From assembly GCA_002792535.1 (NCBI GenBank), contig PFOM01000024.1:1-36280 (forward strand): DNA of 36,280 nucleotides, read 5' to 3'. Positions 1 to 36,280 of this stretch are shown piece by piece; position 1 is the stretch's first letter; each line of letters opens with the position of its first letter. The notes under the pieces are model-generated. The model had not been told where the DNA came from, made no database searches, and saw nothing but the letters and a program-made list of their open reading frames with translations. The translations under genes and the position numbers were made by a program. Origin of the DNA: Candidatus Peregrinibacteria bacterium CG_4_10_14_0_2_um_filter_38_24. Its GTDB lineage: Bacteria; Patescibacteriota; Gracilibacteria; UBA1369; LOWO2-01-FULL-3.

Positions 1-236
1 GGCTTCACCCAAATTTTTCTTCCACTTCGTTCCAGAAAAACTTCGTATATCCCTAACGTTAGCTGAAATATTCCTTTTCTTTTTTGGGCTATCGCCCAAT
101 TGTTTTAAAAAAATTTTCAAATTTCTTTTTCTTTCATTATAGAGGGGATATAAGGAGTTTTCTCCGCTTCGCTCCGAAAACGTTTTATAAAAATAGTCTA
201 ATCAGAGTACAATAAGATCAAATAACCAAAATTATT
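1..236. other. Intergenic stretch before the first gene
   Basis: No coding frame is supported here. The stretch holds a hairpin with a T-rich tail at 84-106, which probably ends a gene lying left of the window. A second small inverted repeat (GTTTTC/GAAAAC) lies around 157-182. A possible -10 box TACAAT at 208-213 lies upstream of the DsrE-like gene, with only a poor -35 (TTATAA, 185-190). Confidence 0.6.
84..106 (+). terminator. Probable intrinsic terminator of an upstream gene
   Basis: The stem TTGGGC/GCCCAA (84-89 with 94-99) has the loop TATC and is followed by a T-rich tail TTGTTTT. The T-rich side shows that it works on the plus strand, so it would end a gene beginning outside the window. 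Confidence 0.5.
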
Positions 237-560
237 ATGAAATTAGGAATAATCATCAGCCAAACAAATCCAGAAACGAACTGGAATGCTTTGCGTTTAG
301 CAAATTTTGCTCTCAAGCAAAGCGACGAAGTTAAAATTTTTCTTATTGGAGAAGGTGTAGAGTATGAAAGAAGCAGTTCGGAAAAGTTCAACATCCAAGA
401 ACAAATAGCGGAATTTTTGAAATCGGAGAAAGCAATAGTTTTGGCATGTGGAACCTGTCTAAAATCGAGAAATCAAGAAGCTACTAATGCCTGTCCGATG
501 AGCACAATGAAAGATCTATATACGCTTGTTCAAGAATGCGACAAAGTTCTAACCTTTTAA
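237..560 (+). CDS. DsrE/DsrF-like sulfur-relay family protein
   Basis: This 107-residue protein has the size and fold pattern of the DsrE/DsrF-like family: a beta-strand start (MKLGIIIS), a helix rich in NALRLANFAL, then a GEGVEY turn near residues 38-43. Known family members are small cytoplasmic proteins that pass sulfur as a cysteine persulfide or bind such groups. Four cysteines are visible (71, 74, 86, 101). The first two form a CGTC motif in the region where family members carry the reactive cysteine. The stop is 10 bases before the Met-rich SHOCT gene, so the two are probably co-transcribed. The partner and substrate cannot be told from the sequence. The family call is fairly firm, the sulfur-transfer role an inference. 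Confidence 0.75.
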   Translation: MKLGIIISQTNPETNWNALRLANFALKQSDEVKIFLIGEGVEYERSSSEKFNIQEQIAEFLKSEKAIVLACGTCLKSRNQEATNACPMSTMKDLYTLVQECDKVLTF

Positions 561-570
561 TCTCAAGCCT

Positions 571-1242
571 ATGAAAAAAATACTTACGCTCGCAATCTTA
601 ATTTTTGCTTTCAGTTTTTTTGTTCCGGCGCTCTCACTTGCTCAGGGCATGATGGATTTTAATAACACAGCAACACAAAGTGATGACGGACATACCGCGC
701 GCGAAGAAGCCGAGGGAAAAGAAATCTGGGGTAAACTTCAAGCTGGCGAATTAAAATGCGAAGATTTGACCGATGAAAATTTTGGAGCACTTGGCGAATA
801 TTTTATGGGGCAAATGGCCGGTGATTCGCATGAAGCCATGAATAACATGATGATTCAGATGATGGGTGAGGAAGGCGAGGAAGAAATGCATGTTGCTATG
901 GGTAAAAGAATGAGTGATTGCGAACCAAACGCGGCCATACCCCAAAACATGATGAATAGTGGCATGATGGGCAACTGGTCAAACTCGTCAGCGCTAAATA
1001 ATAATTTTACTAACCCTATGTCTATGATGAACTTTGGTTTTGCGCCTTTTGGCTGGATTTTTATGATCCTTTTCTGGGCTTTAGTGATTGCCGGAATTGT
1101 TGCTTTGATAAAATGGATAGCCGGTCAAAATAAGGCCGAGAGTAAAAATGCCAAAACTGCCCTGGATATTCTCAAAGAGAGATATGCAAAAGGCGATATC
1201 AATAAGAAAGAGTTTGAAGAGAAAAAGAAAGATTTAAATTAA
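571..1242 (+). CDS. Secreted Met-rich membrane protein with C-terminal SHOCT domain
   Basis: This 223-residue protein starts with a clear signal peptide (residues 1-25, hydrophobic core, cleavage near SLA-QG). Its extracytoplasmic region (about 26-155) is rich in Met, Glu and Asn and has only two cysteines (63, 117). A single membrane segment follows (about 160-183). A short cytoplasmic SHOCT domain (about 197-223, pattern ALDILKERYAKGDI then EFEEKKK) closes the protein. SHOCT domains are short C-terminal modules, often found on membrane proteins and thought to mediate oligomerisation. The repeated MM and MxxM patterns suggest soft-metal (copper-type) binding outside the cell, but this is inference. 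It sits 10 bases after the DsrE-like gene. Confidence 0.7.
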   Translation: MKKILTLAILIFAFSFFVPALSLAQGMMDFNNTATQSDDGHTAREEAEGKEIWGKLQAGELKCEDLTDENFGALGEYFMGQMAGDSHEAMNNMMIQMMGEEGEEEMHVAMGKRMSDCEPNAAIPQNMMNSGMMGNWSNSSALNNNFTNPMSMMNFGFAPFGWIFMILFWALVIAGIVALIKWIAGQNKAESKNAKTALDILKERYAKGDINKKEFEEKKKDLN

Positions 1243-1245
1243 GGT

Positions 1246-1302
1246 GTTTGGGGCTTCGGGCATTCCCCCCCCTTTAATTCCCCTCTGCCCTTCGCCCCAA
1301 AC
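1246..1302. repeat. Imperfect inverted repeat, 16-nt arms
   Basis: GTTTGGGGC-TTC-GGGC at 1246-1261 pairs with GCCC-TTC-GCCCCAAAC at 1287-1302. That gives 9 plus 4 base pairs around a symmetric 3x3 internal loop, with a C/T-rich spacer. It begins 4 bases after the SHOCT gene stop. No T-run follows on the plus strand, so it is either a Rho-independent-like end without a U tract, an mRNA 3' stabiliser, or a dispersed repeat. Confidence 0.6.
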
Positions 1303-1440
1303 GAAAAACAAAATCAGATCTTCTTTTGTAAGAGCAATTTCTTTCAGAAATTAAAGGAAAACATGTACATCATCTAACTAGCTATATCCCCTATACCAAG
1401 AAAATTCACCTGTTGTTACATTTCCAACGACACTTTTTTG

Positions 1441-1469
1441 TTGACCTATAAAAAAACCAAGCCCATAAT
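1441..1469 (+). promoter_or_regulatory. Promoter of the DUF5678-like mini-gene
   Basis: TTGACC (1441-1446), 17-base spacer, CATAAT (1464-1469). Expected transcription start is near 1476, about 20 bases before the ATG at 1496. This fits a sigma-70-type promoter well. Confidence 0.55.
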
Positions 1470-1495
1470 CCAAACGAAATCTACTTACAAGAATT

Positions 1496-1640
1496 ATGAA
1501 ATTCGGAAAAGAATATTTAGGAAAATGGGTAGCGATAGACAAAAATAAAGTCATCGCAAGTAACAAAACTTACAAAAAAATTAGGAGAGAAAAAAAGTCA
1601 AAAATTCAGCTATGCACTGATCCCCAAAGGTGCAATTTAA
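1496..1640 (+). pseudogene. DUF5678-like mini-protein gene with a one-base frameshift
   Basis: The frame from ATG 1496 starts MKFGKEYLGKWVAIDKNKV, the typical opening of DUF5678-type small proteins (Y-x-GKWVA followed by a VIAS turn). At a run of seven A residues (1574-1580) that frame drifts into an unlikely Lys/Arg-rich tail and stops at 1645. Leaving out one A moves to a frame reading KLGEKKSQKF then SYALIPKGAI and stop at 1640, which resembles the expected family C-terminus. So this is a frameshifted copy, a case of slippage on the A-run, or a one-base sequence error. It has its own promoter. Function of the family is unknown. The family call is from memory of its pattern. Confidence 0.5.
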
Positions 1641-1667
1641 AATAACACAAACCTTAACCTCATCAAT

Positions 1668-2591
1668 ATGCTCCAAGTCCTAACCGTAATCGCGCCACTA
1701 TTTCTCATAATTTTTGCTACAGCAATCTTGCAAAAATTCACAAACCTCGGCGACGATTGGTCAAAAGTTCTAAACGCCTTTGCTTTAAAAATCGGTCTAC
1801 CGGTTTTGATTTTTTCTGCACTTTCGAAAGCACCATTCTCGTTTTCAGCTCAATCATCCCTAATAATTTCAAATTCATTATTTATTGTCGGCAGCCTTTT
1901 ATTAGCTTATTTGATCGGAAAAATTCTGCGTTTAGAAAAACAAATGTTTGCAACATTATTCATTTGTTTCGTTTTTGGTAATGTCGCATTTCTTGGAATT
2001 CCAGTATTAACTCAAGCGTCAGGAAATCAAATACTTCCAACCGCCACCCTAATCGTAGCCATTTATTTATTCTGGATGTTTACAATTGGAATAGGCCATT
2101 TGGATTATTCAATCACAAAAAACAAAAAAGACGTCGCCACCAACATCATAAAAAATCTTTTCTTTAATCCACTTCTAATCGCAGTAATTTTGGGAATAAT
2201 AGCCGACAGCTTAAAATTGGCAATTCCTACAATGGTAATAAAATCACTAGAAACGATAACAGCCTCCGTCACTCCAGTCGTATTGGTTGTAATTGGACTT
2301 TTCATTGGCAAATCCAAATTCGGAAAACTCACAGATTGGTTTCCAATTATATTATTTTCAATCCTAACTCTAGAGATATTGCCGGCAATTTTCTACTTCG
2401 GCGCAAAGCTTTTCGGATTCTCTCCAAGCCATTTTTCAAGCTCAATCATCCAAGCCGCAATGCCCCTCGCAATCACCCCTTTTGCCCTAGCGGATAAATA
2501 CAAATTGAACAAAGATTTCATCGCCCGTTCAATCGTGCTAAGCACTATCCTGTCAGCAATATCCATACCATTCTGGATCTCAATATTGTAA
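1668..2591 (+). CDS. AEC (auxin efflux carrier) family transporter
   Basis: This 307-residue integral membrane protein has about ten hydrophobic segments in two blocks of five, separated by a Lys-rich cytoplasmic loop (around SITKNKKD). This is the layout of the AEC/PIN-like permease family (Mem_trans). The opening around residues 12-60 (FLIIFATAI, then FALKIGLPVLIF) and the segment VFGNVAFLGIPVL match the family's conserved first helices and its N-x-x-x-x-G-x-P crossover region. Bacterial members move malate, malonate or other organic anions with cations. The substrate here cannot be assigned. The gene stands alone between the frameshifted DUF5678-like gene and tuf. Confidence 0.85.
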   Translation: MLQVLTVIAPLFLIIFATAILQKFTNLGDDWSKVLNAFALKIGLPVLIFSALSKAPFSFSAQSSLIISNSLFIVGSLLLAYLIGKILRLEKQMFATLFICFVFGNVAFLGIPVLTQASGNQILPTATLIVAIYLFWMFTIGIGHLDYSITKNKKDVATNIIKNLFFNPLLIAVILGIIADSLKLAIPTMVIKSLETITASVTPVVLVVIGLFIGKSKFGKLTDWFPIILFSILTLEILPAIFYFGAKLFGFSPSHFSSSIIQAAMPLAITPFALADKYKLNKDFIARSIVLSTILSAISIPFWISIL

Positions 2592-2638
2592 GACCTACTA
2601 AAGTACAACGAAAATACATATATCTACGAAAATTTCCC

Positions 2639-2667
2639 TTGCATTACCCTAAATTCTCGTATATATT
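2639..2667 (+). promoter_or_regulatory. Promoter of tuf
   Basis: TTGCAT (2639-2644), 17-base spacer, TATATT (2662-2667). Expected start is near 2674, giving a leader of about 75 bases. The leader opens with a short GCGC/GCGC hairpin. The same TTGCAT -35 with a 17-base spacer recurs before adk and infA. Confidence 0.65.
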
Positions 2668-2749
2668 TCCTTGCGCTGTCGTGCGCGAATAATTCTTGCG
2701 TATTAAGCCGACATCAAATCACTCATCTATTATTTTAACAATTACCAAT

Positions 2750-3943
2750 ATGGCAGAAGGAGTATTCGTAAGAAATAAGCCACACATGAACGTTGGTACA
2801 ATAGGCCACGTTGATCATGGTAAAACTACACTCACAGCCGCAATCACTATGGTTGCTGCAAAAAACTTCGGAGGCGGAAACAAGGCGGTAGCATACGACC
2901 AAATTGACAACGCTCCTGAAGAAAAAGCTAGAGGTATCACGATCGCTACCTCACATCAAGAGTATGAAACACCAAAGAGACATTACGCTCACGTGGATTG
3001 TCCTGGACATGCCGATTATGTTAAGAACATGATCACTGGAGCCGCTCAAATGGATGGAGCAATCCTAGTAGTTTCAGCCGCAGACGGCCCTATGCCACAA
3101 ACTCGTGAACATATCCTTCTTGCCCATCAGGTTAACGTTCCATACATTATTGTTTTCTTAAACAAAATGGACATGGCGGATCCTGAAATCGCAGATCTTT
3201 CAGAAATGGAAATTCGTGAACTTCTAAATAAATATGAATACCCTGGCGACACAACACCTATCATCCGAGGATCAGCTCTAAAAGCAGCTGAAAATCCGGA
3301 TGATCCGGCAGCAGCAAAACCAATTCTTGATCTTCTTGAAGTTTTGGATACATACCTTCCGGACCCGGTTCGTGAACTAGACAAACCATTATTGATGTCA
3401 GTTGAAGATGTCTTCTCTATCAAAGGAAGAGGAACAGTCGCAACTGGAAGAATCGAAAAAGGAATTGTCAAAGTAAATGAAGAAGTTGAAATCATTGGAA
3501 TTAGAGATACAAGAAAAGTTACAGTTACCGGTGTTGAAATGTTCAAGAAGAGTCTTGATCAAGGACAAGCCGGAGATAACGTAGGTCTACTTCTACGTGG
3601 AATTGAAAGAGAAGAAATTGAAAGAGGACAAGTTATTGCAAAACCTGGGTCAATTACTCCTCACACACAATTCGAAGCTGAGATTTACGTACTTACAAAA
3701 GATGAAGGTGGAAGACATACTCCATTCTTTAAAGGATACAGACCACAATTTTACATCCGAACTACAGACGTTACTGGGGCTTTCGAGCTTCCGGCAGGAG
3801 TTGAAATGGTTATGCCCGGAGATAACGTAAAAGCGGTTATCACACTTGGAGCACCTATCGCTCTAGACCAAGGAACACGTTTTGCTATCCGCGAAGGTGG
3901 CCGAACAGTCGGAGCCGGAGTAGTTGCAAAAATCCTAAAATAA
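2750..3943 (+). CDS. tuf: Elongation factor Tu
   Basis: EF-Tu carries aminoacyl-tRNA to the ribosomal A site as a GTP complex. The 397-residue product has GHVDHGKT (P-loop, 19-26), a switch I region ending in RGITI, DCPGH (83-87) and NKMD (138-141). The beta-barrel domains 2 and 3 follow. An upstream in-frame ATG at 2696 would add 18 residues that no EF-Tu has. The ATG at 2750, giving MAEGVFVR, is the proper start. It has its own promoter and a strong terminator, so it is expressed alone. The usual str-operon partners (rpsL, rpsG, fusA) are not next to it. Confidence 0.98.
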
Positions 3944-3962
3944 TTGGATTAAAAAGACTTTC

Positions 3963-3992
3963 AAAAGACCCCCTCAAAAGGAGGTCTTTTTT
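3963..3992 (+). terminator. Intrinsic terminator of tuf
   Basis: The stem AAAAGACCCCC/GGAGGTCTTTT (one C-A mismatch) has the loop TCAAAA and runs into six Ts. It lies 20 bases after the tuf stop. The A-rich left side means it could also help end the converging minus-strand gene. Confidence 0.85.
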
Positions 3993-4011
3993 GTACACTA
4001 TAAATAAAACT

Positions 4012-4515
4012 CTACGCCTCTATTACTCCACCAGCCTTAGCCGAAGTTTCGGCAACAACATTCCCAACTTCCCCACGAACTGTTCTTTCAAAAAATTCAA
4101 CAGACATTTGAACCTCCGGCAAAAACCTACCAGGAAAAGTAAACACATCAATTTCAGGAACCTTCGCAAAAGCGGCCTTAATTGCGTCATTCATCAACAA
4201 CCCCTTCATCACCAATAATGGCTTCCCATTCAGGGTCTGAAAAAACAAAACAGGCAACTGCATATTTATAGGAATATTAAGTTTCTCGAAAAAAACCACA
4301 CACATAGCCTCCAATTTTTGAGAACATTCAAAAGCATCAGGATTTCTCGAATTAAGAGAATCTCTATGCATCTGTAAAACATCCAAAGACTTACCAGCGT
4401 TAACACCAGAAGGTTTCATTAGAGAAACAGAATCAAGAGATCTAGCCATAAAAACACCACCAACAGAAGCCTCACCACCATTACTTCCTCCATCACCAGG
4501 AGCAAAATCACTCAT
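4012..4515 (-). CDS. Hypothetical protein, 167 residues
   Basis: I do not recognise this protein. The first 25 residues are Gly/Ser-rich and probably disordered. There is no signal peptide or membrane segment. The folded part seems to lie between about residues 55 and 140, with an amphipathic helix (KLEAMCVVFFEKLNIPI) followed by strands (LPVLFFQTLNGKPLLVMKG). That helix-strand-turn-GK-strand pattern resembles the middle of the neighbouring 227-residue protein, so they may be distant paralogues. It ends in TAG and has its own good promoter. It converges on tuf, whose terminator lies in the gap. Confidence 0.65.
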   Translation of the reverse strand: MSDFAPGDGGSNGGEASVGGVFMARSLDSVSLMKPSGVNAGKSLDVLQMHRDSLNSRNPDAFECSQKLEAMCVVFFEKLNIPINMQLPVLFFQTLNGKPLLVMKGLLMNDAIKAAFAKVPEIDVFTFPGRFLPEVQMSVEFFERTVRGEVGNVVAETSAKAGGVIEA

Positions 4516-4550
4516 ATTTTTTTATAATTATTTGAATTTACGTGAGAGGG

Positions 4551-4578
4551 ATTTTACCCGGTATATTCAAAAAATCAA
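4551..4578 (-). promoter_or_regulatory. Promoter of the 167-residue hypothetical gene
   Basis: Read on the minus strand: TTGATT (4578-4573), 16-base spacer, TAAAAT (4556-4551). Expected start is near 4544, about 30 bases before the ATG at 4515. Confidence 0.6.
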
Positions 4579-4602
4579 GTGATTAAAACCAAGCAGCTAA
4601 AA

Positions 4603-5286
4603 CTATGCATTTTCATCATCTACAGGAAAGAATCCCTGACTTTCCTCATCCCCTAACGCTCGACCAGCTCGACCTTTAACCACATCAACTACAGCTTCAG
4701 GCCCAAGATTCATATCTTTTCTAGGCAAAACCCTGGTAACCTCCCCAACCGCACTTGAACTCGCAGGCACTTCATCAAAGATACCAACAGGCAACTCCAA
4801 ATCAAAAACCGCACCACTCGATGCGACCTTGAATCCTTCAGTAGAACAAAGAGTAGAAAACAAAACTTCTTCTTCCCCTTCCTTCCCGACAGAAACGACA
4901 CCATCATTCAATCCTTCTATCCTTATAAATCGCCCCTTTCCTCCGGTAATAACAGAAAAATTCAATTGTTCCGGAACAACATCAATATTCACATCTTTAA
5001 AAGTTCTGGACAGAAAAGCCTTAAAACGCGTGACTAATGCCGCTTTCGCAGAATCAATCCTCTCACATAATCCAGCAGAATCAACATTACTCATATCCTC
5101 AACTCCTTGACTCATCCCCTCTCGCGATTCACCCATAGCGAAAACATCAGGCTCAGTCAGAGGAGACCTCCTCCCCACGTTAACATCCTCAACAGGAAAA
5201 GCAAAACTGGAAGGATCCTGTATTCTTGGAGGCAAAACCACTCTCGAATCACCATCATCCGGTCCTTTTGGCGCACCTACCGTCAT
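4603..5286 (-). CDS. Hypothetical protein, 227 residues
   Basis: Not recognised. Residues 1-65 are rich in Pro, Gly, Asp and Ser (opening MTVGAPKGPDDGD) and look disordered. Residues about 70-165 look folded, with a helix (SAKAALVTRFKAFLSRTF) followed by beta-strands around LNFSVITGGKGRFIRIEGL. The C-terminal 60 residues are again acidic and low in structure. No signal peptide or membrane helix is visible. It ends in TAG. It has an almost ideal promoter of its own and diverges from rpsJ. It is possibly a distant paralogue of the 167-residue protein downstream. No function is proposed. Confidence 0.65.
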   Translation of the reverse strand: MTVGAPKGPDDGDSRVVLPPRIQDPSSFAFPVEDVNVGRRSPLTEPDVFAMGESREGMSQGVEDMSNVDSAGLCERIDSAKAALVTRFKAFLSRTFKDVNIDVVPEQLNFSVITGGKGRFIRIEGLNDGVVSVGKEGEEEVLFSTLCSTEGFKVASSGAVFDLELPVGIFDEVPASSSAVGEVTRVLPRKDMNLGPEAVVDVVKGRAGRALGDEESQGFFPVDDENA

Positions 5287-5313
5287 AAATTCATTTTAAT
5301 AAATTATTACAAC

Positions 5314-5342
5314 ATTATACCCCAAAATGGCTACAATATCAA
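5314..5342 (-). promoter_or_regulatory. Promoter of the 227-residue hypothetical gene
   Basis: Minus strand: TTGATA (5342-5337), 17-base spacer, TATAAT (5319-5314), close to consensus. Expected start is near 5307, about 20 bases before the ATG at 5286. It lies back to back with the rpsJ promoter. Confidence 0.75.
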
Positions 5343-5384
5343 ACAAAACCCCCCCACACAAACCCAATCAAATCAACATTTTTC

Positions 5385-5413
5385 TTGACTTTCATCCAAC
5401 CATACTTTATAAA
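5385..5413 (+). promoter_or_regulatory. Promoter of the rpsJ leader
   Basis: TTGACT (5385-5390), 17-base spacer, TATAAA (5408-5413). Expected start is near 5420, leaving a leader of about 165 bases before rpsJ. A second possible -10 box, TATAAT at 5504-5509, has the weak -35 GGGACA 17 bases upstream. Confidence 0.7.
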
Positions 5414-5419
5414 TCCATT

Positions 5420-5563
5420 ACAAAATTGATTTCTTGTTTTTAAGGAATCGCTCGCGGCCTTCACCAAAAGTGAACACAGCGGGACAGCTCAACATTATAA
5501 GGATATAATCATCCGATGCGAAAATCGCAAATATAACCGAGCTAAAACAATCTCGGTTTTTTT
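5420..5563 (+). ncRNA. rpsJ leader RNA with attenuator-like terminator, or a small RNA
   Basis: The leader has four visible stems. TTCAC/GTGAA forms a small hairpin (about 5459-5473). TGCGA/TCGCA forms another (about 5517-5529). AACCGAG/CTCGGTT with seven Ts (5535-5563) is a terminator placed before the first gene of a ribosomal operon. AGCTC (5486-5490) can pair with GAGCT (5539-5543), which would break the terminator's left arm and so act as an antiterminator. This suggests attenuation of ribosomal-protein synthesis, or a roughly 145-nt small RNA with readthrough. The ligand or protein is unknown, and it does not resemble the E. coli S10 leader in any way I can see. Confidence 0.5.
5535..5563 (+). 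terminator. Terminator hairpin inside the rpsJ leader
   Basis: Seven-base-pair stem AACCGAG/CTCGGTT (5535-5541 with 5552-5558), 10-base loop, seven consecutive Ts (5557-5563). It lies 24 bases before the rpsJ ATG, with no coding gene between it and the promoter. Confidence 0.75.
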
Positions 5564-5587
5564 AAAATTTATATAACAACCAAAAAC

Positions 5588-5911
5588 ATGGCAACAAAGC
5601 AAAAAATCAGAATCAAAATCAAATCATTCGACCACAGAGTTATCGATGAAACAACAAAACTAATCATCGACACTGCTGAAAGAACAGGCGCAATCATCGC
5701 CGGTCCAATTCCACTTCCAACAAAAATTGAAAAATTCACAGTAAACAAATCAACATTCGTTCACAAAAGATCACGTGAACAATTCGAAATCAGAACTCAC
5801 TCAAGACTTATCGACATCCGCGAAACCACACCAAAAACAATCGAATCACTTTCAAATCTAAACCTCCCTGCCGGAGTACAGATCGAAATCAAAATGTTAT
5901 CCGAGGACTAA
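5588..5911 (+). CDS. rpsJ: 30S ribosomal protein S10
   Basis: S10 is a small-subunit head protein that also serves as NusE in transcription antitermination. The 107-residue length and the opening [17 protein letters not shown] are typical, and the [19 protein letters not shown] segment is the conserved core. It is the first gene of the S10 cluster, but here it is followed 19 bases later by an mgtC-family gene instead of rplC. The start at 5588 follows an A-rich stretch without a Shine-Dalgarno motif. Expression is probably controlled by the leader hairpins upstream. Confidence 0.97.
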
Positions 5912-5930
5912 AAATAATTAAATCACGCCA

Positions 5931-6641
5931 ATGCCATCAATATTACCCGAATATATTGCTAGTTCCTTTTTGTTCAAATTAATAATTGCAAGCTTACTTG
6001 GCGCGATCATCGGACTAGAAAGAGACATCCATGGCCGAGCCGCAGGCCTAAGAACACATTTGCTTGTCAGCTTGGGCTCAGCTGTATTCATGGTTTTATC
6101 CGAATCTATCGCAATCTCAAGCTCGACACTATTCGCCGATTCCGCATTAAGAGCTGATCCCACCAGAATCGCCGCACAAATAATTACAGGAATTGGTTTC
6201 TTGGGCGCCGGTGTAATCATAAAATCAGGATCATCTATTCGCGGCCTTACGACCGCGGCCTCTTTATGGCTTACGGCTGGCATCGGAATGAGCATAGGAG
6301 CCGGATATTTCGACATCGGAGTCGCCGCAACATCAATAGGTTTATTTACTCTTGTAGGATTAAGCAAAATTGAAAAAATTTATCCAAAAGATTCCTACAG
6401 AATCCTAGAAATATTAACTTCAAACGACACCGACCTTTCAGGCCTTATAAACTTAATAAAGCAAAAACATATCAAAATAATGCATCTCGATAAAGAAAGA
6501 AACTATATCGAAAACACGATGAAAGCCAGCTTTACAATCAAACTGCACCACAAAGGCATAACTGATAAATTATCACACGAATTAATAGCTAATTTGGAGA
6601 AATCGAAAATCAAACTACTGGCAATAAAGTGGAGCCATTAA
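5931..6641 (+). CDS. MgtC/SapB family membrane protein
   Basis: The 236-residue product has the MgtC signature: four to five membrane helices in the first 140 residues, GLERDIHGRAAGLRTH at 28-43, and the segment AAQIITGIGFLGAG near 102-115. A soluble C-terminal domain (about 150-236) resembles the ACT-like tail of longer MgtC proteins. Known MgtC proteins affect magnesium homeostasis and membrane energy, partly by acting on the F1Fo ATP synthase. Finding it between rpsJ and rplC is unusual. It would be co-transcribed with rpsJ, and a new promoter restarts the ribosomal operon after it. Ribosomes are the largest magnesium store in a cell, so the linkage may be functional, but that is inference. 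Confidence 0.88.
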   Translation: MPSILPEYIASSFLFKLIIASLLGAIIGLERDIHGRAAGLRTHLLVSLGSAVFMVLSESIAISSSTLFADSALRADPTRIAAQIITGIGFLGAGVIIKSGSSIRGLTTAASLWLTAGIGMSIGAGYFDIGVAATSIGLFTLVGLSKIEKIYPKDSYRILEILTSNDTDLSGLINLIKQKHIKIMHLDKERNYIENTMKASFTIKLHHKGITDKLSHELIANLEKSKIKLLAIKWSH

Positions 6642-6671
6642 AAAACAGAGCCACTCCACCAAAAAAATCTA

Positions 6672-6700
6672 TTGACTACCCAAAAACACATCTGTATATT
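6672..6700 (+). promoter_or_regulatory. Promoter restarting the S10 cluster before rplC
   Basis: TTGACT (6672-6677), 17-base spacer, TATATT (6695-6700). Expected start is near 6707, leaving about a 90-base leader. A partial stem TTCAAAG/CTTTTGAA (about 6731-6763) lies in the leader. The -35 hexamer is the same TTGACT used at rpsJ. Confidence 0.7.
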
Positions 6701-6797
6701 CTAACGGCAATTGACTAGCAAGTTAACAAAGTTTCAAAGGGTTTCAATCGAAAATCTTTTGAATCTTCCCACCTAAAGGGATTAACCAATACAAATT

Positions 6798-7376
6798 ATG
6801 TCAGGAATTATCGGTAAAAAAATAGGAATGACTCGTCTTATACAAGATGATGGCCGCGTGATCCCAATCACTGTTATACATTGCGAACCTAACGAGGTTA
6901 CGCAAATAAAAACAGTAGAAAAAGATGGATATCCGGCGATAGTCCTAGGTTTTTCCAAATTAAAGAAACCTACAAAGACTAAGAAGTTCGCTCATTCAAA
7001 AGAATTCAGAATCACGGCCGAAGAAACTTTCGCTAAAGGAGACTCAGTAACATGCGAATCATTAAAAGACACGAAAGAAGTAATAGTCGTCGGAGTTTCA
7101 AAAGGTAAAGGTTTTCAAGGTGTAATCAAGAGGCACAATTTCGCCTGCGGACCTATGAGTCATGGAAGTCATCACCACAGAGAACCGGGATCAATCGGAG
7201 CAAGAGCAAAACCGGGAAGAGTTGAAAAAGGAAAAAAATTACCTGGACGCATGGGAACAGATCAAGTCACATTACACAAAGTTAAAGTCGCTTATCTGGA
7301 TATTGAAAAAAACTTGGTCGGCCTAAAAGGCGCAGTCCCGGGATCAAAAGGAGGAATAATAATCATAAGAAAATAA
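6798..7376 (+). CDS. rplC: 50S ribosomal protein L3
   Basis: L3 is an early-assembling large-subunit protein whose extension reaches the peptidyl transferase centre. The 192-residue product opens SGIIGKKIGMTRL, carries GKGFQGVIKRHNF near 103-115 and GPMSHGSHHHREPGSIG at 118-134, all family hallmarks. It is slightly shorter than the E. coli protein. The glutamine that PrmB methylates in E. coli appears to be replaced (GARAKPG instead of GQNQTPG). It is the first gene after the mgtC-family insertion and has its own promoter. rplD follows after 6 bases. Confidence 0.97.
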   Translation: MSGIIGKKIGMTRLIQDDGRVIPITVIHCEPNEVTQIKTVEKDGYPAIVLGFSKLKKPTKTKKFAHSKEFRITAEETFAKGDSVTCESLKDTKEVIVVGVSKGKGFQGVIKRHNFACGPMSHGSHHHREPGSIGARAKPGRVEKGKKLPGRMGTDQVTLHKVKVAYLDIEKNLVGLKGAVPGSKGGIIIIRK

Positions 7377-7382
7377 TAAAAC

Positions 7383-8012
7383 ATGCAAGTAGATCTATAT
7401 AAACAATCAGGAGAAAAAGCCGGAACACTCGAACTTCCAAAAGAAATGTTCTCTGCTCCGTTCAATAAAGACCTGATTCACCAAGCGCTTGTAAGGCAAA
7501 CCGCAAACAGAAGAATAAATCTTGCAAACACAAAAACAAGAGAATTCATCCGTGGAGGTGGAATCAAGCCACGCGCACAAAAAGGAGGAGGTCGCTCAAG
7601 ACAAGGATCAATCAGATCCCCACAATGGAGAGGAGGTGCAGTACTATTCGGACCTCTAAGCAATAGAAATTTCTCTAAAAACATGCCAAAGAAACAAAGA
7701 AAAGCGGCTCTATTCTCAGCTCTATCAGTCAAAGCAAAAGAAAACAGCATTATCGGACTTGAAGGATACGATTCAAAAGACCTAAAGACAAAAGCATTCG
7801 CAGAAATGGTAAAAAAATTACCTATCGAAAGAAACGCACTATTCGTACTGGCGGAAAAAGACGAAGCAATAATGAGATCAAGCAAAAACATTCCGGAGAT
7901 TAAGACAATTCTAGCTCCATACGTAAACATACAAGATCTACAAAAATACAGAACTATCGTTATCCTAAAAAACGCTGTAGATACACTCAAAGAAACATTC
8001 TTAAAATCATAA
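7383..8012 (+). CDS. rplD: 50S ribosomal protein L4
   Basis: L4 binds 23S rRNA and lines the nascent-peptide exit tunnel with its extended loop. In E. coli it also represses its own operon. The 209-residue product carries the tunnel-loop segment rich in Gly/Arg (GGGRSRQGSIRSPQWRGG) near residues 66-83 and the following VLFGP motif, both diagnostic. It lies 6 bases after rplC and 3 bases before rplW, so the three genes are tightly coupled. No Shine-Dalgarno motif precedes the start. Confidence 0.97.
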   Translation: MQVDLYKQSGEKAGTLELPKEMFSAPFNKDLIHQALVRQTANRRINLANTKTREFIRGGGIKPRAQKGGGRSRQGSIRSPQWRGGAVLFGPLSNRNFSKNMPKKQRKAALFSALSVKAKENSIIGLEGYDSKDLKTKAFAEMVKKLPIERNALFVLAEKDEAIMRSSKNIPEIKTILAPYVNIQDLQKYRTIVILKNAVDTLKETFLKS

Positions 8013-8015
8013 ACA

Positions 8016-8321
8016 ATGCAAGGACTAAGCGCAATTATCGGACCAATCCTAACGGAAAAAAGCTCACGCCTACAAGAGAAAAAAAGATACGCGTTTAAAG
8101 TTCAAAAAGACGCGACTAAAGTAAGCATCAAAAAAGAAATCAAACATCTTTACGGAGTAGACGTAGCAGAAGTAAAAATAATGGTTGTCCCTAAAAAAGA
8201 ACGTCTAGTAAAAAGAGGATATGCACTAATCAAGAGACCAAAACACAAGAAAGCAATCATAAGCCTTAAAGGAGACAAAGCATTTGATCCAAATAAATTA
8301 AAAGAAGCTAAGCAACAATAA
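8016..8321 (+). CDS. rplW: 50S ribosomal protein L23
   Basis: L23 sits at the exit of the peptide tunnel and is the docking site for trigger factor and SRP. The 101-residue product has the expected PILTEKSSRLQEKKRYAF opening and the IKHLYGVDVAEVKIM core. A short Lys-rich C-terminal tail follows. It lies 3 bases after rplD and 3 bases before rplB. This is an ordinary member of the S10 cluster. Confidence 0.96.
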   Translation: MQGLSAIIGPILTEKSSRLQEKKRYAFKVQKDATKVSIKKEIKHLYGVDVAEVKIMVVPKKERLVKRGYALIKRPKHKKAIISLKGDKAFDPNKLKEAKQQ

Positions 8322-8324
8322 ATC

Positions 8325-9158
8325 ATGACACTAAAGAAATACAAACCAACGACCCCGAGTAGAAGACAAATGACTATGTCTTCATTCGAGGAAATCACGA
8401 AATCAAAACCAGAGAAAAGCCTTACTGTAACGCTAAAAAAGCATTCAGGAAGAAATAATCTTGGAAGAATCACTGTTCGCCACAGAGGAGGCGGAACGCG
8501 TACAAGATACAGAATGATCGATTTTAACAGAACTGATAAATTAGATATCGAAGGAATAGTAAAAACTGTAGAATACGATCCAAATCGCACATCAAGAATT
8601 ATGTTGGTACAGTACGTAGACGGAGAAAAAAGATACCATCTTGCACCGGACGGAATAAAAGTTGAAGATCGAATCACTTGCAAAGAAAAAGGGAAAATCA
8701 AAGACGGAAATAGAATGATGCTAAAAAACATTCCAGTTGGATACAATGTTTATGAAGTAGAATTGCAAGAAGGACTTGGTGGACAACTTGGAAGAAGCGC
8801 AGGAGCAGCGATTAAACTTGTTTCTTTAGAGGGCACTCACGCTCAGATACAAATGCCTTCAGGAGAGACAAGATTAACAGGAAAAACTTGCTACGCTACG
8901 ATAGGAATAGTTGGAAACATAGAACACAACAATATCGTAATTGGTAAGGCGGGAAGAAGACGAAACATGGGATGGAGGCCTACAGTAAGAGGTAAAGCTA
9001 TGAATCCGGTAGATCATCCACATGGAGGAGGAGAAGGAGGAACATCAATCGGTCTAAAATATCCGAAAACTCCTTGGGGAATGCCTGCACTTGGATTCAA
9101 AACAAGAAAACGCAAATTTACTAACAGAATGATCGTAAAAGATCGCAGAAGAAAATAA
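8325..9158 (+). CDS. rplB: 50S ribosomal protein L2
   Basis: L2 is needed for subunit joining and for peptidyl transferase activity. The 277-residue length is typical. The N-terminal KYKPTTPSRR, the central GRNNLGRITVRHRGGG, and the C-terminal MNPVDHPHGGGEGG segment with the functionally important histidine are all visible. It is followed 15 bases later by rpsS, in the standard S10 order. Confidence 0.98.
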   Translation: MTLKKYKPTTPSRRQMTMSSFEEITKSKPEKSLTVTLKKHSGRNNLGRITVRHRGGGTRTRYRMIDFNRTDKLDIEGIVKTVEYDPNRTSRIMLVQYVDGEKRYHLAPDGIKVEDRITCKEKGKIKDGNRMMLKNIPVGYNVYEVELQEGLGGQLGRSAGAAIKLVSLEGTHAQIQMPSGETRLTGKTCYATIGIVGNIEHNNIVIGKAGRRRNMGWRPTVRGKAMNPVDHPHGGGEGGTSIGLKYPKTPWGMPALGFKTRKRKFTNRMIVKDRRRK

Positions 9159-9173
9159 TTAATTAAACTCATC

Positions 9174-9452
9174 ATGGCTAGAAGTTCAAAAAAAGGACCA
9201 TACATAGACCCAAAACTTACAAAAAAAGTTGAGAAATTGGATCAAGCCGGACAAAAACGCCCGGTTAAGACATGGTCAAGAGACTGCAGTATCTCACCTG
9301 ACTTCGTAGGTCACACATTCGCAGTTCACAATGGAAATCAATTTATCCCTGTATACGTAACGGAAAACATGGTTGGACACAAACTCGGTGAATTCTCCCC
9401 TACTACAAAATTCAAGGTTCACGGAGGTAAACTAGCCAAAACTGAAGCATAA
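9174..9452 (+). CDS. rpsS: 30S ribosomal protein S19
   Basis: S19 lies in the small-subunit head and contacts S13 and the A-site tRNA. The 92-residue product shows the canonical opening [14 protein letters not shown], the core [19 protein letters not shown] and the C-terminal [17 protein letters not shown]. The order rplB-rpsS-rplV is conserved. The upstream region ATTAATTAAACTCATC has no purine-rich ribosome-binding site. Confidence 0.97.
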
Positions 9453-9464
9453 TAAATCAAAAAA

Positions 9465-9815
9465 ATGAAAGCAATTATAAGACAAATAAGGATAACATCA
9501 AAAAAACTGAATCTCGTAGCGGACATGGTTCGAGGAAAAATGGTTCAAGAAGCACTTGATATCATGAGATTTACGCCAAAGAAAGCGGCAAAAATCCTCT
9601 ACAAAGCGATAAAATCGGCAGCAGCAAATGCAAAAGAGAACAACAAGCAAGGATTAGAAGATCTAAAAATAAAAGAAATAGTAGTAACAGAATCAACAAC
9701 ATTCAAGAGAAGCGTACCGATTTCAAGAGGAAGAATGCATCCAATTCTAAAAAGAAACTCTCATTTAACAATAAAAGTTGAGACTACAGTCACTAAAGCA
9801 GAAAAAACTAAATAA
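9465..9815 (+). CDS. rplV: 50S ribosomal protein L22
   Basis: L22 stabilises 23S rRNA domains and its hairpin narrows the exit tunnel, where macrolide-resistance changes are known. The 116-residue product has the signature helices SKKLNLVADMVRGKMVQEAL and the loop region ESTTFKRSVPISRGRMHPI. The length is normal. It lies 12 bases after rpsS and 12 before rpsC, and its start follows a plain A-rich stretch. Confidence 0.96.
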   Translation: MKAIIRQIRITSKKLNLVADMVRGKMVQEALDIMRFTPKKAAKILYKAIKSAAANAKENNKQGLEDLKIKEIVVTESTTFKRSVPISRGRMHPILKRNSHLTIKVETTVTKAEKTK

Positions 9816-9827
9816 TTTACCAAGCCA

Positions 9828-10511
9828 ATGGGACACAAAGTAAATCCAAAAATCATTCGAATGGGAATCACCCGTGATTGGGACAGCAAATGGTTTGCGG
9901 AAAAAAAAGAGTTCAAAAAATTATTCAGACAAGATCTTGATCTTGATGCATTAATTACAAAGAATCTTCCTGAAGCTGAAGGAATAGGAAAGATCGAAAT
10001 AATGAGAACACAAGGCAAGGTTATTATCAATATTCACACTGCAAAACCGGGGCTTATCATCGGAAGAGGAGGAGAAATAATCGAAAAATTGAAAGACGTT
10101 CTAGTAAAAAAATTCAAAGAAACATTCGTAATCAACATAAAGGAAATAAAAAAACCAATGCTTGAAGCAAAGGTAGTCGCAGAATCAATTGCAAAGCAAG
10201 TAGAGAAAAGAGTTTCATACAGAAGAGCCGCAAAAATGGCTGTAGAAAAAGCAATCGAGGCAGGAGCACTAGGAGCGAAAGTGTACACAGGAGGACGCCT
10301 AAATGGAGTTGAAATCTCACGAAGTGAATTCTTCTCAAGAGGAAAAATCCCACTACATACGTTCAGAGCAGACATAGATTATTGTTCATTACCAGCCTAC
10401 ACAACTTACGGAAAAATCGGAATTAAAGTATGGATTTACAGAGGAGATGTCTTCAAAAAAGATCTAACCTCAAAACTTAATCAACAAATAGAAGAACTTA
10501 AACAGTCTTAA
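9828..10511 (+). CDS. rpsC: 30S ribosomal protein S3
   Basis: S3 forms part of the mRNA entry channel and has helicase-assisting arginines. The 227-residue product starts [19 protein letters not shown], has a KH domain with the GRGG loop ([14 protein letters not shown], about residues 76-89) and the C-terminal S3 domain with [19 protein letters not shown]. rplP begins only 1 base after its stop, which suggests translational coupling. Confidence 0.97.
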
Positions 10512-10512
10512 T

Positions 10513-10932
10513 ATGTTAGCACCAAGAAAGCAAAAACACAGGAAAGCACAAAGAGGAAGATCCGATACAAAGGGTATATCAATGCGTGGAAACAAGCTTT
10601 CGTTCGGAACATACGGACTAAAAGCGATGCAAGCAAAGGAAATCACAGCAAGACAGCTTGAAGCCGCAAGAAGATCAATGACAAGATACATAAAAAGAGG
10701 AGGAAAAATTTGGATTACAGTATTCCCACACAAACCACTCACAAAGAAAGCTCAGGAAGTACCGATGGGAAGTGGAAAAGGAGCGCCGGAATTGTTTGTT
10801 TGTCCAGTCCTACCGGGAAGAATTCTGTTTGAAATGGAAGGTATAGACGAAGCTACAGCAAGAGCCGCAATGAAGCTAGCGGCATACAAATTGCCAATTA
10901 AATGCAAATTCATAAGCACAACCCTAAAATAA
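10513..10932 (+). CDS. rplP: 50S ribosomal protein L16
   Basis: L16 organises the A-site region of the large subunit. The 139-residue product opens [15 protein letters not shown], carries [14 protein letters not shown] near residues 26-39 and [17 protein letters not shown], the loop that in other bacteria holds the PDF-contacting arginine region. Spacing to rpsC and rpmC is 1 base each, so this is a very tight block. Confidence 0.97.
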
Positions 10933-10933
10933 T

Positions 10934-11122
10934 ATGAGAACTCCAGAAGAATTAAAAAAATTAGACACAAAAGGATTACAAACTGAACTAAGTGAAGCAA
11001 GACAAGAGCTCACAGTAAAAAGATTCGATGTAAAAAATAATCAAGCAAAAGACGCACATTTGATCAAAAAATCAAAAAAATATATCGCACAAATTCTAAC
11101 CGCACTAAATAATGAGGCATAA
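10934..11122 (+). CDS. rpmC: 50S ribosomal protein L29
   Basis: L29 is a small coiled-coil protein next to L23 at the tunnel exit. The 62-residue product opens [18 protein letters not shown] and is nearly all helix, as expected. Its last 11 bases overlap the start of rpsQ in another frame, so the two are probably translationally coupled. Confidence 0.94.
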
Positions 11123-11378
11123 AAAAGGACAAGTAGTAAGCACAAAACAGCAAAAAACGCTTGTCGTAAAAGTGGACAGTTATAAAACGCATCCAAAGTA
11201 CAAAAAGAGATTTAAAGTATCAAAGAAATTTCATGTAGATAATCCTGAAAACAAACCATTCGAGCTCGGAGATACAATAGAAATCTTTGAGACAAGACCA
11301 CTAAGCAAACTAAAAAGATGGACTATTGTTAAACCGGAACAATCACAAGCAGAACAACCATCACAACCACAACAATAA
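11112..11378 (+). CDS. rpsQ: 30S ribosomal protein S17
   Basis: S17 is a primary 16S rRNA-binding protein. The 88-residue product has the OB-fold signature ([19 protein letters not shown], then [18 protein letters not shown] and [11 protein letters not shown]). The last 15 or so residues are a Gln/Pro/Ser tail absent from E. coli S17. The start overlaps the rpmC end by 11 bases, and its stop overlaps the rplN start (TAATG). Confidence 0.96.
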
Positions 11379-11746
11379 TGATTCAACAAGAAACAAGATT
11401 AAAGATAGCCGACAATACAGGAGCAAAAATTGCAGAATGTATTAAAGTGCTCGGAGGAACAAGAAAAAGATACGCAAGAATCGGAGACTTAATCGTGGTA
11501 TCAATCAAAGAAGCGAATCCAAAAGGAGTAGTTAAGAAAAAATCTGTAGAAAGAGCTGTAGTCGTAAGACAGATCAAAGCATTAAAGAGAAAAGATGGCT
11601 CAGCAATAAGATTCGATGACAATGCAGCAGTAATAATCGATAAAGAAGGACAGCCAAAAGGAACACGTATTTTTGGCCCGGTAGCAAGAGAGCTTCGAGA
11701 TAAAGGATTCCAAAAAATTATATCATTAGCACCTGAAGTACTATAA
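11378..11746 (+). CDS. rplN: 50S ribosomal protein L14
   Basis: L14 contacts the small subunit at an intersubunit bridge and is the binding site of the silencing factor RsfS. The 122-residue length is exactly typical. [16 protein letters not shown] at the start and the C-terminal [17 protein letters not shown] are family hallmarks. The ATG overlaps the rpsQ stop by one base. Confidence 0.98.
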
Positions 11747-11748
11747 CC

Positions 11749-12069
11749 ATGAAAGTAAAAACTAACGATCAAGTGATCGTCATCGCAGGCAAAGACAAAG
11801 GAAAGAAAGGAAAAGTTCTACGTGTTGTTTCAAAAGACAATAGAATTGTCGTAGAAAAAGTAAACATGCGCACAAAGCACATCAAAAAAACTACTCAGAA
11901 AGCAGGAGAAAAAATCAAATTTGAAGCCTCAATCGATGCCTCAAACGTGATGGTAATCTGCCCAAGCTGTGAAAAAACTGTAAGAGTAGGATTCAAAAAA
12001 CTTGAAAACGGAAAAAAGCAAAGAGTTTGCAAGAAATGTAAAGATTCAATAGATAAAATCACTCAATAA
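11749..12069 (+). CDS. rplX: 50S ribosomal protein L24
   Basis: L24 starts large-subunit assembly. The 106-residue product has a KOW motif near the start (DQVIVIAGKDKGKKGKV) and, as in many bacterial L24 proteins, a C-terminal zinc-ribbon-like part with two CxxC pairs (CPSC and CKKC, about residues 66-99). It lies 2 bases after rplN and 2 before rplE. Confidence 0.96.
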   Translation: MKVKTNDQVIVIAGKDKGKKGKVLRVVSKDNRIVVEKVNMRTKHIKKTTQKAGEKIKFEASIDASNVMVICPSCEKTVRVGFKKLENGKKQRVCKKCKDSIDKITQ

Positions 12070-12071
12070 TC

Positions 12072-12629
12072 ATGACTAAATTAATAGACCTAAAAACCAG
12101 ATTCAACAAAGAAATAGCGCCAGAACTAAAAAAGACGCTAAAGCTTACAAACGTTATGGCCGTTCCAAAAGTAACAAAAATCACTATTAATGTCGGTCTT
12201 GGAACATACCTAAAAACGCACAACAAAGACCATGCCAGCGTCGTTGAAACAATTGAAAAAATCACAGGACAAAGACCGGTTCTAACAAAAGCCAGAAAAG
12301 CTATTTCAAACTTCAAAACAAGAGAAGGTGAAATCGTTGGAATCAAAGTCACACTAAGAGGAACAAGAATGTATGATTTCCTAAACAAATTGGTAAACAT
12401 CACTTTCCCTCGTGTAAGAGATTTCCGTGGAATATCTCCAGAGGCATTCGACGGTCAAGGAAACTACTCAGTTGGATTCAAAGAACACATCGTCTTCCCT
12501 GAAATCAGCCCAGACGACGTAATGAAAATACACGGAGTTGAAATATGTATCTCAACAACAGCTAAAAACAACGAACAAGGATTTGAATTGTTAAAAGCAT
12601 TCGGGTTCCCATTTAAAACATCTAAATAA
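12072..12629 (+). CDS. rplE: 50S ribosomal protein L5
   Basis: L5 binds 5S rRNA and contacts the P-site tRNA. The 185-residue product shows KITGQRPVLTKARKAISNFK near the middle and the conserved RDFRGISPEAFDGQGNYS segment. The length is typical. It is followed by rpsN after 6 bases, the usual spc order. Confidence 0.97.
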   Translation: MTKLIDLKTRFNKEIAPELKKTLKLTNVMAVPKVTKITINVGLGTYLKTHNKDHASVVETIEKITGQRPVLTKARKAISNFKTREGEIVGIKVTLRGTRMYDFLNKLVNITFPRVRDFRGISPEAFDGQGNYSVGFKEHIVFPEISPDDVMKIHGVEICISTTAKNNEQGFELLKAFGFPFKTSK

Positions 12630-12635
12630 TATACA

Positions 12636-12860
12636 ATGGCAAAGAAGTCCCTAATAAATAAATGTAACGGAAGAAAAGCTCTAGCTTCAACGCAAAAAGC
12701 CGCAGGCAAAAAGATCACAATGCCTACAAGAGTATACAACAGATGTGAATTATGCGGAAAAGTAAGAGGTTACATGCGAAAATTCGGCACTTGCAGAATT
12801 TGTTTCAGAGAATTGGCCCGCAATGGAAAAATAATGGGAGTTACAAAATCATCTTGGTAA
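12636..12860 (+). CDS. rpsN: 30S ribosomal protein S14, zinc-binding type
   Basis: S14 is a small-subunit head protein. The zinc form is recognised from [20 protein letters not shown] (about residues 37-56), two CxxC pairs that bind one zinc. At 74 residues it is longer than the usual 61-residue zinc form because of a Lys-rich N-terminal extension (about 15 residues). The end, GVTKSSW, is canonical. The next gene, rpsH, starts after 31 bases. Confidence 0.95.
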
Positions 12861-12891
12861 ACTAAAAGTAAATTAATATAAGTAAATTAAA

Positions 12892-13278
12892 ATGAATACA
12901 GATCCAATAGCAGACTTGCTCACAAGAATTAGAAACGCTCTAAATGCTCATCACGAGACAACAATCGTGCCACATTCAAAAATCAAAGAAAGTATTTTGA
13001 GAATCTTGAAAGACAAAAAATTCATTGAAGGATACGAAGAAAAAGAAGAAGGCGGAATGAAAGTTCTTGAAGTACAGCTTAAAGAAGATATGACAAATCG
13101 TTTAACTTTAAAAAGACTCTCAAAGCCTGGACAAAGAATCTATGTAAAAACTGATGAAATACACCCAATCAAAAGCGGACTGGGAATTCAAATCATTTCA
13201 ACTTCAAAAGGTTTAATGGACGGAGCATCTGCAAGAAAACAGAAGTTGGGAGGAGAATTAATCTGCGAAGTATACTAA
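12892..13278 (+). CDS. rpsH: 30S ribosomal protein S8
   Basis: S8 binds the central domain of 16S rRNA and in E. coli represses the spc operon. The 128-residue product opens NTDPIADLLTRIRNAL, a nearly invariant start, and ends in the conserved STSKGLMDGASARKQKLGGE region and CEVY. The 31-base gap upstream contains a repeated AGTAAATTAA motif but no recognisable ribosome-binding site. Confidence 0.97.
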   Translation: MNTDPIADLLTRIRNALNAHHETTIVPHSKIKESILRILKDKKFIEGYEEKEEGGMKVLEVQLKEDMTNRLTLKRLSKPGQRIYVKTDEIHPIKSGLGIQIISTSKGLMDGASARKQKLGGELICEVY

Positions 13279-13290
13279 CCTACAAAAACA

Positions 13291-13842
13291 ATGTCACGAA
13301 TAGGAAACAAACCAGTAGCAATCTCAACCGGAACACAAGTTGAAGTCAAAGAAACACTTGTAACCGTAAAAGGTTCAAAAGGAACACTTGAAAGAGAATT
13401 TTCAAAAGATTTGACTATCGAAGTTGTAGAAAACACAGTTGTAATCACAAGAAAAAACGAGCTTAAAGCCACAAAAGCACTACACGGACTTACAAGAAAT
13501 CTGATCGCAAACATGATTACAGGTGTAACAAAAGGATTCGAGAAAAAACTTGAAATCATCGGAGTAGGTTACAGAGCACAACCAAATAAGAACAAAATAA
13601 ATCTTACACTTGGTTTCTCTCATCCTATAGAATTCGTAGCTCCGGCTGGAATTGAATTCTCAATGGATACAGAGCTAAAAAACGTTGTAGTCGTGGCCGG
13701 AATCGACAATCAAGTAGTTGGAGAAGTTGCGGCAAAAGTCAGATCATTCAGAAAACCTGAACCATACAAAGGAAAAGGTATTAGATATCTAGGTGAATAC
13801 GTAATAAGAAAGGCCGGGAAAGCGGCAGCAACAGCAAAATAA
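13291..13842 (+). CDS. rplF: 50S ribosomal protein L6
   Basis: L6 lies near the factor-binding site of the large subunit. The 183-residue product opens SRIGNKPVAISTGTQVEVKE and has the typical C-terminal KPEPYKGKGIRYLGEYV. Two tandem L6 folds are implied by the length. It is in standard spc order between rpsH and rplR. Confidence 0.97.
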   Translation: MSRIGNKPVAISTGTQVEVKETLVTVKGSKGTLEREFSKDLTIEVVENTVVITRKNELKATKALHGLTRNLIANMITGVTKGFEKKLEIIGVGYRAQPNKNKINLTLGFSHPIEFVAPAGIEFSMDTELKNVVVVAGIDNQVVGEVAAKVRSFRKPEPYKGKGIRYLGEYVIRKAGKAAATAK

Positions 13843-13866
13843 TCTAAATATTAATTATTAAAAGCA

Positions 13867-14205
13867 ATGAAAAATACGACATTAAGAGAAAGAAGACATG
13901 TGAAAATACGCGCAAAAATGCGTAATAATGACAAACCAAGACTTATCGTTTTCAAAAGCATAAGATACACATATGTACAACTTTTTGATGACAAAACAGG
14001 ACGTGTCGTAGCGGCAAGCTCAGACATCAAAGACAGTTCAAAAGCAAACAAAGTTGATAAAGCAAAAGCAGTAGGAACTGACATTGCAAAGAAAGCACTT
14101 GAAAAAAATATCACTGAAGTAGCATTCGACAGAAACGGCTACAAATACCACGGTCGCGTCAAAGCTTTGGCAGATGGCGCACGTTCAGCAGGATTAAAAT
14201 TTTAA
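13867..14205 (+). CDS. rplR: 50S ribosomal protein L18
   Basis: L18 brings 5S rRNA into the large subunit. The 112-residue product has the basic N-terminus (LRERRHVKIRAKM), the strand KPRLIVFKSIRYTYVQLFDD and the C-terminal FDRNGYKYHGRVKALADGAR. The length is typical of bacterial L18. It lies between rplF and rpsE. Confidence 0.97.
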   Translation: MKNTTLRERRHVKIRAKMRNNDKPRLIVFKSIRYTYVQLFDDKTGRVVAASSDIKDSSKANKVDKAKAVGTDIAKKALEKNITEVAFDRNGYKYHGRVKALADGARSAGLKF

Positions 14206-14222
14206 AAAATTAATATATAGCC

Positions 14223-14849
14223 ATGACAAAAAGACCGCACTCAAAAGGAGAAATACGAAAAGAGCCAAAAGAATATGATGAGCAAGTCATAGAAATAAGT
14301 CGTGTCGTAAAAGTAGTAAAAGGAGGACGCAGACTTAGATTCAGAGCAACGGTTGTTATTGGAAACAGAAAAGGAAAAGTTGGAGTAGGAATCGGAAAAT
14401 CAAACGAAGTAACAGGCGCAATCCAAAAAGCAATTACACAAGCTAAGAAAAACACACTGCAAGTTTTACTGGATCAAGGAACAATCCCTCATGATGTTGA
14501 AATAAGACAGAAATCATCACACATCAAATTCATGAGAGCTAAACCCGGTACGGGTATCATCGCAGGAAATACTATTCGAAAACTTCTTGAATTATCAGGA
14601 TTAAAAGATATCTATGCAAAATCATTTGGAACAACAAATAAAATCAACAACACTAAAGCCACATTCTCTGCTCTAAAACTTCTACGCACAACTCCCGGAA
14701 TGGACTCACGAGCAAGAAACACGTCTGCGAAGCAGACCCAACCCAAACCTAATCAACAAATAAACCCGGTAAAAAACGCAATAAAGCCTGTGGCTACAAC
14801 ACAGAAACCTGCTGTATCCCCAGAACAACCTAAACCAGATAACAAATAA
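14223..14849 (+). CDS. rpsE: 30S ribosomal protein S5 with C-terminal extension
   Basis: S5 helps decoding accuracy and mRNA entry. The N-terminal double-stranded-RNA-like domain (about residues 18-85, with KVVKGGRRLRFRATVVIGN) and the S5 C-terminal fold (PGTGIIAGNTIRKLLELSG) are clear. The body ends near residue 165. The remaining roughly 40 residues are a Pro/Gln/Lys low-complexity tail not found in E. coli S5. rplO begins 3 bases after the stop. The L30 gene that normally sits between rpsE and rplO is missing. Confidence 0.95.
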   Translation: MTKRPHSKGEIRKEPKEYDEQVIEISRVVKVVKGGRRLRFRATVVIGNRKGKVGVGIGKSNEVTGAIQKAITQAKKNTLQVLLDQGTIPHDVEIRQKSSHIKFMRAKPGTGIIAGNTIRKLLELSGLKDIYAKSFGTTNKINNTKATFSALKLLRTTPGMDSRARNTSAKQTQPKPNQQINPVKNAIKPVATTQKPAVSPEQPKPDNK

Positions 14850-14852
14850 ACC

Positions 14853-15314
14853 ATGTCATTACAAGATTTACGCAGCAAAGTCCCTAAGAAAAGAAGAAAA
14901 CTTCTTGGTCGTGGAAACGCATCAGGACACGGAACATCTTCAACAAGAGGAGGAAAAGGGCAGACAGCACGAGCAGGCTCAAGCCGAAAACCTGGATTTG
15001 AAGGAGGTCAAACTCCCCTACTTCGCAAAATGCCGAAACTAAAAGGATTCAAAAATCCATGCCAAACAGTTCTCAGAGTTATATTCACAGGAAACTTAAA
15101 CATATTTGAAGAAGGAACAGAAGTAAACGAAGCAATTCTTATCGAAAAGAAATTGATTCCAAAAAAAGAAAACCCAATAAAACTTCTTTCAGGTAAAGGC
15201 AAACTGGAGAAAAAATTGAATATCATAGTGAATAAAGCATCCAAAGGTGCTATAACTGAAGTAGAAAACGCAAAAGGAAAAGTCGAATTAACAGAAAAAT
15301 TCCCAAAAAAGTAA
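14853..15314 (+). CDS. rplO: 50S ribosomal protein L15
   Basis: L15 is a late-assembling large-subunit protein. The 153-residue product has the Gly/Arg-rich extended N-terminus typical of the family (GRGNASGHGTSSTRGGKG near residues 20-37, then RKPGFEGGQTPL). The C-terminal globular domain is shorter in identity but normal in size. secY starts 1 base after its stop. Confidence 0.96.
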   Translation: MSLQDLRSKVPKKRRKLLGRGNASGHGTSSTRGGKGQTARAGSSRKPGFEGGQTPLLRKMPKLKGFKNPCQTVLRVIFTGNLNIFEEGTEVNEAILIEKKLIPKKENPIKLLSGKGKLEKKLNIIVNKASKGAITEVENAKGKVELTEKFPKK

Positions 15315-15315
15315 A

Positions 15316-16614
15316 ATGTTCTCATACCTACAACAAATCTGGAATTCAAAGGATCTAAGGACAAAGATTCTTTTCACTCTTGGAATGATCGTATTGGCAA
15401 GATTCCTTGGCCACATCACGGTTCCGGGAGCAAGCATGGACGCATTACAAGCCATGACAAGCAAAAATGAGCTCCTACAAATGTTCAGCTTACTCACAGG
15501 AGGAAGCATGGAAAACTTCTCTATCATTTTGATGGGAATTTCTCCGTACATTAATGCATCTATTATTATTCAGCTCCTTACGGTAATCGTTCCAAAACTT
15601 GAAACTCTTTCAAAAGAAGGAGAACAAGGCCGAAGAACACTAAACGCATACACACGTTGGCTTACATTCCCTCTCGCATTCTTCCAATCATATGGAATGA
15701 TTCTTTTATTAAATTCACAAGCACAAACACCGATAGTAGAAAACGTCACAGACCCAACAGTCGTACTCCCTATAATGCTTTCAATCACAGCAGGTTCAAT
15801 CCTTCTTGTATGGCTTGGTGAACAAATCACAGAGCGCGGAATAGGAAATGGAATTTCAGTACTTATCTTCGCCGGAATCGTTGCAGGAATTCCTGAAATG
15901 ATCGGAAGAGGACTTTTCCTCGCAACAGAAGACGAATCAAAACTTATCCCTTTTATTACAATGCTACTTGTTACAGTACTTCTTGTAGCAATAGTAGTTT
16001 TAGTAAACGAAGCTCAGCGAAAAATTCCAATAACATACGCAGGAAGAGGAATCCGATCAAAAAGCGATCAATCCTTCCTTCCTATCAGAATCAATCAAGC
16101 TGGAATGATCCCTATTATCTTTGCAATAGCCCTTATAAGCTTCCCGGGATTAATGTCACAATTCTTATTGGGCGCAAAATCAGCTTGGCTTAGAGACGTA
16201 GGAACTTACATGAAAGACATGTTAATCCCTGGATCTCTAACGTATATCTTAATCTATTTCTTCCTTGTCTTCGGCTTCACATATTTCTACGTTTCAATCA
16301 CTTTCAAACCTGAAGAAATCGCTGAAAGCATTCAAAAAAGAGGTGGATACGTACCGGGAATTCGTCCGGGCAAACAAACATGTGAATATATCGGAGACAT
16401 TTCAAGCAAAATGACATTCTTCGGAGCATCATTCATCGGACTTATAGCAGTCCTCCCAATGATTACTCAAGTATTCTTCGAATCAAGCGGAATCGGCTCT
16501 ATCCCCCTTCTTATGACAGGTTCAGGAATAATCATCGTAGTCGGTGTAGTCCTAGAACTTATCCGCCAAGTAAACGCACAATTCGTAATGCACGATTACC
16601 AAAAGTTCTACTAG
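15316..16614 (+). CDS. secY: Protein translocase subunit SecY
   Basis: SecY is the channel of the Sec export machine in the cytoplasmic membrane. The 432-residue product has ten hydrophobic segments. It shows the plug-region pattern around GGSMENFSIILMGISPYINA, the cytoplasmic loop YAGRGIRSKSDQSFLPIRIN, and the loop RGGYVPGIRPGKQT that contacts ribosome and SecA. It ends the S10-spc transcription unit and uses TAG as stop. adk follows after a 74-base gap with its own promoter. Confidence 0.97.
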   Translation: MFSYLQQIWNSKDLRTKILFTLGMIVLARFLGHITVPGASMDALQAMTSKNELLQMFSLLTGGSMENFSIILMGISPYINASIIIQLLTVIVPKLETLSKEGEQGRRTLNAYTRWLTFPLAFFQSYGMILLLNSQAQTPIVENVTDPTVVLPIMLSITAGSILLVWLGEQITERGIGNGISVLIFAGIVAGIPEMIGRGLFLATEDESKLIPFITMLLVTVLLVAIVVLVNEAQRKIPITYAGRGIRSKSDQSFLPIRINQAGMIPIIFAIALISFPGLMSQFLLGAKSAWLRDVGTYMKDMLIPGSLTYILIYFFLVFGFTYFYVSITFKPEEIAESIQKRGGYVPGIRPGKQTCEYIGDISSKMTFFGASFIGLIAVLPMITQVFFESSGIGSIPLLMTGSGIIIVVGVVLELIRQVNAQFVMHDYQKFY

Positions 16615-16626
16615 AAATTATTTTTC

Positions 16627-16655
16627 TTGCATTCCATTTTCATTACCTTTAAACT
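16627..16655 (+). promoter_or_regulatory. Promoter of adk-map
   Basis: TTGCAT (16627-16632), 17-base spacer, TAAACT (16650-16655) in the secY-adk gap. Expected start is near 16662, about 27 bases before the adk ATG. Confidence 0.5.
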
Positions 16656-16688
16656 CTCCACCGTAAATATTATTTAAATTCTTTCATT

Positions 16689-17321
16689 ATGGATTTAATT
16701 TTCTTTGGAATGCAAGGCGCTGGAAAAGGTACACTCGGAAAACAACTTTCAGAAAAATACGGATTTCAAATTTTTGAAACAGGCGGAGAACTTCGCAAAC
16801 TTTCAAATGAAGACTCTGAACTCGGCAAAAAAGTAAAATCTATCATCACTGCCGGACATTTGGTTTCAAACGAAGTCGTCATGGAAATTGTAGAAAATTT
16901 CTTAGACCATCTTACTCCGGGCGTAAATGTTTTGTTTGACGGAATTCCAAGAAAAATCGAACAAGCAAATTCACTAAATGCACTTTTGGAAAAACACGAA
17001 AGAAAATACAAAGCAGTTTTAATCGACATCAAAAAAGAAACAGCACTAAAAAGATTAACAACTCGAAGAATCTGCGGAAAATGTAAATCTGTCTATCCGG
17101 CAGATTATCAAAAATCAACTTGCTCAGCATGTGGAGGAGAATTAACAACACGCGCAGACGACAATTCAGAAGCCATAAAAACACGACTCTCTGCTTTTGA
17201 AAACGAAACAGTTCCGGCAATAAATCTATACAACGAAAAATTAATAAAAATAAACGGCGAACTAACAATCGACGAAGTTTTCAAATTAGCAATCGAAACA
17301 CTCGATCCGATTTTAAAATAA
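16689..17321 (+). CDS. adk: Adenylate kinase, zinc-LID type
   Basis: Adenylate kinase interconverts ATP plus AMP and two ADP. The 210-residue product has the P-loop GMQGAGKGT (7-15), the AMP-site motif DGIPRKIEQA (84-93) and a long LID with four cysteines (129, 132, 145, 148) arranged as two CxxC pairs, as in zinc-containing adenylate kinases. The usual TGDxLR reads TGGELR, a change of the acidic residue in the AMP-binding motif. It is coupled to map (4-base gap), the common secY-adk-map order. Confidence 0.95.
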   Translation: MDLIFFGMQGAGKGTLGKQLSEKYGFQIFETGGELRKLSNEDSELGKKVKSIITAGHLVSNEVVMEIVENFLDHLTPGVNVLFDGIPRKIEQANSLNALLEKHERKYKAVLIDIKKETALKRLTTRRICGKCKSVYPADYQKSTCSACGGELTTRADDNSEAIKTRLSAFENETVPAINLYNEKLIKINGELTIDEVFKLAIETLDPILK

Positions 17322-17325
17322 TAAA

Positions 17326-18078
17326 ATGAATATCCCAATCAAAACTCCGGAAGAAATAGAATTTATGCAAATAGGCGGAAAAGTCCTCGCTCAAACTTTA
17401 GACGAAGTCCTAAGGTACGCAAAAATCGGAATTTCAACCACCGAACTCGATAAAATCGCAGAAGATTTCATCCGCTCAAAAGGCATGATCCCAGGATTCA
17501 AAGGTTTTCATGGATTCCCTGCCACTCTTTGTACAGCCGTAAACGAAGTAGTCGTCCATGGAATTCCAAGAAAAGATGAATTTTTAAAAGACGGCGATCT
17601 TCTCACTATTGATTGCGGAGTCTTACACCAAGGCTTTTACACCGACGCCGCAAGATCAATAGCCATCGGGAACGCATCAAAAGAAAAAATCCGACTTATC
17701 AAAACCGCAAAAATGGCTTTAGACAGAGCAATAGCTATAGCCGGACCGGGTATTCACGTCGGAGAAATCAGCATAGTTATCGAAAAAACCATCGAAGATG
17801 CCGGATTTAAGGTTATTCACAACCTCACTGGACACGGAGTAGGACGAGGTTTACACGAAGAACCAACCATTTTCAACTTTTGGGACGGAAACAAAGGCCC
17901 AACACTAAAACCAGGCATGACAATAGCAATAGAACCTATTTTCTCAATCAGCGCAAGTGAAATTATCACGCTAAAGGACAATTGGACAATAATTACGAAA
18001 GATAGGTCTTGCGCAGTACAAGAGGAAAACACTATATTAATCACCGAAAGTGGTAGCGAAATTTTAACAACACAATAG
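17326..18078 (+). CDS. map: Methionine aminopeptidase, type I
   Basis: MetAP removes the initiator methionine from new proteins. The 250-residue product carries all five metal ligands of the pita-bread fold: Asp96 and Asp107 (IDCGVLHQGFYTDAA), His170 (LTGHGVGRGLHE), Glu203 (AIEPIF) and Glu234 in QEENT. His79 in VVHGIP is the usual substrate-contacting histidine. There is no N-terminal SH3-binding extension. It uses TAG as stop. The gene order adk-map-infA is standard. Confidence 0.97.
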   Translation: MNIPIKTPEEIEFMQIGGKVLAQTLDEVLRYAKIGISTTELDKIAEDFIRSKGMIPGFKGFHGFPATLCTAVNEVVVHGIPRKDEFLKDGDLLTIDCGVLHQGFYTDAARSIAIGNASKEKIRLIKTAKMALDRAIAIAGPGIHVGEISIVIEKTIEDAGFKVIHNLTGHGVGRGLHEEPTIFNFWDGNKGPTLKPGMTIAIEPIFSISASEIITLKDNWTIITKDRSCAVQEENTILITESGSEILTTQ

Positions 18079-18103
18079 ATTTGGGGTTTTGCCACAAATT
18101 CTA

Positions 18104-18132
18104 TTGCATAGATCATTTTTCTCATGTAAAAT
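18104..18132 (+). promoter_or_regulatory. Promoter of the infA-alpha operon
   Basis: TTGCAT (18104-18109), 17-base spacer, TAAAAT (18127-18132), with TG directly before the -10. Expected start is near 18139. The short leader contains a small GCTTT/AAAGC hairpin and then AAAAAGGGC, one of the few purine-rich stretches before a start codon in the window. Confidence 0.7.
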
Positions 18133-18176
18133 CCTACCGCTTTGCACTTAAAAAAGCATAAAAAAAGGGCATACAC

Positions 18177-18407
18177 ATGAGCAAAGAGGATACAATTGAG
18201 GTAATGGGACGGGTAATCGAACCCCTTCCAAATACTGTATTTAAGGTCGAATTGCTCGACGACATGTACAAAGATATGGTCATAAACGCCCATCTATCAG
18301 GGAAAATGAGAATGAATTTCATCAAAATTCTCCCTGGAGATAAAGTAACTATTGAATTAAGCACTTACGACCTTACGAAAGGTAGAATCACTTACAGGCA
18401 TAAATAA
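18177..18407 (+). CDS. infA: Translation initiation factor IF-1
   Basis: IF-1 binds the ribosomal A site during initiation. The 76-residue product is a single OB fold: [19 protein letters not shown], then [18 protein letters not shown] and the C-terminal [13 protein letters not shown]. It is slightly longer than the usual 72 residues. It begins the infA-rpmJ-rpsM-rpsK-rpsD-rpoA-rplQ run, with rpmJ 8 bases downstream. Confidence 0.97.
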
Positions 18408-18415
18408 TCAAAAAC

Positions 18416-18529
18416 ATGAAAGTAAGATCATCAGTCAAAAAGATATGTCAGAAATGTCAGGTTATCCGAAGAAAAGGAGTAGTTAGAGTTATTTGCGCTC
18501 TTAAAAAACATAAGCAAAGACAAGGATAA
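18416..18529 (+). CDS. rpmJ: 50S ribosomal protein L36
   Basis: This 37-residue gene is easy to miss because of its size. The product opens [16 protein letters not shown] and ends [13 protein letters not shown], the classic zinc-type L36 with ligands CxxC, a later Cys and a His. L36 organises the 23S rRNA near the factor-binding side. It sits 8 bases after infA and 17 bases before rpsM, its universal position. Confidence 0.96.
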
Positions 18530-18546
18530 TTAACTAAAAAACACAT

Positions 18547-18921
18547 ATGGCCCGTATAGCAGGTGTAAATTTACCCAAAGAAAAAAGAATAGAAGCTGGA
18601 TTAACCGCTGTCTACGGAGTAGGCAGGAATCTTGCGAAAAAAATTCTTGAAGAAGCAAACGTAGACAGGGACATAAAAGTTCAGGACCTTTCAGAGGCAC
18701 AAGTAACAAAAATCCGTGATCTTTTCTTGAAATTAACAGTTGAAGGAGATTTACGAAGAAAAATAGCAATGGACATCAAGCATATGCAAGAAATCGGATC
18801 TTACAAAGGTTTCCGACATAAAAAAGGACTTCCCGTAAGAGGTCAACACACGAAATACAACTGCAGAACAAGAAAAGGAAAGAAAAAGACAGTTGCAAAT
18901 AAAAAAGTAGTAACTAAGTAA
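18547..18921 (+). CDS. rpsM: 30S ribosomal protein S13
   Basis: S13 forms the small-subunit head bridge to L5 and touches the P-site tRNA with its C-terminal tail. The 124-residue product opens [19 protein letters not shown], has [12 protein letters not shown] near residues 23-34 and [20 protein letters not shown] near the end. It is the first S-protein gene of the alpha operon, with standard spacing to rpsK. Confidence 0.97.
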
Positions 18922-18933
18922 TAATCTAATATA

Positions 18934-19392
18934 ATGGCAGACACAAAAGAACCAAAAGTAAAAAAAGAAGACGTTTCAAAGAAAACTACCAAAGAAGAAT
19001 CTAAAGAAGCGGCTAAGCCTAAAAAATCAAAGGCAAAACGCAGACTTGTACAATTAGGACACGCATATGTACAAGCTTCATACAATAACACAATCATTAC
19101 CCTAGCCGAAGAAAACGGAAATGTATTGGCTTGGGCATCAGCAGGTTCATCAGGATTCAAAGGAGCAAGAAAAGCAACTCCATATGCCGCACAAATGGCC
19201 GCAGAAAGCGCCACAGAAAAAGCAAAAGCTTTTGGACTTGAACGTGTTCGTGTTTTTGTAAAAGGAGTTGGGACAGGAAGAGATCAAGCCGTAAGAGGAA
19301 TTGTAAACAAAGGAATTGAATTAATTTCAATTACAGATACGACACCATTTGCACACAACGGATGCAGAAAAAAGAAAGCTAGAAGAGTATAA
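18934..19392 (+). CDS. rpsK: 30S ribosomal protein S11 with N-terminal Lys/Glu extension
   Basis: S11 lines the mRNA exit path on the platform. The body (from about residue 36) has AYVQASYNNTIITLAEENG, GARKATPYAAQMAAE and the C-terminal HNGCRKKKARRV. The first 35 residues are a highly charged Lys/Glu/Ser extension that E. coli S11 lacks, bringing the protein to 152 residues. There is no internal ATG close to the canonical start, so the extension seems real. Confidence 0.95.
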   Translation: MADTKEPKVKKEDVSKKTTKEESKEAAKPKKSKAKRRLVQLGHAYVQASYNNTIITLAEENGNVLAWASAGSSGFKGARKATPYAAQMAAESATEKAKAFGLERVRVFVKGVGTGRDQAVRGIVNKGIELISITDTTPFAHNGCRKKKARRV

Positions 19393-19427
19393 TCGCATAA
19401 TTATCTATTTTGTAATAATCTATTTCT

Positions 19428-20042
19428 ATGTCACGATATACAGGAGCAGTAACTAGGCTATCAAGAAGACTCGGAACAATGCTTTTCACTAATACGGGAA
19501 GCAAATTAAAAGCTTTTCAGAAAAAAGGATACAAACCTGGTCAGCACGGACAAAAACGTTTCTCTCAAATATCAGAATATAACAAGCACCTTCAAGAGAA
19601 GCAAAAAGCAAGATTTATGTATGGAGTAAGCGAAAAACAATTTTCAAATTATTTCAAAGTAGCAGTAAAAAGTGATGAAGCCACGGGTGTAAGATTCATG
19701 AAACTTCTTGAACAAAGATTGGACAATGTAGTTTTCAGAGCAGGAATCGGGTCAACACGCCCACAAGCAAGACAACTTGTCGCTCATGGGCTTATCACTC
19801 TTAACGGAAAAAAAGCTTCAGTCCCTTCAATTCAAGTAAAAGTCGGCGATAAATTCGAAATTTCTGGCAAGAAAAAAAGTTCAAAACTTTTTGAAAACAT
19901 CGAAAAAAGAGCTTTCAAACCTGCAAAATGGATTAGAGCAAACATCAAAACGCTTAGCGGAGAAGTAATCGCTTTACCTGATAAAGACGATATCGAGCAA
20001 GCAATAGACAACCAATTAATCACAGAGTTTTACTCAAAATAA
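19428..20042 (+). CDS. rpsD: 30S ribosomal protein S4
   Basis: S4 nucleates small-subunit assembly and in E. coli represses the alpha operon. The 204-residue product opens SRYTGAVTRLSRRLGTML, has the S4 RNA-binding motif (RLDNVVFRAGIGSTRPQARQ, about 92-111, followed by VAHGLITLNGKK). No zinc cysteines are present at the N-terminus. The gap to rpsK is 35 bases. Confidence 0.97.
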   Translation: MSRYTGAVTRLSRRLGTMLFTNTGSKLKAFQKKGYKPGQHGQKRFSQISEYNKHLQEKQKARFMYGVSEKQFSNYFKVAVKSDEATGVRFMKLLEQRLDNVVFRAGIGSTRPQARQLVAHGLITLNGKKASVPSIQVKVGDKFEISGKKKSSKLFENIEKRAFKPAKWIRANIKTLSGEVIALPDKDDIEQAIDNQLITEFYSK

Positions 20043-20060
20043 AACATAACAAACTTTCAA

Positions 20061-21035
20061 ATGCATATAATCCAAGAAGAAATCGGTATTCCCAAGATAA
20101 AAACTGAGAATATCGGTGATAATCACACAGTTTTCGTGGTTGGACCTCTACCTACGGGTTACGGAGTTACACTTGGAAATGCTTTAAGAAGAGGTTTATT
20201 ATCATCTCTTCCGGGAGCATGCGTTACAGGAATCAAAATCTCAGGAATAAGTCATGAATACAGCACAGTAAAAGGAGTAAAGGAAAGCGTTATGGATATA
20301 ACTCTAAATCTAAAACTTCTAGATCTTAATAAAACATCAACAGCGCCAACAATCATTACTCTAGACGTAAATAAAGCTGGGACGGTTCACGCTAAAGACA
20401 TCAAATGTCCTTCAGATGTTGAAATTCTAAATCCAGATTTATACATAGCTACAATCGAAAAAGGAGCAAGTCTAAAAATCGAAATGATAATTGAAAAAGG
20501 AGTAGGATACAGCCCAGCAACAACAAGACAAAAAACAGAAACAGACGCACAAATCGTCCTGGTTGACGCTATGTTCTCCCCTGTTAAAAAAGTTCGTTAC
20601 GACGTAGAGGCTACTCGTGTCGGACAAATGACAAACTTGGACAAATTAACCCTTGAAATCAAAACTAACGGATCAATTTCTCCTGAAGACGCTCTGAAAT
20701 TTTCTTCAAACCTTCTACAATCATATTTCAACCTATTCAATGTTGAAAATATCATGGTTGAAGAAGATTACATGTCAGACATCAAATCAATTCTAGAAAA
20801 AGAAAAAGAAGAAGAAGCAAACAAACCTACTCAAGAATCATATACTCCAATAGAAATCCTTGGATTCTCTCCAAGAACATTGAATGCACTTATAAATGGA
20901 GGTATCGGATCTATCGAACAATTATCCAAATGCACAGAAAGCAAACTTACAAATTTAAGAGGTTTTGGAAAGAAAGCTTTGACCGAAGTTGCAGATGCTC
21001 TTGAGAAAAAAGGACTTGCTCTTGCAGAAGAATAA
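20061..21035 (+). CDS. rpoA: RNA polymerase alpha subunit
   Basis: Alpha dimerises to seed RNA polymerase assembly and its C-terminal domain contacts promoters and activators. The 324-residue product has the N-terminal dimerisation domain (GPLPTGYGVTLGNALRRGLL near residues 28-47), an acidic linker at about 240-262, and the two helix-hairpin-helix C-terminal domain (LGFSPRTLNALINGGIGSIE then LRGFGKKALTEV). It is in the standard place between rpsD and rplQ. Confidence 0.98.
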   Translation: MHIIQEEIGIPKIKTENIGDNHTVFVVGPLPTGYGVTLGNALRRGLLSSLPGACVTGIKISGISHEYSTVKGVKESVMDITLNLKLLDLNKTSTAPTIITLDVNKAGTVHAKDIKCPSDVEILNPDLYIATIEKGASLKIEMIIEKGVGYSPATTRQKTETDAQIVLVDAMFSPVKKVRYDVEATRVGQMTNLDKLTLEIKTNGSISPEDALKFSSNLLQSYFNLFNVENIMVEEDYMSDIKSILEKEKEEEANKPTQESYTPIEILGFSPRTLNALINGGIGSIEQLSKCTESKLTNLRGFGKKALTEVADALEKKGLALAEE

Positions 21036-21073
21036 ATTTACCACTAATATAACCGCCCACAACTAACAATAAT

Positions 21074-21427
21074 ATGAGGCACAACGTTAAAAAAGTAAAA
21101 CTAGGCACAGACAAAGACCACACGACAGCACTTGTAAGAAATCTTGCAATGTCAGTAATAATCTATGACAAGATTAAAACAACATCAGCAAAAGCAAAAG
21201 CTGTTCAACCATTCATAGAGAGATTGATTAGCATCGCAAAGAAAGGTCCTAAGATGCAAGCTATCAGACAAATTGAATCATTACTCCAACATGAAAACAG
21301 CTCAAGAAAAATTTTCGATGTACTTACAGACAAATACAAAGAGAGAACAGGAGGATATACAAGAATCACACACTTAGGATATAGAAGCGGAGATAATGCT
21401 CCAGTAGTTCAATTAGAATTAGTCTAA
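21074..21427 (+). CDS. rplQ: 50S ribosomal protein L17
   Basis: L17 lies near the tunnel exit. The 117-residue product opens MRHNVKKVKLGTDKDH, continues with VRNLAMSVIIYDKIKTTSAK and ends with the conserved GYTRITHLGYRSGDNAPVV. It follows rpoA as in most bacteria, 38 bases away. Confidence 0.97.
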   Translation: MRHNVKKVKLGTDKDHTTALVRNLAMSVIIYDKIKTTSAKAKAVQPFIERLISIAKKGPKMQAIRQIESLLQHENSSRKIFDVLTDKYKERTGGYTRITHLGYRSGDNAPVVQLELV

Positions 21428-21441
21428 ACTTTTAAAGAAAA

Positions 21442-21879
21442 ATGATTATACAAAAAACACATATAGCAAAAGTCACCGAAGTCGAAAGAAAATGGTACAT
21501 AGTTGATGCAAAGGATAAAGTTCCGGGAAGAATTGCAACAACAATCGCAAATGTATTAAGAGGCAAGAACAAGGCAATATTTTCACCTCACATGGACTGC
21601 GGAGATTTCGTAATCGTTATCAATGCAGGAAAAATTGCATTCACTGCAGGAAAAGAAAGCAAGAAAAAATACTACAAGCATTCAGGATTTCCTGGAGGAC
21701 TAAAAACAATTGTTGCAAAAGATCTTATGGCTAAAAAACCTACAGAAGTTTTAAAATTAGCTATCAGAGGAATGCTTCCAACAAACAAATTAAGAGATGT
21801 AGTTATAAAGAAATTAAAGCTATACGCTGACGAAAATCACCCACATGCTTCTCAGCAACCAATTACTTTAGAAGTCTAA
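21442..21879 (+). CDS. rplM: 50S ribosomal protein L13
   Basis: L13 is an early-assembling large-subunit protein. The 145-residue product has the opening KWYIVDAKDKVPGRIATTIA, the KNKAIFSPHMDCGDFVIVIN segment and the C-terminal AIRGMLPTNKLRDVVIKKL. It lies 14 bases after rplQ and 12 before rpsI, so the L13-S9 pair is attached to the alpha operon, an arrangement also known from Firmicutes. Confidence 0.97.
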   Translation: MIIQKTHIAKVTEVERKWYIVDAKDKVPGRIATTIANVLRGKNKAIFSPHMDCGDFVIVINAGKIAFTAGKESKKKYYKHSGFPGGLKTIVAKDLMAKKPTEVLKLAIRGMLPTNKLRDVVIKKLKLYADENHPHASQQPITLEV

Positions 21880-21891
21880 AAAAACTTATTC

Positions 21892-22410
21892 ATGCCAACA
21901 ACAAAGAAAACAACAACAGTCAAAAAAGAAAAAAAAGTAGTACCAAAAAAAGTGGCACCCAAAAAAACAGCTTCAGTAAAAAAAGTTGTTGAAGATGCTT
22001 TAGATATGGGTCCTGCGACACCAGGCGGAAAATATTTTTACGCAAACGGAAAAAGAAAAACATCAATTGCAAGAGTTCGCCTATACAACGGTGCAGGCGC
22101 GATTACAGTAAACGATAAAAAAGCTGCAGAATACTTCGTTAAAACATTAGTAGGTCTAATAAAATCTCCACTAAAGTTAGTAGGCATGGATCAAAAATTC
22201 GATGTCATAGCTATCACAAAAGGTGGTGGTATGAATTCACAAGCTGAAGCTCTAAGACACGGTATCGCAAAAGCTTTGCTTGTTGCAGACGTATCCCTAA
22301 GACCAACTCTAAAGAAAGCCGGAATGCTTACACGAGACTCAAGAATGAAAGAAAGAAAGAAATTCGGTTTGAAGAGAGCTCGTAAAGGACCACAGTTCAG
22401 CAAACGTTAA
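21892..22410 (+). CDS. rpsI: 30S ribosomal protein S9 with N-terminal Lys-rich extension
   Basis: S9 reaches the P-site tRNA with its C-terminal tail. The body (about residues 48-172) has YFYANGKRKTSIARVRLY, GMNSQAEALRHGIAKAL and the canonical end KRARKGPQFSKR. The first 47 residues form a Lys/Thr/Val-rich extension with repeated KKVxPKK patterns that E. coli S9 does not have. It is the last gene of this transcription unit before the unusual inverted-repeat spacer. Confidence 0.96.
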   Translation: MPTTKKTTTVKKEKKVVPKKVAPKKTASVKKVVEDALDMGPATPGGKYFYANGKRKTSIARVRLYNGAGAITVNDKKAAEYFVKTLVGLIKSPLKLVGMDQKFDVIAITKGGGMNSQAEALRHGIAKALLVADVSLRPTLKKAGMLTRDSRMKERKKFGLKRARKGPQFSKR

Positions 22411-22682
22411 ACTTTGTCGAATCGCATTTGTATATTATTTTAATTGTTTGGAAAATATCTCAACAAAACTCGTACTTCTTTTCATTATATTCTCAAGTTG
22501 AGACAATAACATACAACTTGAAAACGATTTGAGTTCAATTTAGATATACTCTGGAATCAGACAAAAGAAACACGAGTTTTCAAGCTGTATGCTATTGTCT
22601 CAACGGATATTAAATAGAACGCAAATCGTTTTTATGTTATATTGAAACACAAATATGCTACAATACGCACATGCGATTCGAC
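22411..22682 (+). repeat. Self-complementary spacer between rpsI and trmD
   Basis: There are four paired segments. C: GTCGAATCGCAT (22416-22427) pairs perfectly with ATGCGATTCGAC (22671-22682), the first four codons of trmD. A: the 29-base arm at 22497-22525 pairs with 22576-22604 with two positions that become G-U pairs. B: the 18-base arm 22466-22483 pairs with 22563-22580 with a 2-base mismatch. D: AAAACGATTT (22521-22530) pairs with 22623-22632. The order B-A-B'-A' is the topology of a pseudoknot. No gene is visible here. Confidence 0.75.
22656..22664 (+). promoter_or_regulatory. Extended -10 promoter of trmD
   Basis: TGCTACAAT at 22656-22664 matches the extended -10 form (TG-N-TAtAAT). 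No good -35 is present at 17 bases. The expected start point, 6-7 bases downstream, falls at or next to the ATG (22671), so the mRNA could be leaderless. Confidence 0.45.
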
Positions 22683-23333
22683 ATACTTACAATTTTTCCA
22701 CAAATATTTGATTCCTATTTGGACCAAAGCATTTTAAAAAGAGCACAAGCAAAAAAGCTTATCGAAATTCACGTTCACGACATAAGAAAATACTCAAAAC
22801 AATCACACAAAAAAGTGGACGATATCCCATATGGAGGTGGCGCAGGCATGGTAATGACACCTCAACCTATCTACGACGCAATTAAAGCCCTCAAAAAGGT
22901 CAACAAAGGTCGCGTGATATACTTCTCCCCTCGCGGAGCCGTATTAACACAGCAGAGGGCCGAAAAATACGCACAAGAACTAATCAAAAAACCCAAAACA
23001 GGCTTTATTTTACTTTGCGGCCGATACGAAGGAATCGACGAACGCATTATTGAAATGTTGATAGACGAAGAAGTTTCGATCGGAAAATACATCCTAACAG
23101 GCGGCGAAATCCCGGCAATGACATTCGTAGACTGCGTTTCACGGCTTATCCCAGGCGTTCTGGGAAAAGAAGAATCTCACTTAAATGATTCATTTTCGAA
23201 AGCATTAAAAAGAAAAAAAGAATATCCTATCTACACTCGCCCAAGAGTATTTAAAAATAAAAAAGTCCCAGACGTACTTTTTTCCGGTAATCATAAAGAC
23301 ATAGAACAATGGAAAAACCAACACTTGAAATAA
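22671..23333 (+). CDS. trmD: tRNA (guanine-37-N1) methyltransferase
   Basis: TrmD methylates G37 next to the anticodon and prevents frameshifts, using S-adenosylmethionine. The 220-residue product is a SPOUT knotted enzyme with DIPYGGGAGMVMTPQP near 51-66, LLCGRYEGIDERI and the knot motif SIGKYILTGGEIPAM. The catalytic aspartate region follows in VDCVSRLIPGVLG. Its start codon is part of a perfect 12-base inverted repeat. The 3' end overlaps the next gene by 25 bases. Confidence 0.96.
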   Translation: MRFDILTIFPQIFDSYLDQSILKRAQAKKLIEIHVHDIRKYSKQSHKKVDDIPYGGGAGMVMTPQPIYDAIKALKKVNKGRVIYFSPRGAVLTQQRAEKYAQELIKKPKTGFILLCGRYEGIDERIIEMLIDEEVSIGKYILTGGEIPAMTFVDCVSRLIPGVLGKEESHLNDSFSKALKRKKEYPIYTRPRVFKNKKVPDVLFSGNHKDIEQWKNQHLK

Positions 23334-25054
23334 TACTTGCGCTAATCTTTGCATCCCTTCCTTTAAGTATTATTGCCTTAGCGAAGGTCAGCAACATATT
23401 CGCGCCATACAACAAAAACCTCGGAGACACCAAAACAATTTTGATAAATATTTTAGGAGTTTTGACACACACAGACCTAAAAATTCGAACAATATATTTT
23501 GATAAATACAAAGTAAATCCCTCCGAAAATGAAGATTTCGCAAAAATGGAAGATTTGGAAACACACGAAGAGATATTAATAAAAAGGCTTGAATTAAAGG
23601 AAAACCAATCTATACAGCAAATAGCAATCGCGATAAATTTTTGTCATTTTGAATATCTTCACGATTTGGAAACATTGATCAGTCATTATTTTTTCATGGC
23701 TGGATTAAACAAAGAAAGATTCAGAAGTGAATATGATTTAGTCCAAACAATCAAAAATCATCCGGAAAGAAAAATATCCACAACAATACTTCAATCCACA
23801 ACAAATAAAGAAATTTTCGCATTCTCAAAAGGAAATCCATGGAAAATACTGGAAAAATGCACACGCCTCTACGAAAACGGCAAAAAAATAGAAATGTCAC
23901 AAAATGACAGAAGACGATTAAGAAAAAAAATAGAAACCTTATCAAAAAACGGACAAAAAGTAATAGCATTCGCATCAAAAGCACTCCCGATAAAAAGACT
24001 TTCAAATTATGAGGCGGAGTTTGTAGAGAGAGAAATGACATTTTTAGGCATAGTCGGGCTCACCGAACCTCTAAATAAAACCATAATTCCAGCCATGGAA
24101 GAGATTCAAAAACTAGGAATAAAACCATACATATTAACAGAGACAAAAGACAAGAAAGCGGTAGCAATCGCGAAAGAAATGGGCCTAATTAATTCATCTT
24201 ACTTTGAATCAATCCCCGGCTCATACCTAAAACAACTGCAAGATGCAAAGATAACAAAGATGATAGAAAACAAAGAAAAAGATTTTATTTTCACAGAACT
24301 CGACCAAGATGACAAAGAAAGACTCGCTCGAATTTTCACAGAGTCTGGAGAAAAACCGGCAATAATTCAAGACACAAATTTAGAACTACTAAAAGAAATT
24401 TCATTGCAAATCCAAAAAGGAAAATCGCTGAACAAAAATTATTCAATGTTTTTGAAACACGCATTCTCATGCAAAATCGCGGAATTCATCGCAATCATAG
24501 CCGCAGTGGTTTTAAACACAGAGTCCCCTATTTCATTTTCAGCAATAATTTTACTGGACCTGACGATAAATTTACTTCTCGAATTATCGATTCTCTCCGA
24601 AAAATCCGAAGAACAAAAACAAAAAACATTTAAGACCATTCTGAAATCTTCTGTTATACAAGGCGTTTTAACGGGCATAATCATTTCAGGAGTATATATA
24701 ATAAACCTCATGCGCGACGGCTGGACCATCTTTGAAAAAGTCGAAACAAACGCACCATCACATTTAAAAGCCTCAACGATAGCATTTGTTTTACTCGCAA
24801 TAATTCAGATAATCAGTGCATTCAATTTTGAAAATCCAAGAAAAAAATTATACCTGATTCTAGCGGGGATAGTTTCGACAATGCTTTTATATATTTTTAT
24901 TTCCTTCCCATTTTTTGCAAACTTTTTCAGATTCACAAAAATTCTAGAACTCGACATCAATATAATTTTATTCGCAATAACCGTATATATCGTCTTTGCA
25001 GGAGCATGGAGAATCTTCACAAATAAGCCAAAAATCCACCATGACAATCGATAA
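23309..25054 (+). CDS. Degenerate P-type ATPase homologue without catalytic motifs
   Basis: The 581-residue product aligns by eye with the second half of P2-type cation ATPases, starting at helix M4 (about residues 5-27). Helices M1-M3 and the actuator domain are absent. Where DKTGTLT is expected it reads NILGVLT (47-53), so the phosphorylated Asp is lost. KGNP (174-177) stands for KGAP and TEPLNK (252-257) for the DPPR motif. TETK (277-280) replaces TGDxxxT, and the GDGxNDxPxL hinge is gone. About six helices follow from residue 388. It cannot pump by the known mechanism, so a regulatory, scaffolding or sensor role is possible. It overlaps trmD and the DUF167 gene, so it is translated in an operon and does not look like a decaying pseudogene. 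Confidence 0.72.
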   Translation: MEKPTLEIILALIFASLPLSIIALAKVSNIFAPYNKNLGDTKTILINILGVLTHTDLKIRTIYFDKYKVNPSENEDFAKMEDLETHEEILIKRLELKENQSIQQIAIAINFCHFEYLHDLETLISHYFFMAGLNKERFRSEYDLVQTIKNHPERKISTTILQSTTNKEIFAFSKGNPWKILEKCTRLYENGKKIEMSQNDRRRLRKKIETLSKNGQKVIAFASKALPIKRLSNYEAEFVEREMTFLGIVGLTEPLNKTIIPAMEEIQKLGIKPYILTETKDKKAVAIAKEMGLINSSYFESIPGSYLKQLQDAKITKMIENKEKDFIFTELDQDDKERLARIFTESGEKPAIIQDTNLELLKEISLQIQKGKSLNKNYSMFLKHAFSCKIAEFIAIIAAVVLNTESPISFSAIILLDLTINLLLELSILSEKSEEQKQKTFKTILKSSVIQGVLTGIIISGVYIINLMRDGWTIFEKVETNAPSHLKASTIAFVLLAIIQIISAFNFENPRKKLYLILAGIVSTMLLYIFISFPFFANFFRFTKILELDINIILFAITVYIVFAGAWRIFTNKPKIHHDNR

Positions 25055-25322
25055 AAAAATTATAAAAATTTCTATCCCATCTTCTGGATATCTGCGAATA
25101 AAAGTAATTCCAAAAAGTCAAAGAACAGAAATTACAGAAATTTTGGATGATAAAGAAAATGGACCAACATACAAAATAAAAATCGCAGCACCGGCAGAGA
25201 AAGGAAAAGCAAACGCAACATTGATAAAATTCTTAAGCAAAGAACTAAAAATCCAAACTGAGAAAATCTCTATAATAAGCGGAAAAACAGAACATTTGAA
25301 ATTAGTAAAAATAAGCGCATAA
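25041..25322 (+). CDS. DUF167/YggU family protein
   Basis: The 93-residue product has the DUF167 pattern: LRIKVIPKSQRTEITEI at about residues 15-31, KIKIAAPAEKGKANATLIKF in the middle and ISIISGKTEHLKLVKI at the end. The structure is known from YggU but its function is not. An in-frame ATG at 24996 would add 15 residues buried in the preceding gene. The ATG at 25041 fits the family length and overlaps the upstream stop by 14 bases. rsmA follows after 10 bases. Confidence 0.88.
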   Translation: MTIDKKIIKISIPSSGYLRIKVIPKSQRTEITEILDDKENGPTYKIKIAAPAEKGKANATLIKFLSKELKIQTEKISIISGKTEHLKLVKISA

Positions 25323-25332
25323 ATTTACAAAA

Positions 25333-26190
25333 ATGAATCTCGCAAACATCAAAGTCATAAAAGAAATCCTCGAAAAAAATCAAACTTTTGCGAAAAAACA
25401 TTTCGGACAAAACTTTTTAGTAGATCAAAATGTTTTAAATAGAATCACTGAAACTGCCGAAATCACGCCAGAAGATGACATAGTAGAAATCGGTCCGGGA
25501 CTTGGCGTTTTAACTCAAGAACTAGCCCAAAAAGCACACTCAGTAAAAACTATAGAAATCGATAGAAACATCATTCCCATCTTAGAAGAAAATTTACAAA
25601 CACTTACAAAAGAAGAATACAAAAAAATCGAAATCATAAATCAAGACGCACTAAAATACGAACCAACATTTGAAAATTACAAAGTCGTCGCAAACATTCC
25701 ATACAACATCACTTCCCCACTCATCACACATTTCCTTACGCAAAAGAATAAACCATCATCACTAACATTATTAGTGCAAAAAGAAGTTGCAGAGAAACTC
25801 ACAACACTTGAACCGGACATGACGGTTTTATCTCTACAAACAGCGCTTTATGCGGAAGCGAAATATGTTAAAAAAGTCCCACCATCATGTTTTTTCCCAT
25901 CTCCAAAAGTTGATTCCGCAATAATAAAAATCACACTTCGTTCACCACAAGATAAAAATTTCGTACCGGAAGAAACAGCAAAAAAAATTCTCCAAATCGC
26001 AAAAATCGCATTTTCAAACAGACGCAAAAAACTTTCAAACACATTAAGAAACCTAAAAAATCCAAAAACAGATTTACCGATAACTCCCGAAGAACTTCTA
26101 CAAGTTTCTGAAAAATCCAACCTCGATTTTGCACGAAGACCGGAAACCCTCTCAGTCAAAGAATGGCAAGCCCTAGCAGAAAATTTATAG
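25333..26190 (+). CDS. rsmA: 16S rRNA (A1518/A1519) dimethyltransferase RsmA
   Basis: RsmA (KsgA) dimethylates two adjacent adenines in helix 45 of 16S rRNA as a late assembly checkpoint. The 285-residue product has KKHFGQNFLVDQNVLNRI (21-38), the SAM motif VEIGPGLGVLT (51-61), and the catalytic NIPYNITSP motif near residue 115. A C-terminal helical domain follows. It ends with TAG and overlaps the convergent pyrF end by 6 bases. Confidence 0.96.
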   Translation: MNLANIKVIKEILEKNQTFAKKHFGQNFLVDQNVLNRITETAEITPEDDIVEIGPGLGVLTQELAQKAHSVKTIEIDRNIIPILEENLQTLTKEEYKKIEIINQDALKYEPTFENYKVVANIPYNITSPLITHFLTQKNKPSSLTLLVQKEVAEKLTTLEPDMTVLSLQTALYAEAKYVKKVPPSCFFPSPKVDSAIIKITLRSPQDKNFVPEETAKKILQIAKIAFSNRRKKLSNTLRNLKNPKTDLPITPEELLQVSEKSNLDFARRPETLSVKEWQALAENL

Positions 26191-27165
26191 TACCCTTTCC
26201 AAATCCATCTTCATTTTCATCACAGCTTCTCTCGCCGCCTCTGCATATTTCGTCTCATCATAGCCCAAAATTTCATAAGCATTCGTAATTCCACGACTAT
26301 TGTTTACGATGACCCCAAGCCCTTTTTCGCCGCTCCCGCCACCAAAACACACAGCAACATCTTCAGCCTTTCCACCTTGCGCACCATACCCCGGAACCAA
26401 GAAATATGCATTTGGCATAATCTCGCGAAGCCTTTTTGCCTGCTCGGGAAAAGTCGCCCCGGTAACCGCTCCAACAAAGCTATATCCATTTTCTCCAACA
26501 TCATTCGCTCCCCAACTGTCGATCAAATGTCCGACAATTTCATAAAGTGCTTTGCCCGTTTTTTTCTCATCCGCCCCATCTCTTTCAACAACTTCCAAAT
26601 CCTGCAAATCACTACTTGATGGATTTGATGTCTTATCCAAAACAAAAATCCCCTTTCCATATTTTCGACATTCCTCAATAAAAGGTTTAATTCCATCCCA
26701 TCCCAAATAAGGCGTAACCGTCACCGCATCAGCATCAAAAGCAGACATAACCACTTCATCTTCACCCTCAAAAACAACCGTCTCACCTAAAAAAGCTTGA
26801 GCGTAAGCCTCGGCCGTAGACCCGATATCATTTCTTTTTGCATCAGCAATCGTCAAAAGTCCTTTTGATTTTGCATATTTCAAAGTTTCTTCATAACATT
26901 TTATTCCTTCATGTCCAAAAATTTCATAAAAAGCAATCTGCGGTTTAACAACCGGAACGATATCATGCACCGCATCGATAATGCCCTTATTAAAGACCAA
27001 GATCGCACTCGCCGCCGCACCAAAAGGAGTATGTTCGCCACCCTCCATCGCTTTCATTTTCAAAAATTTTGGAATCTTACTAAGCCTCGGGTCCAACCCC
27101 ACACAAATCGAAGATCCCTTCGCCTTTACCGCTTCTACCAATTTATCTGCAAAATTCTTAACCAT
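26185..27165 (-). CDS. pyrF: Orotidine 5'-phosphate decarboxylase, subfamily 2
   Basis: PyrF makes UMP from OMP, the last step of de novo pyrimidine synthesis. The 326-residue product is of the longer subfamily 2 type: CVGLDPRLSKIPKFL (21-35), KPQIAFYE (74-81) and the catalytic tetrad segment IADAKRNDIGSTA (106-118). The C-terminal phosphate-binding loop (VPGYGAQGGKAEDV) is also visible. It is the last gene of the pyrD-pyrK-pyrE-pyrF row, 33 bases after pyrE, and its stop overlaps rsmA. Confidence 0.96.
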   Translation of the reverse strand: MVKNFADKLVEAVKAKGSSICVGLDPRLSKIPKFLKMKAMEGGEHTPFGAAASAILVFNKGIIDAVHDIVPVVKPQIAFYEIFGHEGIKCYEETLKYAKSKGLLTIADAKRNDIGSTAEAYAQAFLGETVVFEGEDEVVMSAFDADAVTVTPYLGWDGIKPFIEECRKYGKGIFVLDKTSNPSSSDLQDLEVVERDGADEKKTGKALYEIVGHLIDSWGANDVGENGYSFVGAVTGATFPEQAKRLREIMPNAYFLVPGYGAQGGKAEDVAVCFGGGSGEKGLGVIVNNSRGITNAYEILGYDETKYAEAAREAVMKMKMDLERVL

Positions 27166-27198
27166 AATAATTTTATTAAATTCTATTTAGATTATACA

Positions 27199-27867
27199 TT
27201 ACGCACCATACTGTTCCCTATATTTCTTAATCAACTCCATTTTTTCGTCATCAATATACACAACACCGTCAACTTCTTTGCCATATAAAACCTCAACCAC
27301 ATCATCTAAATTCACAATTGAATAAACAGGAACATTGAACATTTCCGTAACAAATTTCACCGCAGAAACTCCATCATTATTTTTTTCCATTCGATCCATC
27401 GCAATCAAAATTCCACTAACAACGGGATTTCCATTCGCCTTTAAAACATCCATACTTTCACGAACAGCAGTTCCCGCAGTCATAACATCATCAATAAGCA
27501 AAACTCTCGTGTCCTCCTTCAAAGGCGCACCGACAAGCAAATTCCCCTCTCCGTGATCCTTTGCTTCCTTTCTATTAAAACAATATCCAACATTTGCCTC
27601 AAAATCGCTAAAAAGAACTTCAACAGTGCAGGCCGCCAAAGGAATTCCCTTATACGCAGGCCCAAAAATCACATCAATCTCAATTTTATTGTCCAAAAAA
27701 GCTCCCGCATAAGCCTTCGCAAATTCATGAATAAGTTCACCTGTAAAAAAACTTCCAGCATTAAAAAAATACGGAGCAATTCTTCCACTCTTCAATGTAA
27801 ATTGTCCAAACTTCAACGCATTAGCCTTCACCAAAAGTTTTATAAAATCAATTTTGTATTGTTGCAT
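27199..27867 (-). CDS. pyrE: Orotate phosphoribosyltransferase
   Basis: PyrE joins orotate to PRPP to give OMP. The 222-residue product has the PRPP-binding motif VLLIDDVMTAGTA (122-134) and the flexible catalytic loop FNRKEAKDHGEG (97-108). The strand-loop IFGPAYKGIPLA (68-79) binds the PRPP pyrophosphate. The length is typical of the bacterial single-domain enzyme. It lies between pyrK (35-base gap) and pyrF (33-base gap) in the minus-strand pyrimidine operon. Confidence 0.96.
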   Translation of the reverse strand: MQQYKIDFIKLLVKANALKFGQFTLKSGRIAPYFFNAGSFFTGELIHEFAKAYAGAFLDNKIEIDVIFGPAYKGIPLAACTVEVLFSDFEANVGYCFNRKEAKDHGEGNLLVGAPLKEDTRVLLIDDVMTAGTAVRESMDVLKANGNPVVSGILIAMDRMEKNNDGVSAVKFVTEMFNVPVYSIVNLDDVVEVLYGKEVDGVVYIDDEKMELIKKYREQYGA

Positions 27868-27902
27868 CCCTTTAAATTGTTAGTTTTTATTAAATTAATA
27901 TA

Positions 27903-28742
27903 TTATTTTTTATCACCAAAGTAAATTTTCTTTCCCTGCGCATCCCTATGATATTTTCCGAATTCAGAAAGCTTTCTCACATAATTATATTTCATCACAG
28001 AACCCTGCCTACAAGCCAAAACACCAGTTGAATCGACCGCACATTGTCCGCAAACACCGACTCCGCATTTCATATATTTTTCAACAGAAACATAGCAATC
28101 TATCCCATTTTTCCACGCAATATCTCCAACAAATTTCATCATCATTTCCGGTCCACACGTAAAAACTTTATCAATTTTTTCATCTTTTTTCTCGACATCC
28201 AAAATTACATCTTCAAGTAAATTTGTGACAAGACCGGTAAATCCCATCGACCCATCATTCGTCGAAATATGTAAATTCACACCATGTAACCCAAGAATTT
28301 TTTTCGTATAAAGCACAAAATCCTTACTTCTCGCCCCAATCAAAAATTCAACTTTGCAATTTTTTTTCAAAGCTTCCAACGCGACAAAATACATCGGCGC
28401 AGCTCCATATCCGCCGGCAACAAGCGCTAAATGATCACCATCATCAATTTTATAATACGTTCCAAAAGGCCCTCTGATCCCAACAAAATCTCCTTCCTTC
28501 ATCTCAAAAAGTGCAGCCGTAGCGGGCCCAACATTACATACCGTAAGCCAAAATTCCTTTCCATCATCATACGCAACCGATATAGGTTTTTCATCAACGC
28601 CGGGAATCCACATCATCACAAATTGGCCGGGCTTAGCGCCAAGTGGATATTCAAAAACATAAGTATTCACAGTATCGCTTTCCTTAATAATCTTTTTTAT
28701 TCGAATCGTAACTGGTTTTGTATCAAATTTTTTGCCCTCCAT
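27903..28742 (-). CDS. pyrK: Dihydroorotate dehydrogenase electron-transfer subunit PyrK
   Basis: PyrK carries FAD and a [2Fe-2S] cluster and passes electrons from PyrD to NAD+. The 279-residue product has an FAD-binding barrel (PGQFVMMWIPG, 39-49), an NAD-binding part (LALVAGGYGAAPMYF), CGPEMMMKFV and the cluster cysteines 226, 231, 234 and 244 in CGVGVCGQC and ACRQG. It lies 15 bases after pyrD, forming the two-subunit class 1B enzyme. Using NAD+ as acceptor suits an organism without a full respiratory chain. Confidence 0.94.
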   Translation of the reverse strand: MEGKKFDTKPVTIRIKKIIKESDTVNTYVFEYPLGAKPGQFVMMWIPGVDEKPISVAYDDGKEFWLTVCNVGPATAALFEMKEGDFVGIRGPFGTYYKIDDGDHLALVAGGYGAAPMYFVALEALKKNCKVEFLIGARSKDFVLYTKKILGLHGVNLHISTNDGSMGFTGLVTNLLEDVILDVEKKDEKIDKVFTCGPEMMMKFVGDIAWKNGIDCYVSVEKYMKCGVGVCGQCAVDSTGVLACRQGSVMKYNYVRKLSEFGKYHRDAQGKKIYFGDKK

Positions 28743-28757
28743 TTTTTCGCAAATTAA

Positions 28758-29678
28758 TTATATTTTTACAGTTCCAATAATTTCTTCCAAATTTTTCACA
28801 CCATTTTTTTCACACCATTCTTCCACTTCAACGACAACCTTCTTAAATCCCTCAACACCACGATAATAAACCATTGTCCCCATTCCAACCAATCTAGCTC
28901 CGACCATCATCATTTCAACCACGTCTTCTCCCGTCAAAACTCCGCCTGTCCCGACAATCGGCGCTCCAGTAGCCTTAAAAACATCATACACGCATTTCAC
29001 AGCAAGTGGTTTTATTCCAGGTCCGGAAATTCCACCGACTTTATTCGTGAGAATAGGCATTCTTGTATTTATGTCTATAGCGAGCCCGGGACCGAAAGTA
29101 TTCACAGCGCAAAATCCATCCGCACCAGCGGCCATACAGGCCTTTGCAATCTCCCCGATATTCGAAACATTCGGAGAAAGTTTGATTATTACAGGTTTTT
29201 TTGTACGAGCACGAACAACTTTAGTAACCGCAGCAGCATCAGTTACAACACACGCAAATGGCTTCCCAAACTCACTTTCCACATTCGGACAAGAAATATT
29301 TACTTCAATAATGTCAGGATCACACTCCGAAATTTTCTCAGCCAAAAGCCCAAAATCATCAATCTTCCCCGCCACAATACTCGCAATGATAGGCGCAGGT
29401 TTCTCATCATTATATTCAGGAAAAGTTTCACTTATTGCCTTTTCAATTCCAGCATCAGAAAGCCCGACAGCATTTATAAAATAATTCTCCGTACCAAACA
29501 TTGTGGGATTCCTATGCCCTTTATGCTCCTCAAGCCAAATTGATTTCGTCGTCACTCCACCAGCTCCATTCAAGATAACATTCTTCAAACTGCTCGCTGT
29601 CACTCCCAAAATTCCCGAGGCAAGCACTGTCGGATTTGCGAACTTAACTCCACAAAATTTTATACCCAAATCTACCAT
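28758..29678 (-). CDS. pyrD: Dihydroorotate dehydrogenase, class 1B catalytic subunit
   Basis: PyrD oxidises dihydroorotate to orotate with FMN. The 306-residue product is of class 1: the active-site base is Cys130 in EVNISCPNVESEFGKPF, and the FMN-binding segments include VIIKLSPNVSNI and PIVGTGGVLTGEDV. The adjacent pyrK makes it the NAD+-dependent 1B form. It is the first gene of the minus-strand pyrimidine operon, with a 119-base divergent gap to pyrB. Confidence 0.96.
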   Translation of the reverse strand: MVDLGIKFCGVKFANPTVLASGILGVTASSLKNVILNGAGGVTTKSIWLEEHKGHRNPTMFGTENYFINAVGLSDAGIEKAISETFPEYNDEKPAPIIASIVAGKIDDFGLLAEKISECDPDIIEVNISCPNVESEFGKPFACVVTDAAAVTKVVRARTKKPVIIKLSPNVSNIGEIAKACMAAGADGFCAVNTFGPGLAIDINTRMPILTNKVGGISGPGIKPLAVKCVYDVFKATGAPIVGTGGVLTGEDVVEMMMVGARLVGMGTMVYYRGVEGFKKVVVEVEEWCEKNGVKNLEEIIGTVKI

Positions 29679-29744
29679 TTCAAATTTTTTATCAAAAAAA
29701 CTCTATCATAAAAAGAACTCACTTCCAAATCCATCAAAAAAAGC

Positions 29745-29772
29745 TTGATTTTAAGCCAATTATTGCTAGAAT
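29745..29772 (+). promoter_or_regulatory. Promoter of pyrB-pyrC-tauE-carA
   Basis: TTGATT (29745-29750), 16-base spacer, TAGAAT (29767-29772) preceded by TGC, giving an extended -10 (TGCTAGAAT). Expected start is near 29779, about 19 bases before the ATG. No PyrR-type leader or attenuator is visible in this short leader. Confidence 0.65.
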
Positions 29773-29797
29773 AGCAAACAGCAACTAGAAACATTCT

Positions 29798-30808
29798 ATG
29801 GACGCACAAACTTTTGAAAAAAAACTGACCCAAAAAAGAAGGGGGCAGTGTTTGTCCTGCACGGATTTAATAAGCGTAGAAGACCTTAGTAAAAAAGACA
29901 TCGAAATGATTTTCGATCTGGCCTCCTCCACGGAAGAACTTCTCAAAGGAGACATGAAAAAAATTGGCTTACTAAAGGGCAAAACTCAAATCAACTTCTT
30001 CATGGAAAACTCCACACGAACAAGAAGTTCTTTTGAATTAGCAGGCAAAAATCTCGGCGCAGACACAATAAATATCACAGGAGACGGCTCCTCAATGAAA
30101 AAAGGGGAAACACTTCTCGACACCGCAATCACCATAGACCAAATGCAACCCGACCTAATAGTCATCAGAAGCGCCGACTCAGGTGCCGCAAGATTCTTCG
30201 CTAAAAATGTAAAAGCGGCCGTAATAAATGCAGGAGATGGATGGAATGAACATCCAACGCAAGCCCTTCTCGACCTTTACACAATTACAAAATTAAAAGG
30301 CAAAAACATAAAAGGTAAAAAATTAGTCATTGTCGGAGACGTTCTTCATAGCAGAGTTTTTGGCTCACTTTGGAGAATTGCAAAAATGTTCGAATTATCT
30401 GTCACAGTTTGCGCGCCATACACATTAATCCCTTCAAACCTTGCAGATTTAAATATAAAACACGAACCGGACATAGAAAAAGCGCTTAAAAATGCAGATA
30501 TTGTTTACACATTAAGGCTACAAACAGAAAGAGCCGCAGCCTCATATGTCCCAACATTAAGAGAATATTCGAAAACCTACATAATAAACGCAAAACGAAT
30601 GCTTTTGGCAAAACCGGACGCAATTGTGATGCATCCAGGCCCTGTAATTCGCGAATTAGACGTGCATACAAATATCCTTGAATCAGACAAATCGGTAATT
30701 CCTCACCAAGTGTTTAGTGGCTATTGTGTGCGATTCGTAATACTCTGGTTACTCGGTGAAAACAGAAAAAACAAGACAGTCGAAAAAAGATTATACAAAC
30801 CATTTTAA
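29798..30808 (+). CDS. pyrB: Aspartate carbamoyltransferase catalytic chain
   Basis: PyrB condenses carbamoyl phosphate with aspartate, the first committed pyrimidine step. The 336-residue product has the carbamoyl-phosphate site STRTR (72-76), the KKGETLLDT loop (101-109), HPTQALLDL (152-160) and the late MHPGPVIRELDV segment where most enzymes read MHPGPxNRGxE. The N-terminus is about 20 residues longer than usual (DAQTFEKKLTQKRRG). No pyrI regulatory chain gene is nearby. pyrC starts 1 base after the stop. Confidence 0.95.
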   Translation: MDAQTFEKKLTQKRRGQCLSCTDLISVEDLSKKDIEMIFDLASSTEELLKGDMKKIGLLKGKTQINFFMENSTRTRSSFELAGKNLGADTINITGDGSSMKKGETLLDTAITIDQMQPDLIVIRSADSGAARFFAKNVKAAVINAGDGWNEHPTQALLDLYTITKLKGKNIKGKKLVIVGDVLHSRVFGSLWRIAKMFELSVTVCAPYTLIPSNLADLNIKHEPDIEKALKNADIVYTLRLQTERAAASYVPTLREYSKTYIINAKRMLLAKPDAIVMHPGPVIRELDVHTNILESDKSVIPHQVFSGYCVRFVILWLLGENRKNKTVEKRLYKPF

Positions 30809-30809
30809 A

Positions 30810-32099
30810 ATGCAGAATTTACTAATAAAACACGGCAGAGTCATCGATCCATCAGCAAATATTGATGGAATTTTCGACATCCTCGTAGAAAATGGAAAAA
30901 TCAAAAAAATAGGGAAAAATCTGGAAGATAAAAACTCAGAAATAATAGATGCAAAAAACAAAATAGTAGCACCGGGATTCATCGACATGCATGTACATTT
31001 GAGAGAACCGGGCAGAGAAGACAAAGAAACAATTCACACTGCCTCAAGATCCGCCGCAAAAGGAGGGATAACAACAATAGTCGGAATGCCAAACACAAGT
31101 CCTGTAGCGGACAATCAAACTGTTATCGAGTACGTACTTTCAAAAGCAAAAAAAGAATCCTTGGTAAATATTTTCGCTTGCGGATCTGTCACAAAAGGAG
31201 AAAAAGGAGAAGAATTGGCAGAGATTTGGGAACTCAAAAAAACCGGAGCAGTAGCGGTCAGCGATGACGGATTCGACATACAAAATTTAGATTTATACAG
31301 AAAAGCATTGCAGTACTGCAAGACGCACAAAATGCCAATAATTTCACACACAGAAGATTCAAATTTATCAAAAAACGGACAGTTACATGAAGGAAAAATC
31401 TCAACACTTTTGGGACTTCAAGGCATCCCTGCATGCGCTGAAGATGCGGCCACAGCAAGGATTATTGCGCTTGTAGAAGACGTAAATCATCCGGTTCATT
31501 TCACTCACGTCTCCTCGAAAGGCTCAGTTGATTTGATAAAATTGGCAAGATCTAAAAAACTTCCGATTTCAGCAGACGTCACTCCCAATCATTTTTCACT
31601 AACCGATGAAGCGGTTCTCGGATACAATACCGCCGCAAAAGTTAACCCACCACTCCGCAGCGAAGACCACAGAAAAGCGCTTCTCAAAGGCCTAAAAGAT
31701 GGAACAATTTCAGTTATAGCAACAGACCATGCTCCACATCTTTGGACGGAAAAACAAAGAGAATTTTCAAGTGCACCATTCGGGATTGTAGGATTTGAAA
31801 CAATGCTTTCTCTCATAATTACAAATTTGGTAAACAAAAAAGTTTTATCGCTCAAAGAAGCTCTCCGAAAAATCACGATCAATCCTGCAAAGGTTTTAGG
31901 CTTAAATAAAGGCACCCTGAAAAAAGGAGCAGATGCGGATATTTGCATCTTCGACGAAAAAGCACAATGGACGGTGGATAGCACGAAATTCGAATCAAAA
32001 GGCCAAAATTCTCCATACCATGGAACAAAATTATCAGGAGTTGTCACAGACGTGATAGTAAACGGAAAAATAACAGTAAAAGACGGACAAATAATTTAA
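30810..32099 (+). CDS. pyrC: Dihydroorotase, class I
   Basis: PyrC closes carbamoyl aspartate to dihydroorotate. The 429-residue product has the metal motif DMHVHLREPG (59-68), a later HTE metal-binding region (ISHTEDS) and ATDHAPH with the catalytic Asp. The composite urease-like barrel ends with a beta-sandwich tail (GKITVKDGQII). An in-frame ATG at 30756 lies inside pyrB and would add 18 unlikely residues, so 30810 is chosen. The TauE-like gene follows after 1 base. Confidence 0.95.
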   Translation: MQNLLIKHGRVIDPSANIDGIFDILVENGKIKKIGKNLEDKNSEIIDAKNKIVAPGFIDMHVHLREPGREDKETIHTASRSAAKGGITTIVGMPNTSPVADNQTVIEYVLSKAKKESLVNIFACGSVTKGEKGEELAEIWELKKTGAVAVSDDGFDIQNLDLYRKALQYCKTHKMPIISHTEDSNLSKNGQLHEGKISTLLGLQGIPACAEDAATARIIALVEDVNHPVHFTHVSSKGSVDLIKLARSKKLPISADVTPNHFSLTDEAVLGYNTAAKVNPPLRSEDHRKALLKGLKDGTISVIATDHAPHLWTEKQREFSSAPFGIVGFETMLSLIITNLVNKKVLSLKEALRKITINPAKVLGLNKGTLKKGADADICIFDEKAQWTVDSTKFESKGQNSPYHGTKLSGVVTDVIVNGKITVKDGQII

Positions 32100-32100
32100 A

Positions 32101-32829
32101 ATGGAATACATATTAATAACAACTTCAGGGATTTTAATAGGAATCACAGGAGTAGTTTTCGGCGGAAGCATGCTACTTTCAATGCCGTTTTTTCAAATCC
32201 TTTTTCCAACACTAAGCTACGGAAAAATCCTTGGGAACATACAAACAGGATCATTGGCACGCGGAATAGCAAGCACCATCACAACTCGAAAACAGTTGAA
32301 ATTCAAAAAATTAATTCCAATTATAATTTTATTTATTTTAGGCTCCACATCAGGCTCAATATTGATAGCAAAACTTGATCAAAAATATTTGATTGTCGCA
32401 ATAGTCATCGCAATAATTTTATCAGAGCTAAGCCCCAAAATAGCACACCTCATAAATAACAAAACACGATATATCGCAAGTTTATTAATCGGACTATATG
32501 TAGGCACGATAGCGGCCGGCTCAAGCATCATGTTGTTTGCACTTTTAAGAACATTATTCCCCGAAAAAGACCAAATCATTAACGCAAAAATACAAGCAAG
32601 ATTCATCGAAACATTAGGACTAATCACAATTGTAATCACTCATTTTATTTATGGAAATATAATTTTCCCTATTTGGATTTTTTGGACAATCGGAAGCTTT
32701 ATAGGCGGACTTTTAGGAGGAGTCATCCTCAAGAAAAGCGCAAAATTATCCCCAAAAACACAACAGATATACATTTATTCAATTTACTTGATTGCACTAA
32801 TTCCAACACTGATAAAAACACTTAAATAA
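32101..32829 (+). CDS. TauE/SafE-like membrane transporter
   Basis: The 242-residue protein has about eight hydrophobic helices in two halves, each opening with a Gly-rich motif (GITGVVFGGSMLL near 14-26, then GLYVGTIAAGSSIML near 134-148). This is the pattern of the TauE/SafE (DUF81) permease family, which exports or imports small sulfur or organic anions. Its place between pyrC and carA, with 1- and 6-base gaps, says it is expressed with the pyrimidine genes. Transport of a pathway-related anion is possible but unproven. Confidence 0.78.
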   Translation: MEYILITTSGILIGITGVVFGGSMLLSMPFFQILFPTLSYGKILGNIQTGSLARGIASTITTRKQLKFKKLIPIIILFILGSTSGSILIAKLDQKYLIVAIVIAIILSELSPKIAHLINNKTRYIASLLIGLYVGTIAAGSSIMLFALLRTLFPEKDQIINAKIQARFIETLGLITIVITHFIYGNIIFPIWIFWTIGSFIGGLLGGVILKKSAKLSPKTQQIYIYSIYLIALIPTLIKTLK

Positions 32830-32835
32830 CAACAA

Positions 32836-33927
32836 ATGCACGCAAAACTCATCCTAAAAGACGGCACAATTTTTGAAGGAAAATCATTCGGAGCAGATGT
32901 TTCCGTAGCCGGAGAAGTTGTTTTCAATACATCAATGGTTGGCTATCCAGAGAGCTTCACAGATCCTTCTTACACAGGCCAAATCTTAGTCCTCACCTCT
33001 CCACTCGTTGGAAATTATGGCGTACCGGAAAACATAAAAGACAAAGACCAAATCGAGAAAATTTTCGAGGGAAATCATATAAGTATCACAGGACTAATTG
33101 TAAACGAATACAGCGAAAACTTCAGTCACTGGACGGCAAAAAAATCACTCGGAAAATGGCTTAAAGAAAACAAAATTCCGGCAATCACAGGGATCGACAC
33201 AAGAGAACTTACAAAAAAACTAAGAACTCACGGAGTAATGCTCGGAAAAATTATCGTAGAAAAAAACACAAAAGAAATTCCATTTTTAGATCCAAATTCA
33301 GAAAACCTCGTCGACAAAGTTTCGATCAAAAAACCAAAAATCTATAAACGTGACAAAAAAACAATAATTTGCGTAGATTGCGGAATGAAAAACAACATCA
33401 TAAGAAATTTTCTCGATCGCAACATCACGGTCATAAGAGTTCCTTGGAATTATAATTTTCTTGAAGAAAAAATCGACGGCAAGGAAATAAAATTCGATGG
33501 AATTTTCCTTTCAAACGGCCCCGGCGACCCCGCAATACTCACAAAACTTCACGAAACAATAAAAAAAGCATTCACACTAAAAAAGCCAATTTTCGGAATA
33601 TGTTTAGGTTCACAAATCATGGCAATCGCATCAGGAGCTTTAACCTACAAATTAAAATTCGGACACCGGTCACAAAACCAACCATGTATCGACCTAAACA
33701 CAAATCCTCAGAAATGCTATATCACAAGCCAAAATCACGGATTCGCAATTGACGAAAAATCACTCCACCCAGATTGGAAAGTCTGGCTCCGCAACGCAAA
33801 TGACGAAACTATCGAAGGCATCCGCCACAAAACTCTTCCATTTTTCTCATGCCAATTTCATCCCGAAGCCGCACCAGGTCCACTCGACACAGTTCAATTC
33901 TTCGACGACTTCATCAAAATGTTGTAA
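32836..33927 (+). CDS. carA: Carbamoyl-phosphate synthase small (glutaminase) subunit
   Basis: CarA hydrolyses glutamine and channels ammonia to CarB to make carbamoyl phosphate. The 363-residue product has the N-terminal CPSase domain (VFNTSMVGYPESFTDPSY, 29-46) and a class I glutamine amidotransferase domain with nucleophile Cys256 (FGICLGSQ) plus His342 and Glu344 (CQFHPEAAPGP). The usual GHQ after the nucleophile reads GSQ. The partner gene carB, normally next, is absent after it. Confidence 0.96.
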   Translation: MHAKLILKDGTIFEGKSFGADVSVAGEVVFNTSMVGYPESFTDPSYTGQILVLTSPLVGNYGVPENIKDKDQIEKIFEGNHISITGLIVNEYSENFSHWTAKKSLGKWLKENKIPAITGIDTRELTKKLRTHGVMLGKIIVEKNTKEIPFLDPNSENLVDKVSIKKPKIYKRDKKTIICVDCGMKNNIIRNFLDRNITVIRVPWNYNFLEEKIDGKEIKFDGIFLSNGPGDPAILTKLHETIKKAFTLKKPIFGICLGSQIMAIASGALTYKLKFGHRSQNQPCIDLNTNPQKCYITSQNHGFAIDEKSLHPDWKVWLRNANDETIEGIRHKTLPFFSCQFHPEAAPGPLDTVQFFDDFIKML

Positions 33928-34088
33928 AATAATCAGAAAACACTACATAACAGAAACCCTGTCCACAAAGTTTAATGAGCCTTATTTACCCCAACCTATT
34001 GTTTAATTTAACCCACTTTTTTGGGAGAAAAATAGGCTGAATTCACGCAAAAAAATAATAACCATTTTCCATTTATCGAATTTTTTGT
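33928..34088. other. Non-coding gap after carA
   Basis: No gene seen. Two weak plus-strand hairpins occur: CCTATT/AATAGG (about 33997-34037) and inside it CCCA/TGGG around a T-run. Either could help end the carA transcript. The start of a long T-run on the minus strand belongs to the next terminator. Confidence 0.5.
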
Positions 34089-34111
34089 AAAAAAAAACCC
34101 GCCGAAGCGGG
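34089..34111 (-). terminator. Strong intrinsic terminator of the minus-strand RNA
   Basis: On the minus strand CCCGC-TTCG-GCGGG (34111-34098) is followed by nine Ts (34097-34089). The UUCG tetraloop closed by C-G is exceptionally stable. The plus strand lacks a T-run after the stem, so the direction is clear. Confidence 0.9.
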
Positions 34112-34563
34112 GGAAAAAGTTTTAAACTGGCTGCTGATAATAGAGCCATTAAACTTTGTTTTTGTTGTAAATCCTACCAAGACTTTGGTGTTAATTTCAG
34201 TTGCACCACCAACCGCCTGTTGTCCTTTAACACGAAACCGTAGCTAGGCCATAGAGTTTGGATAAAGGCAGGACCGCATCCAGAAAGGTCTGGACATCTC
34301 CGGTATTCTAAAGCGAACTTCAGAATACCATCACCTCAGTGAGGACAGAGAGAGAAGTAAATTTTGCAGTCCTTATACAGGAAGATTGGAGAACTCCTCG
34401 TTGAGCTACAATCTTAAACGCTTTTTATTTTTATTTGTATTTTTGTGCGTTACCGCTTTTACTTCCCTCATCTCTCCACTCTTAGAAGAGATAAAGAAAA
34501 ATTTTTTATTTTTGTTTTATTTTTATAATGGAGTTACGACACTCAGATTTCGGCGCCAAAAGA

Positions 34564-34722
34564 TCATTTTGAGATATTTCTCAGGATCTTTACAGTGCGA
34601 CACGAGAATCTTTCAATCGCTTCTCCTTTTTGAACTTCTGTGATTTTAATGTGCAAGTGCTTTTCTAGGGCGTTGTGACTTTCTTGGGAGTGTTCAATAT
34701 TTTTTGTGAACTTTTTTCTCAT
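34564..34722 (-). other. Possible 52-codon frame within the RNA region
   Basis: ATG at 34722 opens a frame beginning MRKKFTKNIEHSQE and ending ILRNISK with a TGA stop at 34564. It would follow the promoter with only a 10-base leader. It matches no family I know. The TGA stop is unlike every intact gene in the window, so I list it as a candidate only. Confidence 0.2.
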
Positions 34723-34738
34723 CCACGAAAATCATATT

Positions 34739-34766
34739 AGTATATCCAATACACAAAATTTGTCAA
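34739..34766 (-). promoter_or_regulatory. Promoter of the minus-strand RNA
   Basis: Minus strand: TTGACA (34766-34761), a consensus -35, 16-base spacer, TATACT (34744-34739). Expected start is near 34732. It is among the best promoters in the window although no convincing protein gene follows. Confidence 0.75.
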
Positions 34767-34943
34767 AATTCTAATATAGACACAACTGAAATATTGTTGC
34801 AGAATAAAAATAGACATGGCTCAAGAAGCCACTAAATGACTCACGTCAAAACAGGCCATTCTGAGAAAAATCTTTTTTCGCTACATGAAATATATAAAAA
34901 TCTATAGATCTTTCATTCAACTCCATCAACATTCAAAGATTTA
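34767..34943. other. Gap between the HNH gene and the RNA promoter
   Basis: No gene seen. A weak hairpin TGGCT/AGCCA (34817-34831), followed on the minus strand by a T-rich stretch, may be the end of the HNH transcript. Confidence 0.4.
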
Positions 34944-36245
34944 TTATTTAGCATTCTTCATCTTATATCTCATAACAACAGAATCAATCTTCTCCTTCGC
35001 ATCCAACACTTCCCCGGTATATTTATCAATAACGCTCTCACATTCTGTTTTTTTCAAAACCCAATTTCCGGGAAGATCCTCTTCATTTGCAATACATCCA
35101 CCATGAATAAGATCGTGATGTTTCTTACAAAGAGGCACAATACTCTCAAAATCATGTCTCCTAAAAAGTGTAAACCTTTTAGTATGATGCAAAACAAAAC
35201 ATGGAAAATTACATTTCGGGAATCCACATTTATAAGAATACTTAGCCAAAATCTGACGCTTCAATGCCACAGGAATATGCCTACTTACCTCACCTTTCGC
35301 ATATCTCAAAAACCCAAGTTTCCCTCCATCCTCACCCTTTTTCCCCTCCAGTTTTTTCAAAAGCACTTCGAAAACCTCATTCCAGCTCAGATTCTGTTTT
35401 CGCTCTTTCTCAAGCCTTTGTTTAAACAAACGAAGTTTAAACTGAACATCAAGACTGGCATGAAAAAGAAAAATTTTATACCGCTCCTCCTGCTTCAAAT
35501 CAAAAGAATTAATCATAGCCCCACCATTAACCCAATTCACTCCAAACACCTCATTCAATCCCAATTGCATGCCACGACCAACATCAACAAAATTATTTGC
35601 CACTTGACCAACGCCAGACCTGTTTTTTAATTCAACGTATACGTTGGCATCATTTTCTCTTCGTTTTTGGCTTACATACGCCACGAGTGCCTGCTGAGGC
35701 AATGCCTCGATTTTCTTTGCCAAATATCCATCATTTTCTTTAGTTGCAATATAAGAAACCGTCTCAATCTTGCTCCAACTTTGCTTCCCCTCTTCAAATT
35801 GCCTCAATAAAATCGGTTTATCAGCAATCCTCCTCACCAATCTCAAAACCCTATCAACAGTAAATTCGCTCATTCCCGCCAACTTTTTTGCAAAATCATA
35901 AAGAGAAACAAAGCCCTTTTTTTTATAAAAAGATCTTTTTCCAACCTCCGGAAGCATAGCAACAAATTTTCGCACCCAAATTTTTGCATTCATTCCACAT
36001 TCCACACATTTTTTATACAATTGGTCGTCAGAAAGATCACAAATTCTTTTTCCAATAGCACTTGGCACAATTCCCTTTCCCTCCACAATTCCCTTTCCCT
36101 CCACACTTCCCTCCTGCACATCCACCCCACCATTATCCACATTCCGACCAATCACTTCATTCACATTTACAAGAAAACTTTTATCATTTTTTCCAACATT
36201 TTTATCCATAATCCCAAGATTAAAAATTACATCAAAATCATTCAT
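34944..36245 (-). CDS. HNH endonuclease, DUF222-like type
   Basis: The 433-residue protein has two recognisable parts. The central helical region (about 70-215) follows the DUF222-like pattern: an FYKKKGFVSLYDFAKKLAG segment, then FTVDRVLRLVRRIADKPILL. The C-terminal HNH nuclease core starts with SRHIPVALKRQILAKYSYKC. It has CGFPKC as the first zinc pair, HH in VLHHTKRF, and LCKKHHDLIHGG as the second part. Relatives are common in bacterial genomes, usually of unknown role and linked to mobile or repeat elements. Residues 46-57 hold the duplicated EGKGIV unit. No RuvC domain is seen, so it is not IscB or Cas9-like. The promoter would lie past the window edge. Confidence 0.8.
   Translation of the reverse strand: MNDFDVIFNLGIMDKNVGKNDKSFLVNVNEVIGRNVDNGGVDVQEGSVEGKGIVEGKGIVPSAIGKRICDLSDDQLYKKCVECGMNAKIWVRKFVAMLPEVGKRSFYKKKGFVSLYDFAKKLAGMSEFTVDRVLRLVRRIADKPILLRQFEEGKQSWSKIETVSYIATKENDGYLAKKIEALPQQALVAYVSQKRRENDANVYVELKNRSGVGQVANNFVDVGRGMQLGLNEVFGVNWVNGGAMINSFDLKQEERYKIFLFHASLDVQFKLRLFKQRLEKERKQNLSWNEVFEVLLKKLEGKKGEDGGKLGFLRYAKGEVSRHIPVALKRQILAKYSYKCGFPKCNFPCFVLHHTKRFTLFRRHDFESIVPLCKKHHDLIHGGCIANEEDLPGNWVLKKTECESVIDKYTGEVLDAKEKIDSVVMRYKMKNAK
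36067..36102. repeat. Two-copy 18-base tandem repeat in the HNH gene
   Basis: CAATTCCCTTTCCCTCCA occurs twice in a row (36067-36084 and 36085-36102), with a decayed third copy after it. It keeps the frame and encodes the duplicated EGKGIV unit on the minus strand. Confidence 0.85.
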
Positions 36246-36280
36246 ACCAAATCAACATTAAATTTTTCTAAATTATTATT

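Follow-up and report, generated by a model that had tools for sequence, protein, structure and literature searches.

A structured untranslated RNA that very probably founds a new, lineage-restricted family in Peregrinibacteria, with a putative small RNA partner

What is encoded by a stretch of bacterial DNA that carries its own promoter and terminator about 640 nucleotides apart and no convincing protein gene between them? The window, which is the whole stretch of 36,280 nucleotides that was analysed (contig PFOM01000024.1 of a Candidatus Peregrinibacteria genome, here G000; other G and L numbers denote related genomes and loci), contains such a unit on the minus strand at 34768-34089. A sigma-70-type promoter, TTTTGACA-N16-TATACT, occupies 34739..34768 (−35 TTGACA at 34766-34761, −10 at 34744-34739, spacer 16-17), and an intrinsic terminator with a UUCG loop and nine U residues lies at 34089..34113, both on the minus strand and both recognised in the sequence. 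An earlier sequence-only reading had reported TTGACA with TATACT and a terminator that has a UUCG loop and nine Ts, and these elements were located at 34766-34739 and 34113-34089. Its claim that no convincing protein gene lies inside also holds: the minus strand has no ORF of at least 60 aa between promoter and terminator, and the sole plus-strand ORF there (34386-34643, TTG start) overlaps the RNA and is without support. On one side the unit faces the convergent gene carA, encoding the small subunit of carbamoyl-phosphate synthase (32836..33927, plus strand, assigned by Pfam). Upstream of the promoter is a 433-aa ORF (34944..36245, minus strand) that looks HNH-like by eye and has no Pfam match; L040 and L057 have related ORFs at this position. 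Near certainly the unit encodes, as a gene in its own right, a structured RNA that is not translated, which we call type A as the founding member of a new family.

The minus-strand RNA is predicted to fold with unusual stability. The 431 bases at 34090-34520 gave −124.8 kcal/mol (z −4.83), and none of 100 shuffles was as low; the z score of the plus strand over the same interval was −2.02. When 99 related genomes were searched at the DNA level, the unit was recovered within the genus, and matches limited to a shorter core were recovered within the family; the aligned units have the promoter, A-rich linkers, the core and the terminator in common. Of 31 type A loci, 27 have a strict match to the window-type promoter ahead of the core, and all 31 have a T-run 31-120 nt past it.

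The conserved core (34155..34348, minus strand) scores 165.5 bits with model R1, 147.2 with R2 and 61.9 with R3, the last being a covariance model of a paralogue described below. It consists, in order, of a small hairpin H1, a variable hairpin H2 that is UUCG-capped in the window, hairpin H3, a long stem P4 and an H-type pseudoknot, all on the minus strand. H2 (34302..34329), H3 (34278..34297) and P4 (34216..34272, a CCUG/CAGG and a CCUUUA/UAAAGG helix with an internal loop) include three stems that the earlier reading had named: 34302-34329 corresponds to H2, 34279-34294 falls inside H3, and 34216-34272 forms P4, the outer stem. Each covaries across 14 and 30 homologues, with both-side changes in 8 of 8 pairs of H3 among the 30. 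The observation that the UUCG hairpin is fully paired on the minus strand alone was also correct, because H2 contains one G-U pair. Another stem that it had named, a putative one at 34382-34415, sits within a genus-specific insertion. The pseudoknot (34186..34215) has an A-rich third loop and is formed by S1, CGGUUG/CAACUG (34210-34215 with 34198-34203), and S2, UGGUG/CACCA (34204-34208 with 34186-34190); 98.8% and 98.6% of its cells are paired among 14 sequences, and in relatives, such as a type B RNA (see below) of another family, S2 is UGGCG/CGCCA. Outside the core, strand GAGAGAUGAGGGAAGUAAA (34457..34475) pairs with UUUACUUCUCUCUCUGUCC (34343..34361) in a stem P1 that also occurs in the homologues and was left out of the covariation model counts. 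The A-rich, unstructured linker AAACAAAAATAAAAA (34503..34517, minus strand) precedes the core, and the linker ACAACAAAAACAAAG (34154..34168, minus strand), near-invariant among homologues, follows it; nearly all homologues have a core flanked by CAAAAAYAAA linkers.

Covariation among aligned homologues, which the earlier reading had proposed as a check, was assessed at two depths. For R1, a 14-sequence alignment (A2) built by MAFFT from sequence alone, 92.7% of cells were paired, 20 of 42 pairs had changed on both sides, and none of 500 shuffles matched this; when partners were slid, 35-48% of cells were paired. For R2, with 30 sequences, the alignment was fitted to the model and hence leans towards it; here 28 of 37 pairs varied on both sides and 91% of cells were paired (35-47% in slid controls), again with 0 of 500 shuffles matching. 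We infer that the pseudoknotted core may stabilise the type A RNA.

Matches to the models become rare away from the host lineage. In the host family, R1 matched at E ≤ 0.001 in 29 of 30 genomes, about 24 of them strongly (>50 bits), and across the order in 34 of 89. With R2, matches came from seven of the order's families, and the rest of the class contributed only two marginal ones; R3, run over 380 genomes of the phylum, gave one weak match outside the order. The named carriers are mostly Candidatus Peregrinibacteria, with Peribacteria and Gracilibacteria MAGs; some unrelated matches in the same scan are put down to chance. The family thus appears confined to one order of Peregrinibacteria, with almost nothing outside.

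Could the RNA be a known one in disguise? At the window RNA, Rfam 15 gave nothing at the gathering cut-off and nothing credible at E ≤ 10. Gathering and permissive thresholds likewise gave nothing credible on the homologues, on type B or on the small RNA introduced below, and among homologues at E ≤ 10 no Rfam family recurs at the core. Phage records gave no match to the unit. A highly diverged housekeeping RNA (SRP, 6S, RNase P or tmRNA), one of the two possibilities raised at first, is extremely improbable. The sole RNase P RNA match of the genome (RF00010) is at C33:11291-11656, away from the unit, the tmRNA (RF00023) is at C6:22269-22676, and neither ARAGORN nor cmscan found a tmRNA in the window; besides, no member sequence has a credible Rfam match at the core, and the GNRA-capped SRP domain is absent. 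What speaks for a housekeeping identity is the state of SRP in these organisms: models RF00169 and RF01854 had no match at the window RNA or elsewhere in its genome, and RF00169 went undetected in 88 genomes of the order, so that an RNA of another kind could in principle replace SRP RNA. The canonical G1, DTAGR and TKxDG motifs of the SRP GTPases Ffh and FtsY were, however, also not found in the window's own genome, nor in two thirds of G036; the lineage may lack SRP. Complementary distribution of SRP RNA and type A RNA was considered and dropped, since with SRP RNA undetected in all 88 genomes the comparison has no discriminating power. The other initial possibility, a new lineage-specific RNA, is borne out by the homologues, the covariation, the conserved promoter and terminator, the gene order and the lack of an Rfam match.

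The linkers raise a further alternative, namely an RNA that sequesters protein in the manner of CrcZ or CsrB, with the repeated CAAAAACAAA linkers binding an RNA chaperone. Weak CrcZ matches (RF01675) do recur and the core is flanked by linkers in nearly all homologues, but these matches are composition-driven, being caused by the linker repeats, and the best, on a homologue, reached 29.2 bits against a cut-off of 95. C/A repeats are equally expected of an unstructured spacer, and single-sequence phmmer searches of the window's own genome found no relative of Hfq or CsrA. We regard this alternative as very improbable.

The gene order around type A is stable. At 25 of 32 loci a divergent DEDD-exonuclease gene lies on one side, in the position held in the window by the unrelated 433-aa ORF, and carA adjoins at 15 of 32; the conserved order of exonuclease, RNA and carA indicates vertical inheritance of type A, as part of the chromosome. 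A second copy, type B, which scores lower, is present in many of these genomes; it shares the core and differs in leader motifs and neighbours. Type B loci (L076-L095) have their own promoter, the leader motif AUGAUGCCCNUGUCGAACC and a GGUCUCC box, and an MscS-type channel gene adjoins them. By sequence comparison, type B is an ancient paralogue of type A. It was not found in the window's genus or in several other genera. In G005 (L043), G015:C2 and G024:C1, which belong to genera without type B, type A is present twice, with 1.2 to 2.7 kb between the copies. An exact 13-mer search of one genome for a pairing partner of type B returned mostly self matches. The neighbouring proteins were considered as a clue to function and set aside: exonuclease and carA at type A differ from MscS-type channel and serine dehydratase at type B, and the neighbours were therefore taken as gene order only. 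Many type A and type B leaders also contain a boxA-like sequence (GCUCUUUAAAA, GUUCCUUGAAA and similar). The 16S rRNA leader of the window's own genome (G000:C23) has a textbook boxA, GUUCUUUAACAUUUU, and in the window's type A leader the boxA-like site is degenerate; ribosomal-type antitermination during transcription of these RNAs is possible.

Another element of type A lies outside the core. The antisense box CAACGCCCUAGAAAAGC (34659..34675, minus strand), which includes the 14-mer CGCCCUAGAAAAGC (34672-34659) and is in the 5′ leader, is perfectly complementary over 17 nt to a loop of another transcript of the same genome. Allowing up to one mismatch, the box CGCCCTAGAAAAGC occurs 59 times in 30 genomes, compared with 9 times for a reversed control, and many occurrences fall opposite, on the other strand, a conserved transcript of about 100 nt near a tRNA gene, which we call RNA-C. 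A conserved short peptide (NALEK frame) was considered for the box and rejected because the frame is broken in several genomes (AGAAAGC for AGAAAAGC) while the nucleotides are conserved.

RNA-C lies upstream of the tRNA gene and has its own promoter and terminator; its layout is a −10 box TATAAT, a 5′ hairpin, a hairpin with the highly conserved loop GGCUUUUCUAGGGCGUU, and the terminator. In the window's own genome the box search found it at a contig end (G000:C41 21882-21600, minus strand). It is present in 19 genomes of the family (among its loci L238, L239, L241-L244, L247, L248, L252-L254, L269, L270, L272 and L274-L277) and in one genome of another family (G036:C1:329031, minus strand), and has no Rfam match. 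Its stems show both-side changes in 10 of 25 pairs, and G-U pairs agree with the RNA-C strand; the conservation of the loop is partly built in because the box served as search bait.

The complementarity between box and loop is perfect over 14-17 nt. In G036 the box has moved from the leader to the P1 loop of type A and the RNA-C loop is unchanged. In G012 a C replaces U in the box and a G replaces A in RNA-C, which preserves pairing; as the one compensatory case seen, this counts for little. Twelve type A RNAs were examined for duplexes with the RNA-C loop, and in 11 of them the box came out as the best site. Between 0 and 41 of 200 shuffles gave duplex energies as good, a clear advantage for the box in some genomes only. 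In a third family, two type A RNAs carry UACCAACGCCCUAGAA, which matches an adjacent part of the loop in other genomes' RNA-C. Taken together, that box and loop pair in the cell, as such, has about three quarters of our belief.

The box is not restricted to type A. In about 11 genomes it lies in UTRs of a two-gene operon encoding an HTH_17 protein and a zinc-ribbon-like protein (L240, L245, L251, L262, L265, L268, L271, L283; G000:C18 11133): in the 3′ UTR in several genera and in the 5′ UTR instead in the window's genus. This UTR also holds a GCCCUUUAGUUCG...CGAACUA hairpin. In one genus the box occurs in the leader of an ATP-cone (nrd, ribonucleotide-reductase-like) gene. These occurrences suggest several partners for RNA-C. 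They could instead mean that the 14-mer is the DNA site of a regulator, with RNA complementarity a by-product of its occurrence on either strand, for individual genomes carry it at several operons, and it occurs in either orientation. That reading is improbable, given that the 14-mer is non-palindromic and sits inside transcripts, in the RNA-C hairpin loop and directly before terminators, and, in other families, in the type A P1 loop more than 100 bp from the promoter.

Pairing between RNAs thus remains the preferred reading, and type A and RNA-C probably form a gene-control pair. Because RNA-C would also pair with box-bearing UTRs, type A is read as its decoy or partner. In the mechanism that we propose, and that we think has an even chance of being right, type A would act in trans by pairing with RNA-C, as its decoy or partner. 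The box, in the 5′ leader or the P1 loop, would pair with the RNA-C loop, RNA-C would pair likewise with box-bearing UTRs such as that of the small HTH operon, and an abundant and stable type A would compete with these targets and so control how much RNA-C stays free. The decoy role in particular commands about a third of our belief. The box is missing from type A of G005, G007, G016 and G033, all of which retain the core, and G007 nevertheless has RNA-C. A core conserved where the box is missing, together with a box-free paralogue, counts against a pure decoy and implies that the core has a role of its own, probably the binding of a protein.

The same facts lend weight to the main competing explanation, in which the core would be the functional element of a ribozyme or of an RNA-protein particle particular to the lineage, with a housekeeping role; RNA-C would be no more than its regulator or assembly partner, and type A the target rather than the decoy. 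Two paralogues have the core in common and not the box, the pseudoknot bears an A-rich third loop, and the RNA is near-universal in the family with a stable gene order. Against this, neither a protein partner nor a catalytic motif was identified, the RNA does not occur throughout the order, and type B has been lost in several genera, including that of the window; we consider this explanation somewhat unlikely. A broader version, which is unlikely, would place the pseudoknotted types A and B at the heart of an RNA-protein machine restricted to this lineage, whose members seemingly lack Hfq and SRP, type A being switched by a movable box that kisses the RNA-C loop and type B by another partner.

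The antisense box, RNA-C and the paralogue go beyond what the sequence-only reading saw. One order thereby gains a conserved RNA family whose structure has been computed and which comes with an ancient paralogue and a putative partner sRNA, base-pairing regulation without detected Hfq is suggested, and RNA regulation in unculturable organisms becomes testable in vitro and by metatranscriptomics. To our knowledge, the non-coding RNAs described as particular to the Candidate Phyla Radiation are few in number. We found no report on non-coding RNA in Peregrinibacteria in the open-access literature that was searched. Type A near certainly represents a previously undescribed RNA family, and RNA-C appears to be likewise undescribed; both lie outside Rfam 15.

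Three kinds of known RNA invite comparison. OLE, GOLLD, ROOL and raiA are large structured bacterial RNAs of unknown function that are represented in Rfam. Type A resembles them as a large conserved multi-stem RNA with a pseudoknot and its own promoter, but it matches no Rfam 15 family, belongs to another lineage and has a paired sRNA. With CrcZ and CsrB-type RNAs it has in common repeated A-rich single-stranded sites between stems, whereas nothing in them corresponds to its conserved core. The closest parallel to the proposed mechanism is offered by sRNA sponges, or decoy RNAs, of the kind described in Vibrio (PMC9732341) and Caulobacter (PMC12559287): in these, too, a stretch of a non-coding RNA is the complement of a trans-acting sRNA's seed, and the sRNA also matches UTRs of mRNAs. 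Type A as a putative sponge differs in its length of about 640 nt, in its covarying pseudoknotted core, in having an ancient paralogue, and in a host in which no Hfq was detected.
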